Assembly (NCBI RefSeq): GCF_019059575.1
Contig: NW_024881540.1
Coordinates: 186,001 to 250,000, forward strand
Length of the DNA: 64,000 nt
Reading direction: 5' to 3'
DNA from: Amphibalanus amphitrite
Lineage: Eukaryota > Arthropoda > Thecostraca > Balanomorpha > Balanidae
Of the stretch, positions 1-64,000 are shown piece after piece. The notes below the pieces were generated by a model, which saw nothing but the letters and a program-made list of their open reading frames with translations, was not told where the DNA came from and searched no databases. The position numbers and the translations under genes are program-made. Every line of letters starts with the position of its first letter. Within the stretch, counting starts at the first letter, position 1.

Positions 1-2105
1 GAAGCCTACATATATGGGCGTCCACATGCAATAAAGATCTGCAGACTGCAATTGATCATTGCCATGGGGCCTGGGGGTGCATTCATAAGAAACAGGAGCG
101 CCGGCATGGCAAAGAGAGGCGCCTTCAAGTGTCCATAAAAGAGAGACGTCTATGATAAGCGCACATTGTATGCGACAACGGGGCGACTGTGGGACATATA
201 GGGATGTCTCTGATGACTATACATAGGGCGCTTATATGCCAAAGAGGGCGCCTATGAAGCTAATGGGGGCACCTGGGAAACGAGGGTGACATTTGTGTAA
301 GGGTTTTCAGGGGTCATGCGCCGTTTGCGGGAAATAGATTCTAAAAAATCGGAGGGGGAATAAGTTTTAAAAATGGTGCGCGGACTTTCCGCACTGTTCG
401 CTTAAGCGGTTACGCCCCTGGGTACATCTGCCCGAGCTCAGAAGCTAGATTTGGAGGTCATACTTGAAAGCAGCCAGCAGGACGAGGCAAAAGTTGGAGG
501 CCCCTGAAAATAGGAGGCCCCCTGGAAAAGGAGGCCCCTTGACAGGGTGGCCCACCCACTTTTCATGACGTTCCTACGCCCGTGCACATAACTACCAGCA
601 AAAAAAAAAAATCAATATCTATGCTTGAGCACCGTCATGGCACAGGATGTGTACTGTGGATTGCTGTCAAATGTCTTTTTTCAAGCACCGTCTCAAGATA
701 CTCAATAAAAAGGATTCCAGCTCAGCGTCAAATTCTTTGAGGGAAGAGCTCTGCCGAACCAACTGCTGTCATGCACTATGCCGTGACCCGTGACCGAGTA
801 TTTGGCAGGTCTCATGCGTGGGGCATTTCGTAACGGCTTTCGTGTTGTCTTACCTTGCAGGAAGCGCTGGGCGTTGCGTAACGACTATTCCAATGTGACT
901 CTGCAGCCTGCCATGTCGCAGCCTGCCCCCAAATAAGGCCAGAGCGCCACTCCTGTGTTGCCGGGCCACCGCTGAGGTGCACTCGGAGCCGAATTGACCA
1001 CCCGGTGCTACTCGAGAGGGGCGCTGATTGGGGAGGAAAGCTGCAGCCGCCTACTCACGGACCTTCATGAGCTTTTGCAATAACATTTCTATTCTGTCAG
1101 TCTACATGTCCTTCGTGTGACCTACCTATCGGGTGAAGCGCCCGTCTTTCGAGTCGATGGCTAGCAAAAATTGTTAGTCCCTATCCAGCTATGCACCGCA
1201 AAAATAATCGGTTAAGCCGAAAAAAAAACATATTCGGAACAAACATACATGAACTGTAGAGGTCGATCTCGCTAACTCCGGTGACAGCTGATGTCACACG
1301 GTAGCGGGAGTGAGGAACCAAAAGTACAGGTAATGAATTCTATTGCGAATCCAGCTTGTTCTTGGGAACATTCAAGGGTGGCGAACGGACGGCTGTTGAA
1401 AGGGCATACCCATGATTTACACACCGGATGGCCATGAATGAATTATAACCTGATAGACCAGGCGATTTTTTCTCAGCCCCAGTGAGTGACTCCGTGAACT
1501 GACTGTGCTTCCAGATAGAAAGTCCAAAGAAAGAAAGCCCACGTAATCGTGCAGCACCTTATAAAATGTGAAACATCAGCTAAACATCTATGGATCTATG
1601 GTCTTTACATTACATAATAAACAGCGGTACTTTTTCTGTATTCATTATTCAGCCTTTCAAGGCCTGTCAAAGACAACAGTCAATTGTTTCGTTAATTTGG
1701 ACCGATGTAGTCCGTTTATTAGAGGACATCGTTTCCAGTATTTATACTCACTTATGACCGATTTTTGACAATGCTCAATAAATACTCAACACTTATTTCC
1801 GACAAGCAGGTGCACATCAAATGAATAAACATCACGGAATGTATATCGTTCAATCACAACACATCATTTTACTTTCCCCAAACGAGAGGACGCTTTTACC
1901 CCATTTAATCACATAGCTTCAGCTCCAGACCCTCGCCGATACTCATGTGCGGCCACTCGATCTGCCCATTCCACAAACTTGAAGAAATCATAGACATTCG
2001 GTTCATTGATTAAATAGATAAAATTATAATAAACTGACTAACCAATCTCATAAACTTCAGATAAATAATAGTCGATATCCAGCTAGGGCTAAGTCCTACA
2101 CACGA
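1..2105. other. No gene recognised (3' flank of the synergin gene)
   Basis: I see no conserved coding exon, RNA gene or bounded transposon here. The open frame at 1568-1768 (+) is AT-rich and matches no family I know. Short GC-rich direct repeats of the type AGGCCCC occur at about 500-545. The last few hundred bases are probably the 3' UTR and downstream flank of the minus-strand gene that ends at 2106, but no single poly(A) signal stands out. Confidence 0.5.
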
Positions 2106-5100
2106 CTAGGGTCGTAGCGCTGGGAGCACGTCGGCCACCCGGTTGACCCAGAGATTGGCGCAGCACGCGTGGTACTGGTGGCCGGCGCAGGCCAGTGTCG
2201 GCTCGTCACCGGCCGCCTCCTCGGCGGGCAGCAGACACACGCCGCAGTAGGCTGGCGAAGACGCGCCCACCTCCGACCAACAGCCGCGCACCTCTGACGC
2301 AGTCTGGGAAACGTTAAGTATCGATATCAATGGTGTGGAACTCGAAAGGTAGTGGTTGTAATAGCGTAACTATAAGGAACTGGGCACTGGAGTACAAAAC
2401 ACGATCAAACTTGAATGCTACGAATTCCCTTGAGAGTTACAGGCAATCTTGAGTTACGATTGGCGCTTTTTGCTCGTTAAGTAAGAAACTTCTCACTAAA
2501 GCATCATTCCCAAACGCCACCGGGAGGCAAACTCGACCCCAACAAGGAGTCGTCAACCATTCGACACACCTATCCCGCTAGTCAATTATAACTGGCCACA
2601 GTAAATAAGCACGACACGGGAATCTTCGCTGGTTGTTTCTACGGTCCTGAAATGTGTCAGGTTACGGCAACTCGAGGGGCGCTTTAATTTAAAAATCATT
2701 TTTATTTAAACCAATCAAATTTTTAACCCTCGCCGGCCGAGGGGTGGGGGCGGGTGCCGCCCCCCCCCCCAGTTTTTTTTTCGCGATAGCTCCGAACACA
2801 CTGGCGATAGAGAGCTGAAACTTGGCATACCTGACCTTTGATTCAAGCCGGATCTTTTGACACCAACCGCGTTTTCAGGTCAGGTCAGGTCACTGACCTA
2901 TGACGTCATAAGTGAACCTCTGCACGGTCTTCAGATGTCGCAATTTCGCAACGCCCTCACTGCCAGAGGAGCTTTCACAGGGAAATGAAACTTGCAGGAT
3001 CTAGTATTCATTACGTGTCTCACAACTTGTATATCTCGGATTTCTCCTAAAGGTCATATGAGGTCAGGTCATTTTCGTGACCTCACCATTATAAGCCAAT
3101 GGAGAAAAATAAAAACTGCTATTCTGGCGCCGGGAACGATCTCCAACTATATCAAGCACACAGAATCGTGATTTGATGCAGTACTTGCAAGGTTAGATGC
3201 GTCACTTTTGCAATGTTTACCTTGCGTGACGTCATCAAGGTCATAGTAGTTTTTCGTCAATAACTCCCGATCAAATTGAGCTAGCGAGTCGGAAAAGCCA
3301 TCATTGGACTCAAGAAGACCTGCCGAATCGAATGATATGCGACATGACCTCTTTCGACCAACTTCGTGACCTGGGGGCGCTGACCTGACCGTGACCTGAG
3401 ATGAACACCCTAAGTTGACCTGACCCAAACAAAAAGTATATCATTCGACGCCCCTGAGCGAGGCGAACACGATGCTGCCAAAATCGCGGCTCTGCAGCCG
3501 TTTTTTGCGAAGTTATTCACCAAAAACTGAACCGTAACTTGGGGCACTTGACCTGACCTCAGAGGTCACCGGTTGACCTAGGACCTTAAAATCGGGTACC
3601 AATCTCGGCGTCTCGTAACGGCGCACACCCTCGTTTTTTCCGCGACGCACTAGCTCCACCAGGGGCGAAACGGCGAGGGGGGTAGTACCCGCCCGCCCCC
3701 CTCGGTCGGCGCGTATGTAGAAAACCAATAGGTCCGGCGAGGGTTAAGTTTGAGCTTGAATGTTAATGTTAGAATATCAAAATATACGTAGCGCTGCTGT
3801 CTATTACAAAGGGCGTCGTCATCTTCCGCAATGAATGGCTCGCTCAACAAGCGAGTCCCCGTGCAGTTTTATCCACCGAGCTGAGACCACACCCTGTTCC
3901 CTCACCTGGGCGGGCGAATTGGCCACGAACGACGTCAGGTTGGCCCAGGCCTTGCAGGTCTCGGAGAGCACCAGGTCCAGCTCCTTCACACAACTGTGCC
4001 GCTCGCAGGCTCGCTCGATCCGGCTGGCCACCCGATACACGCGGCTCAGGTCTGGTGGGCGAGTAGGTACAACCTCAGTCACACACAGTTCGTCAATGTA
4101 ACGGCATCGACACAGGCCGGCCAGCAGTGACCCGACGCGCATAATTAAACTATGTACTGTGGACAGCAAAACGATTTAGAAGCGTCCTTGTACGGAAGAA
4201 GCAATGGACCCCATTGTGACAATAATTGGGCAAGGGATCTATTCAACGAACGAATACTTTTATCTCACTGCCTTATGTATGCAGAGGACGCTAGAATTTA
4301 CCGAAAATCCTCTCCCCACCTGACGGAGTACAACCGCAGCAGGATCTTCACCAGCAGCTGTCAGCATGGTTGGTCAGTCTGGGACTGACCCTAAATCCAG
4401 CAAAGTGCAAACATTTTCTCACGGTAACTCTCAGGTGTGCGCCTGTCCATATAAGTATTGCATCGCCGATACCGAGCTGGAATCTGTTGCAAAAGCAAAG
4501 ATTTAGGTGTTACGCTGGACATGAAGCTGACATTTGAACCGCACATGTCCGACATTGTCAGTAGAGCAAACCGTGCGCTCGGTCTTCTTATCCGTTCAGT
4601 CCAGGTCGGTGTCGGCAAGTCAAAACTCAACCATAGAGCGAGCACAACATGGAGTTCAGATGACATTTTCTCAGAAACATTGTGCATGGGAAAACCGCCT
4701 GTCATACTTTCTTCCCTAGCCCACCTGGGTGGCCGGGAGCTCAGCGGTACGGTACTCACTGTCCATATAGCGCGCCCCCTGGCGTGACCCAGCCACCTCG
4801 GAGCACGTGCGCTGGTTGTCCACAGAGCCGAACAGGGCCACGCCCTCCTGAATGAGCTCGTAGCAGGCCTGCAGACAGCGGCGCCACTCGGCCACCAGCG
4901 CCGACCGGGCCATCGTCGGCGGGCTCATCTGGGGGCGGCACCACATACAGAATATGTGGTAACGAAGAGGGCAATTACAACCGGTTTCAGCCCTGCAGGC
5001 TTCATTCACTATAAATTATAAATATAAATATTCTTACAAATTTTACACAAATGCTTTCAATATCGTGCAGTGCTGACAACTATTGTTTCCAACCCATTTT

Positions 5101-7126
5101 GTCACACAAGTATGTGGGGACAAACATCGATTTTGTGTTCAGAGCATAATTGAACCCAAACTTGAATATGGCATAACTAATATAAAACTGCGGACGTACA
5201 GTGAAAAGGCTAAGATTAGAGGTTTCTAAACCCAGCCTCCGTTTAACCCAACTCTTTAAAAAGAAATTTCCTCTTCCAGATGACCTGTAACCCATTGTGT
5301 ATGAAATCGACGTACCAAAATTGAACATACCGCTCGTAAGTAATCGCCCTCGTGACCTCATGCACGGCAAATCCGGCACGTAAATCAGGAAAGCAGTCAG
5401 CAATGTTAAATGTTTGGTTAAAGCGGCCTCTCAGTCATTACTCACCACCTCCTGTCGGAAGCTGTCGTATTTGTCCGGCTTGGCGGCCGCCGGCTCTCCG
5501 TCGGTATCGCGTCTGTCCGGCTCCAGTGGCGACACCTCGCCGGCCTCGGCCGCCGGCGCCACCTGCAGGTCCAGGCTGGGCAGTGAGCCGTGTCGACTCG
5601 ACGCGCCGCTCGCCGACGGACGCTCCACAGACACAAACTCGCCAAAGTCCTCGTCAGCGGCCTCTTCAGGTTTAGCCACCACCGCTACACCGCCCAGATC
5701 CAGCTGCAGTGGCACCAGCGGCGCCGAAAAGTTGTCCGACGCCGGAGTCTGGGAGCCCGTAAAAACATCCAAACTGGGGGCTGGAGCAGCGACTGGGTTG
5801 CTCTGATTAGAACTGACGCTAGGCGGCAGATTTGAGGGTGTCGCCAGCTCCAGTAGGTTCGGTGTTCCAGTTGCGACAGGTTCGTTCCAGCCCTGTCCGG
5901 CGTTATTCGAAGTATTCGAAGTCAAAGGTGACCAACTCTGGGCGAACAGCTGATCGACAGCAGCGCCGGAAGGCGGTAAACTCTCTGACGTCGGCAGACG
6001 CCGAATCTCCTTTTCCTGAGTGTAGATCCCTCGTCGCCCGTCGTACGGTGAAGGGGCGCTTTCTTCAGCCACGGGCGACTGGTCCAGCAGCGATCCATCG
6101 TGCTTGGGGTAGGCGTTAAACGGAACAAGGCCCTGTCTAAATCGTGTGGGCTTGGCAGTAGGTTGCACGGCCGGTACAGGGGTGTACGCGGCGGCTGCCA
6201 CGGGCTCCGCCTGCGGCGGCCAGCCAGTCCCGGCGCTGGGCGGCGCGACAAAGTCGCTGGGTACCGGGCCGCTCTGGAGTACATTCTGACTGAGGCCGGC
6301 TGCCGGGGGCAGAAAGGCGGTCGCCAGGGCGGACGAGCCAGTCAGCGAGGTCGGGGCTAACAGCGGCGCGGAGAGCGCCGGCGCCGGAGGAGGCGGGCAG
6401 CTCTGGAACTCATCGAACTCGTCCCAGTCAGAGTCGGCTTTCACATCGACCTGTAAACGGAAAAAGGAAAATCACAAATGGATGCACAGGATGTTATCAC
6501 GCAAAACTGGACAACGCAACTATAAAATTGACTACTACAATGCATTGTTGCATAAAAAGGCACAAACCGAAGGATTTCATCCGGACGTACCGATTGTGGG
6601 GCTGCCGCTGGTGACAGAGACGGCGGCGGCTGTGGCGGTGCCGCCTGGCTAAAGGCGTCGCCCAAATCCAGCTGCGACCAGTCGCGGGCCTTGACACTCG
6701 TCTGGAAACTCGCTGGTTGCGTGGTCGGTCGCGACTGCACCTGAAACACGGACTATCGTCAAACAGCCTTATGTAAACCAGGAACTGCAATAATGCTTAA
6801 TGTCCACACAGCAGAAAGACCATGGATACAGGTTGCTACATGATACTTGTGGGTAAACTCGGCTGAGTTAACAGATCTCACACTGCAAGTGCACTCAGAT
6901 ACCTTTAAAATAGGCATTTAATTATGCACAAATTATATAGGTGCTCCATCAGCCCATTCAAGCATCATTCAATCAGCCCAAGGCGACAACTGATGCATGG
7001 GATCAACTCAGGTCAACTTACCTTGATATCCTTGAGTCCAGGACGATTCTGAAAGAGCCGTGATTTGGCTGGCTGATTGAGGTCGGAGCAGGCCAGCATA
7101 AACCTATCCAGATCGCTTCCTGACAT
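2106..7126 (-). CDS. SYNRG: Synergin gamma homologue (AP-1 gamma-binding protein), 6 coding exons
   Basis: Coding exons, 5' to 3': 7126-7022, 6740-6591, 6450-5446, 4928-4760, 4051-3906, 2303-2106. They sum to 1773 nt, giving 590 aa with consistent phases and GT-AG junctions. An acidic DWDEFDEF motif lies near residues 93-100, DFGEF near 353-357 and DKYDSFRQ near 411-418; such DF-type motifs bind adaptor appendages. Exon 4 carries the EWRRCL helical region. The last exon has CGVC (545-548) followed by HQYHACCANLW (567-577), a Cys/His cluster typical of the synergin C terminus. In other animals the protein links AP-1 at the trans-Golgi network and endosomes to accessory factors. An in-frame TGA lies 9 nt upstream of the ATG, which supports this start. 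The product is under half the human length and shows no EH domain. Exons 3-6 are assigned with confidence; the short N-terminal exon less so. Confidence 0.85.
2723..3747. mobile_element. TTAA-flanked AGGTCA-rich element, in synergin intron 5
   Basis: The element is bounded by TTAA at 2723-2726 and 3744-3747. Termini are inverted: CCCTCGCCGG at the left and CCGGCGAGGG at the right. Just inside each end lie a long C run and a matching G/C-rich block. The interior holds many AGGTCA or TGACCT words, some overlapping with a 5-bp period (2875-2895, 3360-3425, 3550-3590). TTAA targets and CCC-type ends are the hallmark of piggyBac-like transposons. I found no transposase, so I call it non-autonomous. 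Related copies lie at 39936-40950, 44069-44970, 46016-46440, 57637-58845 and, degraded, near 12.6-13.3 and 62.7-63.0 kb. Confidence 0.75.
4195..4740 (+). pseudogene. Decayed LINE reverse transcriptase fragment in synergin intron 4
   Basis: Translations in shifting plus-strand frames give the stretch around the catalytic motif of a non-LTR retrotransposon reverse transcriptase: LSHCLMYAEDARIYRK (4255-4305; YAED where YADD is usual), then GLTLNPAKC (about 4378-4405) in another frame, then KDLGVTLDMKLTFEPH (4498-4545) and SRANRALGLLIRS (about 4561-4599). The frame breaks between these pieces show the copy is dead. It sits antisense to the host gene. The thumb region resembles jockey/CR1-like LINEs. 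It may be the same family as the fragment at 60.7-61.4 kb, but the two cover different parts of the protein. Confidence 0.75.
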
Positions 7127-7858
7127 GGTTCTTCAGGGCGGTGCTTAGGACTGCACAAAGCTGTCAAAACACTTATTCAGCACCTAGTATCCAGCGCTGC
7201 ATTGAAGACAGAAGAACCCTTATCTGAAAAACAAAACAAAAATAACTGGCCATTCTAAAAAAAAAATCATTGATTTGATAAATATGGGGGGGGGGGGAGA
7301 GCATCAATAATTGTTATCAGGCGTGTTGCAAACGGGTAGGAGCAGTGCTGCAGCAAACTGCAAGTTAGGTGGGGACCTCCAAAACTCGGAAATCTTGGAC
7401 TGCTTACTTAGAACCTACACCTTTTTTGCGTTAGAATCTGACCATTGGGCAAAACATTTGTACACATTCGCCATAAAGGTGGCGCTACAAATGGGCGGTT
7501 GGTCACAAAGAATCATTGTGCAAAACTATTCGGCGGTCTTCCTCCACAACTCGACATTGAGCGAATGGTTCAGCATTGTGCAAAACAAATCGTCGATGGT
7601 CGAAACTATTCGTCATACCGAGCTGGCTCGCTCAATGCCGAAGTCTAGCGACGTGTCAAACTATTTTGTAGATCGCTCATTTCAGTGTTCAATCTGCTTT
7701 GCTGAATGGCTGAAATGAAACACACAACGCTGGAATAGTTGCGTTCAATGCCGATTGTCAAAATGGCTCCTTAAACAGTTATGGCGAATAGTTGAATTCA
7801 AATGCAAAAAGGTGTAGTGTGCCGCGCACAGTCTTAACGAGCCTGCTGGGCCACTCAC

Positions 7859-8330
7859 GGATGACTACGTGCCGGGTGCAGATTGGTCTCTGCCGACTGT
7901 CGGTGCTGGCGGCCGCAGCAGGCCGCCTGAGGCCGCCCCGGGCTGTCGGTGGCGCGGTACTGCGACCCTCGCTGGACGTCACCGTCAGTCAGCTCTCCGC
8001 CCCTGCCGGGAGCGGGTCGTCAGAGACGGGCGCTGCTGAGCTCCGGTCGGCGCCGCGCCCAGCCCAGACAATGGAGTCAGAGACACGGGCTGCGAGACAC
8101 CGCCACTGACGGCCTCAGCCGCCGGTCGCCCGCGAGCCGCCGGCCCACCGCGCCGCGCCGCGCTGCCGCTGCCCCTACCCTACTGCAGCGCAGTCACACA
8201 CTCACTCACACCGGGGCAGGCGTGTCGTCAGCGGCCGCCAGAGCGGCGCCTCGGCTGCACTTCGCTTTCGTCCTCCGCCGCTACGGGCGTCCGATCCCCT
8301 CTGAGTCAGTCACACGCACAGACATACAGT
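7859..8330 (-). promoter_or_regulatory. GC-rich 5' region of the synergin gene with a likely untranslated exon
   Basis: This GC- and CpG-rich block sits 0.7-1.2 kb upstream of the synergin start codon. On the minus strand a strong donor (GTGAGTGG) follows base 7859, and a fitting acceptor AG lies at 7152-7151, so a non-coding exon ending at 7859 could splice to an exon running 7150-7022 that holds the ATG. The transcription start is not visible. Base composition alone would also fit a plain CpG-rich promoter. Confidence 0.4.
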
Positions 8331-8827
8331 GAGTTAACTAGGGTGCTACGTTAGCGACCGGCTCCGACCAAGAGACCGGCCGCGTCAACCAAACAATCCT
8401 GCCTATCCGAGGGCGGGCGGCACGACACGGCCAGTGGATCCGATGCTCTTATCATCATTCTCCGATGGGCTGGGCTGGGTTGGATTGGGGTGGGAGAATT
8501 CTCACTGGGACAGTATACAACGGTCAGAGCACGGCACAGCTGCCAGTGTGGGAATGATATCCGCAGCTGAAAGGGCAGCCACTGACCTCCAGCCCCACAT
8601 CGGACAGTGTGCCAGAGCATTAACAAGCAAATTGAGATTATGTGTCAAGTTAGTTGCAATACCAATTAAATAAATCATATAAAATGATGAAGTAGCATCG
8701 CAATAAAGCATAAATCACATTTATATAATATAATTTTAGTTTTCAGGTCATAGCGCTGAGCACACAAGATAGTCACCCTTATTCTAGTTTCACAGGGAAG
8801 CTGCCCAGTCAGCATGGCACTCAGTAC

Positions 8828-8830
8828 CCC

Positions 8831-8861
<31 letters not shown>

Positions 8862-8905
8862 CCAATCTCTGTCTCTGTCTCTCTCCCTTTCGCTCTCTCG
8901 TCTCC
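8828..8905. repeat. CT-rich microsatellite
   Basis: A run of (CT)n starts at 8831 and breaks down into CTGT and CCCTTT variants by about 8905. It lies in the intergenic space between the synergin and PITPNM genes. Confidence 0.9.
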
Positions 8906-9454
8906 CCTCTCACCCTCTCGCGGCGGGGGCTAACAGGAACGCCTGCTCTCGTCTGATAGCCGGTCGGATGTCTGGTAGCCGGTCTCCACTCGAGACTCGG
9001 GCCGGCTCCACCCGCTGCCGATATGGAGGGAGGGGCGAGCATTAGGCAAGGCTTTCGCCGACACAGAAGACGCTTGTAAGTCCAGGAGACAAGACAGCAG
9101 CACATGCAGTTCCATATAAGAATAGCGCAGGCAATCGTGCACCGACGATAATCACCATCACAGCACGAATATCATTGTGGTTGATTACATTCTGATGAGT
9201 TTTATTCTACGTAATCTGAACTGATAAAAACAAACCAAATCTTACCTAATCCGAAATCCAACCGAGGACATTGCTTTTATGCCAATTCATTGACCTTTTT
9301 GCAGATTGGATTGGAGGGTCCCTTTAAAAACCCCATGCCCATATTACAATACTATTGGTTTTTGCTTCAATTTTACAATTTACAGGTCAATACCTGAGGT
9401 GAATCCAAGGCAGTGAATCAGGTACTGGCATTTTTGCAGAGTATATTGATATCA

Positions 9455-10715
9455 ATATCAGTTGGGCAAACTAGACTTTTGGAATCAAAATATGGAGGCA
9501 TCAATAATTTGATTCTGGTGGGAGGAGCCATGACCAAATATGGGCATGGAATCAATTTTTTGATTCATTTGGGTACACTTTTGACTTCAAATGTATCGTT
9601 ACGGTTGAAAAAAGGCCCATGACGGTGAGATTTTTCTTTAAAAAGGTAGAAAAATGTGGTAGGTTTGCAAAAAGTGTTACCTCAAAACTAAGAAATTGTC
9701 CCTTTGGCCTTGTCAATGGGAAAAAGACAGAGGCACTGCCCATCTCGTAAAAGCTGTTTTGAGGAAATCACACTGTATGTTATTTTTGTATCATGAATCG
9801 CAGGGCTGCGGAGTCGATGGATTTACGGCGACTCCGACTCCGACTCCGACTCCGACTTTCAAAAACCAACTCCGACTCCGACTCCGACTCCGGGCAGAAA
9901 TGTCGACTCCGATCGACTCCAACTCCCGACTCCGACTCCGCACACCTGGCAGGGCTGCGGAGTCGACAGATTTTCGGTGACTCCGACTCCGACTCCGGCT
10001 GGGGTTTCCGATATCGACTCCGACTCCGACTCCGACTCCGGTCACAACTGTCGACTCCGACCGACTCCGACTCCGACTCCGACTCCGACTCCGCAGCCCT
10101 GATGAATCGCATACCAAGCAATTAGTATTTGTGCAAAATGGCAAAATGAAATTTTTAAACCCCTGATTATCATTGTTGTAGTGCTTTTATATTTATTATA
10201 TGGTTTTTACCTGTTGCTTCAGTTTTTGTATTCTTGACATTTAAAAATTGTGAATTGTTATCAAATGTAGTGAAGGTAAAGTACAACAATGCTATAGGTA
10301 TTTGTTGTGGTGCTGAGGATACCACTAAATGAGAATAATAGCAAGATAAATGCTGTATTCTTGCAAGTAATTGTTGCCTATCTGTTAACATTACCTGTGA
10401 ATCAAAATAATGATTAGCCAGCTGATGGGGAATCAATATTATGATTATCTGTTTCAAGTGAATCAATTCCTTGATTGCCTTTCACTACCTATAGAATTCA
10501 AATTGTTATGATAGAAGAAATATTATTTTGCTTAGGAGATACTTCCAGCATTTCTGTTCAAGATCAGGCATGCTCCTTCTTGAAACACTCACTTATTTTT
10601 ATGTGTATGGTAAGTTAGAAATGGTCTGCATTTATGCCCAAATATGGTCATAAGGAATCAATCTTTTGATGCCTCCATATTTTGATTCCAAAGGTCTAGT
10701 TTGCCCAACTGATAT
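9455..10715. mobile_element. Inverted-repeat transposon split by a hAT MITE
   Basis: The left arm (9455 to about 9555) reads ATATCAGTTGGGCAAAC, then a segment with GATTC and TGGAGGCATCAA. The right arm (about 10630-10715) is its imperfect reverse complement. Both arms and the interior contain repeated GAATCAAT/ATTGATTC words. I see no transposase and no certain target-site duplication, so the outer limits are approximate. The 9801-10101 insertion lies inside it and is therefore younger. Confidence 0.6.
9801..10101. mobile_element. hAT-type MITE filled with GACTCC hexamers
   Basis: Ends are CAGGGCTGCGGAGTCG and its reverse complement. The copy is flanked by an 8-bp direct repeat, ATGAATCG (9793-9800 and 10102-10109). 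An 8-bp duplication and CAGGG termini are features of the hAT superfamily. The body is almost entirely (GACTCC)n in both orientations. A second copy of the left terminus at about 9951-9966 suggests an internal duplication or two joined copies. The serine/aspartate- and arginine/serine-rich frames across it are by-products of the hexamer and are not proteins. Confidence 0.8.
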
Positions 10716-11140
10716 AGGACTTCATACAATGGTCTATATCAATAAAGCTTCAATAAAAGACTTATAGCAAGGCGACTAAAGTACCGCAACGATAAGTGTT
10801 TTCAATGCCTTGCAGCTACAGCGACAATTTTTATTTTTTACTCACAGGTGCTTAGAGTTCAGCGTTTTTACTCCAACCCGAGGCCTCTTGCACCAAACTA
10901 CCTAGCTAGGTAAAATCGAAAAACCGGTTTCAGAATAAGCTAATCTAGCGGTGGTAAATTTGTTTGCAATAGCCCAATACATAATCCTACATGTGCTTGC
11001 TAAATTTTGCACTCAAACTGTTACATTTGAGACTTGGACTGGGTATGCGATGCAAAATAATCCAAAAATAATCCAAGCATTGGCGCAACATTGGCGCAAG
11101 AGGCCTCCGCTCAGTGCAGTACCGCGCCTCACGGTATATA

Positions 11141-12340
11141 GGGCCTGTTCCAGCGCCTCCAGAAACCTCCAGAAAGCTCCAGAAAGCTCTAGAATCCTCC
11201 AGAGAGCGTTCCAGCGCTTCCAGAAAGCTCCAGAAAGCTCTCGCCAAAGCTCCAGAAACCTCCAGTAGCCTCCAGAGAGTTGGGAGGTCCAATTTTCTCT
11301 GGAGGCTCTGGTCTACAATTATGGCGCACATGTGACAATCCCGAATGTAAACAAAGGACTTTTGACTGATTATTTTAAACTTGAATGTAAAGAAAATTAC
11401 ATTGCCATGGATTAGGTATTCCTGGATGGGACACTCCGCCGATTTTCCGACCACCCGGCGGCGGCGGCGGATTTCCCGACGGCGAGGGCGCTGGCGCTAT
11501 TTTAGCATTACGGGCTATGGGCGGAGCGTGTCTTTTTGTATACTTTTGTCGTTTATTACTTACCTGTAGCCGATTTTGATGAAAATTTTTGTGAACCTGG
11601 TAGAACAGGAATTGAGGAATGTCATGAAAATATTATTTTCCCAGTTTTGATTTAAGAAGTTGCTTAAATTCTGCTGACAAGTGAGGGTTCGTGATTACAG
11701 CCGAAGAGCCAATGTTAGAATAAAGTGAAGTTTTATGTGATAACATGAAAATAAGTTGATATTTGTATTAAATCATCAATAGGAACTTGTTTGACTGCCG
11801 AGGAACGATGATATTTGATGATAAATTGCATCGGCAAGTCAAGAATACCGGCTCAGTTTATGGGCATCAGGTAATGATTCCATATGTGATAGTGACTAAA
11901 TGGAGCCATAATAATTATAAGAAAGAACTTAAAATATGTGTGAAGTCTCTGAAATCGTGTCTTATGAGCTTAAAGTTCGCTAATTTCGGCCTCCAATACC
12001 GCGTTTTTAGCACGCAAGCCGGTGCGGCGGCCGCCGGCGCACTCGCCGCCGATGTTTCGGAGCTCCGCCACCAGGGCGGCCGCTTGGTCGCCGGCGCTAG
12101 TGTTGGGGAATAGGGAGTGTCCTATCCAGGTATACTTCATCCATGACATTGCTATAATTTTGTTAATGTTTCAATAAGATTGAAAACAAATTTTGCGTTT
12201 CAAGAGAGAACAATCGTCATTCTTTTGGTATATGTGATGCCAATCTCCAGAAATCTCCAGATTGCGTTCCAGCGCCTCCAGTGAAACCTCTGGTAGAGCC
12301 TCCAGTCAAGAATTTCTACTGGAGGCGCTGGAACAGGCCC
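11141..12340. mobile_element. DNA transposon with 22-bp TIRs and a nested inverted pair
   Basis: Terminal inverted repeats begin GGGCCTGTTCCAGCGCC at 11141 and end with the reverse complement at 12340; 22 bp match perfectly. ATA flanks both ends, a possible 3-bp target duplication as made by PIF/Harbinger elements. The left side holds many CTCCAGAAA variants (11155-11280). A second, weaker inverted pair around GGACACTCC (about 11414-11440 and 12109-12135), next to GC-rich CGGCGG blocks, looks like another element nested inside. No transposase was seen. Confidence 0.6.
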
Positions 12341-12599
12341 ATAAGAGCCGCGCCTTCTCGAGGTTGACGATCACAGCGCAGCTCAATTGGCGTCCGTCGA
12401 ACTGGACCTATTTTCACTTTCATCCTGCGGCGCCAGACTAACAGCACTTTTTTTTAGTGGCCCCAACTTACGTTACCGGTCTCGCGAGGAGGGCGGGTAA
12501 CTACGCCGCGCAAAAGAAACCGACCGTCCTAGCTAAGACCGGTGGAATATGTTCGTTAGTAAGAAAAATGCAATTTATGAAGTCTTTGATATGCAACAT

Positions 12600-13280
12600 G
12601 ACCCTTTCCGGTCAGGTTGACCTTGACCTGAGATCAAATTTTCAAGTTGACCTTTCAAGGTCAAGTTATAGTTCATTAGATGCGTCTTGACGACAGGAAC
12701 ACGATGCCGGTAAAAGTAAGCTCGTACAAGGCTTGGGTCAAAAGTTATTGCAGAAAAACTTTCCGAAAAAATCGGTTATTTTTGCAGTTTTTGCCCCCTG
12801 CAGGCAAAACCGTTGACGTTAGGTCAAATCTGAGAGAATTATTCAGAAAGGGCGTTAATAGGGCTATCGAATGCGCTTTTCCGCGGCGCTGTAGCTCTAT
12901 TGGTTCCCGAGTTATGCGTTGGCTTCTTCGAAATTGTCGACATTCGACCTGGAAATCGGCGAAATTTTGCCTTCAATGACCTCTGGTGAGTGGTGACCTG
13001 ACCTTTGACCTGACCAAAAAATTGACCGAAGTGATTTCCTCATTATTTTTGACGTTCTTTCGAACGCCGCCTTCCGCGTATCGCTACGTGGCCCAGGAGC
13101 CGAGTTAGAAGGGGGTGTGTGTTTCCCCCGCCCCCCCTCTCCCCCAGCAGGGCGTGGAAATCCAGGACCCCCAGCTGGGCGCGGGTTAAAAGACGATTCT
13201 GAAACACCAATTTTTTACCTCAGGTCAATTTTCAAGGTCAGAGGTCAAGGTCAAAGGAAAAAAGCACTTGTAGTAGGTAC
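12600..13280. mobile_element. Degraded AGGTCA-rich element
   Basis: The stretch has the same makeup as the bounded TTAA family: TGACCT/AGGTCA words at 12605-12665, 12965-13015 and 13220-13255, a C-rich block at 13125-13175, and GGGTTAA at 13183-13189 like a right end. A clean left terminus is not visible and AGGTCA words continue past 13189. It is probably a decayed or composite copy. Confidence 0.5.
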
Positions 13281-14822
13281 CTCAAACGAAGTGTTCCAGA
13301 GGATGGCAGGATGCACGAAATGGGTTGCAAAAGGCGGGAAACTAAGAGAAGGATCTAAGACATCCTATGATGTACTCATAGGATGTCTGATGTCTGATGT
13401 ATGATGTACTAGAGGTCAGAGTCAATGTCACGATCAAAATTCACCTCAAACTTTGCACTCTTTCGTATTATCCTACACACTACTTCATTTTTCTAAATAT
13501 TTTTAAGGTGCAAGTGCATGTGAAATCGTTGAATTTATTTATCTTGCAAGTAAAAACAGAAGGGAGAAGGGGAAATAAATGTATCGCTTCACATGCACTT
13601 ACAATACAAGACCAAAAACCGGCGAAAGTTACGGACTCGCTTAATGAAACGAGGCCCAGACTGGCCCAGACCAAGAGCAGACAAACAACGACCGACCCCT
13701 CGACCGACCCAAGAGATGCAGAGGAAAGTGCCTGATTTGAAAAAAAGAAGTGGGCTACAACTAGACCTCGACGTCGTCTTCCAAAACCCAAATAACCATG
13801 ATTCTTGATTCTCGACTGTAATCGCAGCGAGGATTCTTACATTACCGAATAATTACTGGTGATCCCGAGACATTATCAATCATTTTGCGAATGCCGAGAA
13901 TCTTGGCCGCACACGCTTAGACGGGGGGAGGGGAAACCAATAGAGAATGCTACGTCACGCTACCAACTGGCCAGACAAAGTTGAACTTCACACGGGCACT
14001 GAACATTTAGTCATTGGTACAAAAACTACAAGCTATAATTGTACTGACAACGCTACCTACATTGCAGACCAAATCATTCAGTTTCAAAATCATCAGAGTT
14101 TCGGACGGGTCATGTGCCCACTGCCCCCTCCCGTAGCCCAATCACTCGATGCGATTCGAAACCTAGTCGGTCAGCCGGTGAATTTGAAACGAAATCGGAT
14201 CGTAACAGTAAATTGCTGTATTGGTTCTCATTCTTTAAGACATGTGGAACTGTGTTGAAACAATTAAAATTTTGAAGTCCCATTATTGACACAGACAGAA
14301 ATTAAAAATTAAAAAGGCCGAGGCCACTGGGTGTACATTTCTAGTACGAGGTCATTGGTTGCAACTTGTCACTTGCACACATTGAACGTCACATAGTATC
14401 ATTTGAGAATATCGCTGCGGTCGAATGAGTCACGGACCGTCGTAGGGCCACCGACCGTCATCACGTTCTACATGTCAGCTACGATAAAACTGGCCTTCGG
14501 AGGCGGGCGGGCGCGTCCCTTTCACGGCGACGCCAGGGGCGGGACTAACGGCAGAAGCGACACTGAACTGTTAGCGCGCCTGCACTACAACACTCATCAA
14601 GATCTAGTCAACAACAATTCGCACACGTTCCGGCTGGTAACTGCATTAAATAATACCTTAAGTCTTCTCAGCGTTTGAACATTACCACAGGTCGTTGGTC
14701 AACACACCAACGAGAAAGCGTATACAGTGACGGGCGGTCGGCGCGCGGCCGCGGAGGAGCGCGGCGCGCGCCAGCCGCCAGTCGGACGACGGACGCCGTC
14801 GGATGGCCCGGCGGGCGCCGTG
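13281..14822. other. Intergenic, no gene recognised
   Basis: Direct GATGT-type repeats occur at 13360-13408. The open frames here (for example 13397-13735 and 13947-14258) resemble no protein I know. The part just before 14823 is the likely 3' UTR of the PITPNM gene on the minus strand. Confidence 0.4.
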
Positions 14823-17800
14823 CTATCTGGCCGTCTTGCCGCGAGGCGCCAGCCTGCGTCGGCTGAAGAGACCCTCGCTGGCGGAGGGCTGCTGCAGCGA
14901 CGGCGACGTCGGACCGGCCGACGACGCCGACGTCGCCGGGAACGACGTAGCTCGCTTGGCAGACCTGCGACAGACGGTCGGATGACGGATAAATCTCAGT
15001 TCAAAGAATAGAGAATGACATTGAAATCTATCAAAATGTTAGGGAGTTTTTTCGTCCCCCATTAGTGTTCCCCTTTGAGTGACGGCAGCTAAGTATCGAC
15101 CCACAGAAATCCCTCTCCGCGGTACCGTGAATACCGTGACGGTCGAGCTATACTATGGGACCACGAGATGCGAGCACGTTCGTCGTCTGTGGTGCAGCAG
15201 CCGAAGTGAGCTGATATTTCTATAATAAGTGAAAATAACTATCGGTTGCAAATAATGTAACATAGGAGGCAATTGAGTAATAAACTGCAATAACACCAAC
15301 TGCAAGGTCCAATGTGCGTGTCCCCAGCCCACCCAGGGTATAAAACACCAACCAAAAGAAGCGTCTATGCGGCACGGGCAGTGGCGAGTGCGTCTGCTGG
15401 CCGGGCGAGGCGGGCGGCGCCGGCAGCGACTGGCCGGCCGCCGGCCACGTGGGCCGGTGCACGAGCGTGGTCCTGCGGGCGACACGGCCGTCACCGCTGG
15501 CCCCCGGCGGCCGGGCTCGCCGACAGGACCACATGCAAACCAAAACGAGCGCTACGGCCACACGGGACGGCGACGGCAGGCGCCTCCTCGGCTGCCTGCT
15601 GCTGTGTAAAACCAAACTCGTACGGCACACGGGCTAGGAAACAATACAACTCTTATCGGACATATGTCCAGGGGGAACTTTTTACTTTTGGGAAGAAACG
15701 ATTGAACAACACAACACTAACAAATATGAGCTTAATCCAAATTTAAGCGATTTTTCGACTATTTTCCTTTGTATTTAAGAGTTGTGTTCTTCCTGTATTT
15801 TTGAATAAACTGATATTGCCTAAAGCGGGCATCAACGCAAACTATGAGGGCATGCGCCATGCAAAATGTACCCATTTGAAATAGCAGCCGTGCAAAATGT
15901 GTTACACCCACCTGCTATTAGTCGGGTCTTGATAAACTATACTTTGGATGCATGTAACGAGCTACTTAAAATCACACACCATGCATAAGAGAAAAAGATA
16001 AAATAAAATAAGCACTTTTTTGCTTTTTACCCGTTATGGAATAATTAGAAAGCTGAACGGTTTCGTAAAAAAACTTCCTTTCCAAATGAAGGGTGATGAG
16101 AATATATCATCAGCTTGCGTAGCGCAATGGACGTGACGATGCTACACATAAAAAATCATACCACCACTTCCCAACCCAAGTGATCGTGCCGAAGGAGGCG
16201 GACGTGCTATGTCAATCACTCACCTTCGTCGCGTGAGGGCAGGGTTGAGCCCGAAGCAGCCGCGCGGCAGCACCATGCGAGCGTTACCCTTAGCGGCCCG
16301 GCTGCCTCCGACACTGGTCAGCTCGGCCAGGTGAGCCACATAACCTGTGAGCGTCCCGGCACACCAGTCGCCCCGTCACCGCAGTCCCCGGGTCACCGCC
16401 GCCGGGACGAGCCATAGGAGCGCTGTCACCAGCCCGCAGCACACACTAGTCTAGCTGACTAACAGATCTGTATCTGACCCACACCAAGCCGAGGGTAGGA
16501 TGAGTGTGTAGGGGTAAGTCTAGCCCGACATATTTCTGCAATTGCTTGGGTGTGAGCCATGACTGGAAAAATGGAAAACTAAAAGCTTCGACTATTCTGA
16601 ACCTATAGGCACGGCCGGCATCCCAATGACATGGGAAAAACTGAGCGAATAACCTTCATGACAACTTATTAGCCCAAATCCCAAAATCATGTTATGCCTT
16701 GGAAGCAGACGTGCATACTGCATTCTGTATTCAATCCCCATAACAAACATTGCAGAAATGATAATTTGTGATTTTAGGGCGCCCGGACTTCAGTGAGATA
16801 CTCGGCGCCCATACGCTGTAGGACAAGTTAGGATGACACTCGTCACGCATCGTTTTTCGCTTACCGTCCACTAAAAAGTCGGCCTGCTGCTTTTTGGACA
16901 TTTTGCCGACTATGTGGATCTGCTCGGGTCGGAGTCCCACGCTGGCGTACATGGCGATGTCCTTGCTGCTGCCGTAGCCGGCGTGTATGATCATCCTGGA
17001 CTCCTGAGATCACACAGAATGGCCAACCAGCCGTCACTGACCGGCCTCAATATGAGGTGCAAGTTAGTCGGGAGCAGTAAACGTCATTTAGCTGCAAACC
17101 TTCAACAAAGGATGTAATACATAACGCACTGAAGTTTGACAACCACACATTTAGAGATAGGCATGTAGTAAATCGACATTTCTGGCCATAAAATTGCGTT
17201 ATGTTACGAATCCCATCATATAAATGTTTGAATTCAATAATTGAGCGATTTAGGAAAATCCAAGGAATGAGAAGTTAAGCAACACACAGGAACACCATAT
17301 GATAACAATGATTCCACACTTCAATCATATACATATTTCGACTAAAATGCCGTTTTCGTCACATCACTGCAAAATAAGCAGGACGGGGACTTACTTTCAG
17401 GCAGGACAGTTAGAAGTCGGGTACTCCGAAACATTTATCTGTATAATTGTATTGTTAAGATAGCGATGTTCTATAATGCTACATTAGTTACACAAATCTT
17501 AGGGTTGTAACCACATCCCAAAGGTATGCAGCGGTTTAGGGGCAAAAAGCTTCCAGCGTCGGTGGCTCGCACACGGGGGCGTAACGCCACTAGGGTAACT
17601 GGTGGTTGATCTCCAGTAACTTATGGATCGCTGGGGACCATCTCGACAAAACCAGCAAACCAATCCACTCCAATAACACATACATATTGCCGCTGGAGCG
17701 TCACGCCCAATGACCTGGAAACCATGCGTCAGATTCAGCCGTATCCGTTACATTGTGCGCTCGGGTGTTAATTCACAGATAGGTTATTCTTATCCTTCGA

Positions 17801-20800
17801 ATGTGAGGTCAGATAATATGGACATTGGACAATGGACATGCGGCAGTTCCTGGTATCTGTCTGTCAAGGCTGTGCTTGTCCCGCAAGGTCTTGCAAAACG
17901 TGTACCTATTTTAACTGGTACTGTGAAGAAAGGGACAAAAAACGTATTTATGCTTAGTTCAGGGTCCGCTTGAAAAAAAACCTTCCCTGCATTTACCTTG
18001 ATCATTTTAGGTCATATAAGGTCAAGTCAACATATTGTGACGTTAGGCTGGCCTGTTGGATTTAAAGTGCATTAGGATAATTGGGCATGCGTGAATTATG
18101 TGCATGATGCCAGTTAATGAACACGTCGTAGTTTTGATACCAATGGTAGCGATATTATTTTGTCAGGCCACGAATATGACCCAATAAGGAACAAACTGGA
18201 GAATTTTAAACACCCTGGCAGCCGCTTTGAGCAATTACAAAGACTGCGAAAGGTGTTCATTACCAGATACAAATGAAAGCGTTAACTCAGTTTTAATCGG
18301 CGACACCTTCCTACAGATGCATGCACAGAAACCCGAAAGCACCTTAGAGATGTGTTCATCCTGAACCAGAGGTGAAACGAGCGCAGCGGAGCCCGGAGGT
18401 CACGAGGTCACGTGCCCACCTCGACGAGCTGGCGCAGGTAGTCGGCCTTGTGTTTGAGCGGCTCGGTGGTCAGGCCGTCGGCGAACGACACCAGACCGTG
18501 CGGAAAGTTGTGCTGCGACAGCCAGGAGAGCACCTTGCGCCGCTGCATGTCCGGACGGCCCGTCACGTAGATGATCAGGTAGCCCAGCTCCTGCCAGTGC
18601 CTGCCATCACAGGAGGATAAATAATTGAATTATCGGCAATGGTTACACAATCTACCCAAGGCAAGCTACCCTGCTCCAAACAAGCAAATATTTTGTCGGT
18701 AGAAACTTGTTACACGCCTTCCGAGGTCGTGCTCAAATTTTTCTTTTCCCTGATCACCCGCGGCATGAAGGCATAATGCAGACTTATTTGTAAAGTTTGT
18801 CGCCTGTAGCAATGTTAGATTTTGTACATTTGTGCTCATCTCGAAATGCCGGTTGAAAAGCATCACACCGGCATCATTTGGCACGCAAGAGACTCAAGGG
18901 AGCATACCGTTTTTCAACGCCACCGCTTTGACTGCCAGAAAGCGAACACAATGCGCAAAACCAGTTGAAACCATCCATTCGCACCCTCTCACACCCACCC
19001 ATTCACTCTCAGCTAACATCCCACACAGCTGCAGCCGTCTCTCTGCACTGACCTGACGACGTCGACGGATGAGGCGCGCACCTTGGGGTCGCGTCCCGTC
19101 ACAGACATACTGGCCGTGAACGAGCCGTCGATACTGAACACGACGCACTCGGTCTGCGGCGGCACCACGCACAGCTGGAAGTCGCACCACGTGTGGTCGC
19201 CCCTGGCCGACAGGCAGGCACACAAGGTGTCAAATAACGCGTGCCGTCCAGAAGCCTGCTAGACGGGCCGCTTACTATCGGACATGGGGCAGACTCGAGA
19301 AGAGAACACGCACCGAACGAGTCTTACCACGACGAAGTCAGGTCTTCGGTCGGTCCCGCTGTTAAACAGTGTGGTACAGAAGACCCGTTGTACCTCTGGT
19401 CTCACCTGACGACCATTTTGATGGGGTACAGTCCGTATCCGAGCGCCTTGGCCGCCGGTATGGTGAAGGTCACCCGTCCACTCTTGTCGGAGACCTCAGT
19501 GCCAAGCAGCAGCCAGTCGCCGCCCGGCGGCTCGGCCATGTAATAAATGTCCACCTGTGATAGAGAATTAGTGATAACACGTAGAAAGTAATGTCTAACA
19601 CTGTCGGAAATGACGAGTTGTGATTTTATTGCGCCCGGACTTCAAAAGTCATCGGTGACCATAAGCTAGGGAAATCACGATCTTCAAGATCCTGCAAGGA
19701 AAATGTTTTATGACACTGCTACATGACCTGTATGTCCAAGATAAGAGAGAAGTAACTCAGCGTTCCTGGCGACCCACCTTCTCGCCTGTCAGGGAGACCA
19801 TGTCGATGGGTCCGTAGGTGAAGCGCGCCGTCAGCACTTGCGGCACACCCTCGCAAACGACCACGTCGTTGCCGCGGTGGTTGGGTGTCACGTTCTTGAT
19901 TTTGACCGAGGTGCGTTTCCGAATCCACTTTTCGCGCGGCTGAGCCGGGGAGAACAGGGCACCGGCAGCGCCGTCGCGGCTGTCGCCGCCGGCGCTGTGC
20001 TGATCGCCACCCAACAGCTGCCGGCACACGGGCAGATACATGCCGCGCGGTATCGCTCACCGAGTCAGCGCAGTGCCAACGCCTGGTCGACATGCTGATG
20101 CCTAGTCCAGTGGAAGAGAGCGAGAGGAAGAGGGAGGACTGGGGGAGGGGGGAGGAAATGGGAGAGCAGCTGGTGGGAGAGCAGGAGGGGAGCAGGAGAG
20201 GGGAGAGGGAGGGAGTGGATATAAATTTTGAAAAGAGACACATGCCCTTATTTAAAAGATAAGCAAAATCTACTTCGCTGCACCCTTTCTTCGCAATTCG
20301 TCGGACGGAAGACAGAAGGCCAACTTTCGACACTTCTATACACATTTGACTTAAGTGCTCTCCTACATCACGACCATACCACATATTGTCTCTCACATTT
20401 CTCAGAATGAAGGCGATGGCGTCCTGGCTCTCCCAGTAGCTGGCGTGAAACAGATGCGGCAGCACCTGGGCCGGGAAGCTGGCGAGACCCTCGGGGCAGT
20501 AGAGCGCGTAGTCGATGCGCTTGCTGCCCCACCACCGCTGCACCATGTGGTTGACGGTGTGCAGGTGTAGTGTGTCCAGACCGGACATGGTGGAGAGGAC
20601 GGAGGCGGCCGACTCGCGCCGGAACACGCCGCCGGCGCGCCGCTCCTCGCCACCAGACGGCTCACCCAGCAGCTGCATATTGCTCTGAACAAACTCCACT
20701 GTGGTGTGGGGAAAAGGGCCGGGTTAAATTTTAAGACATAGTATTGAGAGGGTTGATTGAACATTAGGACAACCATTTAACAAAAAAGAAAACTCGAACT

Positions 20801-23800
20801 ACTTCCGGAAACAATTTGTTTATTTGACACAACTAGTGCTGCAGGATTATTCCATTCGCTTGTCACAATAAGACTGTTAACAGAGCCTCCAAAGTCCGCC
20901 TCTGCCCGCAGCGACTCACGCAGGTGGGTGGGCTGTCCGTCGCCCAGCGGGTACTTGTGGTACCGACACACAGTCGCCGGCGGCACTGCAGCGAACCGGG
21001 AGCACAGCAGCGGCTCCAGCCGGCACGCCACCGGGTTAGTCGGGTGGAACAGGTTGTACACATTGTGACACGCCGGACGAGGCGGCACTGCCGGAGAAAG
21101 ATGAGCTAATTCAAATAAATGTGCCAAGTCATTCAACCATACCCACTTAAAATACCCGAGAAACATAAATACAGTCAGGCGTATTTATAGGAAATGAACG
21201 GGACTCAGTTAAAGGGACTATCCCACCTTTAACATGGGGTTTGAGTTGAGATAGCCAAGTTTGCGGCAAGGTTCAGAAACCACTATCTATCTATGTTGCA
21301 ACCCCCGCGGCCTCTTGGTGTTGAAGAAATTCGTTCCCTTCATTTGAAAATGGGCCTTGTACAAGGCCCTATCTTCAACATGGAGCGACCGTTAGTGTGA
21401 CGTCACCTCGTTTAGTCATTCTGATTTAAATGGGTTTGTTCGTTGAAAAATCGCTTAAAACTTGGTCTGAACTTTGTTGTGGTGCCTACAGAGTAAAAAG
21501 AATCAGCTTTATGACAGTAATGTGGCCTGGGGAAGGAGGTACTTTTGGGCTGTGACGTCACATATTTGAAAGTTTGTGTTTGGAATATGGGAAGCCTAAG
21601 ATGTTTAATGAAAAATAAATGCCAGAATGGTGTTCCTGGTCATCCAATCTATAAAGTCGGGCACAATTTAACTGGTTTTAACAACATTTTAGAAGGTGGG
21701 ATAGTCCCTTTAAATCGTGAATTCAGTCACAAAATCTTAGCTCATTGGGCGACCTTGGCGATGTTCCATTCTCAGTCCAAATCAAAAGTGTTCCTCGTCC
21801 CCTGTTGCATATTTGCTCCCGATGACTCCCCACAACCACACAACCAGCGATGTCCCCGTCTGGCTGGTTGGCCGTACCTCTGTTCTCCTCGGGCAGATAC
21901 ATTCGCCGACTGGCGAGCACCAGTCCGAGAGGAGCGCCGAACATGAAAAGGTCGGTCACGTCGAACTCGAGCCGCCAGTGGTGATCGCTGTGACGGAAAG
22001 ACATTGTCAGGGGTCCGTACGTATCGAGTCAAAACTGGCGCTCCATCCTGATATTTTCGCTTGTGGAAACCAGAAAGCCCAACAGTATTTACTGACGATG
22101 ACGTACTCCGATAAAACCACACATTCTTGTAAATATGACGATGTGTTAGTCTGGCTGAGTCGGCAGCTGTGCCAGCCCTGATGACCCTACAGCCACTGCC
22201 TTGATCAGACCTACCAGCAGCCAGTGATAAAGCAACACTCAACAGTTGCACCCGCCCACCCACCTGCAGCCAGGGGGCCGGCGACTGTACCAGACTACCC
22301 ACCTGCAGCCCGAGGGCCGGCGACTGTACCAGACCACCCACCTGCATCCCGAGGGCCGGCGACTGTACCAGACTACCCACCTGCAGCCCGAGGGCCGGCG
22401 TGGAGACAGGTGGCGTGTGATCGGCTCGCTATCGGAGAGGGTTCGCGCGGCTCCGGCCTCGCCGGCAGCGGCTGGCCGGGCTGGCACGTCAGACTTGCAG
22501 CGGCGCAGCTCCCGAGGCTCCCTCGACGGACAGTCAGAGTCTGATGGCATAAAATCGCATCAGATGACTGCAGAAGATCACCTACGACAACCACTTGACA
22601 GCATAGTATCGTCTACGAACAGTCAGAGTATGACAGCACAAGATGTGCTACTGAGTCGGCATATGACGATACAAGTTACCCATGAGGGTCAGAATCTCAG
22701 GGTAAAAATCCCCTAACGACAGTATCTGAACAAATATCGTCTATGGATACTCATGTCTGTCTGATGCGGATACAGTTCGGTGAATCAGAGATATTCATTT
22801 GTGGCCGAGACGTGGCTTGCGCGCAGTTTCGCCGGTAAACACTAATGGAGGATTCCAAAAATGCAATGTTATTGTGCTACTGCGAACACAAGCTCCGTAT
22901 GATTGATCCGCTTTTGATTTAGGGCTAAGCGATGAGATGTTTATTGCGATGAATCTGGACCATTTCACAGCAGTGCTGTCGCTTGTAGACTCGGTCGCAC
23001 ACCGACATCGCGGAGCGGTAGCACACAATCGGTTCAAAACCGCTAGTTAGATTCGGACACAAAATGCACATTGAACTATCGACTTCCCATAAAACACCAG
23101 CGCGCTGCGAATCCAATAGTAACCATCTGAGACCGTGCTAAATAAACGCAGAGATGATTTGCGCATCATTTATAAAGAAATGTATCTTAGGCTGAGGATG
23201 AAAGTCAGTAAAACTGGTAAAACTAAGCATTCTTGAAACCAACGTACAAATTTTTCATTCTCGCTCTTTACATTACAAATGACTTTCCTCGTCTTCAATG
23301 CTCTATGCCCGACGGAGTTTCCCCTCACTGTCCCGTCGTTTGTCTAGCGACTCCAGAACAATGCGCTCACTAACGTTAATTCTAGTCTGCCTTGACCTTT
23401 GACGGCATTCATATCGTCTATTAAAGGGACCCTCCCACCTTGAAAAAAGTTTATGAATTGGCATGAAAGTGATGTCGCTCGGTTCAGAAAGAGCGAAAAC
23501 GAATATCTACCAAATTTCACCGAAAAATATTCACCGGTTTTCAAGATATTAGACTTTTACTTTTGTTTACTTTTTTGGTATCTCCGCTGTTTCTAGCGAC
23601 TTTATTTTAGAAGTGCGGCGTTTGCGGCAAATGTTGCGCGCAAATAGCATATACCACCGCGTACTACAAAACGTTTTAGTCAAACATTTAAAATCGTTAG
23701 ATATTTGCGCTGACGTCACACATTCAGAGGGGTATTCCTAAGCATTAGCCCCTCTGAATCAAAATGCTGCAATTTTGAAATTCAATATTTCCGATTTAAG

Positions 23801-26800
23801 GCATTTCTCGATGTTGTGAGTGCCGAAACCGGTAATTGTGAGCCAGGGACCCCATTTTGGCTATCTCAACTCAAATCTAATGTTAAGGTGGGAGGGTCCC
23901 TTTAATAGAACTTAGTAAGTCGACGCGAAATCCGGCTACGAGATTATAGGTAAATGGAATTTACAAAACAAACTGGACAGAATAGCTTCTCCGATAAGTA
24001 ACAAGTTGAGATCACGTCAAATGTCCATAAGCCGGTTAAGCCTTCACTATTTAACACGCTAAGTCTTTTTTTTTTGTTCGCATGGCATTGATAATAAGCC
24101 CATGCACTAAGATGTTGAAATTCGGTGTAATTGAATAGGGAAGGTGCATAGCAAGATTAAATCGTTATGTAGGATCATGACCGTTTTTATATGATGAACT
24201 TAATTCTGGACATGTCTTCTTACACGGGCACGGAGTCATCTACGAGTGTGCGGAGAAGGGAAATGTGTCTCATGGCTGTGACTGATCTACTCGGTGAGGG
24301 CCGCGCCGGACTGGTGTAAATATGTGTGTGTGTCAGTCCGGCTGCTACTGGCAGTACTCGGTGTCGGTGCCGGCCGCAGCCTCTGGTGTATGTGCGCATG
24401 TCTGTGAGTTTGTCGCTGCTACTCACCGTACTCTGTGTCGGTGCCGGTCGCGTATATTCGGATGCAGTATGAGCAGAGCATGGGTCCCGAAAAATTCTTC
24501 AGAAACTAGAGAAATTCTCGCGGGGCAGGACGTCTGTCAAACTAGCAGCGAGCAGCGAGCAGCGAGTCCAGCAGCGAGAAACGGGCCATCCCGATTTAGC
24601 TGAACATTTGCTCACAGAGCCTTCTCAGCACGCTGATTCCGAAAATCATGGTCTCTAGGGTAGGAATCTTTACCGTTCTCGAGATAGAACCCTCTAAAGT
24701 TTTCGACACCCATGACCGGGCCATCCCGATTTGGCTGAAAATTGGCTCACAGCTCTCACAGAGCCTTCTCAGCACGCTGATTCCGAAAATCATGGTCTCT
24801 AGGGTGGGAATCTTTACCGTTCTCGAGATAGAACCCTCTAAAGCTCTTACCACCCATGACCGGGCCATCCCGATTTGGCTGAAAATTGGTTCACAGCTCT
24901 CACAGAGCCTTCTCAGCACGCTGATTCCGAAAATCATGGTCTCTAGGGTGGGAATCTTTACCGTTCTCGAGATAGAACCCTCTAAAGCTCTTACCACCCA
25001 TGACCGGGCCATCCCGATTTGGCTAAAAATTGGCTCACAGAGCCTTCACAGCACGCTGATTCCGAAAATCATGGTCTCTAGTGTGGGAATCTTTACCGTT
25101 CTCGAGATAGAACCCTCTAAAGTTTTCGGCACCAAAGACCGGGCCATCCCGATTTGACTGAAAATTGGCTCACAGAGCCTTCTCAGCAAGCTGATTCCGA
25201 AAATCATGGTCTCTAGGGTGAGAATCTTTACCGTTCTCGAGATAGAACCCTCTAAATTTCTTACCACCCATGACCGGACCATCCCGATTTGGCTGAAAAT
25301 TTGCTCACAGATCCTTCTCAGTTCTCAGCACGCTGATTCCGAAAACCATGGTCTCTAGGGTGGGAGTCTTAACCGTTCTCGAGACAGAAACCTCTAAAAT
25401 TTTCGACACCCATGACCGGGCCATCCTGATTTGGCTGAAACTTGGCTCACAGAGCCTTCTCAGCACGCTGATTCCGAAAATCATGGTCTCTAGGGTGGGA
25501 ATCTTTACCGTTCTCGAGATAGAACCCGCTAAAGCTCTTACCACCCATGACCGGGCCATCCCGATTTGGCTGAAAATTTGCTCACAGAGCCTTCTCAGCA
25601 CGCTGATTCCGAAAATCATGGTCTAGGGTTAGAATCTTCACCGTTCTCGAGATAGAACGCTCTAAAGTTTTCGACACCAAAGACCGGGCCATCCAGATTT
25701 GGCTGAAAATTTGCTCACAGAGTCTTCTAAGCACGCTGATTCCGAAAATCATAGTCTCTAGGGTGGGAATCTTTACCCTTCTCGAGATAGAACCCTCTAA
25801 ATTTCTTACCACCCATGACCGGACCATCCCGATTTGGCTGAAAATTTGCTCACAGATCCTTCTCAGTTCTCAGCACGCTGATTCCGAAAACCATGGTCTC
25901 TAGGGTGGGAGTCTTAACCGTTCTCGAGACAGAAACCTCTAAAATTTTCGACACCCATGACCGGGCCATCCTGATTTGGCTGAAACTTGGCTCACAGAGC
26001 CTTCTCAGCACGCTGATTCCGAAAATCATGGTCTCTAGGGTGGGAATCTTTACCGTTCTCGAGATAGAACCCGCTAAAGCTCTTACCACCCATGACCGGG
26101 CCATCCCGATTTGGCTGAAAATTTGCTCACAGAGCCTTCTCAGCACGCTGATTCCGAAAATCATGGTCTAGGGTTAGAATCTTCACCGTTCTCGAGATAG
26201 AACGCTCTAAAGTTTTCGACACCAAAGACCGGGCCATCCAGATTTGGCTGAAAATTTGCTCACAGAGTCTTCTAAGCACGCTGATTCCGAAAATCATAGT
26301 CTCTAGGGTGGGAATCTTTACCCTTCTCGAGATAGAACCCTCTAAAGTTTTCGACACCCATGACCAGGCCATCCTGATTTGATTGAAAATTTTCTCACAG
26401 AGCCTTCTCAGCACGCTGCGGCTGATTCCGAAAATCATGGTCTGTCAAATCGACCGGGCCATCCCAGTCAAAGCGGGATGGCCCGGTCATGGGTGGTAAG
26501 AGCTTTAGAGGGTTCTATCTCGAGAACGGTAAAGATTCCTACCCTAGAGACCATGATTTTCGGAATCAGCGTGCTGAGAAGGCTCTGCCCAGTAAACATG
26601 CCGACGTCGGCCCGACGTCGGCTGGATGTCGGATATGCCCGCATGTTCCGACGTCCAGCCGAGGTCCAGCCGACGTCGGGCCGACGTCGGACCGAGATCA
26701 ATTGCTGAGGTCCAGCCGACGTCGGGCCGACGTCGGGGCGACGTCGGACCGACATCGGCCGCTGTTTTGACCGTTAAAATAATATAAAATACGTGTTTCA

Positions 26801-29800
26801 TGTTTCATAAAGAGCTTCTGTATTCAAAATATCCTCAGGAAACTCAAATATTCCTCCACGCCGCAACCCCCTGATCCGGACTGGACGGGAAACTTTATCC
26901 CATTTGGGATTGCCCGTAAGCCGAGCTCGCCCGTAGCCGGGTGCGGTGAGTGCTTGGGGGCTGCTCGGCCTATCCTTTGGTCAGGCTCAGCCCCGGCAAC
27001 TCACCAGGGCCGGGCCCAGTTCATATAGAAAGGCCAGTCGGCAAGTGTCACTTTGCCAGAGTGCCACTTATCAACGGGACACTTTGGGAAACGTTGGTGC
27101 AGGTGTGTAAGAGTGGCTATATGAATCCATTGTGGGGTCGCCTTTCCAATACGTGTCACGTAACAGCAATGGGACCAGGGGCAGGGACTCTATAATGAAC
27201 TGGACCCAGGGTGCTCGCCAAGAAGACCAATGTCTCCATCCTATGATCCTTCCGGCTCTGATATGGTCTTGTCAGACCGAAAGGGCATAACCCAACAAAA
27301 CAAACCAAACTCGTTAGCTGGCTGCGTGGTGTAGTGGTTAGCGCACTAATCTCGCGTTCGGATGACATGGGGTTCGAAGCCCATCGCCGGCTGATGCTTT
27401 TGGCGTGTTGTCCCAGTAAACATGCCGACGTCGGCGACTGGGGGGCTCGAATCCCGCCGCCGGTTGATATTTTTGGCGCGTTGTCCCAATAAACATGCCG
27501 ACGTCGGCCCCGTCGGTCCAACGACAAACGATCTCGTCAACCTCGGCAAACGATCTCGGCCCGACGTCGGCTCGACGTCGGCTGGACTTCGGCTGGACGT
27601 CGGAACATGCGGGCATATCCGACGTTCAGCCGATGTCGGGCCGAGGTTGAACCGCCGTTGGGCCGACGTCGGGCCGAGCCTCGGCCCGACGTCGGGCCGA
27701 CGTCGGCATGTTTACTGGGTGTGAGCAAATTTTCAGCAAAATCGGGATGGCCTGGTCATGGGTGGTAAGAACTTTAGAGGGTTCTATTTCGAGAACGGTA
27801 AAGATTTCCACCCTAGAGACTACGATTTTCGGAATCAGCGTGCTGAGAAGGCTCTGTAAGCCAATTTTCAGCCAAATCGGGATGGCCCGGTCATGGGTAG
27901 TAAGAATTTTAGAGGGTTCTATCTCGAGAACGGTAAAGATTCCTACCCTAGAGACCATGATTTTCGGAATCAGCATGCTGAGAAGGCTCTGTGAGTCAAT
28001 ATTCAGCCAAATCGGGATGGCCCGGTCATGGGTGTCGAACATTTTAGAGGTTTCTATTTTGAGAACGGTTAAGATTCCCACCCTAGAGACCATGATTTTC
28101 GGAATCAGCGTGCTGAGAACTGAGAAGGATCTGTGAGCAAATTTTCAGTCAAATCGGGATGGCCCGGTCATGGGTGGTAAGAAATTTAGAGGTTCTATCT
28201 CGAGAACGGTAAAGATTCTCACCCTAGAGACCATGCTTTTCGGAATCAGCTTGCTGAGAAGGCTCTGTGAGCCAATTTTCAGTCACATCGGGATGGCCCG
28301 GTCTTTGGTGCCGAAAACTTTAGAGGGTTCTATCTCGAGAACGGTAAAGATTCCCACCTTAGAGACCATGATTTTCGGAATCAGCGTGCTGAGAAGGCTC
28401 TTTGAGCCAATTTTTAGCCAAATCGGGATGGCCCGGTCATGGGTGGTACGAGCTTTAGAGGGTTCTATCTCGAGAACAGTAAAGATTCCCACCCTAGAGA
28501 CCATGATTTTCGGAATCAGCGTGCTGAGAAGGCTCTGTGAGCAAGTTTTCAGCCAAATCGGGATGGCCCGGTCATGGGTGGTAAGAACTATAGAGGGTTC
28601 TATCTCGAGAACGGTAAAGATTCCCACTCTAGAGACCATGATTTTCGGAGTCAGCGTGCTGAGAAGGCTCTGTGAGCCAATTTTCAGCCAAATCGGGATG
28701 GCCCGGTCATGGGTGTCGAAAACTTTAGAGGGTTCTATCTCGAGAACGGTAAAGATTCCTACCCTAGAGACCATGATTTTCGGAATCAGCGTGCTGAGAA
28801 GGCGCTGTGAGCAAATTTTCAGCTAAATCGGGATGGCCCGTTTCTCGCTGCTGGACTCGCTGCTCGCTGCTCGCTGCTAGTTTGACAGACGTCCTGCCCC
28901 GCGAGAATTTCTCTAGTTTCTGAAGAATTTTTCGGGACCCATGCTCTGCTAATACTGCATCCGAATATACGCGTGCCGGTCGTAGCCTCTGGTGTATGTG
29001 CGTACGTCTGTGAGTTTGTCGCTGCTACTCACCGTACTCTGTGTCGGTGGTGGCCGCAGCCTCTGGTGTGTGTGGGTATGTCTGTGAGTTTGTCGCTGCT
29101 ACTCACCGTACTCTGTGTCGGTGGTGGCCGCAGCCTCTGGTGTGTGTGCGTACGTCTGTGAGTTTGTCGCTGCTACTCACCGTACTCTGTGTCGGTGGTG
29201 ACCGCGCCGCCCAGGCCCGGCTCGGGGCGCAGCTCGCCGCTCGGACACGCCGCGAACGTGGACACGCCCGGCGAGGGGGGAGGCGCCAGGTGGTCGTCCT
29301 CGTCCCCGCCGGCGGACAGCACGTCGTACGCCAGCAGCGAGCCCATCGAGTCGGCTGCGGGACATAACACATCAGTACGGCAGCAGACAGCACGTCGTAC
29401 ACCAGCAGTGAGCCAATCGAGTCGGCTATCGAAAGTTAGAAGCGAGTTGAAGGCGCATTGCGTCTTTGCATGACGAAAAAATGACAAAAAAGTTGGAAAG
29501 GTGTAAATCAACTACGTAGACCTCGTACCCCCGGTGTCAATGGGAAATATCGATGGCATCAAGCAGTACACTCCAAGATTGAATATAGCAAGGAAAAAAA
29601 TGTTGGCCAAACTGAAGAACCGCAAAGCAATAACACTAAATGCTGGATGTATTGTGAACGCTGAACTGTGAAGCCAACCGCGAGTGAAGCAAAGGCAAAT
29701 CACATAGAAAAAAGGAGAAGGTGACGATATTGGAGAACAACGATGAAAATAAAATAATCTAAGAATTATGAGAATAAGCTGCTTAAGAATCTGGCCACAC

Positions 29801-32800
29801 GACTTAATTGCGGCCAGACTAACAATGCATGGAACAACTCAGAATTGGACGCATTATCCGGCCGTTATACAAATTCACCTATAATCAGATTACACAGAAC
29901 AGACCGCTAAACTGCAGCGCCTCACCGATGATGGAGACCTGTCCCTGGAAGCCGGCGCCGGCTGGTGAGCGGACAAACTCCAGGTAGACGCGGTTCATCT
30001 CGGAGGCCACGTGGGCCACCGCCTCCCGGTGGTCGGGGGCGGCGGCGGCCAGCAGGGGGATGGCGCCGATCGGCAGCGAGTCAGTGGCAGACGGCGGAGA
30101 CTGGTCCGAGCCGCCGCCGCCGCCGCCGCCCGAGCACGGGGTCGTGAAACTGTACGGCGACAGGCTGCCGGAAAACAAGGCAGGGTGTCAGCAACGCGTC
30201 CGATATAGCTGTCGAGAATTATCACCATACAACACGATAATTATCACCGAAGTACAGACCAACTCCGAGCTAACACACAATTAATAATTTTGGAACAGTT
30301 TCAGAGTCACAGCCGACCAGAAGCCCGGATTTGGATTCCAAACCAATGTTTTCGGGATGTCAGCAGTCAATAAGTCTCTGTAAATGCGTCGCTCGTTCCG
30401 CTCTGACCTGGTGAGGACGGAGATGGCCTCTGCGCACATTGACGGGCAGGGTACCAGTCGGATGCAGAGACGGCCCTGCAGCGCCGGGTAGTGCTGCGTC
30501 ACGATGGCCTCCACAGACGCGCGGAACGTGGTGATGTCCGAGCGCTTCGTGCCGCGGTCCGTGTGCGCGTCTGGCCGGGACACGGAGAGAGCGTGAGTAC
30601 TGGAGGCGGACCGGGAGCACGCCTCTACGGACTTCAGACGTGCACTGTTCTGACATCAATGTAACCACAAAGGCTGTGTAAATTCGGTCACAACATTTGA
30701 TGCTTGTCAATGCAATCCGCCGAAGTAAGAAGTAAGAACTACCGGTCAAGAGTTCATTATTGGACCTCGCTCTACACTTGAGAGCCACTTAATAAATGCT
30801 GAGTCCTGCCACACAGAGGGTGGTGCCAGGTCCTGCCACCACCCTCCAACACTCCCGTCCTCACCGAGCACACTGCCCGAGTGGAGCACCAGCAGCAGGA
30901 TCTCAAAGCTGCAGGAGCCGACCGCCGAGCCAGGCTGTGGACTGCCCGAGCTGACGGGCTCCGAGGGCTGGCTGGTGAGCAGGCCCGGCGACGCCGACAG
31001 CTCTGTCGGCCCATACAGATAAATATAACGTCAGCACACCTACCTCACGCACATGGATGATGCGCCAATTCTGTGTGGCTTCAAGTCTGAGCGACAACAG
31101 ATGCACATTCCACATGGTTTATTTTCCCCATTGAAAGACGTTCTGTCAAAACATGGGTTATCTGTATTCGTTGTCAGTTGTTTTAAACTACCCTTCTCGA
31201 AATAAGCGGTTTGGTACTTTGCTTAAAAAAAATGCTTCAGCTGGTAGGCATAGCTTCGAGTCTACCACTTCATTTTGGAGTCTCCAACTTCGCTGTTATA
31301 ATTTTTACACTTAGCTAAGTTTCACTTGGCAATGACATGACTACCGCGGGCGCCCAGTGGCCTGTCTGTTTCCTCCGATCACGGCTCACCGTCCTTGGTG
31401 GCTCCGAGCGGGTCGGAGAGGAGCTCCAGGCTGCTCCAACGGGCCAGCGTGGTGCGCTCCACCACCTCCTCTGTGGACAGTGGGACGGGACCGGGCTGAC
31501 GCAGACGGCACAGAGCGGCCGGCCGACCACCGATCCAGCAGCGCAGCCGGCGCCCGCCCGGCCCAATACAGTCGCAGCGCCTCAGCGGCAGGGGTAACTG
31601 ATACTCAGCTGATGAGCTACACAACGCAAAGTAAACACAAGTTGATGATACCGTTACCGTGCGGATGAATTTTCGGTATTATTGCCTACACTTGTTTCGC
31701 ATGTATAAAAAACAGCTTACGAACTCCACCTCCGTGTCTTTCAGAGGTTTATACTGATACAGTAACTCAACGTACCTTGTTGTACTGGAAATCTCCCTGT
31801 TTCAATCACGAGCCAATCTCATATTTTCATCACGACTCCAGATAGTCAGTCTAAGGATTACGCCGCAACTATCAAGCCTCCGTATATTCGGTCAAAAATT
31901 GACCCATTTGAAGCTAATCACCTTCGTAAAAGTATACACCCAAATGCGGCTGAACTTTCGAGTTTGAATACCGTAGCGAATTCCCAAACGATGTGTCTAG
32001 AAGGACTACATTTCACTTTTTTCAGCCATGCACTCCCGAACCCAGTACTGCAGCACGCCCCTTGTCTTGCAAACAGCTGTCGACTACATCCTGATGCGGC
32101 AATGTTGGATTCCTTTCACCCAGCCCAATGTCAGCAGCGAGACTAGTGCCTAACAGGCGCGAGACGAGTACCATGCCAGCCAGAGCAGCGGCCGACCAGC
32201 CTGGACTATGGCGCCACGCTCCATCGCGATGTGAGAGCAGCAGATAACAATTTCACCAGCACGACGTCTGTTGCGAGTTATTTACATATGTTCTGAATTG
32301 CGCGTTGTTCTAAATAAGCGGCCCCACCCCGCCACATGCCCCCGCCAGACAGTGTTAGCAACTAGTTAGCCAAGCGGTCAGTTTCGTGACAACCATCACG
32401 AGAGCAGCAAGGCGCATGCGTGTCGCGGCACTTTTCTGTTCACTAACTAGGCCATGCCGTGTGTGTTGGCAATAATTCAGATTGTACCTACCCTTGATTG
32501 TGGGGATCATAAAACCTAAAAACGGTAAACAAATTCTGTCAGGGGAAGTCAATAGGTTGATAAATCGAAATCTATCTACTGAGTACCTCCTGTCTAATTG
32601 GTGTACGCTTACTCTGATAGAACAGTTGACAAAGGAATATAGACAACGCGGCTACAAACTACAGTCTACATGCTACAAGGTGGATTTGTCCAGTTGAATG
32701 CTTTTCCGATTAATGAAATACATATTTTAAAATAGACAAATCATGACACTTGTATTTTCATCACCGAGCAAACTAATAGCAACTCTGCAGAAAGTGCGTC

Positions 32801-35800
32801 TATTAAAATTTGTTTGGGGTTGCTTTGACATTCATACTAAGCCTTTACGTTCGATTTCATTTCATTTCATTTGATAGTATGTATGATGCATCAGCTATCC
32901 CGTCGCAAAACCTTTTCCCGAGTGGGTCGCACCAATTTCAGTAGTACGTTTTCGTCGCACATGCGACGAATTAAAGAACTGAGCGCCAGAGCATATTTAC
33001 ACGCTAAACAATAGAATGGACAAGAAAAGACATCATTTGATACAATGATAGAGCTATGATACAAGAGAACAAAATCTGGAAAGAGCTTCGGGTCCGAGTG
33101 CGTTCCACGAAATAAGAGGCTACAAATTCGTAAAAACGCTCGTTATTTGTAGAGCGGGTGAGAGTAATACAGACACCTTCGGAAAGTCGCTTAGTTTTTC
33201 GTTAGCTCACTACTCAATATCTCCGTTAATTCTCCATTACTCCAAGGAAATTCAGATAAGCTAGGGAGGCGGCAACAAGTGGGAACTGACGCAAAATCAA
33301 CCAACGAGTTGGATTTAACACCACAAAAACTGAACCTGAAAACATTACAAATATAACAAACTATCGTCAAAGTAGTTGGCAGCCTAACTACTTTACACTA
33401 CTACTTTGTCAAGCTAATGACGCCCTGTGCCACAGCCGATGCACGGCGATACAATCATGGTGACAATTCATTTACAAGTGAAACACTGGAACTTCATAAC
33501 TGCTCTCAACATTAAAAATTCAACATCAATAAAGTGGACACCCATTAGCTAAACTAGATGCAAATATAAGATGCACACACAAATAGGTATGCGAATAGAC
33601 ATGGATCAAAAGACTATTCACACTGATGTACGTGACATTTGAATACGTATTCTATGTATTCTAACCTACACAACTGATAGATACCAGTCACATATATTAC
33701 CTTCGCAGTCAAAGAACTCGTCGTCCGATGAGCCATTGACGGAGTCTCGTCGAATGCTCTCCATCCGCCAGTTGCCCAGCTGCGCCTCCAGCTCGGCTTT
33801 GCCGGACACAGAGCCTGACGAACGGGGGACGTTTCTGAGATACGGCGACCGTCGGCGAAAATACATACCGTGGCAGACTCAACAGGAGTCAACAAACCTT
33901 TATAGGGGCAGCGACTGCATTATCCGTAGGGAGCCTGGTGACGTCCCAAACCGTGTTCTGAAGTGTTATTTCTGTAGCTAGAGTTGCTCCATAAAAGAAC
34001 TATGAAGGCTACAAAATGTGTTGTTGTCGATGAGATATTAATGTTTGTTGTTTCGTAAAAAAAAAGAAAACACTGCAAGTTCCCGTGAGCTGCCCGTAGT
34101 CAGCGCTCCAGTCTCCTCCAGGGTTGAAGACCACGTTTACAAAACTCCATATCACGCACCACACCGAACCCCAGCGCGACTCACCGGGCGAATGCAGCGT
34201 GAGTCGTGAGCTACTGCGGGACCAGCCCCTGCGGCGCGCGTCGGCGTCCGCGCCCTCTGCGGCGGGCCGGTCGGGCAGGTCGGCCGCGCCGCCGGGCGCC
34301 GGCAGCGCCGCCTCCTCAGTGGCGCCGAACTTGCTGGCCAGCAGCCGCTGCGTGTCGGCCTCGATGCGGCGGATGTCGTCGATGGCCAGGCCGTGCCACT
34401 CGTCCTGCCACGCCCACGCCTGTCGGTGGGCGCGCAGCATCGTCTTTCGCAGCGCTGCGGCGAAAAGACAGAGTGGTGACATACGTCACCACATGATGGC
34501 CACGTTAATGTTGGGTACATACGTGACAAAGAGTGATTGGTGACAACAATTGCCACAACATTGATAGGTCCGTGACGTAGTCCGTCCCTGATGGTTTAAT
34601 ACTATAGATCCGTAAGTCGCCAATAACTGAAAAAGAGACGAGAACTGGCCGTCTCTTCCTTTTTTTCTTCCTCTTGCTTGTGCTGTAAACGTTCCATAAT
34701 CCATATTATCCCGTTTCCTATTCTACTTTATATAGGCACATGTCACTGACATGGCGGAAGGGTTTTATAATGGTTCTTCTAGAATGGTTTCTGCGAACCA
34801 TCTCCCCTTACCAATATCGTGAATGAACTTTTCGATCTTGCTTTGCATTCCCCAGTAGCGGAATTCGACCTTGCAGAGCTTGTAGGCGCACATGATAGCC
34901 TTCCCGTTGGCGAGAGGAGTCTTCTTACCCTGCATCAACACAAAGGCAGTGATGAATAATGGTTCCCTTTCGATAAACAGATAATAAAGTTAGAGGTTAC
35001 GCCGAAAAACGGTTGGATTTTGAATTAATTGCGACAAAACACCAAAATAACCTACTGAAGTATAACTGACTTGTGGGGGTAGATACGTGTACGCAATGAT
35101 ATCCCTTCACCGACATGAAACTCCCTCAATAAACGGTGTCACTGACGTCCTGACGTTCGCTAAAACAGTCGCAAGAATTACTGACCTTGCACTCGCCCCA
35201 GTAGTCCTGGATCCAGTCATCGTTCAGCGGTCCGCGGCCGGTCCTCTGTGACACGTAGATCCGGGGGTCCTCCTCGCGCAGGTAGTCGCCAATGCCCAGC
35301 TGGTCTCTCACCACATCAATTAGGTCTGCAGACAAACACAGCCCACCATCAACATTGGTCACATTTCCGTCGAATATTTCGCTTACTTCTAAAAAAGAAA
35401 TTGAGTTAAGCGGTAGTAAACTCACGAAGAGATCGAGCAGAAAAGCACAGACCGTGGGACAGAAACCTATCGAGGCCTGGACGAATCAGAGAGCATTGAG
35501 CAGAACTGATCGCTCACCGACTGTCCTGCCGCTCAGCTCGGCCTTGTTCAGCTGGAACACATTCTCCTGGTGACCGCCGTCGTTGAAGTAGTAGGTCTCG
35601 ATCTCCAGACTGAACTTCTCCACAAACGGACAGGTGTAGCGCGTCTTGGTGTACGGGTAGGCGTTCCACGCCTCCTCCTCGACCGTGAGGGCCGACTTGG
35701 GCAGCAGGTTTTTGAACCAGCCTGCAAGGCACCGTACAACGAGGTTGTCACAATACGAAACATCCATGAACAAAACACATTGAAAAGCAATATTAACGGA

Positions 35801-37507
35801 CAGTCGCAAAAGCCATGACAATGTGCAATGCATTCAGCATGGTGTTACCTGTAAACCCACGGCAATTTTGAAAACATTTACATTTACGCCCAGAAACGTT
35901 GGCAACCTTGATCTGCACGTCATATTTGATTAGCTCATTATGACGTGAGAAAAACTGCGCTCCGTCGGATGTAATTCGAGCCCACCGTGAGCCTCGCGTC
36001 TCCAGCTGACTGCCCTTATTGACGTAACGAGCTTAAACTAGCTTTTTGTTAGCCAGATGGCGCGCTTATTAACATTTCCTGCACAGAGTCTCCTAGCACC
36101 AAGCAATGATGTATGAGATGAGAGATTTAACCTCACCCACTAACAAACTACGAGGAGTTAAATTAGTTTGGTGCGCAGATGACAGGACCGACCTTTGTTT
36201 TAGAGAGTCATTCCAAGACACTTGCTATATTTAAATTACTGATAAATCGAAGACGACCCATGACGGGCGCCCAGTGAAACTTGCCGTTGTTCCATGCATG
36301 TTACCTACCGTGCTGAAACTTTTATCATTAATTTTCTTCAATAATGTATAAGAATCAGTTGGGCATGTAAATGATAACGCCTACAATATCAGTAACAACC
36401 AGAATCGCCAAAGAACCTCTCGGCTCATCCAAACGAGCGAGTATGCACCGGCAGCTCACCGGGCAGATGGCTGCCGACGTGGTAGATTTTGTGGGTGTAC
36501 TGTCCGTTGCCGCCGGGCCCGTCCTGGTACGGCTCGTTGACGAGGATCTCCACGCCGCTGCCCTCGCCGTGAGTCTCATCCCGACTCTTTTTCTGTAACA
36601 AAGTACGCCGTAGATTGTCGGATCGGGAGATTATGACGCACGTAACGGTATGTGAAGACTGGTTCTGAGATCATTCAAAGGTTACAATTATGGTGGTAAG
36701 GTATCAGTATCAGACATGTCTTATCATTGACGAAAAAATGTAGCCAAGCAGATATCATTTTCTTTATCGTGAAGCACTGGCCCAATCACGGCTCAGCCAC
36801 AGTAATACGTACCATAAAACGTTACGAGATGGTGACCAAGATAGCATGACTAATGAAAGCCTGCCTTCAGTAATGGAACCATGTAGTCATTGTGCAATGG
36901 AAACCCTCACTTTTCAGTCAAACGTATCCACTGACTGTTCTTCCCACCCACGGAAAAAGCATAGCGTCTTTCTCAAAGATAACAAGATGGTGTGCATTGT
37001 GTCGCATGTGACGAGTGTGCGTTAAATATGTAAAGGAGCAGCCGAGATGGTGAGAATCGCCGGTCTTTAAGAAATTAAAATACCAAACAAAAACGAATCC
37101 TTGAGCCTAGCCTGGACAAACAGTGTTTGTGCGTATGTGTTTGGAGGGACCAAACTGCTTGGGCGCTAAATAATATTTTAAGTGAGCAGAATTATCGCAC
37201 TTCAGTAATGTTTTGCCAACGATTACGGAGCGTGCTAGAAGGCAATTTACTAATCACTCGGTCACCCCGTAACCAGAGGTTATGATAGATAAAATCATAG
37301 AAATAAAGATGCAACACTGATACGATGAAGGATGGGACAGATGATGATGATGATGATGAATTGGGGTTTTTGGGCGCCCGGACTACAGTGGTCATCGGCG
37401 CCCAAGGATGGGACAGATTCGGTACTCACCGCTATCATGTAAAGCTGTGCAATCCTGTACTCCTCGACCGTCAGCGGCAGTGGTATTCTGTACTCCTTGA
37501 CTAGCAT
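14823..37507 (-). CDS. PITPNM: Membrane-associated phosphatidylinositol transfer protein (rdgB/PITPNM), 23 coding exons
   Basis: Exons: 37507-37430, 36592-36460, 35721-35518, 35325-35186, 34929-34812, 34454-34185, 33814-33701, 31470-31390, 31002-30865, 30570-30408, 30164-29926, 29354-29181, 22540-22381, 21987-21878, 21087-20920, 20698-20397, 20017-19778, 19554-19406, 19202-19053, 18600-18420, 17003-16865, 16344-16224, 14964-14823. They sum to 3714 nt, 1237 aa, all in phase; human PITPNM1 is close in length. The N terminus ([17 protein letters not shown]) opens the PITP domain (about 1-260), which exchanges PI and phosphatidic acid. EFFDCE (347-352) after an acidic tract is a FFAT motif, expected to bind VAP on the ER. 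A DDHD region spans about 670-870 ([21 protein letters not shown]). LNS2 (about 990-1190) includes [15 protein letters not shown]. The family replenishes plasma-membrane PI during phospholipase C signalling. Exon 17 acceptor and the last exon are the least certain. Confidence 0.93.
15220..15472 (-). other. Possible alternative last exon of the PITPNM gene
   Basis: A GC-rich block lies between coding exons 22 and 23. On the minus strand an acceptor (GCCCGCAG) precedes 15472. Joining exon 22 to it in phase opens [15 protein letters not shown] and continues as a proline- and alanine-rich frame, then a hydrophobic tail, to a stop near 15220. I see no good donor that would let it be an internal cassette in the same phase. 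It may be an alternative C terminus, or just GC-rich intron sequence. The main model skips it for 14964-14823. Confidence 0.25.
16770..16810. repeat. Short dispersed repeat, copy 1
   Basis: GATTTTAGGGCGCCCGGACT followed by CAGTGAGATACTCGGCGCCC. Closely similar segments occur at 19621-19660 and 37361-37403. Three copies in one gene region point to a short interspersed family. Too little is present to classify it. Confidence 0.6.
19621..19660. repeat. Short dispersed repeat, copy 2
   Basis: Same family as 16770-16810: the core GCGCCCGGACTTCA is kept, followed by GTCATCGGTGACC. It lies in the intron between PITPNM exons 17 and 18. Confidence 0.55.
21209..21713 (+). mobile_element. 505-bp TTAA MITE, copy A
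   Basis: Starts TTAA-AGGGACTATCCCACC and ends with the inverted complement plus TTAA. The copy at 57991-58495 is the same length, in the opposite orientation and nearly identical inside. TTAA on both sides suggests piggyBac-type mobilisation. It lies in the PITPNM intron between exons 14 and 15. No coding potential is credible. Confidence 0.8.
22262..22400 (-). repeat. 39-bp tandem repeat spanning the exon 13 splice donor of the PITPNM gene
   Basis: Units start at 22262, 22301, 22340 and 22379 (plus coordinates), the last one partial. On the minus strand each unit reads CCCTCGGGCTGCAG then GTGGGTAGTC, so each carries a copy of the exon end and its donor. The predicted exon uses the first donor met (exon ends at 22381). 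A unit is 13 codons with no stop in the coding frame ([13 protein letters not shown]), so using a later donor would add multiples of 13 residues. Confidence 0.85.
23421..23905 (+). mobile_element. TTAA MITE, subfamily 2, copy C (485 bp)
   Basis: Ends are TTAA-AGGGACCCTCCCACC and the inverted complement plus TTAA. It shares the phrase GGCTATCTCAACTCAAA near one end with the 505-bp subfamily. A sister copy lies at 40947-41421. It is located in the large intron between PITPNM exons 12 and 13. Confidence 0.8.
24349..24448 (-). repeat. 74-bp tandem repeat of the exon 12 splice donor, left part
   Basis: This is part of a 74-bp array whose right part is at 28974-29205; the two were separated by the foldback insertion. 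A unit marker (TGAGTTTGTC) is at 24405 here and at 29011, 29085 and 29159 on the right. Removing 24449-28973 plus one copy of the 7-bp target duplication restores the 74-bp spacing exactly. On the minus strand each unit contains GACACAGAGTACG then GTGAGTAGC, the end of exon 12 with its donor. Confidence 0.85.
24597..26459 (+). repeat. Forward arm: tandem array of a ~135-144-bp unit
   Basis: Units run from CTCACAGAGCCTTCTCAGC through CATGGTCTCTAGGGT, TTACCGTTCTCGAGATAG and ACCGGGCCATCCCGATTTGG. Most are 135 bp; some gain 9 bp by repeating CTCACAG or CTTCTCAG. Because the common lengths are multiples of three, frames stay open for several units on both strands. I take these frames as by-products. 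Within the array a 545-bp block is duplicated in tandem (marker ATCCTTCTCAG at 25311 and 25856). Confidence 0.9.
25257..26346 (+). repeat. 545-bp direct duplication within the forward arm
   Basis: The higher-order block of about four units, including the variants CAGATCCTTCTCAGTTCTCAG and TTAACCGTTCTCGAGACAG, is repeated almost unchanged with a 545-bp shift. This points to a recent unequal exchange or replication slip in this arm. The opposite arm has a single such block near 28050-28190. Confidence 0.8.
26588..26760. repeat. GCCGACGTCGG palindromic repeat block, left
   Basis: Begins CCAGTAAACATGCCGACGTC and runs through many GCCGACGTCGG-like palindromes. The same start occurs at 27412 and (with CCCAATAAACATG) at 27486, and the inverted form GGCATGTTTACTGGG closes the right block at about 27706-27719. 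It is probably a small repeat family with its own palindromic ends, lying in the centre of the foldback element. Confidence 0.7.
26761..27319. other. Central single-copy part of the foldback element
   Basis: This stretch lies between the two palindromic blocks. It includes a GC-rich segment (26865-27030) and a segment with inverted CAGGGCC-type words. I recognise no gene, transposase or known repeat in it. Confidence 0.4.
27320..27719 (+). mobile_element. tRNA-like SINE pieces joined to palindromic repeat, right
   Basis: At 27322-27396 there is a box A (TGGTGTAGTGG) and a box B (GGTTCGAAGCC) with a good T arm (ATGGG/CCCAT), but the anticodon arm does not fold, so this is a tRNA-derived SINE head and not a tRNA gene. 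A second T-arm-like part (GGGGGCTCGAATCCC, about 27439-27453) follows. Both are followed by a shared tail (TTGGCGYGTTGTCCCARTAA) leading into ACATGCCGACGTCGGC. The rest is GCCGACGTCGG-type palindromes up to the start of the reverse arm. Confidence 0.65.
27720..28850 (-). repeat. Reverse arm: tandem array of the ~135-bp unit
   Basis: The same unit as in 24597-26459 but in the opposite orientation, about eight copies, ending in the near-perfect terminal inverted repeat. Open frames run through it on both strands (28170-28826 plus, 28283-28774 minus). I attribute this to the unit length being a multiple of three. Confidence 0.9.
28974..29205 (-). repeat. 74-bp tandem repeat of the exon 12 splice donor, right part
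   Basis: Three units with markers at 29011, 29085 and 29159 abut the true exon 12 end at 29181. Each contains the exon-end/donor sequence GAGTACG-GTGAGT on the minus strand. In the coding frame the first donor is followed by TAG three bases into the intron, so use of a downstream copy would add a premature stop. 74 bp is not a multiple of three. Confidence 0.85.
31471..33700. other. PITPNM intron 7, nothing recognised
   Basis: This 2.2-kb intron has no bounded transposon or exon that I can support. A short (ATTTC)n-like run lies near 32858-32872. Confidence 0.4.
37341..37403. repeat. GAT microsatellite followed by dispersed repeat copy 3
   Basis: (GAT)n at 37341-37359 is followed by TTTTTGGGCGCCCGGACT and GTGGTCATCGGCGCCC (37361-37403), the third copy of the short family also seen at 16770 and 19621. 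It lies in the first intron of the PITPNM gene, close to exon 1. Confidence 0.65.
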
Positions 37508-37790
37508 GGTGGCCGGTTAGCGGAGCCACCGGGGGAGCGCACACCTCCGGCCGCTGCTGGCGGCAGACAGACGGACGGAGCGGTCACCAGCGCGGCAGGG
37601 CACAGACACCAGTCACGCGACGGGCGGAGCCGGCAGAAGCACCGCGGCGGCGGCCGTAACGCTGCGCACGCAGCCCTGTCGCCCGACACCTGACACCTGA
37701 CCGCCCCGGGCGGTGTCAGACGCGACAGGTCGACCGGGCGCGCCCTGACAGACCACGGGGACACACTATCGTCTGAGCCGGTACGCGGTG
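37508..37790 (-). promoter_or_regulatory. GC-rich 5' UTR/promoter region of the PITPNM gene
   Basis: Strong GC and CpG enrichment immediately upstream of the start codon, falling off by about 37790. This is the usual setting of a 5' UTR or CpG-rich promoter. No TATA box or clear initiator can be assigned. A separate first exon further upstream (near 43.9 kb) is an alternative. Confidence 0.45.
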
Positions 37791-37930
37791 ACTCGTAATA
37801 TTATCGGCAGTACAGATAGGATCTCGCACATATGAAATGTCACACACTTGGGATTAGGCATCCTTGTGCCTATCAGTACAGAGATAAAATAGGTATGAAT
37901 CAAGTAGCAGGCATGCGATGGATTTAAGAT

Positions 37931-39274
37931 AGGGTAGTGTGGGGTAATTTGAACATATTTTTACGTCTTCTCCGTTGTACCAAATTCCAGTTCAACCCTG
38001 GATGAAGAAAAACTGCTTCAGTAGCGCAAGTGTCACTTGCTTTCACCATGCAAGTCTCATTTTTGGACGAGCCGAGCATACCTTGAATAGCATAGCCTCA
38101 CTTTTCCACCAAGTCACGGTGTGTTCAAATTGCCCCACCGTGGGGTAATTTGAACATACTGCCTTTACCTGTCATAAAAACGATAGTCTCGCCAGCACCG
38201 ATGTTGTTTGACCCATAAACAAATAGGCAGAACAATTCTAAACATACCTTCACTTGAAAAATCAACACAACAGCAAAAATAACAGTTGCAGAGTATCTAT
38301 ATCTGCACGCTGCACACCGGTCAGTTGACAGAATTCGCCCCTCTTCAATTAACAGAACGTCTATCATTTTTGTTCGATAAAAACTCTCCCAACCGTACTA
38401 CATCTGTTAAAGTGGTGCCAATCGAAACCTGGACATTTGGAGTTCTGATTTTGTCCAATGTCCAATTCGGAATTGGTTGGGCAAAGGTAGCAGGCTGGAC
38501 AGCATTGGACGATGGCTTGCTACACTTCAGCGCTTTTTATAAAGTAATCGTGCATATAGCATTGATTGGCGAATGGAAAGCTTGTTAAGCTCTCAATATA
38601 ATGAACACTTTTCGGCTGGTAGAATTACATGATAAGCAATATAAATGACAGTTTTGAGTGTTGATAGCTGCATAATTTTCGAACATATTTGGACAAATTT
38701 GACTTTAACATTTTTGGACGGAAAATCAACAAAAATGCCGGACATTAGACGGATATTAGACGTAAATTTTCTAAAAGTGGCATCACTTATCTGCTACTGC
38801 CTTGGATCGAAAATATTGGCAAAAAAAAAAACTGGGAGCGTTGTTTTTTCGGAGCTATCCCTGTCTTCATTCAAATTCTCACACTATGTTCAAATTACCC
38901 CACGCTAAAAGTTATTTTGCCATTTTAAAAAACAGGGTTCAAAAGCAAATTTCTTGGATTGACGGCACTGATTAGGTCATTATACAACAAAAGCCGTTGC
39001 GTATTAGGCGCTAGCAATGCAAGATTTTGCGCTGCAATGAAGTTGCAATGACGTGTTGTTAGGCGTTTTTCCTTGCGAAATTGATTTTTTACACTGTGCG
39101 TCAACATCTTCATTCCCTGAAACTTAAAACCCCGTTCATATGATAGCCCTTTTAGTTACGATAATTTCTCTCATTGGTCTTATGGTCATGCCACTTATGG
39201 ATTTTCCGTAATTTTCTGTTATTCACACTATGTTCAAATTGCCCCACATGTTCAAATTACCCCACCCTACCCTA
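37931..39274. mobile_element. Non-autonomous element with repeated GGGGTAATTTGAACA ends
   Basis: Left end AGGGTAGTGTGGGGTAATTT (37931) and right end in inverted orientation (to about 39272). The motif GGGGTAATTTGAACA or its complement recurs inside at about 38121-38158, 38885-38905 and 39225-39247. The frame 38286-38588 has no family I know. A target duplication is not clear. Confidence 0.6.
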
Positions 39275-39935
39275 ATGAATACTAGTTGCGCAAAGAAATG
39301 GAAGTCGGAGAACGTAACTACATATAAAAAGCATAATATGTAGGTATATAATACAGTCCCCGTTCTGTGGGATTCGGTGTCGCTCCGTCAGAGCGGCAGA
39401 CCACCCGTCCGACCGGCTTCTAATCCGATTTCGGCTCGGGGCCCACGAAGCCGAAGGGCGGTATCGATCTGCGAAGCACCTCCTCTGTGCCTGTCCAGTG
39501 TCCATCACAGCAGTGTAGATCATAGTGTAGGGGCGAGGGTCATATAGCGGTATACAGCAGACGTATTGGTATCAATTACATGAACTGCCATGTTACGCTG
39601 GAGTAACTCGTTTATACCTACCATACAGTAGGTACTTCATCTTATCTATGTTGTTGGGTATTTACGATAAATTTAGATGACTTCGTTAGAGTCATAATCA
39701 TAGTATCATCTGGTCAACCTTCCTATCCTACATAAATTCGTAGTCAAAACTGCGTGGCGATTAGAATTGCAACGGCTTTTGGGTCAGACTTTGAAGGAGT
39801 TAACAACTTTTTCGATCGAAATAGCGCAAAGCTGGGCATACCATTCAAATTTTCGGAACGTCCGCTATTCACGCTGAAATAATAATAAGACTGCTTTTTA
39901 CGGAGCGAGCGAAGCGAGCGTAGTCTTTCCTTAGA

Positions 39936-40950
39936 TTAACCCTATTCCTGGCGGGGGGGGGCCTCAGGAGCCCCCCCCCCCGAGGTTTTTTGGTTATATC
40001 TCCCAAACGCTTTGAGCTAGGAAGCTCAAATTTTCTGACTTTTTCTAAAAGGCTTTTACGCAACATTTCTGAAAATTTTGAGTTGATCTGACCTCAGGTC
40101 AGGTCACCAGAGGGCAGAGGCGGTTTGGTGACCCTACCTCAGAAAAGTTTGCAATCACGCCAGAGCTAGAGTTTTTGACCGATCAATTTCTTCTCTTCAG
40201 GCTTTAGTGAGGGTACCAGTATGTGCAATTTGTATATCTCAGAATTTTCATATCTGTGACCTGAGGTCAGGCCAGACTCGTGACCTTTACATTGCAAGCC
40301 TATGGGAAAATATTGAAACGCCTCCTGCTTCGTGTAAACGAGACAAAACCACCCAGTTCTTTCAGTATTATGGAAGATTATCTCATCGGTGATGATCCTG
40401 GTGCCGCTAATTGACAGGGGCACCGGCAAAGGTCATCTGAGGTCATGTGACGTCATAAATCGTTTTTCTGTCAATAAATCACGACATGATGGTGCTAAAG
40501 ACTTGTAAGTGGTACCAAACTGCTCGCCTGGTCAAGGCGCGTCGTTTGGTATGCAGCATGACCATACCCCACAACCTCATTGATGAATGACCTGACCTTG
40601 ACCTCAGGTCAAATTTTAAATTGACCTGTGAAGGTCATCACATACTTATTTCGCATCGCCTCGGCGAGAGCAACAAAAAATGTATTGGTTTTATGTCTCT
40701 ATGTTTCTTAGTTTAAAAGTTATATAGGTAACTAATTCCAAAACATTTTATCGTTGATGACCACTGGTGACCTCAATATTGACCTGACCTGAAAATGTTT
40801 TATGTAAAAGTTGTAGATCTTTAAACGACCTATCAAACACCGTTCGCCGTTTGTCGCTGCGATGTGTAGTTTTTGAGATCTGAAGGGGGGGGCCGAATCG
40901 GCCCCCCGCCAGTTTCTTGTCCCGGCGGAGCCCGCCAGGAATAGGGTTAA
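39936..40950. mobile_element. TTAA-flanked AGGTCA-rich element with perfect 16-bp TIRs
   Basis: TTAA at 39936-39939 and 40947-40950. Inverted ends are CCCTATTCCTGGCGGG and its exact complement. G and C runs lie next to the left end. AGGTCA/TGACCT words cluster at 40090-40110, 40255-40290, 40435-40450, 40588-40635 and 40768-40790. Same architecture as 2723-3747 and 44069-44970. The right TTAA is shared with the next MITE, which therefore inserted at this boundary. Confidence 0.8.
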
Positions 40951-41421
40951 AGGGACCCTCCCACCTTCAAAAAAGTTAATGAATTGGCATGAAAGTGATG
41001 TCGCTCGGTTCAGAAAGAGCAAAAACGAATATCTACCAAATTTCATCGAAAAATATTCACCGGTTTTCAAGATATTAGACTTTTACTTTTGTTTACTTTT
41101 TGGGATCTCCGCTGTTCCTAGCGACTTTATTTGAAAGTGCGGCATTTGTTGCGCGCAAAGCAGCATATACCGCCGCGTGCTACAAAACGTTTTAGTCAAA
41201 CATTTAACGGACGTTCGAAAGCCTGATGACGTCATCATATTCCCGTAATGGTTAAGAGATAGGGACCACGCTGGTCCCACCCTGCAAGTAAAGGGAAGAA
41301 ATTTCTTGAACACCATAAAGCTGCGAGGGTTGCGACCAGGATAAATGGTGGTTTCTGAGCCTGGCCGCAGACTTGGCTATCTCAACTCAAAACTAATGTT
41401 AAGGTGGGAGGGTCCCTTTAA
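40947..41421 (+). mobile_element. TTAA MITE, subfamily 2, copy D (475 bp)
   Basis: Same ends and most of the interior of 23421-23905. It starts at the TTAA that closes the preceding element, so the two abut. Confidence 0.8.
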
Positions 41422-41438
41422 CGGAAATTTCTGAGTAT

Positions 41439-41467
41439 GAGCGGCCGGCCGGCCGGCCGGCCGGCCG
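41439..41467. repeat. GGCC simple repeat
   Basis: (GGCC)n, about seven units, immediately after MITE copy D. Confidence 0.9.
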
Positions 41468-41751
41468 TGCGGACGCTTTTGCGAGGCTTATATCTCAGCA
41501 ACCACTTGACCGATTTACACGGGGTAATTTTTGTAGGGTAGCTTCATTCCTTCTACCAAGTATTGGACTATTCCCGATGCATGCGGGTGACCCCATATGC
41601 ACGGCCACGCGCAAAACGAAGAGGTGTCAGTTTTATAATTGTTGCAATATCTCGGTAACTACTCGGGCGATTGCGCTGAAAGTTGGCATGTAGGTAGGCA
41701 CCCACTAGGCACTGCATATCCATGTGCCAGAGTTGGGGTGCTGCTGCACGT

Positions 41752-41995
41752 GCGCACGTGCAGGGGTCGTTTCCAGATCTCGAGAACGGCTGGACCGATG
41801 GCGCTCAAATTTGGTACACGGTTAGGGACCAGTTAGTAGGGTGCCGTGCACAAGTCAGTTGGGACCCATTCTTCACGTGCGCACGTGCAGGGTGCCGCTT
41901 CCAGATCTCGAGAACGGCTGGGCCGATTGTGCTCAAATTTGGCACATCGCTAGAGACCGGTTAGTAGGGTGCCGTGCACAAGTCAGTTGGAGGTA
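41752..41995 (+). repeat. 128-bp tandem repeat, two copies
   Basis: The phrase CCAGATCTCGAGAACGGCTG starts at 41773 and again at 41901. Units also share GTGCGCACGTGCAGG and TTAGTAGGGTGCCGTGCAC. A weaker related segment precedes it (about 41645-41700). AGGTCA-type sequence resumes further right (42270-42300, 42600-42625), so this may lie in a longer decayed element. Confidence 0.7.
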
Positions 41996-42639
41996 CCCCC
42001 TCGAAATTTCGCACGTGCAAGGCTCACCCTCTCGCTCGCTCCGTTAGTCGCCCCAAAAGGCGCTATACTGGTTTATATTGGAGCAAAATCACCTGGTGGT
42101 ATTACCAATTGTTCACACTTCACCTTGGTCCTTGGTGGAACGTCGGGAGGGAGATCAAAATGGCAACGATCTAATTTTACGAATGCACAGAAAACCACGG
42201 CACGTATCACCGCGAAAATGGGCTAAGCTTGTAACACATCCATTTTAGATACACTGTAGAAAGTTTGACCGCAGTTGACCTAGGGTTAGATCATAAGGTC
42301 AAGTTACGGGACCCTACATTACATCTAAAAAATTGCGATCGTGTCGACCCTAGAGCTTATTTCCTACAACATTAAAACTAGCTGAGGCTAAATAAAAGTA
42401 CAAGTGCCAGCAACTCGTATATCTCGGATTTCGTACATCTGTGACCAGGGATACGGCTCAATTCACCTCATCATTGTAAAATAATATATAAGTAAAGGAA
42501 AACCTTTCACTTTCGACAAGTGAGCGAATACCTCTTCATATTTTCAGTCAGGACATATCAGCCTATATGTAATGGCTGATATGTAGCTGACGCCCAGCAG
42601 TCACTCGAAAGGTCATAGTAGGCCAGGTAACGTCGACAG

Positions 42640-43790
42640 CGTTTTTTTTTTTTTACAATAACATGACAGAAGCATGCGAGGGCGATGAATCACCTGTGAT
42701 ATGTTCAAAAGACCAAAGTTTTCACATACCTATACGGGAAAGACATACGTAACGTATACGGAAAGTTAAGTGTGCTATAAATGACTGCGATGCGCGCCGC
42801 CGTTTTTTATGTCGGTGAACAACTGGAGGAGCTTTATTGTGGGACAGTAACGGACGTAAACACCCCCCCCCCCCTACACGGCGCGTGATATGCTTCGCGA
42901 CAGATAAGGCTTAAAATCCTGCGCTGAGCAGGCACAGCTATTTAAATGTCAGTAGCACGGACTTTTGCTTTGTGTTTGTTATGCTTAGACCTATGCAGTA
43001 ATGCAGTATGCATTCCGTGTCCTATGTACATAGGTAGAGGTGTGTGGCTTTAGACAGATATGTGTATACGAAAACACATGATCCGTAGGTATATCATATC
43101 CATCTTGATCTGTATCTCATACGGTATCAACAGCCCAATGGTTGATACCACTACCTATGTTCAATGTTCATATTATTTTATGTAATGGTAAAATGACTTT
43201 CATTTTCTGTAAATGAATGATTAGCTAAAAACACTAATAACTGGTAAGAACACTAACAATGATGATTGACAAAGTCGCACAGTCGGAACGGAAGACTGCA
43301 ATACCTACGCGCGGAACTTACGGCACGATTGATTTTTAACGCCACAGCCGCGATGGCGGAGGCCTTCACCGACGTAAACAATGCCACACGGGCCTCCATG
43401 GAATCTTGCACTGCATAGTTTCGGATCTAGTCATTTCAAATAGTTTAGAGTGTTATACTGGAGCAAACGCCGGAGTTGTATCAAATCGTGCATCCATGCC
43501 AATATGCAATTCCCCCGTTACTGAATCACTCATATAGCAGCTAAACTCCGCATCTTTGCAAAATTTTAAAATGTTCCAGTTAAAAAACAAAACATTGGTA
43601 TGAAACAAATATCAAACATCATTCAAATCGATCGATATCATTTTATACCTAGCCAAATATGGTGTTCACTGTTTGTTGACATACCTACTAATTACAATAA
43701 ATTTCATACCGGTAATTCCTCAACGAATATCGTCCGCATATGAAGCATAATACAAAGATGTGTGTGGAATCAAACACCACAGCAGTCCTC
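42640..43790. other. Intergenic, nothing recognised
   Basis: AT-rich DNA with a T run at 42642-42652 and a C run at 42862-42872. I see no conserved exon or bounded element. Confidence 0.4.
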
Positions 43791-43792
43791 AC

Positions 43793-44000
43793 CTGAATTC
43801 ACTGCCGAGTCCAGTCCGGTGGTCGGGCTGCAGAGGTCGGCTCGGTGCGCGCGCTCGACGGACGGCCCCGGCCGGATCGGAGGCCCGGCGACGATCAATG
43901 ATGGCCGGCGGCCAGAGGCGCGTGCGCCGCCACCGTCAGCCGCGTCCCGACCGACTGGCCCCGGCGCTCCCCCGGCCCGGCCGCGGCCATCGCTGACAAA
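43793..44000 (-). other. Possible untranslated first exon of the PITPNM gene
   Basis: A very GC-rich island between the PITPNM start (37507) and the DNAJC11 end (49873). On the minus strand it ends in a strong donor, GAATTCAG then GTGAGGAC, at 43793/43792. The only minus-strand ATG frame is about 31 codons and stops within the island, so it would be non-coding or carry a short upstream ORF. It could equally belong to another transcript. Confidence 0.3.
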
Positions 44001-44068
44001 AACACGTGTTGATCGTCAGCAACACCGTTCCAACACCTCAGGAAATCAAAGATAAGTCAGCATAACTG

Positions 44069-44970
44069 TTAACCTTCGCCGGCACAGACCATTTCGCGTC
44101 CTCCGACGGCACAAGGGGGGGGGGTGTTGGTACGACCCCCCCCCCCCTCGCGTTTCGCCCCTGATCGAGCTAGAGCTTCGCGGGAAAAAAATGAGCGTGT
44201 TGCCCGTCACGAAACGAAGCCGATGATACCCAATTTTAAGGTCCTAGGTCATCGGTTGACCTTGCAGGTCAGGTCAATGACCCAAAAGTCGGGAAAATCG
44301 GGGCCTGTTAGAACGTCGTAAAGTGTGATTGCCATGGGGTTTTTCGGGATGCTGATCACGAATATCATATAAGTTTTGATCAGAGATGATGTCGTTAAGC
44401 ATTTAGACCCGGTCGGGTCAGGTCAGGTCAACAGGTAGGGGTCGTAACGGGTATTCGTAGTACCCATCATCCGCCTCTGACAGCTTTATAACGTGTTACG
44501 AAGGCACCAAAACTACTTCGTAAATGTTCAAATGGTTGCTAAATTCGAATTCAGCTCCAAAAACTAGCCTAGAAACATGTAAAACTCGAAAAAGTGAACC
44601 GAGGTCACCAAAGGTCAATGACCTGACCTGACCTTCAGGTGACCTTGACACCCACCCTAATGCATGGGAGCAACATCAAATCACATGTTTGAACGTTTGA
44701 AACCACGAAAAGCTTGCAAACGCGCGGCTAATGCGAGCCGACATACGCCGAATCGCGATTCCGGCCAAACATGGTCTCGGAAAAGAGGTCACAGGTCAAA
44801 GGTCATTTGGGTCAGGGTCATGTAATTTTAAGGGTAGGTGTAAAATTGATCAATGCGAAGGTACTGAAAGTTTCGTCGCGATCGGCCGCTTTTTACGCGA
44901 GTTATTCCGTTCGTGAAAAACCTTAGGGGGGTTGCATCAACCCCCCCCCCCCTGTGCCGGCGAGGGTTAA
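44069..44970. mobile_element. TTAA-flanked AGGTCA-rich element
   Basis: TTAA at 44069-44072 and 44967-44970. Ends are CCTTCGCCGGCACAG and, inverted, CTGTGCCGGCGAGGG. G and C runs lie near both ends (44117-44148, 44940-44952). AGGTCA words cluster at 44245-44280, 44413-44432, 44600-44650 and 44785-44820. The right terminal half resembles 46020-46300 in inverse orientation. Confidence 0.8.
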
Positions 44971-45702
44971 AGGAAAGTGAAGCCTTTTCATCAACGTTTA
45001 AAAAAGCGTTTATCTTGCATAAATTTTTCTTCAAAATCAAAATGGGCAAACTATACGTAACGCCCAAAACCAACAAAGGTGATATGCAAAATAAGACTCG
45101 TGAGATAAGTTTGTCCTTTTCGGTACCTACTACATTCTTCGTGCGAGTCCACCATCGATAGCGCATTTTCCTAATAAAATAGGCATCAAATATACATTGA
45201 ACACGGAATAGAAAACGAGCGGTCGATAACTCTTATGTTGGTACTTCGACAGACGGCACCCGCAATGAACTCACATTTCAATTCACTCTTTGTAAGTCGG
45301 ATTGGAATGTGTTCACCTGATCGCTTCAACACTCTAAATATCACTATCGCTGCGCAACAGTTACGTTCTTCCTTAGACGCACTGAATACAGTTCACATCA
45401 AAGCAAATAATGTGTACCGTTATACACATAAAAAAACGATTAAAAGAAAACAGCAATAACACAACAGCAGCCCGCACCACTGCACCGCTCTCCGCCCCGT
45501 CCCGGTGCGAACTGGCCCTCGGCGCCGGTGCCGCTCCCGGCCGGCCGCGGTCACCTGACCCAAGGCACCTGACCCGCCCCGGGGCGTCGACCGGTCGGGT
45601 CAGGCTTCAGCCGGCCAGCCCGGCCCCTACAGTTGAGGCGCGTCTGCCTCGTCCTCCTCCGTCTTCGTGTTGTCACGCTCAGGGAGGGGGGGGGGACAAT
45701 GA

Positions 45703-45873
45703 CCAGGGCGGTGTTTCACGGGACGCTGCTACCACGCTGCTATCAAATTGCGCGAGCTGACGTCACACTTGTGGTAGTGTTGGAGCAATGGGCCTGTTGA
45801 TGTTTCCATGGAAACCCAATTTGACACGTGTAAAAGCAGCGTGCTGCTATCACCGGTGAAACAGGGCCCAGGG
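45703..45873. mobile_element. Short foldback MITE, GTGAAACAGGG family
   Basis: Left CAGGGCGGTGTTTCACGG and right CCGGTGAAACAGGGCCC form an imperfect inverted pair. Subterminal GCTGCTA/GCAGC words are also inverted. The same terminal motif bounds 47013-47352. Confidence 0.6.
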
Positions 45874-46015
45874 ATATATGCCCACAATAAATGCGTATTA
45901 CAAACGAATCACAATGCTGAGCCAATAGGAAACTCCGTTCCTGATACGCCTTTACTTGCTCATGCAACCTCAGTAAAAGTAAAACGGACGGGGCTGGTAC
46001 TTTCCAGCTCTTATC

Positions 46016-46440
46016 TTAACCCTCGCACTTATGGGGGGGGGGTCGAACGGACCCCCTCGTTCTTTTTCGCGAATAACTCGCGTAAAAAGCGGCTAATCGC
46101 GACGAAACATTCAGTACCCCAAGTCAATCAATTTAACACCTAATGGCTAGTACCTACCCAGAAAACTTCATGCCTCTGACCCAAATGATCTTTGACCTGT
46201 GACAGCTATTTCTCGAGACCATATTTGGCCGAAATCGCAATCGGCGTATGTCGGCTCATAAAGTATTATCCGCGCGTTTGCAGTCTTTTTGTGTGGTTTT
46301 AAACGTTCAAACATGTGCAATGGTGCTGGTCTAATGCATTTTGGTGGGTGACGGTCATCACCTGAAGGTCAGGTCAGGTCAGGTCACTGACCTCCGATGA
46401 CCTCGGCTCAATTTTTCAAGTTCTACATGTTCCTAAATCC
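46016..46440. mobile_element. Fragment of the TTAA/AGGTCA family
   Basis: TTAACCCTCGCACTTATGGGG at 46016 gives a left end. Inside are GCGTAAAAAGCGGCTAATCGC, AACATGTG and a dense AGGTCAGGTCAGGTCA run (46368-46390). No right end is visible, so the copy is truncated. Confidence 0.65.
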
Positions 46441-47012
46441 TAAGCGAGATCTGGAACATGCCTTTCACTTGTCACTTGGGGGTTCGCAACGAAAGTAAAG
46501 GCTGCCGGTCCAAAAGTAAATAAAGGACGCCGGTGGAAACAGGGCGCCGGAGGGCTTATTAGTCACGTGACATTTGGAACTCCTCCCGCTCTATGGGACT
46601 TTATATGCCAAACGTCACGTGTAAATTTAACGAACCTTGATCAAATCGCCCCAGGCGCCCTGTTTTCACCGTCGTCCTAAATAAATACCGAGTTGTCCAG
46701 GAGCTCCTTGTCTAAAACTACCTGGCCCAAGGCTATATAAACCTGGCCTGCAGTGTAGCCAAGCCAGCCAATGTGTTTCTCATTGTCTGAACTGTGAGCT
46801 AGTATTTCACTGTGATATGCCTCTCTGCGTCCTGTGTTACTGTTGTGTCTCTCGAAACCTGATCACCATGCAATCAACATCCATTGATTGTAAATGTTAG
46901 CCAAGCTTCAACAGCCATCTCCATCTATAAACCCTGCATGTTTTGCTGAAGGCCAAAGGAAACAAAAGGAACAAATAAATACATAAGCAACAAAATTAAA
47001 ACTTTTATGATA

Positions 47013-47352
47013 CCCGGGCCCTGTTTCACGGCAGAGCACTGCAGTGTGCTGCGCACGCGGCGTCGGCGCGTTGGGTTTCCATGGCAATTTATCAACAAAC
47101 TTCCCTCTGACGCTACGCTTTGACGTCATCGCAAAACGCTCGCACCGCGGCGCCAGCACCGTCCGCACGCTAGCAGTATTCGCACTCAAACTTCTTTTCA
47201 ATTGGTATTAGGTTCTTCAAGGTCTCTGTTCGAAACGTGATTCACCATACGCTAACGGATACGCAACGTCATTCGAGTGACGTCAGGGGTATGCCTCAGC
47301 TCCCAGTGCGCTGCTGCGCGCGCAGGGTCGGGCGGTGAAACAGGGCCCTGGG
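47013..47352. mobile_element. 340-bp TA-flanked MITE, GTGAAACAGGG family
   Basis: Ends CCCGGGCCCTGTTTCACGG and inverted complement, flanked by TA (47011-47012, 47353-47354). GC-rich subterminal repeats of GCGC/CGCG type follow. A TA duplication fits Tc1/mariner-like mobilisation. No coding capacity. Confidence 0.65.
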
Positions 47353-47357
47353 TACAC

Positions 47358-48340
47358 ATCCACACAACATGTCTCGTCACCCGACTGGAAAAAATGCCTC
47401 CACTACGCTGAAGTTCTCGGCGGAGGTGATGCGCCGAAATTTCGGCGCAAGGGTTTATGCGCCGAAATTATTTTACCAAGCCATGCTTCATGCGCCGAAA
47501 ATTTTCAAGGCTTACTGATGGCTGCAGGCTGTAGCCACGCACTTTTCGTCGAGGGGTGGGGGGCTGGCGTGTGTGTGTGACTGTCTTCCAGTGACTACTG
47601 TCTACAGACGGTTGTTGGCACGGTCGACGGGATCGGGCAGACAAAAGACATCAGCAGGCCATGCGGGACCGAGCACCAGGGTTCGCTATCACAAAATCTC
47701 CTGACTCACAAACTCACTGGCATGTTCCATAACGTAACCTTTATTTTGTTGCCCGGCTCTGATCAGCAGTAGTGCCCAGCCGGTGACTGACGCCTGACGG
47801 GGCCTTCAACAGGCGTGGTGCAAGCACGGCCGATGGGATCGGGCAGATACCAGGCCACGCGGGACCGATTGCCAGCGTCCGCTCACAAACCACACGCCGG
47901 AAATACAGGAATCACAACGGTCAATACGCACACGATAGCATACGTTATCTGAACTAGGGGATCCGACAATCCATAACCTCACTCTGGATCGGTGAACTGT
48001 TCCCGCCGTGGGAGAGTCGCAATCAGGTTCACTGAACATGACTTAAATACCCTGAGACGAACACGAGACAAGATAAGTGATATCTAAGATGTTTAACTCC
48101 CGAAGACATTTAATCCTCGCCGGCCGAGGGGGTTGGTGCCACCCCCGGACGTTTTTTTTCGCGATTTACGCCGAAGTACGCCAAAAATTTCGGCGCAAGC
48201 CGTCGATTTACGCCGAAGTACGCCGAAAACTTTCGGCGCAAACGCCCAACTACGCTCGAGTTCTCGACGAAAGCGTGCATTTTTTCCAGTCAGTCGGGTC
48301 TCGTCATATGTGTCTGTCTGACCTGTGTCTGACCCATGTG
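47358..48340. other. Region with GCGCCGAAA-type inverted words
   Basis: TTTCGGCGCA/TGCGCCGAAA words cluster at 47430-47515 and 48165-48245. The outer segments (GTCTCGTCACCCGACTGGAAA near 47368 and its complement-like partner near 48280-48307) are inverted. TTAATCCTCGCCGGCCGAGG at 48111 resembles a left end of the TTAA family. This looks like two decayed elements overlapping; limits are unclear. Confidence 0.4.
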
Positions 48341-49872
48341 ACCCATGTGCCTGCCAAATTCCCTAGAGATTTTACAACAGCGTTAATGACCTGAATGAAA
48401 CTTACAGCATATAAACAGAAACAGATTCCTACCTTGAGCTGTAGCTTCAGCCTTCAGTTGATGCTTCACAACTGATGAGGAACTTCAACTTCGTTCGACA
48501 TCCAGAAAAGGGATGCTTAGTTCATGTCAATACATCATGAACTCCACAGGAATAATCATGGCATTAAGAACCCTAATTGTAATAAAATCTGGTAAACTAT
48601 AAAGGTGCGCTGTACTGTAGGACAAAAAGATAATAGGAACCAGGAGAGTAAAATGACAGCACCCAACACACACGGGAGGCGGGGCTCAAAGACTGACAGC
48701 GGCGCAAACGCCGCAAACGAACCATAACAATAACAAGTGATCAAGGATGCCAATCACATGAATCACATGCTTTATCGTCTTGAATGTCTCAAAATGACGT
48801 CAACAAAATCGGAATGGAAAAGGGAAAACAAATAGAACAAAAAATAGAATAGTTATATAAGATTTGGCGATCAGAATTATCGTGCCTTGGCTTAAAATAT
48901 CACCCAAGCGACTACTCATCTTGCTACTCATTCGCAATAGTTAGCTAGCGTCATGCACTAGCGTCATCAAGATTTAGCGTCGAAAACAATTAGTGCCATT
49001 ACGCTCGCGAATTTCAAACCGCATTCGTTTCATTAAACGTAAAGGCATTGGAAAATACGAAAAATAAAAAATCGCTGTCCGAATGACAGCATTATCTGAA
49101 GACAGCTCAAGGCAGTTATCATATTCCAGACCGGTTTCGGCACGTTTCAGTACCATCATCAGTCTTTTGGTGAAGTTTAATTTACTTCTACGACCAAAAC
49201 ATGAACGACATTATCTGAAGTTATGATCCAGAATCGTACAGGTGTATGATCCAAAATAGTCGCGCATAATGCCTCCGCTCTGAAGCTTTTCCAGGAGATC
49301 GAACAAGCCCGCAGGCGCAATCGTCGCCCAAATCCCGGCTAAGATTCTCTGGCCATGTCCAGTGCCTAGTGGTAGCGAACCTGCTCCGAATGTCCCATTA
49401 TGCAAATCAGATGCATGCCACAACTGTGAAGCAGGCAACTCACCACCCGGTTGGAAAATCATTTGAAGTGGTACTTAGTGGCAATCAGCCCGTTCAGCCG
49501 AACCCGACCTGATCTTGTGCGTCGAGTTATATTAATCCATCAACCCAACAACCACAGTAACTCGGTAACGGAAAATTATATTTACGAACCTCGTAGACCC
49601 CTCAGGGGTACAACTACCCCGTGTGCCCACTGACTACACCAGCGCCCATTCACAGCTCCCTGGCACGATACAAACAGTGGCGTCGTTCGCTCTCTCGCTC
49701 TCGTGTATTGTGAACCATATTGCGTAATCGGCAGTCGCTCATGTGGGCCTGGTATCATCCAGGCGGCAGCGCCGGTCCGGCCACAGCGTGCGGCTCGAGG
49801 CGCCAGGCTGGCCGGGGGTGGGCGCACGCCGGTACGGCTCATTGCACTAGTCGACTAGTGGACTGACTGGGG
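48341..49872. other. Intergenic, nothing recognised
   Basis: No conserved exon or bounded repeat is visible. The part just before 49873 should hold the DNAJC11 3' UTR on the minus strand. Confidence 0.4.
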
Positions 49873-49892
49873 TCACGATTCTGTTCGATGAG
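49873..49892 (-). CDS. DNAJC11: DNAJC11 terminal 20-bp coding exon
   Basis: After exon 12 (ends at 50223 with a clean GTGAGT donor) an acceptor preceded by a pyrimidine tract (CCTCTTCTCTTGCAG) lies at 49893-49894. The joined codons read ...KPSHRTES and a TGA at 49875-49873. The SHR core agrees with the conserved family C terminus, which favours this tiny coding exon over read-through of the exon 12 donor. Confidence 0.8.
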
Positions 49893-52800
49893 CTGCAAGA
49901 GAAGAGGAAAGTGAGTGGGTGATAAGAGTGAGTGAGTGAGTGAGTGAGTGAGTGAGTGAGTGAGTGAGTGAGTGAGTGAGAACACACCATTTCTGAGCAT
50001 AATGCAAATCCGACATTGTATCTCATTGCGTCATAGTTTCGCTTTGACGGTGTCAGCAGCAAATAGAACTTCGAAGTAAGTTTGAACGGCTTACGAACAT
50101 ATTTTGATGCTAAATGTGAGTTGCCCACACATATAATTATGGACTGATTGAGACTATAGACTGTCGATGAGCGACTGTGTGTACGGCCTGACAGACGGTA
50201 CACTCGCGGCCCGGTGACTCACATGGTTTGGGTATTCGCAGCGGGTCGGTGTCGGCCACGGTCACCTGGTGCCGCGCGTTGTGGAACAGGTACTCCACCT
50301 GCAGGCTCTTCTCGGTGTCCGGCGCCGGGTCAAAGAAGCCCGGCAGGTGGCTCTGAAACGGAGCGTCACATCAGTCTGCCGAAATCGTAATATATCCGTC
50401 AGAAAATGTGCCGAACGCAAATAATACCAACGTTTCTGATACCGGACGAAACAAAAGCGTTCGATGCTGCGACAGTGGTTCAAGCGAGAGCCAACCGCAA
50501 GTCACAGAGGACCACACATCCATGGCATATGCACATGAACAGCGACAATAGTCTGTCAGAGGTCGCCCAACTATATATAATGTACAGTCGCACCAGCGAG
50601 CTTCCACGTAACGACACGAGAACAATGACGGTGATGTCAGAACTCAGAAATAAGAAATACGGTGGTGAGTTTCGAAAGGCATAAGCAGACGAGGCATACC
50701 CATTTAGGCACGGAAAGTAGGTCATACCATTAAACTGACCATTACTAATATCACCAGTGCCCACCGACCTTGGTTCCCTCCTGCAGGATCAGTTTGGAGT
50801 CGGTGACGAGGCACTGGAGTGGGATGGTGACGTCCACCAGATCCTCCATACCGCCGTTGGCCTGGTCACCCGAGCCGGCCTGCACAATGCGGCCGTACCT
50901 AAACGTGCGAATAATCACAATCGGTCAAACGCGTAGAAAAACCGTGAATTATTAATAAATATAATAGACAATGTTGTATGATATTATAATATACAGGGTG
51001 TCTCAAAAGTTCGCTTACACATTTCCCATGCCAATAAAGCATATAAGAACCGGCCAAAAGTATAAGGTTTTGGTGTCTGTGTGTACACTAGACAAATATG
51101 CATGCTTTGACAACTGATTAAGAAGGTTAGAAACCAACCCCTTTGTTGTATCTCCAAAAATATTTGCCCATACCGATTTTTGTTGCTCCGTCAGCTGCCG
51201 GAGGCTGATAAAAGGTTACCAGCTTTCCAGCTCTTGCAGGGAAATCCCCTGCAGTTTCTGCGTCGGATTTAGTTTTGACTAGCTCCCCGGCAACATCTGA
51301 TTTTCCCTGAAAGCCGACAGCTTGCATCGACACCATTCATGAGTATTTTGTAGGCATTCTCTGGCGCTAACTCCTTCATGAATGACTGGCGCCGACATCC
51401 CAAGCGCCATTTTCCTTTTCAAAACGACCCCAGTCCTGAACAAACGGGAAGTACCAGGAGTAAATTTTTCGCATCATTTGGTAGCAGAATGTGTCGGACG
51501 TCTGTTTCTCAGACACATTGTGCAAATTTTGCAAATTCCAAGCGCTCGTCATTCCCCATGCCAAGACCTTCGCTCGGTTGCGGAGTGTTTTCCTCGGGAG
51601 AGGTTCTGCTTTGTAAACGGCCCAAACCTGTCCATCGTGTGGTTTTATCGGGATTTTGTGTTTAAAAGAAAATTATTGGCTGCAGATCTGCCTCTTGAAA
51701 CTTCGTTAGATAAAATTTTACAATAACTGACACTTTTGGAGGGTCAGGTGTCCTTGGCATTGACGATTTTTATGTTATTGTCCCCAAAAATTAGCGTTTT
51801 AGATATTATAAACAATTTTAAATTATAATTTGCCTTTATTTTACGATGAACTGCACTTTTTGAAAATGGGTAACCTCTGTCTGTGAGCTTCTTGCCAGTT
51901 TTCAATAGTTATGACCGCATTTTCAGCTGCTTTCCGGAACACGAGTCTGCTGTCGTGCGAGGGTCGTTCAAAACGCCGTTAGTCTCGCATGGTTTCGTCC
52001 TTCAAAAATTTTAGCCACCGTTTTTATGAGATGATCATCATGTTGCACTCATCCTCGCCGACACTTAGCCATGTGTCATTTCCGACTTAACCATTCCCAT
52101 TACTCCTGAAACAGAGAGTTTCACAACATACCCGACTTTGCAACCTACATTTTCGTGCCTGACCCATGGTCAGAGGTGAACCCTTTTTGTGAGCTCATGA
52201 AGGGTCGAATGCACTTGAAAACAATGAGACTGCTTGAGGAAGGTTGTCACCAATGCCCATGCGAAATTTCAACTTTTAATTTCTTGTTGATTCAGAATTA
52301 TTGACAAAAAAGCATGGCTGGTACCTGTAAGCGAACTTTTGAGACACCCTGTACACTGCTAAAAAGTAAGGGGCACACGAAAATATAAAACCCTGCAGGC
52401 GAGGTACACCATATATTGGATACCCCTCCAGCCGTGGTCTCTGCAGTAGCACTAGCCATTTCGTAAGTACCGGACTGCTACAGCCGGTCAGGTAAAATGA
52501 CTCACCATGCGGCGGTAATGACGAGTCCCCTGCGCAGCTCCTCGGCCTGCCGTATCCTGGCCACCGTCTCGCGCATCAGACTGACGGCAGCCTCTGCCTC
52601 CCTGCGCTTCGCCGCCGTCCTGCCGATAGCAAACCATCAGGCTGCTTGCCGGGAGAATAACACTGGGTGTAATGCTATAGCAGCGGACCCATCCGATTCG
52701 TCACTTCGAAGCAGTAATTGTTTTATATTCTAAGAGACAGTCTATCATGAATGCTACGTTCAGTCATGTAAGGAATAAGTGGCACTCGGCACACATAACA

Positions 52801-55800
52801 GAAGGATCTTCCAAGTGACACATGTGTATACATACGCACATCACTAAACAAACTCGTGGCATGGATCAGGAGTCTGGCGGGTGGAACGTTGACCTGGCAA
52901 CGAAAGTGATCACTGCTGTTGAGCTGGGACCACCATTACCCCTGTATGCTGTCAGACCCCTCCTGTCAGTGTGAGCTATCTCACCTCTCCCTGTTGGCCT
53001 CTCGGCGCCGCTGCGCCTCCTCCTTCTGGCGCCGGCTGACGTACGGTGCCACCAGCAGCCTGTTGACGGCCGTCCAGGCCAGCAGAGGCACCACGGTGCC
53101 GTAAAACACGGCGCTCGCCTGCAGCTCGTCAGAGAGACGCACGTGCGCAGTATACGTCTGACTGGCCCGACTCAACCTACCCGCAGACAGATGTAAAAGG
53201 TCGTGATTCGATCATGAGCGGCATCAACGCAAAGCATATTTCACTACACTGTCGTCGTAAGATCGTGGCAGTCAACATAAATAATATATTATATATGCAT
53301 TTAACTTATTGACTTTGAGTGAAAGATATAAATTCAGGACGCATAGCAATAAGTGGTTAGCTCTGCCTCACCCAAGTTTCAAGTCTCAAGACAGAATAGC
53401 GTCAATTGTCGACTGAATCAGCACTAACCTGAGTTTGACGGCGACCCCTGTGGGAAGACCGACACTGACAGTCGCGCCCAGTGTGCTAAGCTCAGTTATC
53501 TTCTTGTCCAGGCCGCACTCGACAAGAAAACCGAAGGAGCCACCCCTGTAGGAACAGATTGGTCACTGGTCAGTGGTCAATAATCACGCCCTGCGTCATA
53601 AATACACTTTTTTTTCGATATGACGGAAAAAATAGGAACCAATATTAAAACCAGTTCATACTTCCTATCATTAACTGCTGGCTCATAGTTTTCCCTCCCA
53701 CATATTAATCCACGGAGACGTGACCTGCCCCTCGCGCTGGCGACACTCACTTGGCGACGAGTCTGGCTTTGACGTCTGCCTCTGGCAGTGTGACCGTCAG
53801 ACTGCCGGTGACGTAGCTGTGCGGTACGCCCACGTACAGGCTGACCGACTGGCGACTGTGCTCCGTCTCGCGTACCACCATGGCCTGAACGCCGGCCGGC
53901 CGGCCGACCCGGTAGCTGAGGTACCCGACCGTGCGACGGTCCAGCTGACAGCCCAGAGCTGCGGCGGCGTAACGACAGTCGACAGCGTCACAATAGTCGA
54001 CACCGTCATAATGCAACATAGTATAGGCGGATCAACACATCAACACGCTACTTTACAATACAAAGTACAAACAGTGGAGGAATAGTGGCCAACGAGGTGC
54101 AACTTACATGGCACTTGGCAGTATGCCATGTCAGTTGACTCACAAGCGACATTTTTGCAATTCACATGTATATGAAAAAGCATGAAGAGCTTAGTTTTGG
54201 AATGGGAGCAATAAAATACAACACCAATTTATATTTCCGTTTTCCTCAGTAGCTCATTTCTTGTAGAGAACAACAACCCAACTACACCCGTACCAGGGCA
54301 CACTACTTATCGCAGTTGCGATGTCCGAACTCACAGCCGAGCAGCCCGACGCGGCCGAGCCCGTTCGGCAGCAGGTAGATAAAGCCGTGTCCGGTGGCGT
54401 GCAGGTGGCGGCCCAGCGAGCGGAAGGCGCGCGTCGACACCATGAGACCGTCGCCGACCCCCAGCTCGGCCTCTGCCCAGCAGCGGTCCGAGAAGAGCCG
54501 GCGCACCGAGCAGCTCACCTGGCCCTGACCGGTGCCGTTCGACGTCGACAGATTACCTGGGAGCAGATAGAACGGCCGTATGAGTCTATGACTCAGCCGT
54601 CACTGGTGTTTATGTTTGACCCATGGGACATTAAATTAATGAGATAAAATGCATTATAATTTCCTAATATCTGCACCCTATGATTCATGCTTATAACGCT
54701 CTTGTCAATTCTAAGCCCGATCTATACCGTTATCAAATATACAGTGCCTACAGGGCACAGTATGACAGAAGGTGTGACAAGGGCATCCAATTACCGATTT
54801 TACCATAATGTCGTCGGACAGGCAAGGGGGAGGGTGTCGGGGCGAATGGACAGATATCAATGGAGTCTAGAAATGATCTGGAAGTGGCGTTACGCAGGGT
54901 ATCCATAAGGATTTCAGTGGGAACACAGACCAATTGCTGCCCTCTCTTCGACAGTAACCCTCGACTCGAAAGCTCATTGCAAAAATACTTATTTTTTGTT
55001 TACCGCTGGTTTTAGAAGTACCTTCGGAAGTTCCTTTGACGGTTCTCACCGGACATTGTGGCAGTGTCGCGGAGAGTGAGCGGAGCCTCAATGCTCTGCG
55101 TGAAAGACATGCCGGTGACCTCCACTTGGGGCAGCAGCCAGTCGTCCCTGCCGAGAGCAGAACACAGCTGTTAACAGGCATCGGGACAAACGCTATCATG
55201 CATGGAACACGGTCAACACCGTCAACAGATACCAATACATAACATGACTGATGATCAGTTTCAGTCATCAATGTTGCGAGCACAGAACACAGTCAAATAG
55301 AAGCACCCGTTAACAGCTGCTGGGCCAATCGTCCTCGCGGCGAAAATAGAACATAAAAACGCCAACAATTATGGAGCTCGAAATACGGCAACACTAACAG
55401 TTCGTCGTCGTCCAGCTCATCACCGTAGCTGCAGAACAGGTCGGTGGCATTGATGAACAGCGTCACTGAGCCCTTTGGGTTTGTCCTCTGCAACAGGCGC
55501 CGTTCCGCCTGTTCCCTGCCGAAACCAAACAGAAGATCCAACGACGGCATTACAAACAGAGAGACACTCTGGCACTAGCGGGGACATCGACAGGCGACAC
55601 AGATGCGTGGGTAAATGCACCAAAAATGACCGCAAAATTCGGTGTACACCAGTGTTTGGTGAACAGTAGCAATTGAAAAGATGCAAAACCCACACGGGCA
55701 CCTTCGGCTGTGATAAGTTATGAACCCACAGCAACACTTTAAAAACGTGCACTCGCTCGAGTGACCAGCATGAACCATCAGATCTTAGCACACCAGGAAC

Positions 55801-57206
55801 AAAATTGTGAAACAAAGCGCATTTATCGAAAAATGGCAATTCCGATGCTGCTCCGGCGACCGTCGGTGGTAGCCGTGTGTCCCCGGTGCCCGGCGGTGGT
55901 ATCCATGTGGTGGTAGCCGCGTCCCCGTCGGCTCTGGCGCGCGGCTCACCTGGCCAACTGCTCGTACTCGTCTCGGATCTCCTGTGGCGTTTTAGTGCGC
56001 TGTACCACCTGCCAGCCCTCGGTGCGCAGGCCCGCCACGCCGACACTGTCGTAGATGGCGCGCCGATGGGGGTCGCTGAGCACTGCCGAGAGGCCGGGCA
56101 CACAGTCAGAACAGCCCAGTTTAGACGAACAATGATATTTAATACTGGCAGCGTTTTATCAGCCTGTAAAGTAGTCATTTTCACAGAAATCAAACCAAAA
56201 TTATCACCAGCAGATCAAATCACCAATTAGGCACATTCTTTTATGAGTTCCTGCTTGTAAGTAAAAAATATGCAGCTGCTAGAGGTGCGAGGCAGATCTA
56301 TGCAGGGTAGAAAAAATGTGGAATGGGTCTCCTCACTGGTTAAGTTGCCTCACCTTCATAGGCAGTTTTGATTTTGCCAAACATGACCTCAGCCCGCTGC
56401 TTTTGCTCTGCCACGACATGCTTGTCTGGGTGGTAGAGGCGACTGAGCCGCCGGTATGCATCATTAATGGAGCTTTGTGGCGCCTGAAATTTACCAATCA
56501 AGTCATAAATGGATATAAGTTACATGAAGCAATGACAGATTATATATAGTGGCTTGGGGACTCTGGTCTTGGGTATCAGCCCCAGCAGAACACTAATGAC
56601 TAAGTTCACAATCACAAAAGTATAGACAATTGGCAATCAATCGACACTGCATATTTTAGATAAATTTGCTCAGCTTTCTGAATGATCTGAATTCCAATCC
56701 CAGAACAAAAACTGAAGGAGTTTATTGTATAGGTTGTACTTTAAAGCTCCTCATTCAAAAATAAACTGTATGCACTTGGCTTTATGGAATAATAAATAGG
56801 TGCTCTAACATCCCCATCAGAAGCAAATAAAGAGTGCTTATTTAGTGCCAACTAGGCCCTAGGGTCTCAGCACCGCCTGGCTCAAACAGAATGCACAAAA
56901 AAATGAGTGGTAGCCTTCAGTGAATAGATCCTGATAAAATATGAAACATTTCCTGCCACCAAGCACAACCAACACTGAAAAGGTGCAGGGATCAGCTGTC
57001 AATAATAACCAATGAAAATATAATGTACCAGTTATCATGAAAGCTATATGCCAAATATCATTTTTTTTTCTAGTAAAATTGTTGCACATGTCCAATCTAA
57101 GTATTCAATGACAGTGAGAAAAACATACATCTCTAGGAATGTTCAGGAGACTATAGTAGTCTTCATCTTCTTCTGGTGCCAAGTCCTCTTGATTTAAGGC
57201 CGTCAT
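49873..57206 (-). CDS. DNAJC11: DNAJC11 homologue (mitochondrial J-domain protein), 13 coding exons
   Basis: Exons: 57206-57129, 56483-56354, 56082-55950, 55515-55387, 55147-55050, 54556-54335, 53958-53751, 53545-53429, 53176-52985, 52619-52506, 50898-50769, 50352-50223, 49892-49873. They sum to 1701 nt, 566 aa, near the ~560 of human DNAJC11, with all phases agreeing. The J domain (about 15-80) reads [11 protein letters not shown] and YHPDKH with HPD at 44-46, so Hsp70 stimulation should be possible. [23 protein letters not shown] and [10 protein letters not shown] follow in the family's order. A hydrophobic stretch [19 protein letters not shown] lies near 395-413, then a basic, charged helix, then the DUF3395 region with [12 protein letters not shown]. 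The family associates with MICOS/SAM complexes that shape mitochondrial membranes. The exon 4 donor (GTATTT) is weak but needed for phase. Introns hold a TA-flanked element and a microsatellite. Confidence 0.93.
49929..49980. repeat. GTGA microsatellite
   Basis: (GTGA)n, about 13 units, in the last intron of DNAJC11, only some 35 bp from the acceptor of the terminal exon. On the transcribed strand it reads (TCAC)n. Confidence 0.95.
50994..52351. mobile_element. 1358-bp TA-flanked transposon, mariner-like ends, no transposase
   Basis: Perfect 26-bp inverted ends starting CAGGGTGTCTCAAAAGTTCG, flanked by TA at 50992-50993 and 52352-52353. Target and ends fit the Tc1/mariner superfamily. Open frames inside (51127-51336 minus, 51376-51564 minus, 51378-51726 plus) do not resemble any mariner transposase I can recall, and I see no catalytic D...D motif context. 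Either the interior is foreign, or the transposase is decayed beyond reading. It lies in DNAJC11 intron 10. Confidence 0.85.
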
Positions 57207-57770
57207 TTTGTTCTTCAAGTATCACCTACTTCAGGGTTCTTTATACTCTGTAAATACATGTATTATGTCATCCTTCAGTTGGCTGGTGATCAGAAATCAC
57301 ACAAAGGCTCAGGAGTCACGCATCTATTTAAAGTGAACAACTGCAAAAAAGACAGCCATGTGAGCCATTGGTCCACTCCACATAATAAGATAGCAACAAA
57401 TTTGAAGCAAACTTCCTTTAACTTTGTCACTATACACCAGTGGTCGGCAGATCACTCGGGGTTGTGCCCCCTTTTTAGGCGCCAGGCAGGACCATTACCC
57501 CCACCTACCAGACCCCATTGCTGTCACAACCAAGTTTACTGAAATTCCATACCTTTCTGGAACTCTTTGGGTATTTCTGCATTTCCAATGCATCAAATTT
57601 AAAACATGACACTTCCTCCATAAAGCATTTAGTATATCCAACCCTCGTACATATAGGGGCGGCGGGTTGTTTTTCGTTAAAAGCTCACGTAAAAGCCGTT
57701 GGATCACGACCAAATTGTACCCTCGAGCCAATCATTTTTTCCGGGGATTTCATCAGGAGATTTCATCTCC

Positions 57771-58546
57771 TCAGGCCAGTTTTACCAACAGAAAAATAAC
57801 CGCCTGCCGGAGTCTTTGCCTAAAAACCGCTTCACATACGGAGCGTAAGCGCGATGAGCATGTAAGTGGATAGGGTTTTACCGTTTACGTTTACGTTTAC
57901 GTAATCATTGACTTTACATACGGAGCGTAAGCGCGATGAGCCGTAAAGTGGATAGGTCTTTACCGTTTACGCTCCGTATGTGAAGCGGTCTTAAAGGGAC
58001 TATCCCACCTTCTAAAATGTTGTTAAAACCAGTTAAATTGTGCCCGACTTTATAGATTGGATGACCAGGAACACGGTTCTGGCATTTATTTTCCATTAAA
58101 CATCTTAGGCTTCCCATATTCCAAACACAAACTTTCAAATATGTGACGTCACAGCCCAAAATTACCTCCTTCCCCAGGCCACATTACTGTCATAAAGCTG
58201 ATTCTTTTTACTCTGTAGGCACCACAACAAAGTTCAGACCAAGTTTTAAGCGATTTTTCAACGAACAAACCCATTTAAATCAGAATGACTAAACGAGGTG
58301 ACGTCACACTAACGGTCGCTCCATGTTGAAGATAGGGCCTTGTACAAGGCCCATTTTCAAATGAAAGGAACGAATTTCTTCAACACCAAGAGGCCGCGGG
58401 GGTTGCAACCTAGATAGATAGTGGTTTCTGAACCTCGCCGCAAACTTGGCTATCTCAACTCAAACCCCATGTTAAAGGTGGGATAGTCCCTTTAAGGCGA
58501 ACAATTCCGGCAGGCAGCTATTTTTCTGTTGGTAAAACTGGCCTCT
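57771..58546. repeat. Inverted 50-bp arms around a mini-foldback and a MITE
   Basis: 57771-57820 (CAGGCCAGTTTTACCAACAG start) is matched by its inverse at 58497-58546. Between them lie a 165-bp foldback (57826-57990; arms ACCGCTTCACATACGGAGCG and inverse, with two internal direct copies of the arm) and the MITE 57991-58495. The outer arms are probably ends of another element that received both insertions. Confidence 0.65.
57991..58495 (-). mobile_element. 505-bp TTAA MITE, copy B
   Basis: The same length as 21209-21713 and nearly identical to its reverse complement, including GTGACGTCACCTCG and the GCCTTGTACAAGGCCC palindrome. TTAA on both sides. Confidence 0.85.
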
Positions 58547-58845
58547 GGACCCATAATGATCATTGGCTATGAGCTTTTCTGGAGGTCATATTGAGCCATA
58601 AAATCTCCCTTCAAGAAGATATAGCGGGTCCCGATTTTCTCGACACTTGTCTTTGACCTCCTGAATGAGACGAAATGATCAAGGACCTTAAAAATGGGCA
58701 GCAGCGGCTTCCTATAGTCACGGGTAATACGCTCGTTTTTTTATGCACAGCTCCATCTCAGAGTCCGAGAGGCCGCGGGGGTCCGATCGGCTCCTCCTCC
58801 TTACGTCAGCGGCTGTGGAAACGCCAACAGACGGGCGACGGTTAA

Positions 58846-59107
58846 AAATTGCAGCTGCTTTTGTACGACTGTACGGAACTGCGGTGAGATGGTGAGGCGA
58901 ACAGCTACGTGAAAATTGGTATCTAATCAATGTGTGCTATGCCTTTGACCTGGGCTAATCTTTGAGCCCTGGGATGCAACAGTCACGACGGTTCCATCAA
59001 TGGAGCCACTAACTAAAAAGATTGGTTTTCTCAAAATCCCTCATTACCCCCACCGAAAGGGCTCCATTACCCCCAAAGGGGGCATGCCCCACCATTTGCC
59101 GACCCCT
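58846..59107. other. 3' part of the hAT element
   Basis: Contains repeated ATTACCCCCA/CCCCACC words near the right terminus (59040-59095), related to ACCATTACCCCCACC at 57491-57505 near the left terminus. No transposase is visible. Confidence 0.5.
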
Positions 59108-59113
59108 GCTATA

Positions 59114-60442
59114 CACCTTTTTAGCCGCGATTTAAAACAGTTGAACTCCATTTTAAAAAAGCTGATCTGTGATTTAAAACTGTTGAACTTGGGTTTAAAA
59201 CACATGACTTCCGTTTTAAAAGAATTGAATACGATTTTAAAACAACTGACGACGATTTTAAAACAGTTGAATTTATTTTTAAAAGAACTGAACTGCATTT
59301 TAAAAAGCATGATAGGGCCGGTAACACTCCAGCTACACTTATAATGATAATAGCTAATAATATAACTAATAATTAACTATAACTAACACAATGAATTTGT
59401 TGTCATGCAACCTTATCTAATACCTTGCCTTTTCTGTTGAAAGTGTAACTAATTTTTGTTTGCCGATGTGTTCTGATTATTGCTTTTTGCAACGTTTTTA
59501 AAGATAAAAATCCCACTGCATTTATTGCAAGGCTATTCAGATAACATTGTCCGAGTGGTTTCACTGCTTAACAGTCGTTAGCTAACATAGAAATTATTCG
59601 AAACTATGTACACATGTAACTTTGCATAGAAAATCGTCATGCTTTTGTGACGCATCTATCTTTACATATCTTCGGGCATTCTACATGCAGCCGGTGCACA
59701 GCATAGCTTATGCACCCAGCATAGCTTATGCAGCCGCCTGAGCTATTTCTTCTCTTACAGCAGTGACAGTTTTTTCATCATCGGTGACTAATCAAGTCAC
59801 CGATACTGGGTGATGACATTGTCTAAAGTAGACAATGTCAGTAAAAACATTGTCATTGTCAATAAAAAGTAGACAATGTGTAAAGTAGATACTTTCCTTA
59901 AAGTAAATGCGAATATAATATGCCTTTTATAAAGTGAATGCAACACCTACTATGTAGAATCTATGTATATGTACAGTCGCTCGAACGTTGAGCCCAGTGA
60001 CAAGTGACCCAAGTGACCTATACATGGCCTGGTGCCCTGGGGAGTGGCAGTCTTGCATATATACCGAACAGAAAAAGTGGAAAAATGGAAAGTCACGAGA
60101 ACAACATTTTACATTTTGTATTTACTCGAACTCTTCCGGTTTGAAGAAGCAGTGCTTCATTCAATTCTAGCAGAAGACGACGCAAAACGGGGGAGCATAT
60201 AGCTATTATCATTATTAGTGTAGCTGGAGTGTTACCGACCCTATCATGCTTTTTAAAATGCAGTTCAGTTCTTTTAAAAATAAATTCAACTGTTTTAAAA
60301 TCGTCGTCAGTTGTTTTAAAATCGTATTCAATTCTTTTAAAACGGACGTCATGTGTTTTAAAACCCCGTTCAACAGTTTTAAATCACAGATCAGCTTTTT
60401 TAAAATGGAGTTCAACTGTTTTAAATCGCGGCTAAAAAGGTG
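59114..60442. mobile_element. 1329-bp foldback with ~245-bp arms of TTTTAAAAC repeats
   Basis: Arms 59114-59358 and 60198-60442 are inverted copies with only a few mismatches. Ends are CACCTTTTTAGCCGCG. TA flanks both sides (59112-59113, 60443-60444). Each arm has eight or so units of about 27 bp built on TTTTAAAACAGTTGAA. The loop (59359-60197) has no recognisable gene. Lysine/leucine-rich frames across the arms are by-products. Confidence 0.8.
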
Positions 60443-60444
60443 TA

Positions 60445-62525
60445 GTCTGTTTTTCGTATCTTCTACCTTCACTCAAAGATGTTTTGTTCCTCCAGCACGT
60501 TTTTAGGGCATAGTTTTCAAATATTGGCCGCATGGCCCACCACCCATTGCAGGAGTTTGTTGCTCGTGTTGGAGTTCGCCTTCGTTGTGCAGTTTAAATC
60601 GGAAAAGAAACCTTTAAGATAGAGTATCGTTTGTATTATCGTTACCACGGTTTATTGGTACTGACTACCGACCTATACACAAGGACAGTTTTGCTGTTCA
60701 TAGGTACTTGCATTGTGCGAGGCGCTCTTGCTAAGAAGGTCCAAGAAGGCTAAGAAGGTTTCGGCGGGTCGTAGGCTCAAGCCTGGCCCCCTCATTACGG
60801 CCTTTAACGCGCATGTGCGTTCAATACTAGAGTTTGGCTGCGTCATCTGGTCTGGGGCCGCCAAATCGCACATAGTGCGACTGGACAGAGTCCAGCACAA
60901 GTTTTTAATGTGGTTGGCCGTAAACTCTAGCAAACCATCTGATTCATTGGACTATGCACACCTGCTCAATCACTTTAAGGTTCAACGAATCACAAGTCGA
61001 CTGTTACAGCACGATCTTACCTTCTTACATGGTGTGTTTAACGGCAGATTCGATGCGACTGACATTGTAAGCATGTTTGCTTTTGCAGTCCCAGCTAGAC
61101 TTACTCGATCACGACCAATTCTGCACGTCCCCGTGGCTCGAGTTGAAACGATCAGAAATGGAATGTTCTGTCGGTTGCCGCGCCTAGCCAACTCCTTATA
61201 CCAGACAATGCCGAGCTCTGATCTGTTTACAAATCGATCATCTTTTAGGAAGTGTGTATTGGCGTTTCTTAGCTCTCGGTGAGCCCTGTACATAAATGTG
61301 GCATTTTTTATTAGTGTTATTTGTGCTTTTACTTTTTAACTCCGTCTTTTATTGGGTTTTGTGCCTGTTGACGGTTTCAATAAATACAAATAAATACAAA
61401 ACATTTAAAGAATAGTTTAAAGCTTGCACTTCCTTGTCATTGGGTAAAAGAATCTAAATGTGTTACCTATATTTTTTCAAATGCTTAATTTATGTTGTGC
61501 TTAATTTACGTTGCGATAACTTTTACACCGACGAATAACAAAATTATCTTAGCCTACGCCCGCTTGGGGGTCCCCAGGCAGATTTCCTTCATCTGATTAT
61601 TTTCCTATCTGCCTCACGCGATCATCCCAAAAAGTAAGAAAGGTGCGAAGACACGGGCAAGAATCGATAGCTCTCAATACTTTCAGCAGTTTACGTATAT
61701 AGTAGGTAGGTATATACCGCATTTTGCTGAGGTCAATAGTGAAGGCCGCTGAAGGTCATTAATTTATAAAAAAAACTCCCGAGCTCAACATGTTTGGACA
61801 AATCTGACCAAACCTTGTCAACCGATTGTACTACAGCGCCGTCGAAACATCTTTAGTTCTAGCCGCTATTAGGTATTGTCGAAAGCTGCTGGTGATCTTT
61901 ATCATCTGACATGACCTTTTGAGTGACCGCTGGCAATCACCAACGCCTTAGGGCTTATATTATGATACACAATTGCAGGTTATAACAACAATAACACCCA
62001 CGTATGCATTTTTCGTATTATATTGCGCTGAAAGCATGACGGAGTTGAGCTGTGCCACCACCGACGGTGTTTCTCCGCGCCTTCAACACTTTTTCTGGTG
62101 TCCAAGGAAGTAAGTTCCTTATTCTGGCGATATTCGTTGGTTGTGCTCCTTCTTCACCGCCTTATTTCAGTCACCTAACCCACATTTCTTTTGCTTTGAA
62201 ACGTTGAAAGAAAACGTTGCGATCATTTTGTCTTGTCTGAGACCATGGCCATTGCCCTCCTGTTGTTTGAAAACATAATGAAATTAGAAAGGGATAATTT
62301 TGCCAGAATTAAAATATGATGTCACGTTTTTATGCAAATGCATTTCACTTGAAAAAGAACATCGCATTTTGATTAACGGGATAGGCCAAGGGGACAGACG
62401 TTCGATCTTGCGTTCGAGATAAAAATTGACTTTGCACCGGTGTTGATTTAATTAGATGTTCGCTGGAGCACGTGATTAGAGAGTTTACCGTCTTTGAGTG
62501 AAGGTAGAAGATACGAAAAACAGAC
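60445..62525. mobile_element. 2081-bp TA-flanked element containing a LINE 3' end
   Basis: Perfect inverted ends of at least 35 bp beginning GTCTGTTTTTCGTATCTTC. TA at 60443-60444 (shared with the neighbouring foldback) and 62526-62527. It carries the LINE fragment at 60.7-61.4 kb and otherwise unrecognised sequence, with short AGGTCA words at 61730-61760. No transposase seen. Confidence 0.75.
60700..61400 (+). pseudogene. 5'-truncated LINE: C-terminal end of the reverse transcriptase ORF and 3' tail
   Basis: An intact frame to the stop at 61280-61282 contains FNAHVRSILEFGCVIWSG and IVRLDRVQHKFL, the region just after the polymerase core in jockey/CR1-like non-LTR elements, then a conserved-looking tail ending in SSFRKCVLAFLSSR. 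It ends in tandem AAATAAATAC (61378-61400), a typical simple-repeat LINE tail. The polymerase core and endonuclease are missing, as expected after incomplete reverse transcription. It lies inside the TA-flanked element 60445-62525. Confidence 0.85.
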
Positions 62526-62691
62526 TATAACACTTGTATAGTAAATTTAACTTGAGACACACAAGGACTGATACAAACCCAATCACATCGTACATATAGA
62601 AGGGGTCATTTTCATTTCAGCACACACAGTGATCAAGGTATTTGTTACCGAAAGCTCTGTCTTTTAATTGTGTATTTGAATATAGTCTTTT

Positions 62692-63030
62692 TTATATATA
62701 GAAGGGGTCAAACAGACTACCCTCAATTTTTCGCTACTAACTCTAGCAAAAAGCGGCAGATCATGACAGGACCTTCAGTAGCCTCAAATTGATTGATTTT
62801 ACACCTACCCTGAATATTGAGGAGGACTTTCATCCTTGCCCAAATACTCCTTCACCTGTCTGGCGGGCTGACCTATATCACCAGACCATGTTTGACCGAA
62901 ATTGCTATTTGACATGTCCCCTCACATTATATGCGCATTAAGGGTGTAAACGTCTCCCTACATAGATAAATTAATGGATAAAAGATACCTAATCAAAAAA
63001 ACTTGAGCTAAGGTAAGGTCACGACTTCAT
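62692..63030. mobile_element. Degraded copy of the AGGTCA/TTAA family terminus
   Basis: GAAGGGGTCAAACAGACTACC then ACTCTAGCAAAAAGCGGCAGATC and CCAGACCATGTTTGACCGAAATT match, in order, the inverse of 44970-44720 and the 46.0-46.3 kb copy. A short duplicate of its start (TACATATAGAAGGGGTCA) lies at 62590-62607. Confidence 0.55.
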
Positions 63031-64000
63031 CAATCTTAGATCTCAAACACCTCAAATTCAGGTGGCCCATTTTGATGAGTGAAAAGCACTTTGATGATAG
63101 CACCCAATCTTACACCAAGTATGATAAAATCGGTTAAATTAGCATATTTCTTATGTAATTACCCTATTTACCACCTACCGTGTTGACGTCCTCCTCAAAA
63201 AACTGGTTATGACGTCATTTGAACGTGAAGTACAATAATGGCGCACTATTGAAGTTCGTGAATTTAGCCTTGGATTCGGACTGGTACTTGTCTGTCCATT
63301 TCAATGATGAATAATTTGACCACATTTGACCAACATTATTCTCACAAATATTTGCGCACAATGCCTCTGTTACTCTGGACTTATCTATTTTTTTTCCATG
63401 GCATTCATCACATCTGATTACTAGAGAAAAGTAGGCGCATTTAATAATATTTATTTATGGTCGATGACCGATGTCAACACCAGGGTACCTATAGGTATAG
63501 GTATATCTGTAAGAATCTTGGGTATAGGTCAACACAGTCGGCATGTGTGCGATTCAAAATCCGGAGGAAAGATGGTAAAAAAGCGTTGACAAGATGTTTT
63601 AATTGCTAGGTTGCTTCATCCCAGTAGCGGCGGAACACCTTCAATATAAAGGGGGGGGGGGCAATGCCGACTTTTGGTCCCATTCTTTCCATGCAACGTC
63701 CATAGGCATCAAAGAAGAAGTTCGTATATCTTGAAGAATCTTGGTTCGTACCTACGTTCCTACGTGAATAAGAATTTATGATAGAATAGACGGCATCCGT
63801 AATGCATTTGTCGTTCTCTATTTATAAATTACACCAATGTTACATGTGGTGGTGAAGTGGTACTATATATGCGATAAAAAATATGTGCGTGAAGGAGAAA
63901 CTTGAATGTTATTTTCCAGGCGACTTCATGACATTCCATCATGCCAAAAGACAGCGATAGAACTTCCGGTAGATGTTATTATTAGATATTCTAATAAACA
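63031..64000. other. Intergenic, nothing recognised
   Basis: AT-rich sequence with a G run at 63649-63660. No conserved coding exon or bounded transposon is visible up to the window edge. Confidence 0.4.

Follow-up and report, generated by a model that had tools for sequence, protein, structure and literature searches.

The element and its insertion site

The window, a stretch of 64,000 nucleotides on contig NW_024881540.1 of Amphibalanus amphitrite, contains a foldback element of 4523 bp at 24450-28972. Minus-strand frames matching the PITP domain (IP_trans) lie on one side of the element at 34-35.8 kb, and a minus-strand DDHD-matching frame lies on its other side at 19.7-20.7 kb. These flanking frames give good support to the intron placement in the original prediction, and the element probably sits in an intron of a PITPNM-like lipid-transfer gene. 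The features of the locus are as follows:

24341..24449, unstranded: interrupted 74-bp tandem array, left part (TRF on joined flanks; period 74 spans the junction)
24441..24449, plus strand: target site duplication GTGCCGGTC, left copy
24450..24520, plus strand: left terminal inverted repeat (TIR), 71 bp, with similar ends in other copies
24521..24610, plus strand: left subterminal block, comprising the array head GACGTCTGTCAAACTAGCAGCGAG (87 head matches genome-wide) together with the beginning of unit 1
24611..26445, plus strand: left arm, 13 full ~135-bp units plus a partial one, containing a block that recurs 545 bp onward (nhmmer, TRF)
26446..26463, unstranded: inversion centre, with a partial-unit junction shared by copies L013, L021 and L028
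26464..26587, minus strand: right arm, first inverted 135-bp unit
26588..27719, unstranded: nested inverted-repeat element with CCCAGTAAACATGCCGACGTCGG ends and a 2-bp TG duplication
27720..28840, minus strand: right arm, remaining 8 inverted ~135-bp units
28841..28901, minus strand: right subterminal block, repeating the left block in inverted orientation
28902..28972, minus strand: right TIR, 71 bp
28973..28981, plus strand: target site duplication GTGCCGGTC, right copy
28982..29205, unstranded: interrupted 74-bp tandem array, right part

The element begins at 24450 with GCGTATATTCGG and ends at 28972, bordered by the 9-bp target duplication GTGCCGGTC at 24441-24449 and 28973-28981. Its left and right 71-bp TIRs are identical at 70 of 71 positions, in keeping with the near-identical inverted ends reported in the original prediction. 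That prediction had placed the bounds at 24449 and 28973 and the duplication at 7 bp; a duplication does flank the element, but its length is 9 bp, and the first and last bases of the earlier interval are duplicated target. With one base misassigned per end, a 9-bp duplication looks like a 7-bp one, and the wrong superfamily is thereby suggested.

In silico deletion of the element and one duplication, followed by TRF analysis of the joined flanks, regained the 74-bp array period (spacings 74, 74, 74), as had been claimed. A genome search with the flanks revealed no empty allele of this locus; apart from the locus itself, it returned a 91% match to part of the right flank on the same contig (695771-696060) and one 45-bp match. 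The element at 24450-28972 is a genuine transposon insertion.

Array arms and centre

Analysis with nhmmer confirmed two arrays of a ~135-bp unit in opposite orientations, with 14 matches on the left, including one partial, and 9 on the right. The right array is interrupted by the nested inverted-repeat element at 26588-27719, which the original prediction had overlooked. The central junction is common to the window element and three further copies (L013, L021 and L028), each of which has a ~1.25-kb arm 98.6-99.0% identical to the right arm of the window element. The unit numbers differ: the window element carries 13 full units and a partial one on the left and 9 on the right, and L028 carries 8 full units and a partial one on the left and 9 on the right. 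The inverted arm measures ~1.25-1.3 kb in the window element and L028, ~1.06 kb in L021 and ~0.8 kb in L013. The element thus has the foldback architecture of inverted arms with a varying number of tandem units, and these four copies show long TIRs as expected of the MuDR/Foldback superfamily, a feature that some of its families lack. Copies of the non-foldback type have inverted ends of 71-74 bp.

Derivation of the 135-bp unit from the terminal repeat was considered on the strength of an 18-base match with 15 identities. This match, one of eight comparisons made, was reached by 4 of 400 shuffles and is too weak to claim. Separately, the unit shares a 13-base exact match (score 26; best of 300 shuffles, 24) with a 128-bp array at 41747, which we regard as a lead only.

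Other copies and their target duplications

Two variants of the 24-base terminus gave 107 and 43 exact genomic copies, with none for the reversed controls, and the shorter terminus CGCGTATATTCGG gave 74, with 8 for its reversed control. Four places bearing CGCGTATATTCGG (L025, L026, L042 and L043, in 12.6-kb-spaced repeats on C10 and C310) were rejected as relatives and excluded from the copy counts as an unrelated repeat: in a blast comparison the match of L025 to the window element ended after 14 bases, and the four resemble one another. Two places on C1099 show a spacing identical to that of these 12.6-kb repeats.

A total of 38 copies were paired, leaving out loci with a single end within the fetched stretch (L027, L033, L040, L050-L055, L058 and L060-L062), the unrelated CGCGTATATTCGG repeat, L037, which has no end, and L047, which lies within L017. 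Perfect 9-bp duplications were found in 34 of the 38, with 8 of 9 bases matching in one further copy and no duplication in three. The 34 perfect duplications and the near-perfect one cover 31 distinct target sites, counting duplicates once, since L010/L011, L012/L023 and L014/L018 are each the same insertion on duplicated DNA and L031 and L057 have a target 9-mer in common. When lengths of 4 to 12 were tried on the first 32 paired copies, only length 9 was exact in 29, and the remaining 3 were exact at no length. Foldback copies whose ends were read carried a perfect 9-bp duplication in 10 of 15 cases. Of these 15, the 11 beyond the paired set account for 6 (C599 by eye and 5 of 10 scanned pairs); among the 5 scanned pairs with no perfect duplication, two had missing or truncated ends. 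Copies with no duplication include two on C357, one on C123, L034 and L045. Comparison of printed letters also revealed a paralogous empty site, the left flank of C599 being continuous through the insertion point of the C263 copy. Copies with the same ends and target duplications, whose absence the original prediction had named as grounds for refutation, were thus recovered.

A 7-bp duplication with a terminal C as the element end was rejected. The C at one end had been fixed by the search pattern itself, and in duplication-bearing copies with another base at the opposite end, that base equalled the flank.

The interiors of the copies are of different kinds. Array-less elements of 1.56-1.78 kb make up 23 of the 38 paired copies, and 21 head pairs were counted for foldbacks with 135-bp arrays like those of the window element; one set of ends therefore encloses at least two interior types. 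Two copies, L022 and L049, had suggested that the 135-bp array might be part of another element with different ends, a view that was dropped. C599 and 9 of 10 further head pairs have TIRs of this family on at least one side, with both ends intact in 8 of the 10. The array head in L022, which has no TIR, is best explained as a truncated copy adjoining another element.

Search for a transposase

The 38 paired copies yielded no recognised transposase; their longest frame that was neither simple sequence nor array encoded a 528-aa reverse transcriptase (RVT_1, in L038). Apart from that frame, and with the four array copies excepted, no frame exceeded 177 aa, and nine other frames from the copies gave no Pfam match.

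The genome itself encodes several candidate enzymes. MULE transposase domains (PF10551) gave 111 matches when 150 of 204 candidates were scored, and 15 of the matches lie in uninterrupted frames >400 aa; in four MULE frames scanned, a SWIM domain was additionally present in two and FLYWCH in one. Merlin (IS1016-type) domains gave 21 matches, with all 28 candidates scored, and P-type transposase domains (PF21787) gave 150 matches among the 150 of 394 candidates scored. Their positions were compared with a list of 148 ends (the full set less two or three), copies that were not fetched being judged by position only. None of the 111 scored MULE matches lay between or near these ends, the nearest being 108 kb off. 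None of the 21 Merlin matches lay between them, although on C435 one falls 4.2 kb beyond a pair of TIRs. By eye, none of the listed P-type matches lay between the listed ends, the nearest being about 22 kb away on C915. No relative with a P-type or Mutator-type transposase, as sought in the original prediction, was thus found in the copies read or among the scored matches between the listed ends.

Symmetric ends with duplications were also sought at 12 native MULE loci, and none emerged, under criteria that proved too strict: flanking repeats were visible by eye at the native MULE L075 (9 bp) and at L073/L074 (8 bp), the latter being one insertion seen twice.

Classification

The element belongs to a new family, probably of non-autonomous DNA transposons that move by cut-and-paste and fall in the MuDR/Foldback (MULE-like) group. 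Because no transposase-bearing copy was found, we infer the superfamily. Duplication length alone is insufficient for the assignment because Merlin transposases, with duplications of 8-9 bp, also occur in the genome. The presence of MULE transposases in the genome and the 9-bp repeat around the native MULE L075 favour the MULE-like reading. The 9-bp duplications fit the 8-11 bp range given for MULEs (PMC6446971).

Four other origins were weighed. A satellite duplicated locally in inverted orientation, with no transposon involved, would account for a core that is an inverted tandem array; this origin is refuted by the other copies, which place identical ends with 9-bp duplications at many unrelated sites, and the target array is regained on deletion. 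The original prediction was right in calling the element a foldback transposon, but the Galileo label is not supported. In favour of a Galileo-like P-superfamily element, mobilised by a THAP/P-type transposase, are the foldback arms with internal repeats and the abundance of P-type domains here; yet the duplications are 9 bp in 34 of 38 copies against the 7-bp flanks of Galileo, none of the listed P-type matches (150 of 394 candidates scored) lies between the listed ends, and this origin is very improbable. P elements have duplications of 8 bp, and neither 7 nor 8 bp was the exact length in any of the 32 copies tried. A Merlin (IS1016-like) family with evolved foldback arms is somewhat less improbable: Merlin elements make target duplications of 8-9 bp, compatible with those seen, and one of the genomic domains lies close to a TIR pair. 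None lies between the listed ends, however, and array-bearing foldback arms are described for MULEs but are not known from Merlin. About equally doubtful is an element of the Rehavkus type, a MULE relative of Arthropoda and Annelida for which 9-bp duplications, TIRs of 26-400 bp and a minisatellite ahead of the 3' TIR are tabulated (PMC6446971, Table 1); against it, the minisatellite in the elements described there lies at one end.

A joint reading outside the MULE-like assignment is unlikely. It supposes a non-MULE transposase, perhaps of a type not yet described, whose preferred target is a palindrome near G-N-N-C-S-G-N-N-C, and 135-bp arrays that act as stacked binding sites and let the foldback subfamily compete for that enzyme. 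If it were true, foldbacks with mismatched flanks would mark inversions or translocations from exchange between copies.

Comparison with known elements

On the best reading, the closest designs are Tetris of Drosophila and Tm1 of nematodes, and the element is not Galileo-like. Tetris, a foldback transposon of Drosophila virilis assigned to the Mutator superfamily by duplication length and precedent, is described as having TIRs that reach 1,735 bp and combine a flanking domain with arrayed ~220-bp repeats, a non-coding middle, duplications of 8-10 bp, no autonomous copy found and a satellite derived from it (PMC4079207). Set against that description, the barnacle element differs in its ~135-bp unit, its outer end of 71 bp plus a short block, its perfect duplications of 9 bp and the array-less elements that its ends also enclose. 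Tm1, a Mutator/Foldback family of Meloidogyne, likewise has composite TIRs whose tandem units vary in number, target duplications that are mostly 9 bp long and several non-autonomous classes with common ends; as described, Tm1 differs in having units of ~14 bp, a known copy with a Phantom-type transposase, asymmetric outer motifs and no clear target preference (PMC3169594).

Resemblance to other systems is more partial. The Muta families of Aedes aegypti share 8-9 bp duplications and numerous non-autonomous derivatives with unrelated interiors; TIRs exceed 100 bp in 12 of 14 families, and 10 of these 12 have subterminal tandem repeats. These repeats are of 9-15 bp, unlike the unit here, transposase copies are known, and Muta1 is described as lacking target preference in yeast (PMC5225508). 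Rehavkus shares the duplication length, a TIR size between tens and hundreds of bases and an internal minisatellite, and is set apart in its description by the position of the minisatellite before the 3' TIR and by a PHD-finger transposase (PMC6446971). Galileo of Drosophila shares foldback-like long TIRs, internal tandem repeats in some subfamilies and copies lacking matching duplications, which in Galileo were shown to be chimeric, and differs in its duplication length and P-type transposase (PMC3573991).

Proposed mechanism and significance

In the proposed MULE-like pathway, a transposase supplied in trans would recognise the 71-bp ends, which start GCGTATATTCG, excise the element and insert it at a target site where the two strands are cut 9 bases apart; filling of the gaps would yield the 9-bp duplication. 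The core is an inverted duplication with one fixed centre, which accounts for the mirror-image 135-bp arrays, and the unit number may change by slippage or unequal exchange.

The element represents a new foldback family in which the same ends occur on array-armed foldbacks and on simpler elements, in a host genome where transposases of the MULE, Merlin and P types still have open frames. Together, the common ends and the open transposase frames make it a usable case for studying the origin and spread of foldback arms.

Structure of the element and its place in the host gene

The window (186001-250000 of contig C43, from an assembly of 807.5 Mb in 2644 contigs) carries an inverted-repeat element with the following parts, in window coordinates.

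24450-28972, inverted-repeat element
26446-26463, meeting point of the two arms
26588-27719, nested inverted-repeat element that splits the right arm after its first unit, with the two bases TG duplicated

The outermost 71 bases form terminal inverted repeats, inversely identical at 70 of 71 positions. Inside these ends lies a short block with GACGTCTGTCAAACTAGCAGCGAG, followed by opposed arrays of a ~135-bp unit, with 13 full units and one partial unit on the left and 9 units on the right. Three consecutive units of the left array recur 545 bp downstream with identical scores, which suggests that a block of this arm was duplicated. The nested element ends in CCCAGTAAACATGCCGACGTCGG, with extra internal copies of this end, and holds 11-bp arrays of the CCGACGTCGG type. 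Letters resembling tRNA box A and box B were seen in it by eye, and ARAGORN made no tRNA calls on it. Another genomic copy, L013, seems to contain sequence similar to the nested element, judged in translation.

Pfam analysis revealed two domains in minus-strand frames: PITP, in three pieces at 34.0-35.8 kb, and DDHD, in the frame at 19.7-20.7 kb, where the match scored 29.5 bits against a cut-off of 28.3. Because the element is located between these matches, it would lie in an intron of a PITPNM/RdgB-type gene, in agreement with the original prediction of a PITPNM intron, judging by domain positions alone.

Two further repeat structures were observed in the window. At 59112-60444, a second foldback-like structure has 245-nt arms that are 98% complementary and 843 nt apart, each containing TTTTAAAAC-type units arrayed with a 21/42-bp period. 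At 41747-41990, a 128-bp unit with a ATCTCGAGAACGG motif occurs twice and has 13 bases in common with the 135-bp unit.

Copies in the genome

Searching the genome with the ends and the array head (the sequence at the array start) recovered the other copies that the original prediction had called for, establishing a multi-copy family. CGCGTATATTCGG occurs at 74 exact places, versus 8 for the reversed control; four of the 74 (L025, L026, L042 and L043) represent an unrelated repeat. The 24-base terminus GCGTATATTCGGATGCAGTATGAG has 107 exact copies and the variant terminus GCGTATATTCGAATGCAGTATGAG has 43, with none for either reversed control. The ends frame differing interiors. Among the 38 paired copies, for which both ends were read, 23 are 1.56-1.78 kb long, and those of them that were compared have only the 71-75 bp end in common with the window copy; L012 contains simple arrays (CT and GTCC-type). 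Several longer copies consist of the same element plus nested insertions. The interior of L035 is largely different.

Target-site duplication and preference

The duplication had been described as 7 bp (TGCCGGT), which made C the first base of the element; once copies were compared, it was revised to 9 bp. The search pattern opened with C, which forced a C at one end of every copy; the base at the other end is A, C, G or T, and agrees with the flank in copies having the duplication. With GCGTATATTCGG as the reference point for counting, 29 of the 32 paired copies have flanks that agree over exactly 9 bases, and at no other length from 4 to 12 do the flanks of any of the 32 match exactly. In the extended set of 38, with 31 distinct targets, 34 copies have a perfect 9-bp duplication, one matches at 8 of 9 positions, and three (L022, L034 and L045) have none. 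The duplication of the window copy is GTGCCGGTC.

Deleting the element and one duplication joins the flanks into a 74-bp array with spacings of 74, 74 and 74, so that the reported restoration of the interrupted array holds. A genome search with this joined sequence recovered the locus as two pieces that overlap by 10 letters where the flanks meet, one letter more than the duplication, and revealed no empty allele of the window locus. The array and the flank right of the insertion also have a 91% match at G000:C43:695771-696060, on this contig at a distance of 0.48 Mb, perhaps representing a paralogous gene segment.

Raw counts over both strands of the 31 distinct targets gave C at position 4 (43/62), C or G at position 5 (50/62) and G at position 6 (43/62), yielding the palindrome G-N-N-C-S-G-N-N-C, in which the search pattern biases positions 1 and 9 and makes them unreliable. 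The target preference is probably moderate, since the palindrome centre is only partly visible in the six foldback copies that came from a different search.

Foldback-type copies

The foldback type, with opposed arrays of the ~135-bp unit, includes the window copy and the loci L013, L021 and L028. One central junction is common to all four, and each of the three loci has an arm of ~1.25 kb that matches the right arm of the window copy at 98.6 to 99.0% identity. The array head occurs at 87 places (control, 0), from which L013 and L021, with altered heads, are absent. Inspection by eye revealed 21 head-to-head pairs at most 10 kb apart, including the window copy and L028; ends were read for 13 of them, namely these two, one on contig C599 and ten more new ones. 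Perfect 9-bp duplications were found in 6 of the 11 newly read pairs (contigs C599, C60, C168, C234, C267 and C310), bringing the foldback copies with perfect duplications to 10 of 15 when the window copy, L013, L021 and L028 are included. Both pairs on C357 have intact ends and mismatched flanks, the C123 copy has intact ends and flanks matching at 6 of 9 positions, the C263 copy is truncated at one end, and neither side of the C13 pair shows a terminal repeat in the 71 bases read. The two C357 copies and the C123 copy, with their mismatched flanks, are possibly products of exchange between copies.

At L049 (G000:C1285:104900-109400), joined to L022, the 135-bp array is broken by another inverted-repeat element, which has AGTGTAATAAATAACAAGTGAAGACACTTC ends and contains a 371-bp unit repeated 5.5 times in tandem.

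Source of the transposase

The full-length relative with a transposase envisaged by the original prediction was not found, either in the frames of the 38 copies or on comparing the tabled ends with MULE, Merlin and P-type matches. The longest frame outside arrays (528 aa, in L038) encodes an RVT_1 reverse transcriptase of a nested insert; no other frame passing the low-complexity filter exceeded 177 aa in the 38 copies, outside four array copies, and nine further frames gave no Pfam matches. Since these frames contain no recognised transposase, the element would most likely have been moved in trans.

MULE-domain matches numbered at least 111 in the genome (150 of 204 candidates scored), 15 of them in uninterrupted frames of more than 400 aa; four such frames were scanned, revealing SWIM in two and FLYWCH in one. 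By eye, the MULE locus L075 has a 9-bp flanking repeat, while L073 and L074, counted as one insertion because their flanks are the same, have an 8-bp repeat. The ends of these three MULE loci are rich in TTTGGTCTAGTG repeats and 79% alike when inverted, over 124 bp. There were 21 Merlin-type matches (28/28 candidates scored) and at least 150 P-type matches (150 of 394 scored), some of the latter in open frames of more than 500 aa. Between the 148 tabled ends (two or three fewer than the 150 exact ends require, since 100 of the 107 places of one terminus were listed), no MULE or Merlin-type match was located; six MULE matches are on a contig with an end, the nearest at 108 kb. Comparison by eye placed no P-type match between ends among the matches listed. 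The transposase superfamily is most likely MULE, because the duplication length points to it, as does the element design.

Relation to known families

The comparisons below are by description. Tetris, from Drosophila virilis, combines long TIRs that include an array of a ~220-bp unit with duplications of 8-10 bp, and has yielded no autonomous copy (PMC4079207). It resembles the present family in its array-bearing long TIRs, in its similar duplication length and in that no autonomous copy was found; its authors assigned it to the Mutator superfamily by the same reasoning. Tm1 of root-knot nematodes has a Phantom-type transposase and composite TIRs that contain tandem units, and its duplications are mostly 9 bp long (PMC3169594); duplication length and tandem units are thus shared with the present family. 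In contrast, Galileo, although its TIRs are foldback-like, has 7-bp flanks and a P-type transposase (PMC3573991). Galileo copies without matching flanks proved to be chimeric in that study (PMC3573991), providing a lead for the C357 and other mismatched copies.

The family is a real foldback transposon with 9-bp target duplications, apparently non-autonomous and most likely MULE-driven. Viewed against literature covering similar designs, it is probably new, and it is of a known kind.
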